Positions 1-46,268 of a stretch of 46,268 bases of DNA are shown here, piece after piece (position 1 is the stretch's first letter; every line of letters begins with the position of its first letter). Position numbers and translations under genes: made by a program. This DNA comes from Spirochaetota bacterium (GTDB lineage Bacteria > Spirochaetota > UBA4802 > UB4802): contig JAOAIH010000020.1 of NCBI GenBank assembly GCA_026414805.1, forward strand, positions 1 to 46,268, given 5' to 3'. The notes below the pieces were generated by a model. That model saw only the letters and a program-made list of their open reading frames with translations. It had not been told where the DNA came from and made no database searches.

Positions 1-1
1 G

Positions 2-607
2 CTTCTTGTTACTGCCATGGATGTGTTTTGCTATCTTTTAGTGTGCCCAACAACAAAAGAAGCAGTCCTGATTGACCCCGCTGGTGATTACGATGACATC
101 ATGCAGGCAATACAGCACCATAATGCCAGCGTAAAGTACATCATTAATACTCATGGTCACTTTGACCACACATCAGGTAATAGTAAAATGATTGAACTCA
201 CTAAAGCACAGCTTCTGATTCACGAAGCTGATGTGCAACAGTTAACCGGAATTGCCAACCGCCTCATGGCACGCTTCAACAAAGGAAGTGCATCTCCAAA
301 ACCCATGCAAACATTGCGCGATGGCGATATAATAAAATTTGGCAATGAATCACTTGAAGTAATCCATACGCCAGGACACACACCTGGCAGCATAAGCCTG
401 TACACACCAGGCCATGTTTTCACCGGCGACACCCTTTTTACCGAAGGCATGGGGCGAACTGATTTACCCGGCGGTTCATATAAGCAAATAATGGAATCAA
501 TTTACCGGATACTATCGCTACCTGATGACACTATTATATGGCCAGGGCATCACTACGGGCGCTTTCCAAAAAGCACCGTAGCCGAGCAAAAGCGATATTA
601 CATGTAA
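2..607 (+). CDS. MBL-fold (glyoxalase II-like) hydrolase, 5' partial
   Basis: A metallo-beta-lactamase fold hydrolase of the glyoxalase II-like group, which usually hydrolyses thioesters or related substrates in the cytoplasm using a dinuclear metal site. The metal motif THGHFDHTSGN (HxHxDH) is visible, as are the later GHTPGS, GDTLF and GHHYG segments that carry the remaining ligand His and Asp residues. The frame stays open to the left edge, and the residues before the first ATG at 17 read LLVTA followed by a segment typical of this family's N-terminus. The true start is therefore probably outside the window and the ATG at 17 is internal. The visible 200 or so residues are nearly the full family length. 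The exact substrate cannot be told from sequence. Confidence 0.85.
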   Translation, partial: LLVTAMDVFCYLLVCPTTKEAVLIDPAGDYDDIMQAIQHHNASVKYIINTHGHFDHTSGNSKMIELTKAQLLIHEADVQQLTGIANRLMARFNKGSASPKPMQTLRDGDIIKFGNESLEVIHTPGHTPGSISLYTPGHVFTGDTLFTEGMGRTDLPGGSYKQIMESIYRILSLPDDTIIWPGHHYGRFPKSTVAEQKRYYM

Positions 608-671
608 TTATGATGCTAATTCATAAAAAAGTTAATGAATGATGTGTAAAATATTTTTTAGGAGAGGCAGT

Positions 672-1070
672 GTGCATAAAAAAATTATCTTTAATTGGCA
701 ACTGTTAGTAAAAATATTTTTGATTATAGTGTGCATAATCACTTCAAGTTTGGTGTATGCTGATTTCCCACCATGGGATGCAGATGTTGTTATCCCCGCT
801 GAAACAAAAAGGCAAAAGCAAACCGCACCACATGTACACAACGCTGCGCAGGCTATTGGCTATTTTTTTATTCGTATGTTTCAGGTGATTGTTTCACCTC
901 AGGATGGGCCAAACTGCCGCTTTCAGCCAACCTGCAGCGAATATGGCAGACAAGCAGTTATGCGCTATGGCTTTATTGTAGGGGGATTTTTAGCAGGTGA
1001 GCGCCTTATCCGGTGTAACCCCTACTCAATGCCGGGACATGACCCGCTACCACAACGAATATCCGAGTAA
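672..1070 (+). CDS. yidD: YidD family membrane protein insertion factor
   Basis: Resembles YidD, a small membrane-associated protein that assists YidC-dependent insertion of membrane proteins. The diagnostic core is present: FQVIVSPQDGPNCRFQPTCS, then EYGRQAVMRYG, and the C-terminal RCNPYSMPGHDPLP. An upstream ATG exists at 639, but the GTG at 672 is preceded at proper distance by AGGAGAGG (660-667), so I chose 672. From there the N-terminus MHKKII plus a hydrophobic stretch ending in VYA looks like a signal peptide or membrane anchor. That makes the protein longer (132 aa) than the usual 70-90 aa YidD. It is followed after 5 bases by the first of two TPR/membrane proteins, suggesting an operon. 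Confidence 0.8.
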   Translation: MHKKIIFNWQLLVKIFLIIVCIITSSLVYADFPPWDADVVIPAETKRQKQTAPHVHNAAQAIGYFFIRMFQVIVSPQDGPNCRFQPTCSEYGRQAVMRYGFIVGGFLAGERLIRCNPYSMPGHDPLPQRISE

Positions 1071-1075
1071 CCCAC

Positions 1076-1894
1076 ATGTGTGTTGTACCACTTATCATGG
1101 CACTGTTGTTTCAGACAGTTGCTCAAACACCCCTTCAAAAGTATATCGCTCAGCTTTATAAAAATAATGAATACTACCAGTGTATTGCCGAACTTCGCCG
1201 ATACAGCATGATGGCAGGCCAGGATATGGATTACAGCATTGCCTACTGTTACTATAAGGGCAACAGGCTAGCTGAGGCAGCCCACATATTACACAAAAGT
1301 CCAAATAAGCAAACCCGGCACTACCTTCTTCTTGCACACATCTATACTTCATTACAGCAATATAATGATGCACTGCAAATGTTAGCGTTATGCGATAGCT
1401 TTGGCCATCCACCGCAGCAAATGCTTGTATATAAAAATATGCTAGCAGTGCATGTTGCTCGCTACGATTGGGATGCCGCACTTTCGTTTTACACCTCTCA
1501 CAGCGATGAGTTGAAAGAAATGCAAGAAATGTTTACTGTATTAAATAACGCCAAACGTGATGCAAAAAGCCCTTACCTTGCTGCAGGCCTGTCTGCAATC
1601 CTGCCTGGCACAGGTCACTGCTATGCACAGCATTGCTCCGACGGGCTTATAAGCTTTGTTACGGTTGCAGTGCTTGCAGGAGCAACATATATCTCGCATG
1701 CAAAAGGAAATGATGCTCTCATGTATACATTTGGAGCACTGGCTGTAATTGGTTATGGTGGAAATGTGTATTCAGCATATACCAGCGCCCTGCACTACAA
1801 TGAGCTTCTATACAGTAACTATCGCACAAAAATATATAATGAATTTTTACAGTACAACCCTGAACAATTTTTACCGCAATGGATGACACAGTGA
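1076..1894 (+). CDS. TPR-like protein with hydrophobic C-terminal domain (paralogue A)
   Basis: A 272-aa protein of unknown function. A hydrophobic N-terminus (MCVVPLIMALLFQTVAQ) suggests export. Residues about 20-160 are helical and TPR-like, with the segment LYKNNEYYQCIAELRRY. The C-terminal third contains AILPGTGHCYAQHCSDGL followed by two hydrophobic segments and a Tyr/Asn-rich tail. The PGxGHxYxxxxxxGL pattern resembles the membrane domain of DUF5683/TM2-like proteins, but that assignment is by pattern only. The next gene has the same architecture and similar residues at both ends, so the two are probably ancient tandem duplicates. No clear ribosome binding site precedes the ATG, which lies 5 bases after the yidD stop; translational coupling is plausible. 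Confidence 0.65.
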   Translation: MCVVPLIMALLFQTVAQTPLQKYIAQLYKNNEYYQCIAELRRYSMMAGQDMDYSIAYCYYKGNRLAEAAHILHKSPNKQTRHYLLLAHIYTSLQQYNDALQMLALCDSFGHPPQQMLVYKNMLAVHVARYDWDAALSFYTSHSDELKEMQEMFTVLNNAKRDAKSPYLAAGLSAILPGTGHCYAQHCSDGLISFVTVAVLAGATYISHAKGNDALMYTFGALAVIGYGGNVYSAYTSALHYNELLYSNYRTKIYNEFLQYNPEQFLPQWMTQ

Positions 1895-2733
1895 AAAAAT
1901 TTTTTATCATATTATGTGTGTGCATGATATGCACACACGTGAACGCTGACCCTCTGTTAGAGCTGGCGGCAACACATCTTTACAATAAAGAATACTACCA
2001 TGCCATTACCGAGTGCATGCGTTATCAATACTGCTACCCTGATGGAAGCGAATATCCACGTAGCATGCTCATAATGGCACGCGCATATTTTCTTGGCGGC
2101 AACTACTACCGCGCAACTGATATTGCTTACGAGTGCTATCAGAAATATGCAGGCACACTGTGGGGAGAACAGGCATTGTACAATTTGGCCACCATGCGGC
2201 TACTTGACGGATCTGCATTTTTTGCATACCGCAATTTTCAGGAATATTTTACGTTGTACCCACAGGGAAAACTAAACCAGCAGGCCAGGCTTAATTTTAT
2301 TTACACTCAGGTGGTGCTCAATTATTATGATGATGCAAAAAAAGATCTTGATGCTTTTCTTACACACACTAACGATAAGGATTTGCGTGATGAAGCTGAA
2401 AAGTTTAAAATTGCATTTGACAACTTTAACGCACGCCAAAAAAAATCGGTGTGGGTTTCGTTAGGGGGTTCGTTGGTGGTACCTGGTTTTGGGCATTTTT
2501 ATACAGGCAAAATTTCCACCGGGCTTTTATCGCTTGCATCAACAGTTAGCTTTGCTGCTCTTGCATACCGTGGATACATGCATGACAATAATTTCCAGCT
2601 TGTCTTTTTTGCTCTGGCGGGGTTTACTTTTTATCAGTATTCGCTGGTGAGTGCTGTTATCAATGTGTATGAGTATAACAGCGATGCATCATTTAAAGAA
2701 GCTATAAAATTATCAGTAATGAAGCGGTTTTAG
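1891..2733 (+). CDS. TPR-like protein with hydrophobic C-terminal domain (paralogue B)
   Basis: About 280 aa, unknown function. I start it at the GTG at 1891 rather than the ATG at 1879. The GTG overlaps the previous stop as GTGA, has GGATGA just upstream, and gives a clean signal peptide MKKFFIILCVCMICTHVNA. The mature part holds TPR-like helices (HLYNKEYYHAITECMRYQ, then a repeated ALYNLATMRLL / QARLNFIYTQ region). The C-terminal domain has VVPGFGHFYTGKISTGLLSL and hydrophobic segments. It is related to the preceding gene. The pair next to yidD suggests a role at the cell envelope, but this is inference from context. Confidence 0.65.
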   Translation: MKKFFIILCVCMICTHVNADPLLELAATHLYNKEYYHAITECMRYQYCYPDGSEYPRSMLIMARAYFLGGNYYRATDIAYECYQKYAGTLWGEQALYNLATMRLLDGSAFFAYRNFQEYFTLYPQGKLNQQARLNFIYTQVVLNYYDDAKKDLDAFLTHTNDKDLRDEAEKFKIAFDNFNARQKKSVWVSLGGSLVVPGFGHFYTGKISTGLLSLASTVSFAALAYRGYMHDNNFQLVFFALAGFTFYQYSLVSAVINVYEYNSDASFKEAIKLSVMKRF

Positions 2734-2863
2734 AAAGATATTTAGCAACATGTTTCTTTAAACATTTGTTATTGCGCGTCCCATGTATCATATAGAAATA
2801 TTTTGCTTGCTAAAACTATTTTATGGAATTACATTGCAATTACGATTATTAAGGACAACCACT

Positions 2864-3111
2864 ATGAGAACTAAAATAATAACAATTGGCAATGCAAAAG
2901 GTATTCGTATCCTTAACACTATTTTTAAAGTAGTGTGCAACCCTTCAACAGTGAATATGCTGTTTTAAGAAAAAGAAAAAAATAATAGTAAAAGTAAAGC
3001 CCGCTAAAAAAACATGAAGGATGGGACAAAACAGTTCAAACAAATGCATAAAAAAATCACGATGTTTTATTAATTGATGATTCCATGGACATCCCTGATT
3101 TTGAATGGTAA
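2864..3111 (+). pseudogene. mazE: Degenerate MazE/AbrB-type antitoxin
   Basis: The start ATGAGAACTAAAATAATAAC (with AAGGA at 2851-2855) encodes MRTKIITIGNAKGIRI, the swapped-hairpin DNA-binding N-terminus of MazE/AbrB antitoxins. The frame ends early at 2966-2968. Further pieces of the same family follow in shifted frames: KKIIVKVKPA, then GWD, and finally HDVLLIDDSMDIPDFEW ending at TAA 3109-3111. At least two frameshifts are therefore needed to rebuild the protein. The last codons sit just before the mazF start at 3115, the usual close spacing. The module looks inactivated at the antitoxin. Confidence 0.75.
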
Positions 3112-3114
3112 ACG

Positions 3115-3437
3115 ATGATAATAAAACAATACCATCTATATTTAATAAACCTTGACACAACGATTGGCCATGAAATAAAGAAAACAAAGCCATGTATTGC
3201 AATCTCACCCAATAAAATGAACAACACCATTAGTACCATCATTATTGCACCTATGGCCACTAAATCACACAGCTATCCAACCAGAGTTAAACTTAAATTT
3301 CAGAACAAAACAGGATACATGGTACTTGATCAAATCAGGATTATTGACAAAAAAGAATTGTTAAGGAATTATGGATTGTGAATAAAGGCATTATCAAAAA
3401 GATTAAATCTGTTTTGCAAAAGATGCTTATAGAATAA
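3115..3437 (+). pseudogene. mazF: MazF/PemK-type toxin with C-terminal frameshift
   Basis: The reading frame from 3115 gives HLYLINLDTTIGHEIKKTKP, then ISTIIIAPMATKSHSYPTRV and YMVLDQIRIIDKKEL. This is the recognisable fold and order of a MazF endoribonuclease, which cleaves mRNA. The frame stops at 3381 after RNYGL, short of the normal C-terminus. The missing tail is present immediately downstream in another frame as VNKGIIKKIKSVLQKMLIE, ending at TAA 3435-3437. A single lost base near 3376 explains this. The residual 88-aa product lacks the last helix and is probably inactive or weakened, which fits its partner antitoxin also being broken. Confidence 0.75.
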
Positions 3438-3457
3438 AATATTGACAATCAAGATCC

Positions 3458-4057
3458 ATGGAACAGGAAAAGAAAATAAAAGATATTGAATCGCTGCTCA
3501 AAGAGCGACGCCCGCTTGAGGATATTGCACAGGATATTCTAGATGGCGCCTTTGGTGAGCTTGATATGGAGCGAAAAGACTCTTTAGACCGCTTCCTTGA
3601 TTTTGTGTATACTAAAGTACAGCGAGGGAATCCATACATACTGCATCTTGCCTATCCCACAAAACGAATGGCTGATTCAGAGTTAGAGGCAAAAGTGAAA
3701 GAGTTAATCAACCAACACCTGTATCCTGATATTATTTTGCCCCTGCTTAAATTTTTTACCCGCAATGTCCATAACTCTGATACCAATCTTTACATAGCAT
3801 ACCTCATTGAAAACGAAAACATTATCAAAGCTATTTTTGATACATTTGTGCTGTTTAAAAAGGACATATTTGAAACCGACAGGGAAAAGCGCACACAGAA
3901 TGTACGAAGAATGCAGCAGTTTCTAGCACGTATTGAAACCATTTCAGCATCACCGCTTGATGCTGCAGCTCGTTTAAAATTTATCCTGGAATTTTTAGCG
4001 TTGAAACAAAATGTCAGCCACATTTACACACTGAACGATGTGAAGCTTGCCAATTAA
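3458..4057 (+). CDS. Hypothetical helical protein
   Basis: A 199-aa soluble, charged, mostly helical protein that I do not recognise. It begins MEQEKKIKDIESLLKERRP, has no signal peptide or membrane segment, and ends in a region rich in hydrophobic helices (LKFILEFLALKQN). Codon use and composition resemble the neighbours, and the frame is clean over 600 bases, so it is very likely real. Its stop overlaps the stop of the convergent gene on the other strand by 4 bases. Confidence 0.6.
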   Translation: MEQEKKIKDIESLLKERRPLEDIAQDILDGAFGELDMERKDSLDRFLDFVYTKVQRGNPYILHLAYPTKRMADSELEAKVKELINQHLYPDIILPLLKFFTRNVHNSDTNLYIAYLIENENIIKAIFDTFVLFKKDIFETDREKRTQNVRRMQQFLARIETISASPLDAAARLKFILEFLALKQNVSHIYTLNDVKLAN

Positions 4058-4518
4058 AAGCCAAATTTTGGAAGGCGCTCTACTACTGTTTCCTTATCTA
4101 GTTCCATCTCACGCACATATATATTTTTATAACGCTTTGAATTCTGATAATTGGATATGTCGTTAAGCTCTGGTTCATAATTCTGGATAAGCCACCACAA
4201 TATATCCTGTACATCAAAGGGGTTGGTATCAACTGCTGTATATTTATACCACAATTCCCTGCCTTCCATTGCTTTTGCCAAGTCAGGATGTCGTGTAAAA
4301 ATTGGATCAAGTAAATTTTTAAGTCCAAGCCTCATTCCATCTCGCCAGCAACTGTAAAACAACACATAATGATATGTGTCTTCATTAAGCTTTTCCATAA
4401 TGGCAACAATGCCAGCAAGCTCTGGAATTATTTTTGTTATTGAATACTTGTCAAACTTATACACTGGTGACCATGCAATGGTATACAACACATCATCCTG
4501 GTATATTTTCTTTTTCAT
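4054..4518 (-). CDS. Hypothetical protein
   Basis: A 154-aa protein of unknown function starting MKKKIYQDDVLYTIAWSPVY. It is rich in aromatic residues (FYSCWRDG, LWYKYTAVDTNPFD, ILWWLIQNYEPEL) with no membrane segment or known motif visible to me. A good ribosome binding site, GGGAGAG, lies 9 bases before the ATG inside the upstream gene. Its first 26 bases overlap the 3' end of the Lon-N-domain gene on the same strand. The two are therefore probably translated together and may act in one process. Confidence 0.6.
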   Translation of the reverse strand: MKKKIYQDDVLYTIAWSPVYKFDKYSITKIIPELAGIVAIMEKLNEDTYHYVLFYSCWRDGMRLGLKNLLDPIFTRHPDLAKAMEGRELWYKYTAVDTNPFDVQDILWWLIQNYEPELNDISNYQNSKRYKNIYVREMELDKETVVERLPKFGF

Positions 4519-5092
4519 GTATTTCGCTCTCCCTTTTTCTTTTTACTCCTGCAATAAGTTCATCTAAAAGCGTTATAATCTTTGCAATACGCTGTTTCAC
4601 ATCAATTGTATTGAGCAATGTAATACGTTCATCATAGTCAAGTATGAAATAATTTGCAATAAAATCTGTAAGCTGCGCCCCGTCTGATATATAATTTAAA
4701 AGATGTATCAGTTTGTCCGATTCATCAACATTTATCAAAAAAATTAATTCCTGAGCTTTTTTTCTGATTTTTTCCGCCAGCTCTGTTTTTGCTGGTAGCG
4801 TTTCATCAATTTCTTCATACTGGCATTGGAACAATCCCTTCCTGCTAAGTATCTTCACACGTTTGAGCCCTTTTAACGACAGCAAATATGTTGTGTCCGA
4901 TAGCTCCACTTTCATCACCTCCGCAAGCACCCCTACATTTTTAATAGAAAAATAATCGTGCACTGATTTTACAGGATATACAATAACCGTATCACCCTGC
5001 GCATAGCGTTGCGCAATCAACTTTCTTTTTATGGGCACTGTAACTCCGCAATGCGGGAATAACACCTTTCTGTATGAATAAAAGATACGCAC
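4493..5092 (-). CDS. Stand-alone Lon N-terminal (substrate-binding) domain protein
   Basis: A 199-aa protein resembling the N-terminal LON/PUA-like domain of Lon protease without the ATPase and protease parts. Visible family features are LFPHCGVTVPIKRKLIAQ near the start, then the repeated strand pattern VGVLAEVMKVE and YLLSLKGLKRVKI, and a helical C-terminal half. The start is GTG, with AGGAG five bases upstream. Stand-alone LON domain proteins are common in bacteria and their role is poorly defined, perhaps recognising unfolded or specific proteins. The downstream 154-aa gene overlaps it and probably shares the transcript. Confidence 0.75.
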   Translation of the reverse strand: MRIFYSYRKVLFPHCGVTVPIKRKLIAQRYAQGDTVIVYPVKSVHDYFSIKNVGVLAEVMKVELSDTTYLLSLKGLKRVKILSRKGLFQCQYEEIDETLPAKTELAEKIRKKAQELIFLINVDESDKLIHLLNYISDGAQLTDFIANYFILDYDERITLLNTIDVKQRIAKIITLLDELIAGVKRKRESEIHEKENIPG

Positions 5093-5281
5093 GTGCGCTC
5101 CTGATTAGTTTTATGGTAGTAACATGTATAGCTTAAAACTGGCGGCAACATTTGCAATCATTTTATTTATGTATTGCTGTTGACGGAAACAAATCGTTTA
5201 AGCAAAAATTTTTATTGCATTTCTTTTACCCATCACTTATAATACAGCCATTGAAAATAACACAACACAAGCGAGGCAACT

Positions 5282-5596
5282 ATGGCTGAAAAACGAAAAT
5301 ATACTCGTGTGTCAAAAAAATGCAAATCTATAGTTGAAAGCATGGAAGGCATTACGTTCAGCACCGCACATGATATCAGCGAAGGCGGGATGTTCATTTC
5401 AACGCCCGAACCAGTGCATCCGGGAAGCACTGTTGACATTGAGGTATACCTTTCACCTGAAGAAAGCATAACACTTAAAGGCACTGTGCGTTGGGTACGC
5501 AAGCACGAAGAGGGCAACCACAAAGCCGGCATGGGTATTCAGTTTATACCCACAAGCAGGGAAATGGAAAAGCTTAAAAAAGCATTCTTAAAATGA
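5282..5596 (+). CDS. PilZ domain protein
   Basis: A 104-aa single-domain PilZ protein, expected to bind cyclic di-GMP and transmit the signal to a partner. Visible elements are the N-terminal basic stretch RKYTRVSKKCK (RxxxR-like), then AHDISEGGMFISTPE, which matches the D/NxSxxG motif, and GTVRWVRKHE, GMGIQFIP at the C-terminus. It is preceded by a weak ribosome binding site (GAGG). The last 9 bases overlap the 3' end of the convergent helicase gene. No diguanylate cyclase or phosphodiesterase is nearby, so the target process cannot be named. Confidence 0.85.
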   Translation: MAEKRKYTRVSKKCKSIVESMEGITFSTAHDISEGGMFISTPEPVHPGSTVDIEVYLSPEESITLKGTVRWVRKHEEGNHKAGMGIQFIPTSREMEKLKKAFLK

Positions 5597-8326
5597 AGAC
5601 TTTTTGCAAATCAATATTCCTACATTAATAAGTCTATAATTCCATTGTACATCTGCAAATCCAGAGTACTGCTCAAGGCGGATTTTGAATTCTTCTTCAA
5701 TTTTTTTCATCATATTTTTTGTCCTAGTCATGGCACTATGCATATCTTTGCCATACCACTTCCTTTGGCACTCCTGCCATTCAAGACGTTTTTCCAAAAA
5801 ATCCATCTCCTGCCGATAATGGTGCTGCAGGCTTTCAAGGTATGGATCAATATGCAAATTCATTGATTCTTTTATTTCAGTAACTATCGCCCTGACCTTT
5901 TTTTCAAGGCGTGCAAGCGATAGCTCATAGTAATACTCTATTCTATCGCAGTAGTTTTTAGCTACGTCATTTTCAACACTCACCACACAACCGTATTGAC
6001 GCAGCGCTTCCTGTTCAATGTCCTCCACTATGGCCTGGTTTAAAATATCCTCTGGCAAAAATACCGGCACTATTTGCTGAACCTCTTCTTTTGCGTATAG
6101 TGTCAAAAGATAATGAAAGATCAAACCTCGTGCATCATACGGACAAATAATTTGCTTTATACCTGAAAATCCTCCAAATGCATGCTCCTTACACCGTGCA
6201 ATGCCAAAATCAACAAGTGGGTGACCAAAAGCTAAAAATTCAAGAGCTTCGTTTTCAAGAGCTATCTGGCTTTTAAATGTCCCAAATTTATTAATTGGTG
6301 TGCCATGCGCAGGATTATGGCGCACAAAATACAATCCGGTTTTGGGGTTGGGATCTGATATACATTGTGCAATTGACGTATCAACTGATTTCAGTTCGTT
6401 CATAAACTGCTCAATGCGCGCATTGGTAAATTCGCGTTCCTGCATAGTGATTGTGTAATACTGATCAAAATTCATGTCAATTTTGCGAGCAACAGTAAGC
6501 TCCTGCAATTTGCTATAACTTTCCCTTGCTTTTTGAAGATGGGTATCAATGTCCTTTGATACCTTGCGCTTATTTTTTAAGCCTGCAATAAGTTCCATAA
6601 AAATTCGGTTAAAGAAGCGCTCATCAGCGATGTCACCTAAAATTACATCAGGCGTTCCTAAGGATTCTTCAAACAATTTTAACTTATGGTTAAGTACTTC
6701 CAGAACACGTTCGGCAACAGTATCCCTTGTAGCAAAATTGTAAATGATGACATTGTTGCTTTGCCCAAAGCGGTGAATGCGCCCAATGCGCTGCTCCACC
6801 TTAAGCGGCGACCACGGAAGATCATAATTTATAAGCACATTACAGAATTGCAGATTACGCCCCTCACCGCCTGCCTCAGTGCATATCAGGATTTCTGCAT
6901 CATTTTTAAATGACTCAATTGCAGCTTCCTTTTCATCGCGTGACAGCGAACCATGAAACAGTACTACCTTAAAGTTTTTCAACACCTGGGCAAGATATTC
7001 CTGAGTTGTCCTAAACTGAGTAAAGATAAGAATTTTTTCATGCTTTTCGGCTTTTAATTTTTTCACAAGCTGTAGCAGTTTTTCTGCTTTTTTATTTCGT
7101 CCTACATTAATTGCCATTGCTACAAGCTTCTCAAGGGTTGCTATCTCATTCTCTAGCTCTTCACTTTCAACAGCTACAATATCATCTACATCTTCAATTG
7201 CATCATCATCCATCTCATGCCACATAAGTGCTGGCAGCGCTTTTTTCTCCTTCAGCTCTGTTAAATATTCGTGCCGTTTTTTCAATGCGCACATCAGCGC
7301 ATACGACGAAGAATCCAAAAGCTTTTGAAACACCGTCATAACAAAGCCAATGGCACGATTATCAGCCTGCATTGCTTTGTTAAACTGGTCAGCAACATAT
7401 TCAGTCGTTGCATCATAGAGGATGCGTTCCTCAGGATACAATTCAAAACGTATTGTTTTTGCAAGACGCCTGGTAAACCCGCCAACATCACGTTTAGTCC
7501 TCCTAATTACCACTGAGGATATTTTTTGTTTCAATGGCGCAAGGTTGGCATCCGGCACACAGTAAGTTTGCTGAAAGCTGTGCAAAGACCCTAAAAGATT
7601 TTTATCAAGAAGCGAAATGAGATAATAAAGCTCTTCTAATTTACCTCTAAACGGTGTTGCTGAAAGCAGCAGCAATGCCTTGCTATTTTTGGCAAGGATT
7701 TCAGCCACCTGGTATGATTTTGTCTGAGTGAGTGCATCACGGCGCAACCGATGGGCTTCATCAATGACAACAGTGTCCCACTGCACCTGTGACAAACTAT
7801 CTACAAACTTTTTGTTCTTAATAAAATCAATTGAGCAGATAATCTTATTCAATTGCCAGGGATTGCCCCTGTGTTTATGATATATTTTTTTATCTACTAT
7901 CGTAAATTCTTCATTGAATTTGCTCTGCATTTCATGCTGCCACTGGTACTGCAGGCTTGCCGGGCACACAATGCACACCCTATCATAATTGTAGCGGTAC
8001 GATAGCTCCTTTATCACAAGTCCTGCTTCAATTGTCTTACCCAATCCAACTTCATCAGCTATCAAAAAACGCTTGTGCAGCGAATTGACAATTGTATAGG
8101 TGCTTTCCACCTGATGTGGCAGAATACGAGTACGCGAATTGGATAGCGACAGCATTTTATTATTGGCATACGCGCAAGAAAGAACAAAGCTTTCAGTTTT
8201 CAGCAAAAAACGGCTGTCGGGAGTAAATGAATGTTTGGCAATATATTCTAAAATTGATTTATCATTCAATGCCACGCTTTTTGTTTCATTATAATCATCT
8301 TCATAGAACAGATGAACAGTCTGCAT
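5588..8326 (-). CDS. SNF2-family (RapA/HepA-like) helicase
   Basis: A 912-aa SNF2-type DNA translocase. The two RecA-like lobes are clear: motif I DEVGLGKT at residues 91-98, motif II DEAH at 189-192, motif III LLSATPFRG, the second-lobe segment KILIFTQFRTTQEYL, then EAGGEGRNLQ and motif VI QRIGRIHRFGQ. The C-terminal 350 residues are mostly coiled-coil-like helix plus a region resembling the RapA-type C-terminal part (PLVDFGIARCKEHAFGGFSG). Such proteins remodel protein-DNA complexes, for example by recycling RNA polymerase, or take part in defence. No methyltransferase or nuclease partner lies alongside, so a housekeeping RapA-like role is the simpler reading. Confidence 0.85.
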   Translation of the reverse strand: MQTVHLFYEDDYNETKSVALNDKSILEYIAKHSFTPDSRFLLKTESFVLSCAYANNKMLSLSNSRTRILPHQVESTYTIVNSLHKRFLIADEVGLGKTIEAGLVIKELSYRYNYDRVCIVCPASLQYQWQHEMQSKFNEEFTIVDKKIYHKHRGNPWQLNKIICSIDFIKNKKFVDSLSQVQWDTVVIDEAHRLRRDALTQTKSYQVAEILAKNSKALLLLSATPFRGKLEELYYLISLLDKNLLGSLHSFQQTYCVPDANLAPLKQKISSVVIRRTKRDVGGFTRRLAKTIRFELYPEERILYDATTEYVADQFNKAMQADNRAIGFVMTVFQKLLDSSSYALMCALKKRHEYLTELKEKKALPALMWHEMDDDAIEDVDDIVAVESEELENEIATLEKLVAMAINVGRNKKAEKLLQLVKKLKAEKHEKILIFTQFRTTQEYLAQVLKNFKVVLFHGSLSRDEKEAAIESFKNDAEILICTEAGGEGRNLQFCNVLINYDLPWSPLKVEQRIGRIHRFGQSNNVIIYNFATRDTVAERVLEVLNHKLKLFEESLGTPDVILGDIADERFFNRIFMELIAGLKNKRKVSKDIDTHLQKARESYSKLQELTVARKIDMNFDQYYTITMQEREFTNARIEQFMNELKSVDTSIAQCISDPNPKTGLYFVRHNPAHGTPINKFGTFKSQIALENEALEFLAFGHPLVDFGIARCKEHAFGGFSGIKQIICPYDARGLIFHYLLTLYAKEEVQQIVPVFLPEDILNQAIVEDIEQEALRQYGCVVSVENDVAKNYCDRIEYYYELSLARLEKKVRAIVTEIKESMNLHIDPYLESLQHHYRQEMDFLEKRLEWQECQRKWYGKDMHSAMTRTKNMMKKIEEEFKIRLEQYSGFADVQWNYRLINVGILICKKSSF

Positions 8327-8387
8327 AGAGATGTATGTTCCCCCAATAATTGGATTTCATTATCGCATTCCGATGTGCTCATCACCA

Positions 8388-8525
8388 TCATTCCGGGCTT
8401 ACCCCGGAATCTTTTGCCACCCTGTCATTCCGGGCTTGTCCCGGAATTTTTTCCCACCCTGTCATTCCGGACTTGATCCGGAATCTTTTTTGTTGTAATA
8501 GATCCTGAATCAAGTTCAGGATGAC
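8388..8525. repeat. Cluster of REP-like palindromes (four units)
   Basis: Four imperfect palindromes lie in the spacer between two genes that are both on the minus strand. Three have the form CATTCCGGGCTTRYCCCGGAAT (8388-8411, 8425-8447, 8462-8485). A fourth diverged unit reads GATCCTGAATCAAGTTCAGG then ATGAC (8501-8525). Each can form a hairpin of 8-10 bp. Units are separated by short T-rich linkers with CACCCTGT repeated. They fill most of the 357-base gap between the helicase and the TPR gene. Related units occur at 19501, 33165 and 38607. Confidence 0.8.
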
Positions 8526-8683
8526 TTTCCCAACACTGTCATTTTAAGCTTTTTACGGTTATATGTATGAAAGGATTTGATGCGACATAATACATACCTC
8601 TATCATACGTACAAGCATTTTTTTAAAATAGATTTTGTTACATCATCTTGCTTCCTTGAAGAGAGGCCATATAATAATAATTA

Positions 8684-11600
8684 TTACCGCAGTTCAGCTC
8701 TGAAGATATCAATGCTATATGGAATGTTTTCATCAAGGATAGGCATAATGGGCTGAGTCCGTGGCTTGAATCCACGTGCAAGGTTGACACGAGCAAATTC
8801 ATTTTCCATACCAAGGCGTGAGGCATACTCTATAGCCTTCCAATAAGCAATGCTGCTTTTGGTTTCATTCCCCTGGATCTGATATACTGCACCTAAATTA
8901 TTATATGCTGATGCCAGCGACTGGAAGATAATCAGATGTTCCTGTCGGTCAGCCCTAGGCATCCGTATCGCTTCGGCCTTACGTTCAAACACAGCAATCA
9001 TCTTTAAATACTCACCCTTACTTGCCTCTAAGTTATTCATATGATAGAACGCATTGCCTATCGCAAACATAACCTGGGGATTGGTTACAATATCTTCATA
9101 CAGATTAAGCCATTGCTCAAGTGCCTGCTGGTAATTCTGGTTTACATAGTATATCCGGCCCAGGTTATAGCGCACTTCAGGAGAGGAAAAGTTTTCCTGC
9201 AAGGCAAGCTCATACTTTTGCCGTGCAATATCTAAATTTGCCATTTTATCAGATTCCTCATCAAGAAGCGCTTCATCAAGCTCATCGCCAAACCTTAATG
9301 TAACCTTATCAAAGAAATAATAAAAGATATGGCCAAGGTAGGCGTATGTTTTACCTATTGATTCAGATTCGTAGTAAAAATCCTCATAGGTGAACTCTGG
9401 TGGGTACTGATATGCTGTGATAGCTGCATTTAAGTATTTATACGCTTCAACCGGTTGCTTTATTGTATAGTTGTATTCACCTAAAAGATGCAGTGCTGCA
9501 AAATAACGTTCGCCTTTTTCCTCTGCTTTTTGTTCAGCTTCTTTTAAGAGCATTTCAACAAGCTTAAGGTTCTTCTGTGCTGCAGCTAACTTAGCACTGG
9601 CAACATACAAAGGAGGATAATCCGGATCCTTTTCTTTTAATGCATCAAGCACACCACGGCATGCTGGTATTAAATTATCCTCTTCGTCCTTGAGCCGTGG
9701 TGATTGTATACCTAAATCAACACGCACATTGAACGTATCCGAACGGTTTTTGCCTAAGTAGTAATGGGCTAACTTGGCCAAAAGTGGCGACGGGATATCC
9801 GTGAGAATGTCTCGCGCACGCAGGTCCGTATGTATTGAAAGCACTTCGGGCAGATTATCTCGCTCAATAAAAAGATTAAGAAGGCCTGCATAGCCAACCC
9901 AGGAATTAGGATCTACTTTAAGAATATTCTCAAAATACTGGCGTGATTTTAAATACTGCCCCTGATACAAGTAAGCATTACCAATACCAAACAGAGCGGT
10001 GATATTTTTTGGGTCAATAGCTAACGCTCTGTTATACATCATAATTGCAAGATCAACCTGTGAAATCTCATAGGTGCCTTTGGGCGCAAATGTTTTAATG
10101 GCATCGTTTTGAATACGGGTATAATAGTTTTGCGGTATTTTGGCAAAGAAATACCCAGTATTGTTCAGTGTATCAATATCCCGATTATTAATCTGAAATG
10201 CGCGTTTTAGTTTAGTATACGAATAATCAAACTCTCTCTTTTTAAAGTATGCCCGCGCATAGGCATTATAGCCATAAAGATAATCCTTTTTATAATGCTG
10301 GTCAACGTATTCAAAAAGTTCTTCTGCCTTTTTATAATCCTTCACCTTTTTAGTGGCAGGGTCGCCCGGCTCAAGTATCAAAGCCACCCCCTTGTTGATA
10401 AGCCGTTTGGCCATAAATGGCTTATAAATATACTGATAGACAGTTACTGTTAATACAAATCCAACAAGTATTGCCGCTGCAATAATCTTTGTCTGCCGTA
10501 AAAGCCGCTGTTGTCGCTGCATCCCTTCACGGGTATATTCAGGACGCGCAGTGATGACTCTTCTTTGTGGGATTTCTTCCTCAAGGGTAAGCCGTATATT
10601 AAGCTTTTTTTCAATGAAGCGCTGAATATTGTCTTCAGGCTTTCCAGAAACAATAAGGTCGATGAGCTTTCGCGTATCTTCAGGGGATAACTGGTCCTGT
10701 AAAATTATATCTTTAATTTTCCTTCTTAGAGTTGGGTGAAGCAGGAGTAATGCTTTTTTAAGCCGCCGCAATTCTGCATCTGATATCTCAACACTTTCCT
10801 CCATTGATATGGGCTGTGTTTCCTCTTCACCTAATCCCTCAAACTCAGGTCTGAATTCTTCAACAGCACGTTCAACCTTTTCTGCTTTTCGTACTGGCTC
10901 TTCAAAGCTTTCAAGCTCATCAAATGAAGGTGTTTCAAATCGCGCTCGTGGTGGCTCTTCTTCTTTTGAAATTTCTTCAAACGCTGCCGGCTGTGGCATT
11001 TCCTCATCAATGCCTAATGCCGATAGATCCGCCTGGGGCAACTCCTCCGCCTTTATTTCTGATATCTCCGATACCTCTTCTGCCCCAATTTCAGAAAGAT
11101 GTATGTCCTCATCCAAGCTTACATCACGTGGCCCACGTGGCTCTTCAGTCACAAATTCATCGGTACGGATTTCGTGAGCTTCAACAGTTTCAGGTTCAAA
11201 TTTTGTAAGCTCTTCCAGTTCATCAAGTGGACTTACTTCTTTTTTTGATGGTCGTGGTGGTATTTCCTTTTCTTCAAATGCAGGTATTTCTTCTTCCAGC
11301 AACTCCTTTGGCAATTGTTCTTCAACTGCTATTTCTGTTTCTTTTGGAGCTTCTTCAAAGGTTGCTGGTTCCTCAAATTCAAACTCAGGTAATGCCTCTT
11401 CTTTACCCGACGGCGGAGCTTCCTCCGGCACTTCCTGAATCATATCAGTTATGTCAACTATCTCTTCAGGCTCTTCATACACTTCAGGCACAGCTTCTAG
11501 CTCACCTGTTTCTGACTTTTCACCTGGTGTAATGGTAAAATCATCTGCAGTAGAATCAGCCTGGATAACACTTACCTTACCGCGCATCTGAGCAATAGAT

Positions 11601-11689
11601 GATAGTTCAGAATCAAACGAATCAACAATGCGTTTTATTTCAGCTTCTTCTTCTGGAGCCAGATTCTGTATCTCTTCGGTAACTGCCAT
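8684..11689 (-). CDS. Large acidic membrane-anchored TPR protein
   Basis: A 1001-aa protein in three parts. Residues 1 to about 310 are extremely Glu/Pro-rich (EEP, EVPEEAPPSGKEEALPEF-type stretches) and low complexity. A short helical domain follows (LRRLKKALLLLHPTLRRKIK onward), then a single membrane segment near residues 401-421 (IIAAAILVGFVLTVTVYQYI). The remaining 580 residues are TPR repeats, with typical pairs such as NITALFGIGNAYLYQGQYLK and EVRYNLGRIYYVNQNYQQAL. The topology suggests an acidic cytoplasmic arm and a periplasmic TPR scaffold. Similar large TPR proteins occur in spirochaetes, but partner and function are unknown. Part of the N-terminal composition is repeat-derived and evolves quickly. 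Confidence 0.75.
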   Translation of the reverse strand: MAVTEEIQNLAPEEEAEIKRIVDSFDSELSSIAQMRGKVSVIQADSTADDFTITPGEKSETGELEAVPEVYEEPEEIVDITDMIQEVPEEAPPSGKEEALPEFEFEEPATFEEAPKETEIAVEEQLPKELLEEEIPAFEEKEIPPRPSKKEVSPLDELEELTKFEPETVEAHEIRTDEFVTEEPRGPRDVSLDEDIHLSEIGAEEVSEISEIKAEELPQADLSALGIDEEMPQPAAFEEISKEEEPPRARFETPSFDELESFEEPVRKAEKVERAVEEFRPEFEGLGEEETQPISMEESVEISDAELRRLKKALLLLHPTLRRKIKDIILQDQLSPEDTRKLIDLIVSGKPEDNIQRFIEKKLNIRLTLEEEIPQRRVITARPEYTREGMQRQQRLLRQTKIIAAAILVGFVLTVTVYQYIYKPFMAKRLINKGVALILEPGDPATKKVKDYKKAEELFEYVDQHYKKDYLYGYNAYARAYFKKREFDYSYTKLKRAFQINNRDIDTLNNTGYFFAKIPQNYYTRIQNDAIKTFAPKGTYEISQVDLAIMMYNRALAIDPKNITALFGIGNAYLYQGQYLKSRQYFENILKVDPNSWVGYAGLLNLFIERDNLPEVLSIHTDLRARDILTDIPSPLLAKLAHYYLGKNRSDTFNVRVDLGIQSPRLKDEEDNLIPACRGVLDALKEKDPDYPPLYVASAKLAAAQKNLKLVEMLLKEAEQKAEEKGERYFAALHLLGEYNYTIKQPVEAYKYLNAAITAYQYPPEFTYEDFYYESESIGKTYAYLGHIFYYFFDKVTLRFGDELDEALLDEESDKMANLDIARQKYELALQENFSSPEVRYNLGRIYYVNQNYQQALEQWLNLYEDIVTNPQVMFAIGNAFYHMNNLEASKGEYLKMIAVFERKAEAIRMPRADRQEHLIIFQSLASAYNNLGAVYQIQGNETKSSIAYWKAIEYASRLGMENEFARVNLARGFKPRTQPIMPILDENIPYSIDIFRAELR

Positions 11690-11896
11690 AATGGATTCTC
11701 GCGATCTGTTATTCTCCTGTCAGATAATGTGACATAAACATACTCATCATATTCTATTTTAAAAATCAAACATATTTTTCTAATTATATATTAATATGCA
11801 TTTACAGCAAAATCATATAAATATTTTCTCTATACCTATCGACATATTAATATGCAATTATAAAGCGTAAAATTTAGCACCAGGAGCTTGTGTTCC

Positions 11897-12628
11897 ATGC
11901 CAAAATCGCTGCAATGGATTATGCTTATCATCACACTGTGTTATTTCTCTACTAACGATTATGTGCCCTCAAAAAGTGTTCCTTATTTTTCGCTGTACAC
12001 TCTTTCAAAAGCTTCACCGCCCTCACCGGTAACTGTCTCACATAGTAAGCCTGGCATGCCACAAATACTCAAAGGCACACTGATAACCTACAAAAACCGA
12101 AGTGCCCACAAAGTGTATATAGCCGGTGATTTTTCATACTGGAAAAAACAACCCATGGAACGAAGCTCTCATGGAGTATGGTTTTACATAATTCCTTATG
12201 ATGATGACGAGCGTATTGTGCGCTATAAATTTCTGGTTGATGGTGTTTGGATTAATGATCCTACAAACCAGGACATTGCCGATGACAATGCTGGATCATA
12301 TTTTTCTATTGTTCGACAGGAAAAGCTTCCGGAAGGCACACAGGTTAGTTTCAAGATTCTTGATGAAAATATACGGCTAGTTGAATTCAGGTTGTATGCA
12401 CCAAATGCATCAATCGTGGCACTTGCTGGCGATTTCAATAACTGGAATCCCGAAATTGATTTGCTAAAAAAAGATAGTTCTGGGATTTGGCGCCTTAAGA
12501 AGCGCTTGCCTAAAGGAGCATTCCGCTACAACTTTGTTGTGGATGGTACGTGGAAGCTTGATATGTACAATCCAAACACCGCATCAAACGCAGCAGGAAT
12601 GCTGTGCTCAGTGATACAGTTCCCCTAA
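11897..12628 (+). CDS. Exported protein with two tandem CBM48/isoamylase-N-like domains
   Basis: About 243 aa. The ATG at 11897 has GGAG (11883-11886) at a 10-base distance, whereas the TTG at 11888 is too close to it, so I chose 11897. The N-terminus MPKSLQWIMLIITLCYF looks like a signal sequence. Two domains follow, each with the early-set carbohydrate-binding pattern: VYIAGDFSYWKK ... YKFLVDGVWINDP, and VALAGDFNNWNP ... YNFVVDGTWKLDM. No catalytic domain is attached. CBM48 domains bind glycogen-like glucans in branching and debranching enzymes and AMPK beta; here a binding-only exported protein is implied, ligand unknown. Confidence 0.75.
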   Translation: MPKSLQWIMLIITLCYFSTNDYVPSKSVPYFSLYTLSKASPPSPVTVSHSKPGMPQILKGTLITYKNRSAHKVYIAGDFSYWKKQPMERSSHGVWFYIIPYDDDERIVRYKFLVDGVWINDPTNQDIADDNAGSYFSIVRQEKLPEGTQVSFKILDENIRLVEFRLYAPNASIVALAGDFNNWNPEIDLLKKDSSGIWRLKKRLPKGAFRYNFVVDGTWKLDMYNPNTASNAAGMLCSVIQFP

Positions 12629-12661
12629 GTTACAAAATTTTGTGGCGATAGTAACCGGAAA

Positions 12662-12832
12662 TTATAATCCTTTGATTACAGTGGCAAGTGCCAGTATAAC
12701 AAAACCTATTGTTACAAGCCACCATGAGTAAGCAGACAGCACTGGAATTGCAACAAACCTGCCGATAATCCCCAGTAGACCTATTACAACAGAAATCCAC
12801 CATACGATGGACCGTGGCGCATTTGTCTTCAT
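12662..12832 (-). CDS. Small two-helix membrane protein
   Basis: A 56-aa protein with two hydrophobic helices (WWISVVIGLLGIIGRFVAI and WWLVTIGFVILALATVI). The frame is longer upstream, but AGGAGG lies eight bases before the internal ATG encoding MKTNAPRSIVWW, so I start it there. No motif beyond the membrane helices is recognised. A GCGATAG motif copy lies in the short gap between its stop and the convergent CBM48 gene. Confidence 0.6.
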   Translation of the reverse strand: MKTNAPRSIVWWISVVIGLLGIIGRFVAIPVLSAYSWWLVTIGFVILALATVIKGL

Positions 12833-13030
12833 GACAAACCTCCTTAAAAAAATATTTATATACACCAACCATGCTTACAAGGTTATTAATCGCAGCCACA
12901 AGTTATCCTGCCAGCACTATCATAAGTCAAAAACTTAAAAATGGCAATTGGATACACTGCTTTTAAAAATCACACAATAAAAACTACGCTTATAATAATC
13001 TCTAAATTTACGGAAATCAAGTCATATATT

Positions 13031-13900
13031 TTATCTGGGTTTACCTATAAAGCAGGGTTGTTGACCATTTACTTTAATTAAATTTGTTTGATTTGTTTTT
13101 ATGTCGTAACCATAAATATTAAAGTTATACACAAAAACAATTTTATCCCCCGAAGGCGAAAACGATAGATCACTATTAAAGCTTAGTATATAAGGGAGTG
13201 TATAATCAATAGTGTTAGCTAACACTAAATTATAACAATGAATAATATTAGGATTATACCCATCAATATAAACAATCACTTCTCCATGTGGTGCAAATGT
13301 AATATCGTAACAATTAGTTATACCATATTGATTTGCATAATTTACTCCATTGACCAAGTTCATAATACCTACAATATTGCTAGCTCCCCATATATAACTT
13401 GCTTTAGCAGAGTCAGGTGAAACGCTAATGCCTATAATATAAGAATCCACTCCTGAAGCAATAAACTCTTTAATGGTAACACCACTCTTATTCATTACAC
13501 CAATATAATATGTATCTGTGAATCTTCTGCCATACACAATTCCAGATCCATCAGGCATCCATGTAGGTGAAAAGTAGTTTTCGTCCTCTCCAGTGAACGT
13601 CAACCTTGTTTCATTTTTTCCATCGTTATTAATCAAATATATTTCTTCATAACCTTCTACGTTTCTTACAAATAGTATATATCTCCCACAAGCAGACCAT
13701 GAAGGATTATCATCATGGCCTGAATATGTTAATTGCATTTCGTTACTCCCATCCTCATCCATAACCCACACATCACCATTGCGGATAAAACATATCTTCA
13801 GAGGCTCCTCATTCCTGACAGCATCACATCCAGTACTGCTCATACATAGCAGAAATGTCAGCAAACAGAGAATAAACGCATTCCAGTATTTCCTATTCAT
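13031..13900 (-). CDS. Lipoprotein with TolB-like (PD40) beta-propeller
   Basis: About 289 aa. The N-terminus MNRKYWNAFILCLLTFLLC followed by MSSTGC is a lipoprotein signal with the lipidated Cys near residue 25. AAGGGG precedes this ATG, so the longer frame starting at 13945 is rejected. The mature part has PD40/WD40-like blades: HDDNPSWSACGRYILFVRN, FSPTWMPDGSGIVYGRR, SVSPDSAKASYIWG, TFAPHGEVIVYIDG and SFSPSGDKIVFVYN. TolB-like propellers mediate protein contacts in the periplasm. Its start overlaps the end of the upstream barrel gene by 8 bases, so the two are co-transcribed and probably co-localised at the outer membrane. Confidence 0.75.
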   Translation of the reverse strand: MNRKYWNAFILCLLTFLLCMSSTGCDAVRNEEPLKICFIRNGDVWVMDEDGSNEMQLTYSGHDDNPSWSACGRYILFVRNVEGYEEIYLINNDGKNETRLTFTGEDENYFSPTWMPDGSGIVYGRRFTDTYYIGVMNKSGVTIKEFIASGVDSYIIGISVSPDSAKASYIWGASNIVGIMNLVNGVNYANQYGITNCYDITFAPHGEVIVYIDGYNPNIIHCYNLVLANTIDYTLPYILSFNSDLSFSPSGDKIVFVYNFNIYGYDIKTNQTNLIKVNGQQPCFIGKPR

Positions 13901-14504
13901 CAAACAACCCCTTATTAATACCTTGCAGCGTCCACTGCAGACCACAATAAATTAAACTTCCATGAATATTTTTTTCAATGTACTCTTCATCACACCATGC
14001 AAATTGATATCCTGCTCGTATAAAGAAAGATATTTTCTGGGTTATTATATACCCTAACCCTATGATTGCTTCTATACGCGGCCCAAGTGAATCATGTACT
14101 TCTGTTTGCGAAACATCCATATACGGGCCATAGTGTTTTGGCGTATATTTGCGTATATATACTGCACCACCGCCAATTCCAGCATTCATTTTAATAGGAC
14201 ATGTGGCAAAGGTATAGTCAAGGTACATCCCTCCTGTAACTGGGAATAAAAATATGCTGGTATTCCATGGCTTATCTGCATATTTCTGCCCATAACTTAT
14301 AGATGATGAACAATACCACATTGCTTGTAAACCACTAAGCTTAAAAGGGATGTCACATGATACCCCAATGCCCAATCCCTGAACATACCCTTCTTTGCCA
14401 GCGCAAGTATTTGTATAATACGTATCAGCAAATATTAAAGCATAACCAAACGCAGGCAAAAATGTAATTATAATTATGGCGGGGATTATAGATAATATCT
14501 TCAT
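13893..14504 (-). CDS. Predicted outer-membrane beta-barrel protein
   Basis: A 203-aa protein with signal peptide MKILSIIPAIIIITFLPAFG. The rest has alternating short amphipathic strands rich in Tyr and Gly (GYVQGLGIGVSCDIPFKL, GGMYLDYTF, MNAGIGGGAVYIR, IEAIIGLGYIITQKISFFIR, AGYQFAW) and ends in a strand-like segment (SLIYCGLQWTL). This suits an 8-strand porin-like or OmpA-like barrel. The downstream TolB-like lipoprotein gene overlaps its stop. No enzymatic motif is visible, so a structural or transport role is inferred only from fold type. Confidence 0.6.
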   Translation of the reverse strand: MKILSIIPAIIIITFLPAFGYALIFADTYYTNTCAGKEGYVQGLGIGVSCDIPFKLSGLQAMWYCSSSISYGQKYADKPWNTSIFLFPVTGGMYLDYTFATCPIKMNAGIGGGAVYIRKYTPKHYGPYMDVSQTEVHDSLGPRIEAIIGLGYIITQKISFFIRAGYQFAWCDEEYIEKNIHGSLIYCGLQWTLQGINKGLFDE

Positions 14505-15017
14505 AAAAAATTACACTTTTTCTATATATAACTTATCAATGTTACTGTTAGCAAATTGATATAATGTAATGCTAACTTTTTTCAACTATTTTTTATATTG
14601 TTTTCGTAGCAAATATGCATACTATCCAAACTACATGTTATTGAATAACACAAAATGATATGAAAACACATAACTTTACTATGAACGAAAAGTATAAAAT
14701 TATTTCCATTTGAAAAAATGGTGCTGCACAACCATACTACTATTTTCTTTGCATACCTTCACGGTTCATTATTATCAGTTGATGACTTCATTGATATTGG
14801 CATCGCAATGTATTTAAACGATACAATAGATTCTATCATGGACTTTGCGTTGCAATGTAAATAATAACTAATGAAAGCCATTAGGAAATATTTTATTAAT
14901 GTTAATGTTAGAGCACTTAACACAGCACCTTTGCCTTTAAATACAATGTCATCAAGACATTGATTTTCTGCCACACATAAAAAATCACAGCAAAGAGATA
15001 GTAGGTGTTATTATTTA
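14505..15017. other. Gene-free AT-rich spacer
   Basis: I see no convincing gene here. A perfect 7-bp inverted repeat, GTTAGCA (14547-14553) and TGCTAAC (14570-14576), sits 43-73 bases upstream of the barrel gene start and overlaps its likely promoter region, so it could be an operator. A 71-codon open frame on the minus strand (14759-14974) has no recognisable similarity and no ribosome binding site. The right end runs into a decayed HepT gene. Confidence 0.45.
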
Positions 15018-15430
15018 ATGAAACCAAATTTACGAAAATATTTTCTAAAAATCAGTACAGCACCAAAGATCTTTGAAGGTTTAAAAAAGCTCTCATTAAA
15101 AAAATTAGTGCGGATGCCCTTAACGTTACAAGCGCAAAATGCGATGTCATAGTCGCAATTGCAAGTATTATAGATCTCACATAATAGCAAATAATAATTT
15201 CAGACCACCAAACAATTATACAGATACATTCACAATTATGTTTTCAGCAGGGTTTAATTGATACGTCATTGGTTGATACGTTAGTAATGATGGCTCGTTT
15301 TAAAAACAGATTAGTCCATATTTATTGTGAAATTGATATTAATGAACTGTATAAAATTATTCAAACACAACTGCATGATATTTATGAATCTTTAAAGCCG
15401 TTTAAGACAATAATAAAAAGAAATGTGTAA
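15018..15430 (+). pseudogene. HepT-like (DUF86) RNase toxin remnant
   Basis: The C-terminal half reads cleanly from about 15256 to TAA 15428-15430 as SLVDTLVMMARFKNRLVHIY followed by CEIDINELYKIIQTQL. It contains the HEPN RNase motif R-x4-H-x-Y (RLVHIY context) in the form expected for HepT/DUF86 toxins. Upstream pieces of the same family, such as KCDVIVAIASIIDLT near 15140-15175, are separated by stops (TAATAG at about 15183-15188) and frame changes. An ATG at 15018 could be the ancestral start. No partner nucleotidyltransferase (MntA) is recognisable beside it. The gene is dead. Confidence 0.65.
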
Positions 15431-15460
15431 ACCTTTAAGTATAACACATACTAATAAAGC

Positions 15461-16105
15461 TTACAGTACCTTACCGCACACCTGCGCTATACAACATTTA
15501 TCACAGTGTGGTTTTTTTGTGCACACATCCTTACCGTGTTTTACAATTAATGCATGATACTCATTATAATCCTGTACCGTGCCCTCAAAGTTTTTATGAA
15601 AGAACTCCTGTATTGCCATATAATCCTCGTTCCCCGTTAAAATCCCAAAGCGTGTGAATATTCTTTTAGTATAAGCATCTACAACAAATATTTTTCTATT
15701 AAGTGCATATAGCAATATGGAATCACACGTTTCGGGGCCTATGCGAGGGAGTGAAAGCAATTCTTTACGAAGCGTATCGGTAGGTAATCTCTGCAATGAT
15801 TCAAAGCTGAAATCATATTGCTTAAACCAATGTAAAAATGCAGCAATGGCACCAGCTTTCTGATTATAGTATCCTGAAGATGTAATGTATGGAGCTATGG
15901 CCCCAGCACTTTTTTTGTAAAGCGCCTGTGGTGATAAAAGCTTGTGTTTTTTGAGATTTTCAACTGCTTTTGCAGCATTAGCCCATGAGATATTTTGAGC
16001 CAGAATTGCGCCGATAGTTACTTCAAAGCTAGTCTCTGCAGGCCACCAGTGCTGTGGACCATAGTGCGATAGTAACTGTTGATAGACTCTTTTCAGTATA
16101 TGCAT
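15461..16105 (-). CDS. Endonuclease III-related DNA glycosylase (COG2231-like)
   Basis: A 214-aa HhH-GPD superfamily protein. The N-terminus (YGPQHWWPAETSFEVTIGAI, then LAQNISWANA) matches the group annotated as 3-methyladenine DNA glycosylase / endonuclease III-related. The helix-hairpin-helix LSLPRIGPETCDSI lies at about 118-130 and the catalytic Asp in VVDAYTKRIF is at 143. A 4Fe-4S cluster is indicated by Cys195, 201, 204 and 210. The Lys that makes classical Nth a bifunctional lyase (GRKTA) is replaced by Glu here (GPETC), so a monofunctional glycosylase is expected. It starts 3 bases after the Lrp regulator stop, so the two form an operon. Confidence 0.8.
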   Translation of the reverse strand: MHILKRVYQQLLSHYGPQHWWPAETSFEVTIGAILAQNISWANAAKAVENLKKHKLLSPQALYKKSAGAIAPYITSSGYYNQKAGAIAAFLHWFKQYDFSFESLQRLPTDTLRKELLSLPRIGPETCDSILLYALNRKIFVVDAYTKRIFTRFGILTGNEDYMAIQEFFHKNFEGTVQDYNEYHALIVKHGKDVCTKKPHCDKCCIAQVCGKVL

Positions 16106-16108
16106 ATA

Positions 16109-16615
16109 CTAAAAGCTTACCGGAAGGCGTTTGCCCTCAGGCTGATCCACAAGGATGTCGCCGTCCTCCTTGTATTTTTTGAGCATAAAATGAGTGACCG
16201 TTGATTGCACGTGATCAATTGTTGCAAGCTTCTCAGCTACAAATGTTGCAACTTCTTTAAGCGATGGCCCCTCAACCTGCACCAGCAAATCATAGCCCCC
16301 CGATAAAAGATATACCGCCGTGACCTCAGGGAAGCGGTAAATGACTTCTGCAACCGAATCAAAGCCAACTCCTCGCTGCGGAGTTACCTTAACTTCAATG
16401 AGCGCCCTTACCTCATGTTGCTTTATGCGCTGCCAGTTGATATGCGTTTTATAGCGCAGGATGATTCGGTCCTTTTCAAGCTTCTTTATATATTTTGCAA
16501 CTTTATCTGCACTTACATTAAGCTGCCGAGCAATATCTTCAGCTGATGTTCGTGCATCATTGGATAAAATCTCAAGGATATCTTCGCCCAATTTATCTAT
16601 ACTGTAAGGTTTCAT
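16109..16615 (-). CDS. Lrp/AsnC family transcriptional regulator
   Basis: A 168-aa regulator. An N-terminal winged helix-turn-helix (ILEILSNDARTSAEDIARQL, then NVSADKVAKYIKKLEKDRII) is followed by a RAM/AsnC effector domain (ALIEVKVTPQ, VTAVYLLSGGYDLLVQVEG, HFMLKKYKEDG). Members bind amino acids and assemble as octamers to control metabolism genes. GGAGG is well placed before the ATG. The glycosylase gene follows directly. The target cannot be read from sequence, although the divergent N-formylglutamate amidohydrolase-like gene is a candidate. Confidence 0.85.
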   Translation of the reverse strand: MKPYSIDKLGEDILEILSNDARTSAEDIARQLNVSADKVAKYIKKLEKDRIILRYKTHINWQRIKQHEVRALIEVKVTPQRGVGFDSVAEVIYRFPEVTAVYLLSGGYDLLVQVEGPSLKEVATFVAEKLATIDHVQSTVTHFMLKKYKEDGDILVDQPEGKRLPVSF

Positions 16616-16994
16616 TAAATGTTCCTCCGTAAATAGATTTTAACAATGATCTCCAAGATATAAAAAAATCTTTTCTCTTGTCACATATTTGAATCTATAC
16701 CACAGTAAAAAAGGACTCTTTATCACTCGTACCCTTCTGCGTATATCCCTTTCAAACTTTACGAAAAGCTTTCAGCTTTCACTGTTTTACTTTGGTACAA
16801 TAGCATTAACTAAACATTCACTGCAATAGTTTAAATAATATACCCACTAAGAGTAACTACTTCTTTATTTAAATCATCACATTCTCAATAAAAATACACC
16901 GCTTAGAATTAGTCAATATAATTTACTTGCATAAATAGCATAAACGTAGGCTACAATACTATAATTTATTTTTACAGCATACTGCAAACATCCT
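16616..16994. promoter_or_regulatory. Divergent intergenic region between Lrp regulator and amidohydrolase
   Basis: A 379-base AT-rich spacer with no gene visible. It must hold the promoters of both divergent genes. On the plus strand a weak candidate is TTGCAT at 16927 with TACAAT at 16952-16957, but the 19-base spacing is long. The GAAAGC/GCTTTC-type short inverted repeats near 16765-16780 could be regulator sites. Lrp-family proteins commonly act from such a position, but no site can be assigned with confidence. Confidence 0.3.
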
Positions 16995-17774
16995 ATGAAA
17001 AAGCCTTTTTGTTTCATTATACCTCATGGAGGATATAAAGTGCCAGATGAACTGGCAGACTTTTGCACGCTCAGTGAGCTTGAGTTGTTCTTTGAAGCTG
17101 ATACTGCTGCTTGTGAGTGTTTTGCTCTTAAGGAAATTGGTACTGTCATTACCACACCGGTGCACCGCCTGTTTATAGATGTGGATAGGGACCCCTACAG
17201 TCTGCCACCAAAAGCACACAATGGGGTTATTAAAACAGTAACGTCACAAAAGAAACAGATTTTCCCACCTGGTATCTTCCCCGATGAGATTGCTATTGCT
17301 GCGATGATTAAACGCTATTGGTTCCCTTTCCACAGCAGAATTGAACAAGCTTGTAAAACTAGCCGATTCATCATTGTATGTCATACGATAGCACCGGTGG
17401 CCCCACCTATTGCACCTGATGCAGGAAGCCCACGCCCCATCATCACACTGGAACATGGTGCCAGCAATGGCTCGGATATCACTACCTGTGACCAAACAGC
17501 AGCATTAAAATTATTAGGGCTTTTAAAAAAGGCATTTGCTGGCGAAAAATATACCGTGACAACGCCATTTAGTATTGGTACACCTGCAAAACGTTACATT
17601 ATGTATCGCTATGCAAAGCACTTGCTGCCAATTATACGGATTTCATTATCAAAGGCATTATTCTTGAATGAAAAATATTTTGACCCGCATACACTGAGTA
17701 TTGACCCACAACGAATTCAGAGTATACAACAACGCCTATATGAATGCTTACATACTTTTTCAAAGTACATTTAA
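16995..17774 (+). CDS. N-formylglutamate amidohydrolase family protein
   Basis: A 259-aa protein with the fold pattern of N-formylglutamate amidohydrolases (PF05013-like), zinc-dependent hydrolases that release formate from N-formylglutamate in histidine breakdown, with many homologues of unknown substrate. Visible features are FIIPHGGYKVPDEL at the N-terminus, VHRLFIDVDRDPYSLPP, FIIVCHTIAPVAPP and PRPIITLEHGASNGSD. No other histidine-degradation gene is in the window, so the family name is safer than the specific enzyme. The divergent Lrp-type gene may regulate it. Confidence 0.75.
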   Translation: MKKPFCFIIPHGGYKVPDELADFCTLSELELFFEADTAACECFALKEIGTVITTPVHRLFIDVDRDPYSLPPKAHNGVIKTVTSQKKQIFPPGIFPDEIAIAAMIKRYWFPFHSRIEQACKTSRFIIVCHTIAPVAPPIAPDAGSPRPIITLEHGASNGSDITTCDQTAALKLLGLLKKAFAGEKYTVTTPFSIGTPAKRYIMYRYAKHLLPIIRISLSKALFLNEKYFDPHTLSIDPQRIQSIQQRLYECLHTFSKYI

Positions 17775-17793
17775 AGCTTCCACAATATTTATA

Positions 17794-17847
17794 TTGACAT
17801 GATTACATAAAAAAATTATTTTATTATAGAGTGCCATCAACCGGGAG
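17794..17847 (+). promoter_or_regulatory. Promoter and ribosome binding site of the vapBC pair
   Basis: TTGACA at 17794-17799 with TATTTT 17 bases downstream (17817-17822) makes a reasonable sigma-70 promoter. A strong GGGAGG (17842-17847) precedes the antitoxin ATG at 17854. The very AT-rich spacer is typical of autoregulated toxin-antitoxin operons. Confidence 0.5.
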
Positions 17848-17853
17848 GATTTA

Positions 17854-18084
17854 ATGAAAAATATACGAATTGAAATAGATGATAGGAATTATGAACATAT
17901 ATTATTTTTATTGAGAAACCTTAAGATCAGAGGTCTTAAAGTAATTGAAGAAGATAAAAACAAAATGAACAAATTAACAAAAAAAACTTTAAAGAAACTT
18001 CTCACTTCAAAAAAGGTTGAAGTTTTCCAATCCATTGATGACCCTTTACAATGGCAAAGGAATCAACGAGATCAATGGCTATAA
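17854..18084 (+). CDS. VapB-type antitoxin (first pair)
   Basis: A 76-aa basic protein directly upstream of a PIN-domain toxin and overlapping it by 10 bases. It starts MKNIRIEIDDRNYEHILFLL and ends SIDDPLQWQRNQRDQWL. The C-terminal DPLQWQRxxR pattern is typical of antitoxins whose tail wraps the PIN toxin. The N-terminal half may be the DNA-binding part. It is called mainly from its genetic position and small size. Confidence 0.7.
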   Translation: MKNIRIEIDDRNYEHILFLLRNLKIRGLKVIEEDKNKMNKLTKKTLKKLLTSKKVEVFQSIDDPLQWQRNQRDQWL

Positions 18085-18443
18085 AAGTATTTGATACTAA
18101 TGCAATAATCTACTTATCAAAAGGATTACTAGATATTGATAGTGTCATTGACGATACAGCAGATTATGCAATTTCAGTTATAACATATATGGAAGTTCTT
18201 GGATACGATTTTTCTTCAATTGCTGAAGAGAAATTTGTAAGGAAGCTATTGTCATATTTTCGCATTATATATATTGACAAAGAAATTTGTAATACTGTTA
18301 TTAGATTGCGAAAGAAATACAAAATAAAATTACCCGATGCAATAATATGTGCAACAACTATTGTTTTTAATGCAACTTTGGTAACAAACGACTTCAGATT
18401 AAAATCAATAAAAAATTTAAAATTACAGTTACTGAATATATAA
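18075..18443 (+). CDS. vapC: VapC-type PIN-domain ribonuclease toxin (first pair)
   Basis: A 122-aa PIN-domain protein. The acidic metal-binding residues are in FDTNAIIYL (first Asp), TYMEVLGYDF (Glu), LPDAIICATTI (Asp) and LVTNDFRLKS (Asp). VapC toxins cleave tRNA or rRNA and are held inactive by VapB. An upstream in-frame ATG at 18051 exists, but the family N-terminus begins at 18075, which also gives the usual short overlap with the antitoxin. No damage is visible, so the module may be active. Confidence 0.85.
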   Translation: MAIKVFDTNAIIYLSKGLLDIDSVIDDTADYAISVITYMEVLGYDFSSIAEEKFVRKLLSYFRIIYIDKEICNTVIRLRKKYKIKLPDAIICATTIVFNATLVTNDFRLKSIKNLKLQLLNI

Positions 18444-18545
18444 CACATACGCTACATGGTTAAAATAACTTGCTCCTTCATGTTTCATACACATCATAAT
18501 TCTAAATGCCCAAACTACATGAGCCACACCTTTTTGTTTAACCCC

Positions 18546-19463
18546 TCACCATTGCTTATGTGTAATATATTCATACGCACTGATTGATGCAGTTGCGCCA
18601 TCGGCTGCTGCCATAAGCACTTGCCGATATGAACCTTCACGCAAGTCACCTGCTGCAAAAAGGCCGCTAACTGGTGTTCGCATCTGCATATCAACCTTAA
18701 CTTGACCGGCTTCATTCAAGATTTCTTTTGGCAGGTATGCTGTATTTGGTGTAAAGCCAATAAATATAAACAGACCATCAACAGTAAGTTCAGACTGTTT
18801 GTTATTTTTTTTATTCAAAAGAGTAATGGTCTTTACTTTTTCATCACCATTGATCTGCGTGACCACGGTATCAAGAATAAGCTCAATCTTTGGATTTGCT
18901 TTTACTCTATCCTGCAAAATCTTTTGCCCTCTGAATTCATCACGCCGGTGAATAAGATACACCTTTGATGCAAACCGTGTTAAATACAATGCCTCTTCAA
19001 GCGCTGTGTTGCCACCACCCACCACTGCCGTCACCATATCCTTGAAAAATGCAGCATCACAGGTGGCACAATACGACACACCCCTGCCGGTAAACTCAGA
19101 CTCACCCGGCACACCCAAGCGCCTTAAAGAAGCACCTGTTGCAGCAATCACTGCGCGCGCCTGCAAGCTGCTGCCATCGGTTGTAGTAATCTCAAATATA
19201 TCATTAATTTTTTTGACAGACTCCACATCCTTGCTTTCAATAGTTACTCCAAGGCGGCGCGCCTGCTGCTCCATATTGCTTGCAAGCTGCCACCCTTCAA
19301 CAGGCTCAACAAATCCGGGATAATTTTCTATTTCATAGGTCAGCATTACCTGCCCCCCAGGAGAAATCTTTTCCAGCACCAGCGTATCAAGCCCTGCACG
19401 CACAGCATAGATCGATGCTGCCATACCTGCAGGTCCTGCACCTATTATGATAAGTTCTTTCAT
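18546..19463 (-). CDS. trxB: Thioredoxin-disulfide reductase
   Basis: A 305-aa flavoprotein that reduces thioredoxin with NADPH. The FAD site GAGPAGMAASIYAVRAGL lies at residues 8-25, the redox-active CATC at 132-135, the NADPH site VVGGGNTALEEALYLTR follows, and GLFAAGDLREGSYRQVLMAA near the C-terminus is the second FAD motif. AGGAGG precedes the ATG. It is full length. Cys, not selenocysteine, is used at the active site even though the genome encodes Sec machinery. No thioredoxin gene is adjacent. Confidence 0.95.
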   Translation of the reverse strand: MKELIIIGAGPAGMAASIYAVRAGLDTLVLEKISPGGQVMLTYEIENYPGFVEPVEGWQLASNMEQQARRLGVTIESKDVESVKKINDIFEITTTDGSSLQARAVIAATGASLRRLGVPGESEFTGRGVSYCATCDAAFFKDMVTAVVGGGNTALEEALYLTRFASKVYLIHRRDEFRGQKILQDRVKANPKIELILDTVVTQINGDEKVKTITLLNKKNNKQSELTVDGLFIFIGFTPNTAYLPKEILNEAGQVKVDMQMRTPVSGLFAAGDLREGSYRQVLMAAADGATASISAYEYITHKQW

Positions 19464-19500
19464 AACAAAATTTCCTCCTAAAAAATATCATGGTAAACTT

Positions 19501-19645
19501 TTTCAGCATCTTTTTAAACTCAAAAAAAAACGTCATGCTGAAATTGTTTCAGCATCTTTTTAAACTCAAAAAAACGTCATACTGAACTTGTTCCAGCATC
19601 TTTCAAACCAAATAAAACGTCATACTGAACTTGTTTCAGCATCTT
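19501..19645. repeat. REP-like tandem repeat, about four units
   Basis: Four near-identical copies of a CGTCATRCTGAAYTTGTTTC/AGCATCTTT-type unit (the first partial) spaced by AAACYCAAAAAA linkers with a period near 54-57 bases. The core can pair as an imperfect hairpin (GCTGAA ... TTCAGC). The array lies directly upstream of trxB in the 498-base divergent spacer between trxB and icd. A more distant unit (GAGGTTCAGAATGATAC) follows at about 19680. Confidence 0.75.
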
Positions 19646-19763
19646 TAAACCCAAATCAAGTCTTTTCCTGTACATCAAGAGGTTCAGAATGATACTATAC
19701 ATTACCACTGTATTTTAGATTTTTCTAAAATACATCGAAATCATCGGATATAAATATTTTTCC

Positions 19764-19800
19764 TTTGACATTTAGATTATTGACAAAAATGAATGTCAAA
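19764..19800 (+). promoter_or_regulatory. Inverted repeat overlapping the likely icd promoter
   Basis: A perfect 9-bp inverted repeat, TTTGACATT (19764-19772) and AATGTCAAA (19792-19800), flanks a TTGACA element at 19780-19785. CTTTAT follows 17 bases after it. A regulator binding the two arms would cover the promoter. This is by inspection only. Confidence 0.4.
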
Positions 19801-19895
19801 TACTTTATCTGTGCTATATTTTTTGATATTTGTCATCTCAACAAACACAGTTTACATCATCGCTTAATTTTCACTGTAAAGCAAAATAACAGGAG

Positions 19896-19924
19896 CTATC
19901 GCCAAATAAATGTATGGGCGATAG
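19896..19924 (+). promoter_or_regulatory. Leader hairpin formed by two GCGATAG motifs before icd
   Basis: CTATCGCC (19896-19903) and GGCGATAG (19917-19924) form a perfect 8-bp stem with a 13-base loop, 38 bases upstream of the icd ATG. Both arms are copies of the heptamer that is over-represented throughout the window. An AGGAG sits just before the left arm. It may be an mRNA leader structure or simply two motif copies. Confidence 0.45.
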
Positions 19925-19961
19925 TTACTGATAATAAAATTTAATCTTGTAGAGTGAGGCT

Positions 19962-21173
19962 ATGGAACAAATAATCAAATACCACCACGGAAAAATCCAA
20001 GTGCCTGATAACCCTGTTGTGCTTTTCATAGAAGGGGACGGCACCGGCCCCGATATATGGCGGGCAACCAAAATTGTACTTGATGCAGCAGTGAACAAAG
20101 CATACGGGGGCAGGCGCAGCATACAGTGGCAGGAAATCCTGGCTGGTGAAAAGGCATACAACACTACAGGAAGCTGGCTTCCAGATGAAACAATTGAAAA
20201 GATAAAAAAATACAAAGTTGCCATAAAAGGACCCCTTACCACACCAGTGGGCGGCGGTATACGGAGCATCAATGTTACACTTCGCCAGGTGCTCAAACTC
20301 TATGCCTGTGTGCGCCCTGTTCGCCACTTTGCTGGCGTACCAAGCCCGCTTAAAAATCCTGAAACAGTAGATATGGTGATATTCAGGGAAAATATGGAAG
20401 ACGTGTATGCGGGCATTGAGTGGAAACAGGGAACACCTGAAGCAAAAAAAGTCATAGATTTTTTAAATAAAGAGATGGGACAGTCGTTGGGATATGATAC
20501 CGGCATTGGCGTTAAACCAATTAGCATTGAAAATACTAAAAACATTGTAAGAGCAGCAATCCGTTATGCAATTGATAACAAGCGCTCAAGCGTGACAATA
20601 ATGCATAAAGGCAATATCATGAAATTTACTGAAGGAGCATTCCGTGACTGGGCATATCAGACAGCAAAAGAAGAATTTGCAGAGTATATTATTACCGAAG
20701 ATGAACTATGGGCACAGTACAATGGCAAAGTACCCGCAGGAAAAATCGTGATTAAAGACCGTATAGCTGATGCCCTGTTTCAGATGGTCCTTTTGCGCCC
20801 CGATGAATTTGATGTGATCGTGACTCCAAATTTAAATGGCGACTATATCTCCGATGCACTGGCAGCCCAGGTTGGTGGCCTTGGGATGGCACCCGGTGCA
20901 AATATTGGCGATGACGCTGCAGTGTTTGAAGCAACCCATGGCACTGCACCAAAGTATGCCAATCAGGATAAGGTTAATCCAGGCTCGCTCATTCTTTCAG
21001 GAGAGATGATGCTTCGCTTTATGGGCTGGAAGGAAGCTGCAGATTTAATCATCAAAGGCCTTGAGAAAACCATACAGCAAAAGCGCGTAACCTATGATTT
21101 GGAACGGCAAATGGAAGGCGCTACATTGTTAAAGTGTTCTGAATTTGGTCAGGCTGTTGCTGATAATATGTAA
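19962..21173 (+). CDS. icd: Isocitrate dehydrogenase (NADP-type)
   Basis: A 403-aa enzyme that oxidatively decarboxylates isocitrate to 2-oxoglutarate in the TCA cycle. [14 protein letters not shown] opens the fold, SINVTLRQ at 102-109 is the isocitrate-binding serine loop, [14 protein letters not shown] is the family signature, and [19 protein letters not shown] plus [12 protein letters not shown] are the metal and coenzyme parts. GTGAGG precedes the ATG. The upstream 500-base spacer holds repeats, an inverted repeat and a hairpin. Coenzyme choice (NADP) is inferred from the bacterial ICD subgroup. Confidence 0.9.
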
Positions 21174-21199
21174 AACAATATATTCCAAAGGATACCATA

Positions 21200-21873
21200 A
21201 TGGCAATTCCCACATCACGTGGTGATGCACAAACTCGCGTTTCTATTGATGCAAATAAATGCAATGGATGCGCCTTATGTGTCACAGCCTGCCCTGATAA
21301 AAATATAATTATTGCAAACAAAAAAGCTACGTTTGCACTAAATCCTTACTTCGGCTGCATTGGATGCGGACACTGTATGGCTATCTGCCCAAGAGTAGCT
21401 ATTGCAGTAAGTGGCAGGGCGATAGCTCCTGAGGATGTGTTCCCAATTAAAGGTATTAACAAGGCTGCACCCTATCCACAGTTACTATCGCTTATGCAAA
21501 AACGAAGGAGCATACGCCTGTTTAAGAACACTCCTGTAAGCAAAGACATCATTAATAAAATTGTGGATGCAGCACAGACCGCACCAATGGGCATTCCACC
21601 ATCTGAAGTAAATATCATTGTATGGGATAACAGGGATGATGTTTTGCTGCAACATACGCGATGTTAGCAGCTGAATCACTTGGCCTTGGCAGTTGTATGA
21701 TTGGCGGCATTCATCCTTTTTTGCAGCAGGGCAGCAAGGCAAAGGCTTTCAGGGAAAAATACGGAATTAAATATAAAAGCAAGAGCGGCCTTTTTGTAAT
21801 CTTTGGCTATCCAAAACTTGCATTTAAAAAAGGCATTAAACGAAGTTTTGCATCAGTGCAAAGAGCAGAGTAA
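21200..21873 (+). pseudogene. Ferredoxin-nitroreductase fusion, internally deleted and frameshifted
   Basis: The N-terminal part carries two 4Fe-4S motifs (CNGCALCVTACP and CIGCGHCMAICP) followed by a nitroreductase start (LMQKRRSIRLFKNTPVS, then DAAQTAPMGIPPSEVNIIVW). At about 21640 the frame ends, and the rest of the nitroreductase continues in another frame as FAATYAMLAAESLGLGSCMI to TAA 21871-21873. Family members usually have about 50-60 more residues between these two parts. An internal deletion with frame change has therefore occurred. The two remaining pieces cannot give an intact FMN site, so the gene is broken unless the assembly is wrong. Confidence 0.75.
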
Positions 21874-21876
21874 TTC

Positions 21877-22080
21877 CTATACGGGTGTTTTCCAGATATT
21901 TATAGCAGGATCATCATTGCACTTCTTGCAGAAGGCTTTGGTATTGCCATGCCCGCATCCATAGCACCAGATATCAAACACACGGCACTCTTTGCATAGC
22001 GCTTTGCCACACCCATCGCAGCGCACCACTGCTTCTTTTGCGTGGCACACCTCACACACCACACCGGAGATTGTTTCCAT
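21877..22080 (-). CDS. Small zinc-ribbon/B-box-like protein
   Basis: A 67-aa Cys-rich protein. Pairs CEVCHAKEAVVRCDGCGKAL, then CKEC, CYGCGH and CKKC make about four CxxC or CxxCx knuckles able to hold two zinc ions. The order resembles B-box-like zinc domains. It is convergent with the broken ferredoxin gene. Function is unknown. Confidence 0.65.
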   Translation of the reverse strand: METISGVVCEVCHAKEAVVRCDGCGKALCKECRVFDIWCYGCGHGNTKAFCKKCNDDPAINIWKTPV

Positions 22081-22194
22081 ATTTTTCTCTATTTATTCTT
22101 AATATTTAAATAAAAACATCAATTAAATACCATTTAACAAAAGGTAATAAACCATATACAATACAAGAAAACCACATACTCTGTTATTGAAACA

Positions 22195-22569
22195 TCAATC
22201 AAATGGATTAATTATTTTTAGTTTCAAACTTTTATAGTCCTCAACATTCCTTGTCACCAGTATCAGATTATGCACTTGCGCTGTTGATGCAATAATATTA
22301 TCTGCAATTTTTATCTTTTTCCTTTTTCTATTCTTTAAAGCCTGTAATGCTATTTCTTCGGATGTGTCTATCACTTTAAAATGATTAAGAAGTTCTTTTA
22401 CTGCTTTCACTTCTTTTTTGTTATAATTAAATGAAAGAACCTCTATGTATGTTAATCGTGATATACAAGATTGACTAATATATTTTTCCAAAAATTCAGA
22501 GGCAATTATTTCTCCATTTAAATGATATATTAAAATATTTGAATCAATTAAATACTTACTATCGTTCAT
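22195..22569 (-). CDS. vapC: VapC-type PIN-domain toxin (second pair)
   Basis: A 124-aa PIN-domain protein with the acidic residues in YLIDSNILIYHL, LTYIEVLSF, KIADNIIASTA and LVTRNVEDYKSL. It starts at an ATG overlapping the upstream antitoxin by 11 bases, with GGGAAG before it. It is only distantly similar to the first VapC of the window, so the two pairs are separate acquisitions rather than a recent duplication. No damage is visible. Confidence 0.85.
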   Translation of the reverse strand: MNDSKYLIDSNILIYHLNGEIIASEFLEKYISQSCISRLTYIEVLSFNYNKKEVKAVKELLNHFKVIDTSEEIALQALKNRKRKKIKIADNIIASTAQVHNLILVTRNVEDYKSLKLKIINPFD

Positions 22570-22792
22570 ATTCTTCCCGAATCTGCTTTTGCCATTTAAC
22601 TGGGTCTATTTTATACTTTTTCAACATCCCTTTTGTTTTATTGAGTATCATTGTACAACTTGACTTGCCATATGATTCTTTAATTCCAACATCAATGGGG
22701 AACAATAGCACTTCTATGTCTTTATTTATATATTCGTTGGGAATCCTAATCGTTAAGCTCTTTTTTGTTGGTTTGACCAATATTCTAATCAT
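22559..22792 (-). CDS. VapB-type antitoxin (second pair)
   Basis: A 77-aa protein upstream of and overlapping the PIN toxin gene. It starts MIRILVKPTKKSLTIRIPNE, a beta-strand pattern, and ends KIDPVKWQKQIREEYER. The DPVKWQKQIREEYER tail recalls the C-terminus of the first pair's antitoxin (DPLQWQRNQRDQW), consistent with a toxin-wrapping segment. GGAG lies about 12 bases before the ATG. Confidence 0.7.
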   Translation of the reverse strand: MIRILVKPTKKSLTIRIPNEYINKDIEVLLFPIDVGIKESYGKSSCTMILNKTKGMLKKYKIDPVKWQKQIREEYER

Positions 22793-22887
22793 AGCATTTT
22801 ATATCTCCATAATATTCATCAAAAAATGATTTGCTTATTAAAATATTACCATAACAAGCTAAAAAAGAAAAGTATTTAAAATCAATA

Positions 22888-24456
22888 TTACCTCTTCTCG
22901 GGGTAACCTGTTATTTCGCGTATGTCCTCGTACAAAGGTTTTAAATGGCTATATAATTTCTGGTACACCTTTTTATACAGCTTATCATAAATTTCCACAT
23001 CCTTTGGATTGGGATAAAATACTTTTCCAACACGCGTCATTGCACCAACTGCAGTCTTAAAATCTGGATACATCTTTAATCCTACTGCAGCGTCTATTGC
23101 AGCACCCAATGCAGAAGTTTCAAAGGTATGCGGCCGCTCTGTAGGCAGATTAAAAATATCAGCAGTAAGCTGCATTGCAACATCGCTCTGTGCACCGCCT
23201 CCGGATACTCGCAGCTTTTCAATGGGTACTTTGTTTCGCTTCTGTGTTCGCTCTGCACCTTCGCGAAGTGCATAGGCCAATCCTTCAAGTATTGCACGAT
23301 AGATGTGCACACGGGTGTGAACATCACCAAATCCAATTATTGCCCCCTTTGCTTCAGGTCCTGGGATCTTAACTCCTGGCGACCAGTATGGTTGTAGTGT
23401 AAGTCCCATTGAGCCAGGGGGAATTTCTTTTACTAATCTATCGAACAGTGCCTCAGGCTTTATGCCCATCTTCTTTGCCTGCAGTTCTTCCCGAGCACCA
23501 AATTCCTTCACAAACCAGCTTAACATCCAGAAACCTCTATACACCATAACCTCGGTATTGTATGCTCCCGGTACCGCACTTGGGTATGGCGGAAAGAACG
23601 GTATAATTTCAACATACTTAGTGTTGGTTGTTTCCACTGTTGCAGTGGTGCCGTAGCTTAAGCAGGCAATATTTGGTGTAAGGCATCCTGACCCAAGCAC
23701 TTCACAGGCTTTATCAGCAGCACCTGCAATGAGTGGCAATCCCTGAGGTATTCCCGTTTCACTGGCAGCTTTTTTTGTTATGTAACCTAACACCTCAGTG
23801 GGTTTAACCAAGCGCACCAGCGTATCTTTGCTCATAGGAAACAGGCGCCACTTCAAATCAGAAGAAGGTGCCCAGTCCTGAGTTTTGTAATCAAATGGGA
23901 TAAAGCCCACCTGACATCCTACTGAATCAACAAAATCACCAGTTAATCGATATGTAAAAAACCCTGAAAGAAATAAAAATTTATATGTTTTTTCCCATAT
24001 TTCGGGCTGATACTGACGTATCCAGTTTGCTTCAGATTCTGTAATAAAATACTCAACTGCTTCAAGCATATTTACTACTTTCAGGCCTGCTTTTATATAC
24101 CAGGGCAGCTTTACGATCGATTTATCCGCACGGCGCTGATCAAGCCACACAATGGCAGGGCGCAATGGCTTGCCGTTTTTATCTACATTAATAACGGTAT
24201 CGCGCTGCGTTGTCAGGGTTACACCACGGATAGCGTCTTTTTTTACTTTCCCTTTTGCTAACAGCTTTTTTGTGGTTGTGCACAATGTTCTCCAGTAATA
24301 CTCGGGGTCCTGCTCGGCCCAGCCGGGATAATTACTGAAATACGGCTCAATAGGGGTTTTTACTATATCAACAACATTACCCTGCAAATTAAATACTATG
24401 GCACGAATGGATTGAGTACCTGCATCAATTGATAATATTAGTTCATTTTTAGGCAT
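22888..24456 (-). CDS. FGGY-family carbohydrate kinase (xylulokinase-like)
   Basis: A 522-aa sugar or polyol kinase that phosphorylates its substrate with ATP. The N-terminal phosphate-1 motif LSIDAGTQSIRAIVFN, the central AGAADKACEVLGSG and SYGTTATVE, and the C-terminal RVSGGGAQSDVAMQLTADIF, then ALGAAIDAAVG, are all present. The ATG at 24456 is chosen because AGGTGAG lies just upstream and would be destroyed by the alternative GTG start. Substrate is not determined; xylulose, glycerol-like and other polyols are all possible for this family. It is not flanked by transporters or an isomerase. Confidence 0.85.
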   Translation of the reverse strand: MPKNELILSIDAGTQSIRAIVFNLQGNVVDIVKTPIEPYFSNYPGWAEQDPEYYWRTLCTTTKKLLAKGKVKKDAIRGVTLTTQRDTVINVDKNGKPLRPAIVWLDQRRADKSIVKLPWYIKAGLKVVNMLEAVEYFITESEANWIRQYQPEIWEKTYKFLFLSGFFTYRLTGDFVDSVGCQVGFIPFDYKTQDWAPSSDLKWRLFPMSKDTLVRLVKPTEVLGYITKKAASETGIPQGLPLIAGAADKACEVLGSGCLTPNIACLSYGTTATVETTNTKYVEIIPFFPPYPSAVPGAYNTEVMVYRGFWMLSWFVKEFGAREELQAKKMGIKPEALFDRLVKEIPPGSMGLTLQPYWSPGVKIPGPEAKGAIIGFGDVHTRVHIYRAILEGLAYALREGAERTQKRNKVPIEKLRVSGGGAQSDVAMQLTADIFNLPTERPHTFETSALGAAIDAAVGLKMYPDFKTAVGAMTRVGKVFYPNPKDVEIYDKLYKKVYQKLYSHLKPLYEDIREITGYPEKR

Positions 24457-24641
24457 ATAGCTCACCTGTTTTAATAATAGAGTTTTTTGCCTTTGTACAA
24501 CAGGGGTGCAGTATAAATCAATATAAAAAAATATTGCAATTTATTTTTCAATACCCTGTAACCTTCTTCCATTAAGGAAGATATGGATTGCCAATGCCCA
24601 TCTTCTAAAAATTGATGCAACTTATCAACTATTGATACAAT

Positions 24642-24983
24642 CTACTGCCAATAAGTGATTACATCATCTCTATCAAACATCACAAACCCCTTATAATCAG
24701 CATCTTTTTTTCGTATATACAGGTTTGTGAGATAATTATACACATCTTTTTTTATTGTACCAGGCTTGATAAAATGCTGGGCTAGCAACACCTGTATTCC
24801 TTCATGTGAAACCGGAAAATATCCTCGTGTTGCAAGCACATATCGCACTAGTGACTCAGCAACATAGAATAATGCTGTAACACATTCTCTGTAATTGTTG
24901 GCTTTGTAATTACTTATAAAGCTTATAAATTTGCTTTTAATGAGATTAAAAATATCATCTAATCCCTGCGTTGTCTCAACCAT
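24642..24983 (-). CDS. HEPN-domain protein of an MNT/HEPN pair
   Basis: A 113-aa helical protein following a nucleotidyltransferase gene with a 25-base overlap. The segment YRECVTALFYVAESLVRYVL and the C-terminal YIRKKDADYKGFV fit UPF0332-like HEPN domains, which carry an RxxADY-type motif in place of the Rx4-6H RNase motif. In such pairs the HEPN protein is the toxin or the substrate-binding partner. AAGGTGAT lies before the ATG. Confidence 0.7.
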   Translation of the reverse strand: MVETTQGLDDIFNLIKSKFISFISNYKANNYRECVTALFYVAESLVRYVLATRGYFPVSHEGIQVLLAQHFIKPGTIKKDVYNYLTNLYIRKKDADYKGFVMFDRDDVITYWQ

Positions 24984-25297
24984 ACGATATCACCTTCCAG
25001 GATTTCTTTGCCTATTGCCACCGTATGCAGGCCATTTGTATCTATAACAAGGAAATGCAAAAGTATCTCAGGTGAAACATCTATATTCCATTGCTCAATA
25101 ATTTTCTCAAGTTTTTTAACATCTGATGTTTGTTCTACAACAATTGCTACATCTACATCACTGTATTCATTGCTTTGCCCTTTGCTTCGTGAGCCATATA
25201 CAATAACACTTGTCACTTGATTAAAACTACTGATATACTCAACAAAGCTTGAAATTAATTGCTCCTCGTAAGGTGTTAATTTTTTGCTTCTTATCAT
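24959..25297 (-). CDS. Minimal nucleotidyltransferase (MNT) of an MNT/HEPN pair
   Basis: A 112-aa protein with the nucleotidyltransferase signature VIVYGSRSKGQSNEYSDVDV (GSxx(K)G-x7-DxD). MntA-like antitoxins AMPylate the HEPN partner and so silence it. The N-terminal helix KLTPYEEQLISSFVEYIS precedes the catalytic core. AAGGA lies before the ATG. The pair is intact, unlike the HepT remnant at 15018. Confidence 0.8.
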   Translation of the reverse strand: MIRSKKLTPYEEQLISSFVEYISSFNQVTSVIVYGSRSKGQSNEYSDVDVAIVVEQTSDVKKLEKIIEQWNIDVSPEILLHFLVIDTNGLHTVAIGKEILEGDIVWLRQRRD

Positions 25298-25475
25298 TTA
25301 TAATCCTTTACTATCTAGCATAATAATTGTGTTGTAGTGTACACAAAGTCAAGACATTTAATGGAATTGATTTTTATTTGTGTAAAAATAATATTATAAC
25401 AGTACCATCTTTAAAAAAATAGTATTGCACAAATTGCTTATGCTATAGTGTAGTGTAGATTACACGAGGTGCACA

Positions 25476-26219
25476 ATGTTTACACTCATTGAATCAAAAC
25501 CAGTGGCATATAACCATTATCTGCTCACACTGCAAACAGACTGCCTTACAAGTACTCCTGGACAATTTATCAACATCAAGGTGAACACAGCTACAGACCC
25601 GCTGATACGGCGTCCATTTTCAATCTTTGACCAAACCGGCAACACATTGCAGATTGTAGTGCGTGTAGTTGGCAGAGGTACACAGCAAATTGTAAACCTT
25701 CAGCCTGGATTAATAGATTGCATTGGTCCTTTTGGCAAAGGGTTTTCAATAGTTAAAGGTAAAAAGGCGCTTTTAGTAGGTGGCGGTGTGGGAAATGCTC
25801 CATTGTATTATTTAGCAAAAATGCTTGCTGCAGTACATACGCAGGTTACATATATCTGGGGAGCTCGCTCTGAGTCTGACATTTTTATGTTAGACAGTTA
25901 CAAAGAGCTATCGCACACCTGCATTGTAACCACAGATGATGGCACCTACGGCATCAAGGGTAATCCCGTTGAAGCAGCAAAAGACATCGTAAGCAAAACT
26001 GCATTTGACATTGTGTACACCTGCGGTCCCGAAATCATGATGAAACGCCTTTCACATGAGCTATCGCACTTGCCTATTGAAGCTTCGCTAGAACGTTACT
26101 TTGGCTGTGGCATTGGCCTGTGCTTTGGATGCGCAGTGGCAACTAAAGAAGGCTATAAGCGTGCCTGTGTTGACGGCCCAGTGTTTGACGCACACTCCGT
26201 GCTATGGGATGCACCATAA
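25476..26219 (+). CDS. pyrK: PyrK-like FAD/2Fe-2S electron transfer subunit
   Basis: A 247-aa protein like the electron transfer subunit of class 1B dihydroorotate dehydrogenase, which passes electrons from dihydroorotate oxidation to NAD. The FAD motif DPLIRRPFSIFD, the NAD-site glycine loop LVGGGVGNAPLYYLAK and the 2Fe-2S Cys set (YFGCGIGLCFGCAVATK, YKRACVDGPVF) are clear. Neither pyrD nor other pyrimidine genes are in the window, so the catalytic partner must lie elsewhere, or this could be a related NAD(P)H:acceptor subunit. GAGGTG precedes the ATG. The phrase ELSH is encoded twice by the over-represented GAGCTATCGCAC. Confidence 0.8.
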   Translation: MFTLIESKPVAYNHYLLTLQTDCLTSTPGQFINIKVNTATDPLIRRPFSIFDQTGNTLQIVVRVVGRGTQQIVNLQPGLIDCIGPFGKGFSIVKGKKALLVGGGVGNAPLYYLAKMLAAVHTQVTYIWGARSESDIFMLDSYKELSHTCIVTTDDGTYGIKGNPVEAAKDIVSKTAFDIVYTCGPEIMMKRLSHELSHLPIEASLERYFGCGIGLCFGCAVATKEGYKRACVDGPVFDAHSVLWDAP

Positions 26220-26783
26220 TTATTTAAACAGGGGCGATAGTTTCTTGAAAATTTCAGTACCTGCCCTTTCTAAAATCATAAACGAAATTGTTTCCGTAGG
26301 ATATACTATTGCACCTGCTTGCCTCAGTGCATGGATTGCCATTTCCCATTCATGCGTGCGGCGTGAACACACAGCATCTGATGCGATGATGACATTGTAA
26401 TTATTTTTAAGCAGTGACAGCGCAGTAGTCAGCACACAGATGTGGGTTTCTATTCCACATAAAATGATATTGCTGCGCTTTATCCTTGCAACCTGCTCAC
26501 GGATGGTATCGTCCTTCATGCAGTCAAATGCTAACTTATCATACGCTACCACACCTTCAAGCCTATCCATCAACTCTTTTATGGTAGGACCTAGTCCCTT
26601 GCGGTATTGCTCGGTTAGCACTATTGGCAAGCTGTACTGCTTTGCAAGTTCAATAAGAATGCCTACATTTTTAGCTACTTTCTTGCGCATCTCATATTCC
26701 ATTGAGTTAAACAAGCTGTCCTGCACATCAATGATAAACAGTGCAGTGTCATCAGGTGTAATATAAAATTTTTGAATATCCAT
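26220..26783 (-). CDS. Isochorismatase-family (nicotinamidase-like) hydrolase
   Basis: A 187-aa cysteine hydrolase. The triad is visible as Asp in LFIIDVQDSL, Lys in VAYDKLAFDC and Cys in ILCGIETHICVLTTAL (the second Cys). The family cleaves nicotinamide, isochorismate or related compounds. GGTGAT precedes the ATG at 26783, so the GTG at 26792 is rejected. It ends one base from pyrK's end, and the PBP1A gene ends five bases upstream of its start, suggesting a transcript with the PBP. A GCGATAG motif lies within its last codons. Confidence 0.8.
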   Translation of the reverse strand: MDIQKFYITPDDTALFIIDVQDSLFNSMEYEMRKKVAKNVGILIELAKQYSLPIVLTEQYRKGLGPTIKELMDRLEGVVAYDKLAFDCMKDDTIREQVARIKRSNIILCGIETHICVLTTALSLLKNNYNVIIASDAVCSRRTHEWEMAIHALRQAGAIVYPTETISFMILERAGTEIFKKLSPLFK

Positions 26784-26788
26784 AGTAA

Positions 26789-29302
26789 TCACCGTATTAC
26801 ATTATCTATAGATTCAAGTATATCTTCATCTTTTTTTTTCATTTTCTTTAAAATCTGTTCCTTTTGCTTTTCAGATACATTGATGTGAGGTAATTTTGTT
26901 GTGGGCAATGTACTGCCACTTGCACATTTGCTACACTCTTCCTGTGGCTCGGTGCCGGGTATAAAAAGCTCATCAATTACTTTTTTACAATAATATGATG
27001 GCAATAGCCCTGATTCAGCGCACACTTTTGCAGTAGTAATATTCCCATACGCAGCAAACTCCAGCACTGGCTCCTTTTGCAGTGCACAGCTCATATAATC
27101 ACCCCACACCGGTGCAACAACCGCACCACCAGATTGCCCTGGCCCAAGCGACAACCCTTTGCCATCATATCCCATCCATATTCCGGTGACAAGTTGCGGG
27201 GTAAATCCTACAAACCATGCATCGCGAAAGTTACTGGTAGTACCAGTTTTGCCTGCAACAGGTCTTCCAATGGCAGCTGCCCGTCCGGTACCTGATGAAA
27301 TGACTGATTGCATGAGGCTAATCACTATACGTGTTGCTTCAGGAGGCACTATCTGTATTGAGCCATCTTTTTCTTGCTCAGCAAGTTCTGCCATAATTTC
27401 TTCTTCTGGATTATAAATGATTTTGCCAGTTTTATCCTGTACATAGCGTATTGTGTATGGAATAACATTTTTTCCATTATTAGCAATAATAGCGTATGCA
27501 CGCGACAACTCAAATGGACTGACCTCAAATGAACCAAGTGCAATAGAAAAATTGCGTGGAACTCTCTCTTTCAATTCATTGCGAGATATTTTCAATAATT
27601 TTGCAAAGTAATCGAGCACCGTATCAATACCTAAGGCATCAGCAATACGTACCGACACAACGTTGATGGACAACGCAAGTGCACGCCGCAGTGTCACAAG
27701 CCCGTAATATTCACCTTCGTAATTCTCGGGTATCCAGTCCCCACCTTCTAAGTCAAGATACAAAACTGGCGAATCCATAATGGTGGTGGCTGCGGTGAAT
27801 TTTTTTGAATCAATTGCTGCAGTGTACAAAAGCGGTTTAATTGCCGAGCCAGCTTGCCGCCTTGACTGCATTACACGGTTAAGCTGATTGGTGCTTGTAA
27901 AATCGCTTCCGCCAACCATTGCTTCAACATAGCCATTTGTTGGATTGATTGAAATAAGGCAGCCTTCCACATTCATAAATTCCTTTTGATCCCAGCTGCC
28001 TTCAAAATACTGCTGCAAAATATCTTCTATGCTATCAAGACCTGTTATTAAGTTTAGGGCTTGCAGTTCCCACAGAAGGCCATCTTTCATATACCGGTTA
28101 AATTTGCGCTTTTCAGCTGACCCGCTTTCTTTTATTGGTGGTAGCCCAAACATCATATTCAATAAATTTACTTCATCAGCAAAGCGGTTTGATATGTACT
28201 CGTCATTGTCAAATGTCAGGCTGCGCGATATAACTGTTTGCTTTTCTACAGCCTCTTTCAACAGCTTTTGTGCACACTGCTGCTTATCAACATCTAACGT
28301 AGTGTACACAGTAAGCCCGTCTTCGTACACTGCCTTTTCACCAAACTTTGCAACTAATATACGGCGTATGTGCTCGGTAAACCACGGCGCTTTGTTCACA
28401 CGCGATGACCATGCAGTCATGGTTGGTGGCAAATCGTTAATGTAGGCAAGATAATCCGGCCAAAAATCTAGATATGCCTTCTCAGCCTGTTGCACAGTGA
28501 TATACCCCATATCTACCATCTTGGCAAGTGCTACTCTGTGGCGCTCCATTGAAAGGCGCGGATTTTTTAATGGCGATAGTACATTGGGAGCAGACGGCAG
28601 TGTGGCAAGCAAGCTGCATTCAGCTAAATTTAAATCCCACACATGCTTGCCAAAATAAAATTTGGCTGCTGATTCAACACCGTATGTTCCATGCCCCAAA
28701 AAAATCTGATTGAGATACATTTCCATAATCTCATTTTTTGTGTAAAACATCTCAATCATGAGCGAAATAAATGCTTCCTTTACCTTGCGGTATATGGATC
28801 GCTCCCCTGATGTAAGCAATATCTTGGCAAGCTGTTGCGTGATGGTGCTTCCACCCTGCTTAACGCGTCCCGAAACAAGGTTAACAAAAAAAGCTCTCAC
28901 AATACCTTTGGGATTTATCCCAAAGTGCTCATAAAATTCATTATCTTCCATTGCAATGAATGCCTGCACAACATACGGTGGTATTCGTTTAAGAGGTACT
29001 ACTTCACGCTTTTCTTTGAAAAATTCTGCTATTAGCACGTTATTCTTGTCATATATCTTTGTTGTCTGATATGGGGTGTAATGTGCAAGTGCCCTCACTT
29101 TATAAAAATCTATAATGAGAATAACAATAAATGCTATGATGGCACCCACAACAAGACCAATAAGTATCGGTCGGATGTTACCAAAGCGCAACTCCAGTGC
29201 ATATATAATATCCTCAAAAAAATTAACAATGCGTGTAAAAAAATCACCTGTAGAAGAGTATGATTTTTTACTGAATGTTCTGTTCAACTGGTATCGCCGC
29301 AT
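26789..29302 (-). CDS. Bifunctional penicillin-binding protein 1A
   Basis: About 837 aa. A cytoplasmic tail, one membrane helix (45-65) and a periplasmic part with two domains. The glycosyltransferase domain shows AMEDNEFYEHFGINPKGIVR, GGSTITQQLAKILL and EMYLNQIFLGHGTYGVE. The transpeptidase domain has QAGSAIKPLLYTAAI (SxxK), ALSINVVSVRIA (SxN) and AGKTGTTSNFRDAWFVGFTP (KTG). It polymerises and crosslinks peptidoglycan. The C-terminus carries a Cys-rich patch (CAESGLLPSYYC ... EECSKC). It fits the nearby dapF, amidase and GerMN genes as an envelope block. Confidence 0.9.
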   Translation of the reverse strand: MRRYQLNRTFSKKSYSSTGDFFTRIVNFFEDIIYALELRFGNIRPILIGLVVGAIIAFIVILIIDFYKVRALAHYTPYQTTKIYDKNNVLIAEFFKEKREVVPLKRIPPYVVQAFIAMEDNEFYEHFGINPKGIVRAFFVNLVSGRVKQGGSTITQQLAKILLTSGERSIYRKVKEAFISLMIEMFYTKNEIMEMYLNQIFLGHGTYGVESAAKFYFGKHVWDLNLAECSLLATLPSAPNVLSPLKNPRLSMERHRVALAKMVDMGYITVQQAEKAYLDFWPDYLAYINDLPPTMTAWSSRVNKAPWFTEHIRRILVAKFGEKAVYEDGLTVYTTLDVDKQQCAQKLLKEAVEKQTVISRSLTFDNDEYISNRFADEVNLLNMMFGLPPIKESGSAEKRKFNRYMKDGLLWELQALNLITGLDSIEDILQQYFEGSWDQKEFMNVEGCLISINPTNGYVEAMVGGSDFTSTNQLNRVMQSRRQAGSAIKPLLYTAAIDSKKFTAATTIMDSPVLYLDLEGGDWIPENYEGEYYGLVTLRRALALSINVVSVRIADALGIDTVLDYFAKLLKISRNELKERVPRNFSIALGSFEVSPFELSRAYAIIANNGKNVIPYTIRYVQDKTGKIIYNPEEEIMAELAEQEKDGSIQIVPPEATRIVISLMQSVISSGTGRAAAIGRPVAGKTGTTSNFRDAWFVGFTPQLVTGIWMGYDGKGLSLGPGQSGGAVVAPVWGDYMSCALQKEPVLEFAAYGNITTAKVCAESGLLPSYYCKKVIDELFIPGTEPQEECSKCASGSTLPTTKLPHINVSEKQKEQILKKMKKKDEDILESIDNVIR

Positions 29303-29430
29303 GATATATATACACACAGTACAACAAAATTAGTATGGAATAAACAAAGTTTAACCTTTCAAGCAAGTCAACACATTATTGCAACAATTTTTTTATTTTC
29401 ATGAAACTAATGCACAGCTTAAACATTTTC

Positions 29431-29459
29431 TTGACACAATACAGGCAGTAGTGTACATG
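29431..29459 (+). promoter_or_regulatory. Candidate promoter of dapF
   Basis: TTGACA at 29431-29436, 17 bases, then TACATG at 29454-29459. The -35 is perfect, the -10 is weak. It lies 41 bases upstream of the dapF ATG, and AGGTGA is the ribosome binding site. Confidence 0.4.
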
Positions 29460-29500
29460 TTTATGGCGAAAGCTCATAGTAAAAATGCATAGGTGACTAT

Positions 29501-30334
29501 ATGATACCTTTTACTAAACTCCATGGCATTGGCAACGATTATATTTACATAAACGCTATACAACATCCAATAAAAAATCCAAAGAAACTAGCACAAGCCA
29601 TGAGCAACCGCCATTTTGGGGTTGGCGCTGATGGGCTGATTTTAATTTTGCCTTCTCAAAAGGCTGATTTCAGGATGCGCATGTTCAATGCTGACGGTAG
29701 CGAAGCCGAAATGTGTGGAAATGGAATCCGTGCATTTGCAAAATATGTGTACGATCATAAATTGACAAAAAAGACACATATATCCATTGAAACATTAGCC
29801 GGCATAAAATATGTACAGTGCACTGTGAAAAAAGGCAAAGTACACACTGTCACAGTGGATATGGGGGAACCAATACTTCTGCGTGATAAAATTCCCATGA
29901 TTGGCAATCCCGGAACAGTTATAGAGGAAGAAATACATGTTGACGGTGTAAAATTTGCAATCACAGCAGTTTCCATGGGTAACCCGCATGTTGTAATATA
30001 TGTTGAAGACGTTAAAAATTTTCCTGTGGAAAAATACGGGCCCATGATAGAAAATCATGAGCTTTTTCCCAAACGCACCAACGTTGAATTTGTACAGATA
30101 GTCAATGAAAAGGAAGTGATACAGCGAACATGGGAGCGTGGCAGTGGCGAAACACTAGCTTGCGGCACAGGAGCCTCGGCAGTGACGGTAGCGGGAGTTC
30201 TCACCAAGAAGACAGCACGAAAATTAAAAGTCCATCTTTCAGGTGGTGACCTTACAATAGAGTGGAAAGAAAAGGACAATCATGTGTATCTGACTGGCCC
30301 TGCTGAGGAAGTATTTGAAGGAGTATGGCCGTAA
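29501..30334 (+). CDS. dapF: Diaminopimelate epimerase
   Basis: A 277-aa enzyme converting LL- to meso-diaminopimelate for peptidoglycan and lysine. Both active-site cysteines are seen: Cys72 in AEMCGNGIRAFAKYV and Cys221 in SGETLACGTGASAV. N-terminal TKLHGIGNDYIYI and HFGVGADGLILI are family hallmarks. AGGTGA precedes the ATG. Full length and undamaged. Confidence 0.95.
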   Translation: MIPFTKLHGIGNDYIYINAIQHPIKNPKKLAQAMSNRHFGVGADGLILILPSQKADFRMRMFNADGSEAEMCGNGIRAFAKYVYDHKLTKKTHISIETLAGIKYVQCTVKKGKVHTVTVDMGEPILLRDKIPMIGNPGTVIEEEIHVDGVKFAITAVSMGNPHVVIYVEDVKNFPVEKYGPMIENHELFPKRTNVEFVQIVNEKEVIQRTWERGSGETLACGTGASAVTVAGVLTKKTARKLKVHLSGGDLTIEWKEKDNHVYLTGPAEEVFEGVWP

Positions 30335-30357
30335 GTAAAAATAATTGAGAGTGCTCT

Positions 30358-31005
30358 TTACCACAGATTTTTACCGTACACTCCATGTTCAAGGAGCACT
30401 ACTTTAGTAATTCCCTGAATATTTCGGCTTATTGTCTGTTCTAGTGCTTTATTAAATGCCTTGAATGAATCTGGGATATACGGCACCTGTCCTTCAATTG
30501 TTCCAAGCTCACAATCTATTATGCAGGTAGTATCATAAAACCATATATGACGCACAACAATATCAACAGGGGCAATAGCCCGCGTGTTTTCAAATTCTGA
30601 CCCTTCTGCAACTAATTTCACAAGCCTTCGTACTTTACCCTCATTATCTTTTGGCAATGATACCAGCCGTGTTTCCTTCAGGATTGATTTTGCATCAAGG
30701 TCAGCAACAAATATATCAATAGTATCCCGTGTATCAAGCGCAGGCAATGAAGGGTAAATGTCAAAAATGCTTTTATCAGTAAGGATTGAAATTGCAGCAT
30801 AATCAATAATGCATACAATACTTATAACGAGCAATAGTATGCGGTACCGTTTTTTTGTGTCAACCGGTGGATTTGCTATCAGTGCAATACAATCCTCACA
30901 ATAGCGTTTACATTTTTCAGTATACGTTCTGTACAAAAGAACTGCTTTTGCCCCAACCTTTTTTAAAACATCTGTAATTTCCTTAAACGAAAATTTATTT
31001 TTCAT
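30358..31005 (-). CDS. Membrane protein with GerMN-like domain
   Basis: A 215-aa protein with a Cys-containing cytoplasmic N-terminal part, one membrane helix (ILLLVISIVCIIDYAAISIL) and an external domain. The domain shows IDIFVADLD, then KVRRLVKLVAEGSEF, FYDTTCIIDCELG and a final ISRNIQGITKVVLLEHGVYG, the order and spacing of the GerMN fold found in spore germination and envelope lipoproteins. The match is by pattern, so the name is tentative. It lies downstream of the amidase on the same strand, 111 bases apart. Confidence 0.6.
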   Translation of the reverse strand: MKNKFSFKEITDVLKKVGAKAVLLYRTYTEKCKRYCEDCIALIANPPVDTKKRYRILLLVISIVCIIDYAAISILTDKSIFDIYPSLPALDTRDTIDIFVADLDAKSILKETRLVSLPKDNEGKVRRLVKLVAEGSEFENTRAIAPVDIVVRHIWFYDTTCIIDCELGTIEGQVPYIPDSFKAFNKALEQTISRNIQGITKVVLLEHGVYGKNLW

Positions 31006-31116
31006 ACTAAGTTATCCCGTAACAGTTATATTATACATACACAATGCAACATACCCTCTTTAAGCAGTAAGGTTTTGCGTTTCATAGTAATACTGCACAG
31101 TAACTATCGCACACGC

Positions 31117-32310
31117 TCATTTATTCAATATTGTTGTGTTGTAGGCATCAATAAAGTTCACAATGCCTTCAGTTATTCCATACGCAAGCTTTTTTTGGTA
31201 ATTTTTATTGGTTAAATAACTTTTTTCCTTTGGATTGGTGATATAGCCAACTTCAACCAAAGCTGACGGCATAAGGCAACCGCGCAATACAAAAAAATCA
31301 GCCTTTTTTACACCCTTGGATTTAAATTCAGTAATATTTCTGTCAAGGCCTTTTTGAATTGCGAAAGCAAGCATTGAACTTTCCTTTTGTATCTGTGTGG
31401 TAAGCATAAGCGCTTCAATAAAATCAACATCGCTGTATCGCTTTCGCTTCTCAGGGGATTCAAACACAATGACATTATTTTCAAGCACAGCAGTTGTACG
31501 CGCCTCCTCATTGGATGGATTCTGTGATAGAAAATACGTTTCAAAACCTGAGATTTTACTTACCACTGCTGCGTTGCAGTGGACGCTAATAAATATTCCA
31601 TTGACACCTTTTTTAAGTAGCCTGTTTGCAATCTCGGTGCGCTGTCCTAATTCAAGAAATTTATCCGTGGTACGGGTCATCATCACTTCAATGCCAGGCA
31701 GCTTTTTTTGAAGTTGCAGTGCAACCTCCCTTGCAATTTGTAGTGTGAGCACTTTTTCTTTGATCCCACCTTTGCCTATGGCTCCAGGATCTTTGCCTCC
31801 ATGCCCTGCATCTATCACAATAAATCCAATAGCATCTTTAGTTACTGGCATTGGTGTGGTTTCTTTTTGTTTTTCTTCAACTCCCGCCACCTTTTCAATG
31901 ACAATAGTATTGCCCAGTACTGAAACTACATGACTTTGCATAAGGCTTTGTATCATTGGCAACGCAATATCAAGAGGAATCATAACTTCACCCTGCACAC
32001 GAGTGACAGGGTAGTCACTGCGCAATAACAAATCACCAGCCAGTGCAACTGACATGCCCACAGTGTAAATGGTAAATCGTGGACCACGCATTAGTTTGCC
32101 ACGCTGCAATATTACATCAAATGACGATTGCACTGGTAGAAGCGTGCGTATGTCATATTCGGATATATATGCATAACTGGAAATATGCTTTACCGGCAGT
32201 GTGATGCTGTTGTCAGAATAACCAGGCACATACAAAAGTATAATAGCACTACCTAAAAGAATAATGACACAGCGCACCATACATTTGGCTATGTGTTGGG
32301 GATATTTCAT
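31117..32310 (-). CDS. N-acetylmuramoyl-L-alanine amidase (Amidase_3)
   Basis: A 397-aa exported zinc amidase that cuts the bond between MurNAc and the stem peptide during cell separation. A hydrophobic N-terminus (VRCVIILLGSAIILLYV) gives export or anchoring. Residues about 30-150 form an AMIN-like or copper-amine-oxidase-like N-terminal domain, and the catalytic part starts at IGFIVIDAGHGGKDPGAIGK, with the other zinc/catalytic residues in FISVHCNA and SALVEVGYITNPKE. It starts 6 bases after the pgsA stop, which suggests an operon pgsA-amidase. Confidence 0.9.
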   Translation of the reverse strand: MKYPQHIAKCMVRCVIILLGSAIILLYVPGYSDNSITLPVKHISSYAYISEYDIRTLLPVQSSFDVILQRGKLMRGPRFTIYTVGMSVALAGDLLLRSDYPVTRVQGEVMIPLDIALPMIQSLMQSHVVSVLGNTIVIEKVAGVEEKQKETTPMPVTKDAIGFIVIDAGHGGKDPGAIGKGGIKEKVLTLQIAREVALQLQKKLPGIEVMMTRTTDKFLELGQRTEIANRLLKKGVNGIFISVHCNAAVVSKISGFETYFLSQNPSNEEARTTAVLENNVIVFESPEKRKRYSDVDFIEALMLTTQIQKESSMLAFAIQKGLDRNITEFKSKGVKKADFFVLRGCLMPSALVEVGYITNPKEKSYLTNKNYQKKLAYGITEGIVNFIDAYNTTILNK

Positions 32311-32327
32311 TGGTGAGTTGTACGGTA

Positions 32328-32918
32328 CTATCGCTTACCTGTAAAGTAAATTTTGGAATATATTCGCCAGTTAGCAACTGATGATAGAATAACCAAGAGC
32401 AAGACCACCAGCAACGAAATCTGCTGCAAAGTATATCCTGCTATGGTAGTGGAAGGGTTAATAATAAAAATTAATCCGCAGACTCCCATTACAACTACCA
32501 TACATTTACCAGCAAAGCTTGGCCGTACCTGAATATCATGCTTATAAAAAAGATAAAAACCAACAATAACATGGAAAATATCGCGAATGAGGATAACAAT
32601 AATCATCCACAAAGGGAATTGCCTGAAAAAATAGAGTGTGGTTGCAATAACGAAAATAACACATTTATCAGCTAGTGGGTCTAAAAATTGTCCCAACCGT
32701 GATACCTGATGAAGCATGCGTGCCAGAATGCCATCAATAAAATCAGATATTGCAATTATTATATAGACAGCAAGTGCAAGTTTACCATACCACAGCTCAC
32801 CGGTTGTTTTTTCATAATACAGCGCACCCGTAACCACAGGTGCCAGAATTACCCGCACCACCGTTATTAAGTTTGACCAAGTTGCCACACGCCCTTCAAA
32901 TAAATCGGTAATTTTCAT
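32328..32918 (-). CDS. CDP-alcohol phosphatidyltransferase (PgsA-like)
   Basis: A 196-aa integral membrane enzyme, most likely phosphatidylglycerophosphate synthase. The CDP-alcohol motif D59-x2-D62-G-x2-A-R-x8-G-x3-D80-x3-D84 is complete (SDFIDGILARMLHQVSRLGQ, then FLDPLAD). Several hydrophobic helices follow. The ATG at 32918 is preferred to the in-frame TTG at 32930. Its TAG stop is part of a GCGATAG motif. Glycerol-phosphate versus serine or inositol specificity cannot be settled from sequence. Confidence 0.85.
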   Translation of the reverse strand: MKITDLFEGRVATWSNLITVVRVILAPVVTGALYYEKTTGELWYGKLALAVYIIIAISDFIDGILARMLHQVSRLGQFLDPLADKCVIFVIATTLYFFRQFPLWMIIVILIRDIFHVIVGFYLFYKHDIQVRPSFAGKCMVVVMGVCGLIFIINPSTTIAGYTLQQISLLVVLLLVILSSVANWRIYSKIYFTGKR

Positions 32919-33164
32919 TGTTGTAACCAATCATCGCCATGTAGTTGTTAATATAATCAAATCCATGCGTAAGACCGTCAAGTTAAATTCTTACAAAGAT
33001 TTCCTCTTTAAAAGTTTATTGACGAAATACTATTGATTGCAGATATAACTACATTCATACTATTTTTTGGCGATAGTTACTTAAATATTGACCATTTCCT
33101 TAGCAAAAGTTGTACAAAGTTGCTGTGCAAAACTGAATGTATGAAAATATTCTCAAGCAATAGT

Positions 33165-33336
33165 TATTCTGAGTTCGACTCAGGATCTATTACATATTGC
33201 GTCATCACCAATCCCAATTTTTTATTGGGACAGGCTGTCATCCTGAACTCGACTCAGAATCCATTACACATTGTGTCATCCTGAACTCGATTCAGGATCT
33301 AAATGAAGAGATCCCGGACCAAGTCTGGGATGACGA
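33165..33336. repeat. REP-like palindrome cluster
   Basis: Several copies of a TCATCCTGAACTCGAYTCAGGATC-type palindrome (33165-33190 as TTCTGAGTTCGACTCAGG, 33238-33260, 33276-33299) plus a diverged ATCCCGGACCAAGTCTGGGA unit (33311-33330) and a stem of CCCAATTTTTTATTGGG (33214-33230). They fill the middle of the 522-base spacer between pgsA and the SH3 lipoprotein. The remaining spacer holds a GCGATAG copy at 33070 and no gene. Confidence 0.75.
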
Positions 33337-33440
33337 TGGTGTAGGATTTTTTATCAATTTTGGATAACATTAGACGTACAATTCCATTTGACGCACACGA
33401 TAACAGACGATAAACTATATTGTCAAAGGAGCAATAATTC

Positions 33441-34199
33441 ATGAAGAAGCACTATCACATATATTTTTTTATGAGTATTATTCTCATTGTAACCCAGTGT
33501 AGTAAATCAAACAATGATATTAATATTACTACCAAAACACCAAAAGCCGTTGTGATAAACGACAATACATCAGTGCGTATCGATCCACATATCTTTTCAT
33601 CAAGAGTAACAACCGTTAATAAAGGCACAATAGTTACAATAATTGATATTTCAAAAGAAAAGCAGTGGGTAGGCGGTCAAATAGATCATTGGTACAAAGT
33701 TAAGCTTTCTAATTCAATAAAGGGATGGATATTTGGTTCATCACTGGCATTACAAATAGATGCATCAGATGCTGCCATTGAACGCTACGTTAACAGCCTG
33801 TGGAAAAAAGAAGCTGAAATAGTACGAAAAGATATTGCTGGCAAATGGTGGAGTGTCAACAAAAGTGGTGATTTTACCGAACATGCCCTTGAACTGTATC
33901 CTGATGGGTCTTACAAATCATACAGGAAAGGCACCAAAGGAATTGAAGGGAGTTACTCACTTAATTTTAGGACAAGTGAAGTAATTTTTTTAGATGGCAC
34001 AAGTTTTGGGAAAAATCTATATTTCATTAAACGGGGCAATTCATATCAGCTTTCCGATGGATTGCAGGATACAAAACTACAATTTAAAAAAATAGCCGAA
34101 TATAAAGATTCAATGCCAAATATCGCTCCTGAAACAACCGTACAGGATTCACAGGAAGGTACACTTCAAAATGATAGCACAGAAAATCCGAATCAATAA
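33441..34199 (+). CDS. SH3-domain lipoprotein
   Basis: A 252-aa exported protein. The signal MKKHYHIYFFMSIILIVTQ and Cys20 form a lipobox. Residues about 35-105 match a bacterial SH3 domain (VVINDNTSVRIDPHIFSSRV, then WYKVKLSNSIKGWIFGSSL), which often binds cell-wall peptides. A second, strand-rich domain (ELYPDGSYKSYRKGTKGIEG, then SYSLNFRTSEVIFLDG) resembles lipocalin-like stress sensors. A Gln/Asn/Thr-rich tail follows. AAAGGAG precedes the ATG. Its 3' end overlaps the pseudouridine synthase gene by 29 bases. Confidence 0.75.
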   Translation: MKKHYHIYFFMSIILIVTQCSKSNNDINITTKTPKAVVINDNTSVRIDPHIFSSRVTTVNKGTIVTIIDISKEKQWVGGQIDHWYKVKLSNSIKGWIFGSSLALQIDASDAAIERYVNSLWKKEAEIVRKDIAGKWWSVNKSGDFTEHALELYPDGSYKSYRKGTKGIEGSYSLNFRTSEVIFLDGTSFGKNLYFIKRGNSYQLSDGLQDTKLQFKKIAEYKDSMPNIAPETTVQDSQEGTLQNDSTENPNQ

Positions 34200-34899
34200 A
34201 TACTGCTCATTGTGTGGATTGGGTTCACGTAGAAAAACTGAAGAAATTATAAAAAAAGGATTGATATACATCAATGGTCACCCCATGACCGACTTGTCCT
34301 ATCAAGTTGATGTTGCCAACGACATTGTTATGTATAAAGGTAGGGTAATAACGCCTGTGCAGCAATATCACTATCTGGTACTCAATAAACCTAAAGGGTA
34401 TGTTACCACAACAAAGGATGAGCGCAACCGCCCTACAGTATTGCAACTGATTCCCGAGCATTACAAGGCAGAAGGGACATTCCCAGTGGGCAGGCTTGAT
34501 AAAGACACCCAAGGCTTGCTGCTATTTACCAATGATGGTGAGCTTGCTTATAAACTAACTCATCCACGCTTTAAAGTGCCAAAAACATACCAGGCAACGC
34601 TAGACCGCCCATTGCGTGATGACCATAAAATAGCACTAGAACATGGCATTGAACTGTATGGTACATATACACTCCCTGCAACAATTATTCCTGTCAATGA
34701 TGAATGGACAATAGTTACCATAACAATCACTGAAGGGAAAAAGCGGCAGGTGCGTATGATGTTTGCAATGTTAGGATATGAGGTTTTAGACCTGATACGC
34801 ATCCAATATGGACCCATTACACTTGGGAATCTGCCAAAAGGCAAATATAGGGTGCTTTCAAAACAAGAAATACAAAAATTAAAATCCGCAATCAATTAA
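34171..34899 (+). CDS. RluB-type pseudouridine synthase
   Basis: A 242-aa enzyme converting a uridine of 23S rRNA to pseudouridine. An N-terminal S4 RNA-binding domain (RINKYCSLCGLGSRRKTEEI) is followed by the synthase core LVLNKPKGYVTTTKDE, the catalytic Asp110 in GTFPVGRLDKDTQGLLLFTN and EGKKRQVRMMFAMLG. The protein is full length for RluB/RsuA types. Starting at 34171 keeps the S4 domain complete; the preceding lipoprotein gene overlaps it, so translation is probably coupled. Confidence 0.9.
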   Translation: MIAQKIRINKYCSLCGLGSRRKTEEIIKKGLIYINGHPMTDLSYQVDVANDIVMYKGRVITPVQQYHYLVLNKPKGYVTTTKDERNRPTVLQLIPEHYKAEGTFPVGRLDKDTQGLLLFTNDGELAYKLTHPRFKVPKTYQATLDRPLRDDHKIALEHGIELYGTYTLPATIIPVNDEWTIVTITITEGKKRQVRMMFAMLGYEVLDLIRIQYGPITLGNLPKGKYRVLSKQEIQKLKSAIN

Positions 34900-34982
34900 T
34901 TCCTTAATACACATTTCCTTTTTTGACGATAAAAATATTACTACACGCTATATTATCTTTATCATAGAAGGTCTTGTCATCT

Positions 34983-35537
34983 ATGCAGAACTTTGACTTT
35001 TACTCAAATAATAAAAATCCCTATTTAGACTATAATGCCCAGGATTTTGGCGATTATACTTTACCACAGAATTATACAGCACATACCAGGTCTTTTTCGC
35101 AGAAAAAAGCACACAGGATGCTTACAATAATTATCGCACTCATAATAATGTCATTTACCGCTGGACTTGTAGTAGGCATTAAATTTGCAGGTGGCCAAAG
35201 CAAGGCAATTATTGACCCTCATACTAAAGTAGCATTACACAATGCAGCACAAAAAGCAAAAACCTTAGTGCAGCCTCAACAAAAGCCGCAATTCTCAAAA
35301 TCTGAATATCCCTATGCAATTAAAATAGGAAATTATTTTACAAAGGATGAGGCCACTGCGCTGGCAGAAAAATTGAGTAAAACAGGACAGCGTATTATTG
35401 TTTCTAAAAATAAAGACCAATACACTGTATATGCAGGTCCATATACCTCACTACAAGATGCAAAAAAATCATTGAAATTAATTACTGCACAATTCAAAAA
35501 TGGCAACTTTAGTAATGTTATTATACTTAAACGCTGA
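34983..35537 (+). CDS. SPOR-domain membrane protein
   Basis: A 184-aa protein. The ATG at 34983 has AGAAGG 11 bases upstream and is preferred over the TTG at 34974. It has a polar cytoplasmic N-terminus, one membrane helix (LTIIIALIIMSFTAGLVVGI) and a C-terminal SPOR domain (PYAIKIGNYFTKDEATALAE, then YTVYAGPYTSLQDAKKSL). SPOR domains bind denuded glycan strands at division septa, the product of amidases like that at 31117. A role in cell division is likely. Confidence 0.8.
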   Translation: MQNFDFYSNNKNPYLDYNAQDFGDYTLPQNYTAHTRSFSQKKAHRMLTIIIALIIMSFTAGLVVGIKFAGGQSKAIIDPHTKVALHNAAQKAKTLVQPQQKPQFSKSEYPYAIKIGNYFTKDEATALAEKLSKTGQRIIVSKNKDQYTVYAGPYTSLQDAKKSLKLITAQFKNGNFSNVIILKR

Positions 35538-35543
35538 TCTGTA

Positions 35544-36017
35544 ATGAATGTAACAATCCGAAAAGCTACCAGCCATGATGCAGAACATATTCTGGCATTG
35601 ATTTCCCCCTATGTAAAAAAGGGCATTCTTCTGCCAAGGAGCAAAGAGGAAATTGAAAACAGCAGTGATTCTTTTACAGTTGCTATCGCCCAAAAAAAAA
35701 TTATAGGTGTTATCTCCCATTACAAATATAACAACAAACTTTTTGAAATACGCTCTCTGGCAGTACAAAGCAGGTATCATCACAAAGGCATTGGCAGACA
35801 GCTTGTAGAGTATGCAGTTACTGATATTCTACTGCATCATAAAGATGCAAAGATTTTTTGCCTTACCTACTCACCTACTTTTTTTAAAAAAGCAGGATTT
35901 ATGACAGTTGCTAAAGAAACGCTTCCGGATAAAATATGGAAAGATTGTCAGTATTGTAAGCATAGAGACAATTGTACTGAAACTGCAATGGTGTATGTAA
36001 CGCGCTCAAGGAGTTGA
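35544..36017 (+). CDS. ArgA-like GNAT N-acetyltransferase
   Basis: A 157-aa acetyltransferase of the short N-acetylglutamate synthase-like type. GILLPRSKEEIEN, IRSLAVQSRYHHKGIGRQLV (the acetyl-CoA loop) and FCLTYSPTFFKKAGF are seen. The C-terminal LPDKIWKDCQYCKHRDNC has the conserved Cys set of this group. It would start arginine synthesis by acetylating glutamate. It follows the SPOR gene by 6 bases, and its stop overlaps the convergent gene by 12 bases. The specific substrate is inferred from similarity to stand-alone ArgA-type GNATs. Confidence 0.8.
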   Translation: MNVTIRKATSHDAEHILALISPYVKKGILLPRSKEEIENSSDSFTVAIAQKKIIGVISHYKYNNKLFEIRSLAVQSRYHHKGIGRQLVEYAVTDILLHHKDAKIFCLTYSPTFFKKAGFMTVAKETLPDKIWKDCQYCKHRDNCTETAMVYVTRSRS

Positions 36018-36860
36018 AAAACTATTAATAATTCCCAGTAAATCGTCTTTATACAGGTCATACCTTTCTTTAGTGGTAAAAATTCTTACACAATAGCCCC
36101 TGTTTTCTTTTACAAGCAATAATTCCAATCCTTTAAGTGATAGGCTATCCTGCGTAATAAATGAATACAGAGCCATTGTGTCATTATGTTTTAGCAACTG
36201 GCGCTCAAATGAATCAAATGCAATGGTATTCCAGTGCTGTTGCAATACAGCTATTGACTCAATAGTATCAGCAAAACGTTCTGCAACAACCGTCATGATT
36301 GCATCATATCCATTGGTTTTAGAAAACCGTATCCCCGCACGCATAACAGTGGAGGAATACTGTAATCCCTCAACTGATTTTGCCGCAATTACTTCTACAC
36401 TACCCTGCAAGGTAACAATATACGGTACTTTGTCATTAAATACATACATTGTGTTATCTTCCTTGGTTAAATATAACCATGCTTCCCTTGAAATGTCAAC
36501 AAAACGACTACCATGCTTGCTTTGCATATCGCGTATAAATATTGTCATATCCCTTTTAGCTTTTAATACATGCATAGAAGATTCTTTCAATGCTAAAATT
36601 GATTTTGCAATGATGATGGCCTCTTTACGTTTCCCTGCCTTCCATAAGGATTTCACTTTAGAAGTATAGTATTCAAGGCCATCTTTTGATATTGCTCTAT
36701 ATTCAAACTCAACTTCGTCACTGGTATATATCTTTCCGCTTTTATCTATGTAATAGGTATTGCCTTCTTTATCTTTGAGCATTGCCCACTCGGGCATCTG
36801 GGCAAACGATACTACATACACAAAAAAAAGAAATACTATGAATAGTATGGTCTTTTTCAT
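36006..36860 (-). CDS. Exported protein of unknown function
   Basis: A 284-aa protein with signal peptide MKKTILFIVFLFFVYVVSFA. The mature part begins QMPEWAMLKDKEGNTYYIDK, a pattern of small strand repeats, followed by helical segments and a mixed region with no motif I recognise (WLYLTKEDNTMYVFNDKVP, then TTKERYDLYKDDLLGIINSF). It probably sits in the periplasm. A coding-like remnant with an in-frame TGA lies directly upstream on the same strand. Confidence 0.6.
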   Translation of the reverse strand: MKKTILFIVFLFFVYVVSFAQMPEWAMLKDKEGNTYYIDKSGKIYTSDEVEFEYRAISKDGLEYYTSKVKSLWKAGKRKEAIIIAKSILALKESSMHVLKAKRDMTIFIRDMQSKHGSRFVDISREAWLYLTKEDNTMYVFNDKVPYIVTLQGSVEVIAAKSVEGLQYSSTVMRAGIRFSKTNGYDAIMTVVAERFADTIESIAVLQQHWNTIAFDSFERQLLKHNDTMALYSFITQDSLSLKGLELLLVKENRGYCVRIFTTKERYDLYKDDLLGIINSFSTP

Positions 36861-36888
36861 TTTTTTATTTTATATTCTTCTCCATTTC

Positions 36889-37122
36889 TTAAACAACAAC
36901 CCTTGACGCTATTTCAGTTGCTTTCACAGCATCCTTTGCATCTGGCTCCCAATGGCATCAATACACTATCAGCGTGCCTGCCCTTGTATATACTATAAAA
37001 AAATTTTTATTTTCATCAGATAATGTAACTTTATTGCTACTCTCGCCACAACAAACCAAACAACGATGTATATATAGTATAAGCTTATTCCAGATCCCAC
37101 ACCTTAAATATTCAATTAGCCT
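36889..37122 (-). other. Coding-like remnant with one in-frame TGA
   Basis: On the minus strand the frame from 37122 to TAA 36889-36891 is open over about 77 codons, except for one TGA at 36958-36960. It reads RCLVCCGESSNKVTL, later FFIVYTRAGTLIVY, TGA, then CHWEPDAKDAVKATEIASRV. The part after the TGA has convincing coding texture. No start codon or ribosome binding site is clear. It may be a decayed gene (TGG to TGA gives Trp) or, less likely, a small selenoprotein, since a Sec system is present. I do not recognise the family. Confidence 0.35.
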
Positions 37123-37518
37123 TTATTGATTTTTAAAATAGCCTGATACACGTGATACCATGCACCTATATAAAATACACCTTTTAAAATATATTTTTTA
37201 ATTCTTCATTACTTATTTTAACACCTTCTACTGTGATGCTACTGTGATTATATCAACTATATATCGTGAGTCAAGAAACTTTATTGTCATAAGCATCCGG
37301 CATTACATTCTCTTCAATGCAATTATCTCTTGACAGTACGGTAATACAAAACTATATTTCTATTGCACTTTATTGTTTACATGCTGTTGAAAATAGTATA
37401 AAATGTCTTTAATAAAATTATGACAACTAATTAATGTACTCAATGAATAGAAGTTATTAATATGTTGTGATCATTAATAAATAATTCATTAATTGCAGAT
37501 ACATAAGGAGGAGGAAGT
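37123..37518. other. AT-rich spacer upstream of HTH/ferredoxin gene
   Basis: I see no gene in this stretch. It is strongly AT-rich. TTGACA elements occur (for example TCTTGACAGT near 37330), and AAGGAGGAGG immediately precedes the ferredoxin ATG. The promoter of the next gene must be here, but I cannot fix it. Confidence 0.3.
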
Positions 37519-38502
37519 ATGGCATCAGATATTTACAGGGAATTATCAAAACGCCTCATGTTTGAAAACTCCACGCTTTTACAGCAAATATGGCAAATGG
37601 TAGCAAACGAAACTGAAGCACAGATTATTGCTTACTTGCCAGCAACAGCTCCACAAATTGCAGAAAAATTTAACCTTTCAGTTGAAGAGGCAACTACGAT
37701 ACTTGAAGAATTATTCAAACGTGGCGCTGCATTTAAAAAATCAAAACCTGAAGGCGCAGAATACAGGCCCCCTAAACATATTGTCCAGTTTCATGATGCA
37801 ACACTACTGTGGAAAGATGCTCCTGCTGATTTTAAGCGCCTATGGGTAGAATTTATGAACACTGAATACCCGCCACTTCTTGAGGTTGTCACAAAAGCTG
37901 GGATCCCTTCATTTATGCGGGTTATCCCTATTAATGCAACGCTTAAGCCTAAAAGTGAAGTACTGGTATACGAAGATGCTTATAAAATTATTGAACAAGC
38001 AAAAGAGTTAGCTGTTGTTGATTGTGTGTGCCGATTATCCCATGGCAATTGCAACAAGCCCCTTAATGTGTGCATCCAGGTAAATAACGGTGCTGCTTAT
38101 ACCCTGGAACGAGGAACTGGTAGAGCTATAACTAAAGAAGAAGCATTTGAAATTCTGAAAATATCAGAAGAAGCTGGACTAGTGCACATGACCGAAAATA
38201 AAGGCTTTGGCAATGCAATTTGCAACTGTTGTTCCTGCTGCTGCGAAATGCTGCGTTTTGCAGGCAATAAAGCAACACACGGCGTTGTGGCAAAAAGCAG
38301 GTTTACCGCAACCGTTGATGCAACCAATTGTAACGGATGTGCACTGTGTATGTCTATATGTCCTGTTCATGCTATTGAAGTCAACAACACAGCTGCCATC
38401 GACACCCAAATGTGTATAGGATGTGGCTTATGTGCAACGCAATGTCCTACACAAGCTATATCGCTTCACGAAACACGACCCAGGGAACATATCCCAGCAT
38501 GA
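37519..38502 (+). CDS. Winged-helix/ferredoxin protein (2[4Fe-4S] plus Cys-rich middle)
   Basis: A 327-aa protein. Residues 1 to about 85 look like a helix-turn-helix (APQIAEKFNLSVEEATTILE, then ELFKRGAAF). The middle has VDCVCRLSHGNCNKPLNVCI and later ICNCCSCCCEMLR, Cys-rich motifs that may hold an extra metal cluster. The C-terminus has two classical 4Fe-4S sets, CNGCALCMSICP and CIGCGLCATQCP. AAGGAGGAGG precedes the ATG. The family occurs in anaerobes and is annotated only as 4Fe-4S ferredoxin. DNA binding with redox sensing is a fair hypothesis, not proven. Confidence 0.75.
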   Translation: MASDIYRELSKRLMFENSTLLQQIWQMVANETEAQIIAYLPATAPQIAEKFNLSVEEATTILEELFKRGAAFKKSKPEGAEYRPPKHIVQFHDATLLWKDAPADFKRLWVEFMNTEYPPLLEVVTKAGIPSFMRVIPINATLKPKSEVLVYEDAYKIIEQAKELAVVDCVCRLSHGNCNKPLNVCIQVNNGAAYTLERGTGRAITKEEAFEILKISEEAGLVHMTENKGFGNAICNCCSCCCEMLRFAGNKATHGVVAKSRFTATVDATNCNGCALCMSICPVHAIEVNNTAAIDTQMCIGCGLCATQCPTQAISLHETRPREHIPA

Positions 38503-38606
38503 GGATATTGCACTTTTTATTTAAAAAAATTCCAATGGCCGCTTACTGCAAACACATTTATGATTTAAAAATGCATGGTGAAGGTCATCGTGACGTGATT
38601 TTATTT

Positions 38607-38698
38607 CAGGATTGATTCAGGATAATTTTTAAAAATAAGTCATCCTGAACTTTCTTTAGGCTTTAAATGCAAGAAAGATTCAGGATCAACTCCTAAAT
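38607..38698. repeat. REP-like palindromes
   Basis: Two degenerate units: CAGGATTGATTCAGGAT with TCATCCTGAACTTTC opposite, and AGGCTTTAAATGCAAGAAAG then ATTCAGGATCA. They are related to the TCCTGAA/TTCAGGA elements at 8501 and 33165. The first overlaps the end of a 38-codon frame that is coupled to the ferredoxin stop (38499-38615). Confidence 0.6.
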
Positions 38699-38773
38699 GA
38701 CAATGTGGAGAGAGATTGCAATTTTGGCCCGCAATGGCGGCTGGTAAAATCCAATAACCAAAGGAGGGAAGTT

Positions 38774-39403
38774 ATGAATCTCAACAATCCCGAAGCAACA
38801 CAGCAGGCACTCAGCATTTTACGAAGTGGCGATCCTTTTCAATGGTATGTCATCACGCTTCTTGCAGTAGTAGTGTACATCTATTTTAACGAAATCCAGA
38901 ATAAAAACTGGAAAGGCATTGCAGCCGGCCTTTCGCTGTATATGGTCCACTGGTTTGTGGAGATAATTAATGCCCTCATTCAGCATTTTACAGGACACGC
39001 GCTGTGGACTGTACCAACAGGGACAGCCTATTTACTGCTGGTTGGTGTGGGAGTAGAACTCAGTTTCATGTTTGCAGTATCAGGCCTGATTTTCAGCAAG
39101 ATTTTGCCACAAGATCCAAAGGCAAAGATCCTTGGCATCAACAATCGCTTGTTTATAGCTATCGCCAATGCTGCCTTTTATTCAATCTTTGAGATATTTT
39201 TAGTAAAAACCCCGTGCTTTGTATGGGTGTACCCATGGTGGGGTGCACTGCCGGTTTTCATCACTGTCTATATCCCGTTCTGGGTAGTATCGCTGTATTG
39301 CTACGACTGGCAGCCGAAAGTACAGAAAGCAGTCATTGGCAGCCTCTTTGCTGTTAATGCAACAATGCTCATAGTCTTTGCCGGTATCCTGAAATGGATA
39401 TAG
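38774..39403 (+). CDS. Polytopic membrane protein of unknown function
   Basis: A 209-aa protein with about six hydrophobic helices (WYVITLLAVVVYIYF, then GIAAGLSLYMVHWFVEIINA and AYLLLVGVGVELSFMFAVSG among them). AAGGAGGG precedes the ATG at 38774, so the longer frame from 38705 is rejected. No transporter or enzyme motif is recognised. Two charged or Trp-rich loops (GHALWTVPTG, VWVYPWWGALP) are notable. Its stop is followed at once by a two-way terminator shared with the convergent sulfatase. Confidence 0.6.
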   Translation: MNLNNPEATQQALSILRSGDPFQWYVITLLAVVVYIYFNEIQNKNWKGIAAGLSLYMVHWFVEIINALIQHFTGHALWTVPTGTAYLLLVGVGVELSFMFAVSGLIFSKILPQDPKAKILGINNRLFIAIANAAFYSIFEIFLVKTPCFVWVYPWWGALPVFITVYIPFWVVSLYCYDWQPKVQKAVIGSLFAVNATMLIVFAGILKWI

Positions 39404-40954
39404 TTAGAAAAACCCTCGTGGGTTTTTCATAGTTTCTTTTTCCCAGTTTTCCAGTTTCAATCTTAGCTTTTCTGCCACCTCAGGGTAGGTGTTGATAACA
39501 TTATATGCTTCGCCAGGATCTTTTTCCAAGTTAAACAACAAGGGCCAGCGATTCCCTAACTGGTCCTTGCCTAATGTATTTGCAAGATCAACTGAATCCA
39601 ATGGAATAGGCCACACATATCGGTCAATCTTTGAGTAATATTTCCATTTGCCACAGCGAATACCAACAAGCAAATCATAGTGATAAAAATATAAATCCTC
39701 ATGCACCGATTTATCAATACCTTTAAAAAGTAAAAGTATGTTTTTGCCATCAATAATGCGATCCTGTGGTAATCCTACTCCCGCAAGATTAAGCAAGGTA
39801 GGGAAAAAATCAATATTCATTGCTGGTGAATGAGTAATTTTCCCTGCAGGGACTATACCCTTCCAGCGAACAATACATGGTACCTTAAATCCACCTTCAT
39901 TGCTTTGTCCTTTTCTGCCACGCAGCGTGCCTGCACTGCCTTCATACCACGGGCCGTTATCGCTTGTAAAAATAACTAATGTTTTATCATCAAGTCCTTT
40001 TGCTGTAAGGAACTTCAGTATCTCTCCTACACTCCAATCAATTTCTTCAACTGCATCACCGTATTTTCCGGCCAGTGACTTTTTATCAAATTTCTCTGAT
40101 GCCCACAATGGCTGATGCGGGAACGTGTGTGCAAAGTATAAAAAGAATGGATTGTTTCCACATGATTCTAAAAACTGAAGTGCTTCTTTTGTATATGTGC
40201 CAGTCAAAAACGACTGATCTTTTCCATGAATATCATCTATTACTTTTTTTTCATTTTTATATACCGGACAAGGCCGCATATCGTTGCTATGTGGTACACC
40301 ATAATAAAAATCAAAGCCATGGCGCAGTGGATTGAATTCTGGCTGTGTTGAATAGTCGCCCAAATGCCATTTGCCAATCATCCCTGTTTTATACCCAGCA
40401 AGTTTTAACGCTTCGGCGATAGTTACTTCTTCAAAAGCCAGCCCCCGTGCAACTATATCATCGCGTAAATCCATCGAACCAAGGCTCCGGAGCATCATCC
40501 CAAAGTTACGCGCCAATTTGCGCCCCAGAGGTTCCTTTTTTGGGAATGGATTGCCAATAATACCAGTCCTGAATGGATAACGCCCCGTAAGCAATCCCGC
40601 ACGTGACGGTGCACAGACTGCAGCACAGGCATAGAAGTTGGTAAACCTGTTGCCCTCCCGTGCCAGCGAATCGATGTTGGGAGTGCGTATAACAGTATTG
40701 CCATAGCAGCCGATATCACCATACCCTAAATCATCACAGTATATGATGATTATATTAGGGCGCAAAGCCTTGGTGGTAACTATCTGTAAGTTTTTTAATT
40801 TTTCCTTTGGTGGGTAATTGCCATATAACTCACTAATGTCAGGAGTTCTTAACAGTTTATACGTACAGGTACCAATTAATGTGCCTGCACCAATTGCCAC
40901 TCCTGCAGCAACAGATTTTTTTATCAGATCGCGACGGGTAATTTTTTCCTCCAT
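39404..40954 (-). CDS. Exported sulfatase (formylglycine-dependent)
   Basis: A 516-aa alkaline-phosphatase-superfamily sulfatase. The N-terminus has the Tat motif TRRDLIKK followed by a hydrophobic stretch ending LIGTC, so Tat export with possible lipidation at Cys30. The metal residues appear in IIIYCDDLGYGD (Asp74, Asp75), the formylglycine site is CAPSRAGLLTGR with Cys114, and IGKWHLGD and FTSDNGPWYEG supply other ligands. It hydrolyses sulfate esters, substrate unknown. The Cys-type signature needs FGE or an anaerobic maturase encoded elsewhere. Confidence 0.85.
   Translation of the reverse strand: MEEKITRRDLIKKSVAAGVAIGAGTLIGTCTYKLLRTPDISELYGNYPPKEKLKNLQIVTTKALRPNIIIIYCDDLGYGDIGCYGNTVIRTPNIDSLAREGNRFTNFYACAAVCAPSRAGLLTGRYPFRTGIIGNPFPKKEPLGRKLARNFGMMLRSLGSMDLRDDIVARGLAFEEVTIAEALKLAGYKTGMIGKWHLGDYSTQPEFNPLRHGFDFYYGVPHSNDMRPCPVYKNEKKVIDDIHGKDQSFLTGTYTKEALQFLESCGNNPFFLYFAHTFPHQPLWASEKFDKKSLAGKYGDAVEEIDWSVGEILKFLTAKGLDDKTLVIFTSDNGPWYEGSAGTLRGRKGQSNEGGFKVPCIVRWKGIVPAGKITHSPAMNIDFFPTLLNLAGVGLPQDRIIDGKNILLLFKGIDKSVHEDLYFYHYDLLVGIRCGKWKYYSKIDRYVWPIPLDSVDLANTLGKDQLGNRWPLLFNLEKDPGEAYNVINTYPEVAEKLRLKLENWEKETMKNPRGFF
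39407..39428. terminator. Bidirectional terminator between convergent genes
   Basis: GAAAAACCC (39407-39415) and GGGTTTTTC (39420-39428) form a perfect 9-bp stem with loop TCGT, ending in T runs in both directions. It overlaps the last codons of the sulfatase and begins 4 bases after the membrane protein stop, so it can end both transcripts. Confidence 0.75.
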
Positions 40955-41040
40955 GCAAACCTCCCTTTTATGTATAAGGGATTTTATTAGCTTTTAAGAT
41001 AAAAACTCAACATTTATTTTTTTTAGAAAGAAAAAAATAA

Positions 41041-41070
41041 AAAGGCTGGCTTTCCGCCAGCCTTTTTTTA
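41041..41070. terminator. Rho-independent terminator of superoxide dismutase
   Basis: GGCTGGC (41044-41050) and GCCAGCC (41056-41062) make a 7-bp stem with loop TTTCC, flanked by A and T runs. It lies 7 bases downstream of the sod stop codon (on the minus strand) and can work in both directions. Confidence 0.85.
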
Positions 41071-41076
41071 CAAATC

Positions 41077-41736
41077 CTATGCAACCTCACGGCACTCAGG
41101 ATGTGAACTGCAGTGTTCAACAGCTTCTACGGCCTTTTTATAATTTTCTTCAGCTTGCTTCCAGTTGACAATGTTCCAAAATGCCTTCACATAGTCAGCT
41201 CTTCGATTCTGATAATTGAGATAATATGCATGCTCCCATACATCAAGTCCAAGAACCGGTAGCAACCCTTCCATAATGGGGCTGTCTTGATTAGCAGTAG
41301 AATGTACTACTAATTCACCAAGCGCATTGACACTGAGCCATGCCCATCCCGAACCAAACCTGTTAAGTGCTGCATTGCTGAATTCCTCTACAAATTTTTC
41401 AACAGTGCCAAATTTGTCTTTTATTGCTTCCAGTAGCTGCCCACCAGGTAACTCCCCTCTGCCACCTAAGATCTTCCAAAACAGTGAATGGTTGTAATGG
41501 CCACCGCCATTGTTACGCACCACTGTTCGTATATCCTCAGGCAGCGTAGCTAAATTTGCCAAAAGATGCTCCAGAGATAACTCATACAGATGCGGATATT
41601 TATCTAACGCTGCATTGAGCTTGTCAATGTACGTTGCATGGTGTTTGGTATGGTGAATTTCCATTGTTTTGGCATCAATATATGGTTCAAGCGCATTATA
41701 TTCATAGGGCAATTGAGGCAATGTATATCGTTTCAT
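41077..41736 (-). CDS. Superoxide dismutase (Fe/Mn family, Mn-like signature)
   Basis: A 219-aa Fe/Mn superoxide dismutase. The metal ligands are in [12 protein letters not shown], the His of [13 protein letters not shown], and Asp/His of [20 protein letters not shown]. The segment [10 protein letters not shown] resembles the Gln-containing loop of Mn-type enzymes, so Mn or cambialistic use is likely. The ATG at 41736 follows AAGGAG at normal distance, so the longer frame is rejected. It shows the organism meets oxygen or superoxide despite its anaerobic-type genes. It has its own terminator and is monocistronic. Confidence 0.9.
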
Positions 41737-41882
41737 GGTTATTCTCCTTTTCATATTATTAAGTAATAACTAAATTACTGTAATATACAAAAATATAGTT
41801 TCACCGTCAATAGGCGTATAAATTTTTGTGCGATAGTAACTGTAAAGTGTCCCATTAAAAAATATCTTGACTTTCATCAATA

Positions 41883-41896
41883 AATGAATATTCATT
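41883..41896 (+). promoter_or_regulatory. Perfect 14-bp palindrome upstream of alpha/beta hydrolase
   Basis: AATGAATATTCATT is a perfect palindrome of the TetR-operator type, 45 bases before the hydrolase ATG and close to a TTGACT element at 41868-41873. GCGATAG copies in opposite orientation lie on either side (41830 and 41899). No TetR gene is adjacent, so the regulator is unknown. Confidence 0.45.
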
Positions 41897-41941
41897 AACT
41901 ATCGCACAAAAAAACACTTTATAAATTAATAGGAGGCACAC

Positions 41942-42763
41942 ATGAAGACCAATCATAAAGAAATGACAATACCTTCTGGAGGTATTACACTTTTTGCTAT
42001 CAAAGATGTTATTGATAAACCAAAGGGTATCGTCATCATCGTGCATGGATTGTGTGAGCACTGCGGCAGATATAGTCATGTAGTGAGCAAATTAAATGAA
42101 GCTGGATATTCAGTATACCGGTTTGATAACAGGGGCCATGGGAAATCAGAGGGGGAGCGGACCTATATCGACAGTTTTCAGCAATTTATTGATGACATGG
42201 ATGCAGTTGTCCAAACTGCAAAAAATGAGAATCCAGGTATGCCGATTTTTACTCTTGGGCACAGTATGGGAGGTTTTATCAGCGCTGCATATGGTATACA
42301 GCATCCACATCTTTTTAAAGGTCAGATATTTTCAGGTGCAGCGGTAATGATTCTTCCCGATCTAAGAGGTCTATTAACCATGGACTACAAATCCCAAGGT
42401 AAAAACCGTATTCCCAATTCACTGGCAGAAAAAATATCACAGGATCCTGACGTTGTGAAAAATTATCAAAATGATCCACTAGTATTAAAAGATTTTACTT
42501 TTATGTTGATGGGCGAAGTCTTCTTAAAAGGTGGTCAATGGATAGAGGAGAACAGAGCACAATACAATTATCCCTGTCTTATACTTCATGGAGGCAATGA
42601 CCAGATAGTAACTCCAGAAGCATCAAAAACATTTTATGAATCAATAGCATCGCACGACAAAACTTTGAAAATATACCCGGGCCTGTTCCATGAAATACTG
42701 AATGAACCCACAAAGGATATGGTAATTGCGGATATTACTCACTGGCTTGATTTACATGTGTAG
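41942..42763 (+). CDS. Alpha/beta hydrolase (monoacylglycerol lipase-like)
   Basis: A 273-aa serine hydrolase. The oxyanion region IVIIVHGLCEHCGRYSHV, the nucleophile elbow FTLGHSMGGFIS (Ser108), and Asp and His in LHGGNDQIVTPEAS and YPGLFHEILNEP form the triad. The HGLCEHCGRY and FDNRGHGKSEG segments fit the lysophospholipase/monoacylglycerol lipase group. AGGAGG precedes the ATG. The last 29 bases overlap the convergent gene. Confidence 0.85.
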   Translation: MKTNHKEMTIPSGGITLFAIKDVIDKPKGIVIIVHGLCEHCGRYSHVVSKLNEAGYSVYRFDNRGHGKSEGERTYIDSFQQFIDDMDAVVQTAKNENPGMPIFTLGHSMGGFISAAYGIQHPHLFKGQIFSGAAVMILPDLRGLLTMDYKSQGKNRIPNSLAEKISQDPDVVKNYQNDPLVLKDFTFMLMGEVFLKGGQWIEENRAQYNYPCLILHGGNDQIVTPEASKTFYESIASHDKTLKIYPGLFHEILNEPTKDMVIADITHWLDLHV

Positions 42764-43301
42764 TGTTTTTCAATTTTTTCTTAACTGTTACAATGCTGCT
42801 GGAAGGCTTTATAAGTGCACCTACAATAAGTAGAACAATACCAGTTATAAGCAGGATAATGCCCCATTGCCACACAATTGATTGCTGTACCGAATCTAGC
42901 AATGAAGTCATAATATCCTTATAAGGATTGGCATATAATGTTTCTTCAACCTTCACTCTAAGCTTTGCAACCTTGTTGTACACACTGTAGATTGAAAATA
43001 CAATAACCCCTAATGAGCCCATTGCAGAAATTAACAGCAAACGGTATAATCCCAACAGTGCAATTATGATAGCAAAAATAGCAAACACAATAACTATCTC
43101 ATCATAGTATTTACCTATACGAGTATACGGAATAATGCCAATAAAAGGCGCTTTTATAAAAGGGGAAAATACGCCTGCAGTTAATAATGCTGCACCTACA
43201 AGTGCAAGAACAAATTGCCACCTGACCACCAGATTATTATCTGTGTCAAAGTAATTGTTTTTAATGTTTGAATATAAGACTTTTAATGTTGTCCGTATCA
43301 T
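42735..43301 (-). CDS. Integral membrane protein, unknown
   Basis: A 188-aa protein with four or so membrane helices (WQFVLALVGAALLTAGVF, then IVIVFAIFAIIIALLGLYRL, GSLGVIVFSIYSVYNKV and WGIILLITGIVLLIVGALI) and a basic tail (VKKKLKNTTH). I do not recognise the family. It is convergent with, and overlaps, the hydrolase gene. The spacer to selD (260 bases) is AT-rich and shows no gene. Confidence 0.55.
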   Translation of the reverse strand: MIRTTLKVLYSNIKNNYFDTDNNLVVRWQFVLALVGAALLTAGVFSPFIKAPFIGIIPYTRIGKYYDEIVIVFAIFAIIIALLGLYRLLLISAMGSLGVIVFSIYSVYNKVAKLRVKVEETLYANPYKDIMTSLLDSVQQSIVWQWGIILLITGIVLLIVGALIKPSSSIVTVKKKLKNTTHVNQASE

Positions 43302-43561
43302 ATAATTCAGCTTAATACTTTATATACAAATTTTGCATGCATTTGACACTAAAGTTAAACTTTATTTTTTCAATCACAAAAAAAACTTATAATAAAAAAA
43401 TTTATTAATAATACTTCAAAAGCGTTTGACAGCACATCTACATGAAAATATTTAAATTATTGTAAATAACATAGTAATATGCTATAACACATTCACTTGT
43501 AACTATTTTATACAACTACACATAGTACTATAGGTAAAAAATTTTTCACCAAAGGAGCCCA

Positions 43562-44623
43562 ATGTCAAACTGTAACATCAACAACAAAAGGAATCCGCGG
43601 CTTACAGAATCTGTGCGCGGTTCAGGGTGAGCAGCAAAAATAGGTCCGGCGGACCTAGCAAGGGTAATGAAAAAGCTGCCAATTGAATATTCCAGCAACG
43701 TCCTTGTGGGAATGCAGACAAGTGACGACGCCGGCGTGTACCGAATAAGTGATGATATAGCAGTTGTGCAAACTGTCGATTTCATTACACCGATAGTGGA
43801 TGATCCTTTTGTCTTTGGCAAAGTTGCTGCCACCAATAGTATTTCCGATATATTTGCGATGGGTGGCACACCAATTACTGCAATGAATATAGTGTGTTTT
43901 CCGGTAAATACCTTTGATATTGATGTGCTTGAAAAGATCCTCCTTGGCGGGCTTGAGGTAATGAAGAAAACCGGTGTGCAGCTTATTGGAGGCCATAGCA
44001 TTGATGACATTGAGCTGAAATATGGGCTATCGGTTACAGGAATAATCCACCCTGATAAAATATACACCAATGTAGGTTTACAGCCTGACGATGTCATAAT
44101 CCTTACCAAACCCATTGGTACCGGTACCATCAACACCGCTATCAAAGCGGGTGTGGCTACTGATATACACATACAGGAATGCATTCACTCAATGACTACA
44201 ATCAACGATTGTCTTATTGGCTACCCACATTATAAGCACATCCACGCTGTTACTGATGTTACCGGTTTTGGGCTCATTGGACATTTATCCGAAATGATTG
44301 GTGAAAGCCCAATAGCACTTCACGTTAAAGCCAGTGCTGTGCCACTCATTTCTGGTGCCTGTGACTATGCATCAATGGGACTTCTTCCAGCAGGATTATA
44401 CCGTAATAGGGACTTTGTGGAAAATCGCTGCAAGGTTTCATCCACCATCAAACGCGAATTCGTTGATCTGTTGTTTGACCCTCAAACCTCCGGTGGACTT
44501 TTAATTGCAGTTCCGCCACACCATGCACAGGAAGTCATTGAACATATTTCTGCAAAAGCACTATGTACCGCAATCATTGCTAGTTGCCGCAAAGCTGACA
44601 CACCTCACATATATATTGAATGA
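43562..44623 (+). CDS. selD: Selenophosphate synthetase, selenocysteine-containing
   Basis: The full gene is 353 codons with an in-frame TGA at 43628-43630 (codon 23). It reads SVRGSG, Sec, AAKIGPADLARVM, matching the catalytic Cys/Sec and Lys of SelD (Sec23, Lys26). The part after the TGA (IEYSSNVLVGMQTSDDAGVY, then QTVDFITPIVDDPF and ATNSISDIFAMGG) is the standard SelD core, with FDPQTSGGLLIAV at the end. AAAGGAG precedes the ATG at 43562. SelD makes selenophosphate, the selenium donor for Sec. An ordinary caller would start at 43667 and lose the active site. tRNA-Sec and selA follow on the same strand. Confidence 0.93.
43628..43657 (+). promoter_or_regulatory. SECIS element of selD
   Basis: After the TGA (43628-43630) come 10 bases and then a perfect hairpin TAGGTCC (43641-43647), loop GGC, GGACCTA (43651-43657). 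The loop lies 18 bases after the TGA, within the range expected for a bacterial SECIS read by SelB. The stem is inside the coding region. Confidence 0.8.
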
Positions 44624-44885
44624 TTCATAAAATATACAAAATAAATGTAAAGAAATTAGCACTCTATAAAGCAGCGTATGCTAAAAATTATTAAACACAG
44701 TTTCCCATGAGGCGTGTACACCTACCAGGAATACAAAGAAAATACTTATGAAAAATTCCAAAGTTATTTGACGATACTAGTTCTTGACATTGGAAAATGA
44801 GATAACAATTGTGTTTATACATAAAAAATCCTTTACAATTATTGCAATCTGCTGGTAATAATTTATAATTACATCACACAATTAA

Positions 44886-44976
44886 GGAAGCGGATGAGAT
44901 CTGGTGGTCTCTGCGGTCTTCAAAACCGTTGGCTGCCTTAAAAAGGCAGTGGCAGGTTCGATTCCTGCCCCTTCCG
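44886..44976 (+). tRNA. selC: tRNA-Sec (anticodon TCA) with irregular acceptor stem
   Basis: The long D arm is GAGATC with GGTCTC (6 bp, loop TGGT), the anticodon stem GCGGT/ACCGT holds the loop CTTCAAA with anticodon TCA, the variable arm is CTGCCT with AGGCAG, and the T arm has GCAGG, TTCGATT, CCTGC. These are the hallmarks of bacterial tRNA-Sec. The 5' acceptor GGAAGCGG expects CCGCTTCC, but the 3' strand reads CCCTTCC, one base shorter, so C6 is bulged or mismatched. Discriminator is G; CCA is not encoded. Confidence 0.9.
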
Positions 44977-44999
44977 CATTTGAGTAAAGGGATAACGCA

Positions 45000-46268
45000 A
45001 TGTACGAACAGATACCACAGGTACAAAAATTGCTTGAAGAGGATGAAATTAAACAGTTCATTGATCAGATTGGTCATCCGTTTGTCGTTGCAGTTATCCG
45101 CGAAACACTTGACCAAATACGAAAAGAATTACTAGCAGGCACCCCGTTTGATTATACGCAGTGTATTGAGGCGATAGCTCATAAATGCAGGGCTCTACGT
45201 ATGGAAAAGCTGCAGCGTGTGATTAATGGCACAGGAATATTGCTGCACACTAACTTAGGGCGAGCGCCTCTTGGCAGTGAGGTACTCTACAGCCTTGTAC
45301 ATAACCTCAGCGCTTATTGCAATCTGGAATACCACATTCCCACTATGAAGCGAGGAAAACGAGGGGGATTTGCCGAAAAGCTTATATGCCTCATCACCGG
45401 TGCAGAAGATGCTCTTATCGTGAACAATAATGCTGCAAGCGTGTTCTTGATACTGCACCATTTTGCAAAGGACAAAGAAGTTATTATATCGCGTGGTGAG
45501 CTTATTCAGATTGGTGGTGGTTTCCGTATTCCTGACATTATGCAACAGGCTGGTTGCCATGTTGTGGAAGTGGGAACTACAAATATTACAGAGCTATCGG
45601 ATTATAAAAAAGCAATTACACAGAATACAGCTGTCATCCTTTCTGCACACCGCTCCAACTTTTATATGAGAGGTTTTACCAACAGCCCCACATTGCAGCA
45701 ACTGGCTTCACTCAAATCAGAGTCTTTAATATTGGTAAAAGACCTTGGAAGCGGCAATCTCATTTTCAACAATGACGATAATGTGGCTTCTGCACTTAAA
45801 TATGCTGATTTAGTGTGTTTTAGCGGTGATAAGCTGCTTGGTGCCTGCCAAGCTGGCATCATTGTTGGCAAAAAAGATTATATTGACACACTGAAAAAAG
45901 ACCCCCTCATGCGCATTATGCGTGTTGATAAAGTAACATACTTCATTCTACAAGAAGTACTCCTTCGCTATGCCAACAACACTCACTATATGCTTCCTAC
46001 ATGGGCTTTGATGAAGCAAGATGTACATGCAATAGATAAAAAAATAAAAAAACTTTTAAAGAAACTGAACACTGAGGTTAAACCATTTATTCACCGTATC
46101 AACTCCAAAACTGCATTTGGTGGTGGCGCAATGCCAGATAAGGTGTTACCCGATTACGGCATAGCCATTGCAATTGATGGCAAAAAAGCCAGTGATATTG
46201 CCACACATATGGTTATGCAACCAATTCCCATCATTGGGTATATTCAAAACGATATGTTTACACTAAAT
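45000..46268 (+). CDS. selA: L-seryl-tRNA(Sec) selenium transferase, 3' partial
   Basis: 423 codons, open to the window edge. SelA converts Ser-tRNA-Sec to Sec-tRNA-Sec with PLP. It has the N-terminal domain (QIPQVQKLLEED onward), then RVINGTGILLHTNLGRAPLG, ALIVNNNAASVFLIL, and the PLP-lysine in FSGDKLLGACQAGIIVG (Lys278). Later GGGAMPDKVLPDYGIAI is also typical. The usual length is about 460-470, so roughly 40-50 residues lie outside. AAGG precedes the ATG, 23 bases after the tRNA. selB probably follows beyond the edge. Confidence 0.93.
   Translation, partial: MYEQIPQVQKLLEEDEIKQFIDQIGHPFVVAVIRETLDQIRKELLAGTPFDYTQCIEAIAHKCRALRMEKLQRVINGTGILLHTNLGRAPLGSEVLYSLVHNLSAYCNLEYHIPTMKRGKRGGFAEKLICLITGAEDALIVNNNAASVFLILHHFAKDKEVIISRGELIQIGGGFRIPDIMQQAGCHVVEVGTTNITELSDYKKAITQNTAVILSAHRSNFYMRGFTNSPTLQQLASLKSESLILVKDLGSGNLIFNNDDNVASALKYADLVCFSGDKLLGACQAGIIVGKKDYIDTLKKDPLMRIMRVDKVTYFILQEVLLRYANNTHYMLPTWALMKQDVHAIDKKIKKLLKKLNTEVKPFIHRINSKTAFGGGAMPDKVLPDYGIAIAIDGKKASDIATHMVMQPIPIIGYIQNDMFTLN

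Follow-up and report, generated by a model that had tools for sequence, protein, structure and literature searches.

An in-frame UGA at the catalytic position of SelD in a Spirochaetota bacterium is very probably read as selenocysteine

Where does the selD gene of this Spirochaetota genome begin, and how is the TGA codon close to its 5' end read? We addressed this in a contig of 46,268 nucleotides (JAOAIH010000020.1), the whole of which is called the window here. The frame of selD, encoding selenide water dikinase, occupies 43562..44623 of the forward strand, from an ATG at 43562 to a TGA at 44621-44623. Its single internal stop is the TGA of codon 23 (43628..43630, forward strand), behind which the frame stays open to 44623. 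With this UGA read as selenocysteine (Sec, U), the product has 353 amino acids and begins with MSNCNINNKRNPRLTESVRGSGUAAKIGPADL. A ribosome binding site, AAAGGAG (43551..43557, forward strand), lies 4 nt before the ATG. An earlier note on this DNA had proposed that the TGA hides the N-terminus of SelD and that ordinary annotation would misplace the start at 43667, and both proposals hold. The longest ORF under translation table 11, and thus the expected gene-finder call, is a frame of 318 amino acids on the same strand that opens at codon 36 (43667..44623), so that codons 1-35 would be lost by a standard gene finder. We put the probability that selD is translated from ATG 43562, with Sec inserted at UGA 43628-43630 by means of selC, SelA and SelB, at about 95%.

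The read-through product belongs to the SelD family, scoring 368.8 bits against TIGR00476 (selD), for which the curated cut-off is 125. Escherichia coli SelD (PDB 3u0o) aligned with it from residue 10 through codon 23 (phmmer, 235 bits, E-value 9.7e-69), with U23 opposite the first Cys in GAGCGCK. Codon 23 is therefore the catalytic Cys/Sec position, as had been claimed, and it is followed by the expected xxK, here UAAK. The SelD of PDB entry 2yye, which we take to be that of Aquifex, aligned through U23 in the same way. The E. coli enzyme is of the same family and of similar length, but it has Cys at the catalytic position where the protein described here has Sec, and the second Cys of its CGC motif is replaced by Ala.

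We then compared the locus with SelD genes from 59 related genomes. All matches to SelD whose E-value was below 1e-100 contained exactly one in-frame TGA each; three of these matches are from members of the same genus and are 73-80% identical. U followed by A/C-x-K stood at the place of codon 23 in all of the roughly 100 distinct loci that could be read, which come from Spirochaetota, Deltaproteobacteria-type lineages and Chloroflexota (one locus, L058, was unreadable by the script and was left out). Six more distant SelD homologues had Cys at the catalytic position. The in-frame UGA of selD thus aligns with Sec or Cys of its homologues, as expected of a bacterial selenoprotein. Two further observations were made among these genomes. 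One of them, G020, holds both a Cys-containing SelD (L159, G020:C22) and a UGA-containing one (G020:C40:19999-20973). Another has, besides an intact Sec-SelD gene, a 5' fragment of such a gene that looks decayed and keeps the TGA (L162 1051-1215, G035:C4).

Homologues that start at the position of codon 36 and lack conservation upstream, which the earlier note had named as evidence against its reading, were not found. The congeners keep the N-terminus before codon 36 (LRLTESVRGSGU...), and in codons 12-22 they differ mainly at third positions. Since these upstream codons are conserved with mostly third-position differences, we regard the N-terminus as coding. This bears on the alternative of a genuine stop at the TGA with translation starting at ATG 43667, which would yield an N-terminally truncated SelD or a SelD-like enzyme. 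The 318-amino-acid ORF is indeed open and has an ATG start, and the one selB found in the bin has a nonsense codon (see below). However, both the catalytic residue and a conserved N-terminal motif lie in the part that would be lost, and all close homologues keep this motif with the TGA in place. The start sites differ as well: AAAGGAG stands at short spacing before 43562, whereas 43667 is preceded only by AAGGG, two bases away. We consider a truncated enzyme very unlikely.

The genes next to selD encode Sec machinery. Directly downstream lie selC, the gene for tRNA-Sec with a UCA anticodon (44886..44977, forward strand; ARAGORN; RF01852, 71.7 bits), and then selA, encoding L-seryl-tRNA(Sec) selenium transferase, which runs off the end of the window (45000..46268, forward strand; PF03841, E-value 4e-111; TIGR00474, 471.5 bits). 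Both tRNA-Sec and SelA, which are expected where a bacterial selenoprotein is made, are thus encoded beside the gene. Two congeners (G001 and G002) have the full order selD-selC-selA-selB on one contig, and a third (G004) has the same sel genes split over two contigs; SelB is open in all three. In a fourth genome of the genus, G003, neither SelD nor SelB scored over the cut-off, so that the Sec trait has either been lost there or is absent from the assembly.

Other selenium genes were found in the window's own genome. The selenouridine synthase MnmH is present, as is a second likely selenoprotein gene, for a PrxU-type peroxiredoxin with an in-frame UGA at the active site (FTFVUATE; G000:C24:12444-12839, L178 1501-1896). 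Its best match was PrxU at 253.7 bits, a score obtained with a fragment, to be read beside a whole-protein cut-off of 270. Its UGA is followed by a 7-bp hairpin with a GGTC loop (TTTCTGC-GGTC-GCAGAAA). Searches of the same genome for formate dehydrogenase, FlpD, SelW-like and thioredoxin families returned no further UGA-containing member. The earlier suggestion that the organism probably uses selenocysteine is supported by selC and selA beside selD and by the PrxU-type gene elsewhere in the genome.

Codon 23 would not be Sec if UGA were reassigned throughout the genome to another amino acid such as Trp. We found no support for such a reassignment, and it was rejected because many ORFs of the window end properly at TGA (10 of the 36 main ones, selD included). 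Against it also stand the Cys found at codon 23 in distant homologues and the tRNA-Sec gene with a UCA anticodon that adjoins selD. This is the least probable of the alternatives considered here, and we regard it as extremely so.

A putative bacterial SECIS element follows the UGA. It is a perfect 7-bp hairpin, TAGGTCC-GGC-GGACCTA (43641..43657, forward strand), whose loop (43648-43650) begins on the 18th base past the UGA, as first described. Folded alone it reaches about -10 kcal/mol, with z values of -0.8 to -1.3 in dinucleotide shuffles, which is weak evidence. The hairpin overlies the conserved protein motif UAAKIGPADL, itself a constraint on the bases, and for this reason synonymous-codon shuffles were applied to the homologues. 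With the window sequence alone, about 6% of such shuffles folded as well as the hairpin (p about 0.06). Over 100 Sec-SelD homologues, the stretch behind the UGA had a mean z of -1.55 and ranked first of 47 windows along the gene, the next best having -0.59; kinship among the homologues inflates the weight of single z values, but the other windows share the same kinship. Across the homologues, then, a stem-loop lies right after the UGA and is more stable than codon choice predicts, as expected of a bacterial SECIS, whereas the signal is weak in the window alone. Six Cys-SelD controls, too few for a conclusion, gave mixed z values (-1.9 to +1.4).

Codon choice at the hairpin is skewed, with GGT in 78 of the 100 homologues against a share of 20% of Gly codons. 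Changes at paired positions were mostly one-sided and some pairs were broken, and the pair counts are therefore not evidence of covariation. In one family (L020, L021, L023-L026 and L028), the hairpin is replaced by one of 8 bp located 3 nt further downstream, GGGCCGGC-GGA-GCTGGCCC, and Glu stands instead of Asp at the codon of the shifted hairpin. We take this replacement to be better evidence than the pair counts that some hairpin is kept.

A genome without SelB had been named as a second refuting case. A homologue is present in the genome bin, but the sole copy over the family cut-off (G000:C77:427-2163) is interrupted in frame by a TAA at codon 334 (L001 1426-1428). At its start, contig C77 overlaps the window's final 351 bases with 321 of 351 positions identical (91.5%), and because of this low identity the two contigs probably represent different strains that were binned together. 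Beyond the TAA, about 245 codons follow before the next stop in this frame, and they have diverged from G002 to an extent like that seen between G001 and G002. We therefore take the TAA to be a variant of the strain or an assembly error and not a loss of Sec decoding, a reading that cannot be proved from the present data. The C-terminal part of SelB holds the SECIS-binding domains. If the TAA were real in the window's strain, SelB would be without this part.

The nonsense codon also raises the possibility of a Sec system in decay in this strain, with full-length SelD no longer made. The lack of over-cut-off SelD and SelB in G003 would fit such a decay. However, the probable origin of C77 in another strain and the state of the frame past the TAA argue against it, and selD, selC and selA appear intact. 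We judge it less likely again than a true stop at codon 23. Slighter still is the chance that the window's strain has a nonsense selB and yet decodes the selD UGA by means of a SelB that is either truncated or re-initiated separately.

The preferred reading is thus that of a functional Sec-SelD gene. Ribosomes would start at ATG 43562 and, at UGA 43628-43630, would insert selenocysteine from the tRNA-Sec encoded at 44886. This tRNA would be charged via SelA with selenophosphate made by SelD itself, and SelB would deliver it, recognising the hairpin at 43641-43657. Sec23 would take the place of the catalytic Cys of other SelDs. We infer that Sec is actually inserted, that SelB binds the hairpin and that the window's own strain has an intact SelB. 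The central claim that SelD is itself a selenoprotein is well supported by the alignment of U23 with Cys, the TGA conserved in about 100 loci and the adjacent selC and selA.

Among the selenoprotein families of prokaryotes, SelD is described as the second most widespread, with the motif UxxK (PMC13188914). Sec-SelD with a bacterial SECIS has been described (PMC4561486), and the SelD of the spirochaete Treponema denticola is listed as a selenoprotein (PMC1794560). Known Sec-SelDs (SPS2; TIGR00476), for example those of T. denticola and Deltaproteobacteria, have Sec at the catalytic position and UxxK, as here. They likewise have a hairpin placed directly after the UGA, and Sec-machinery genes in the genome. 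There is no difference of substance, and the present gene comes from another Spirochaetota lineage. Considering that such systems are already in the literature, the selD finding is correct but ordinary: the gene follows a well-known arrangement, and knowledge of selenocysteine decoding is unchanged by it. The finding corrects the gene start, which standard callers would place at 43667 with loss of the catalytic residue of SelD, and it extends the lineages that use Sec by an uncultured genus of Spirochaetota type.
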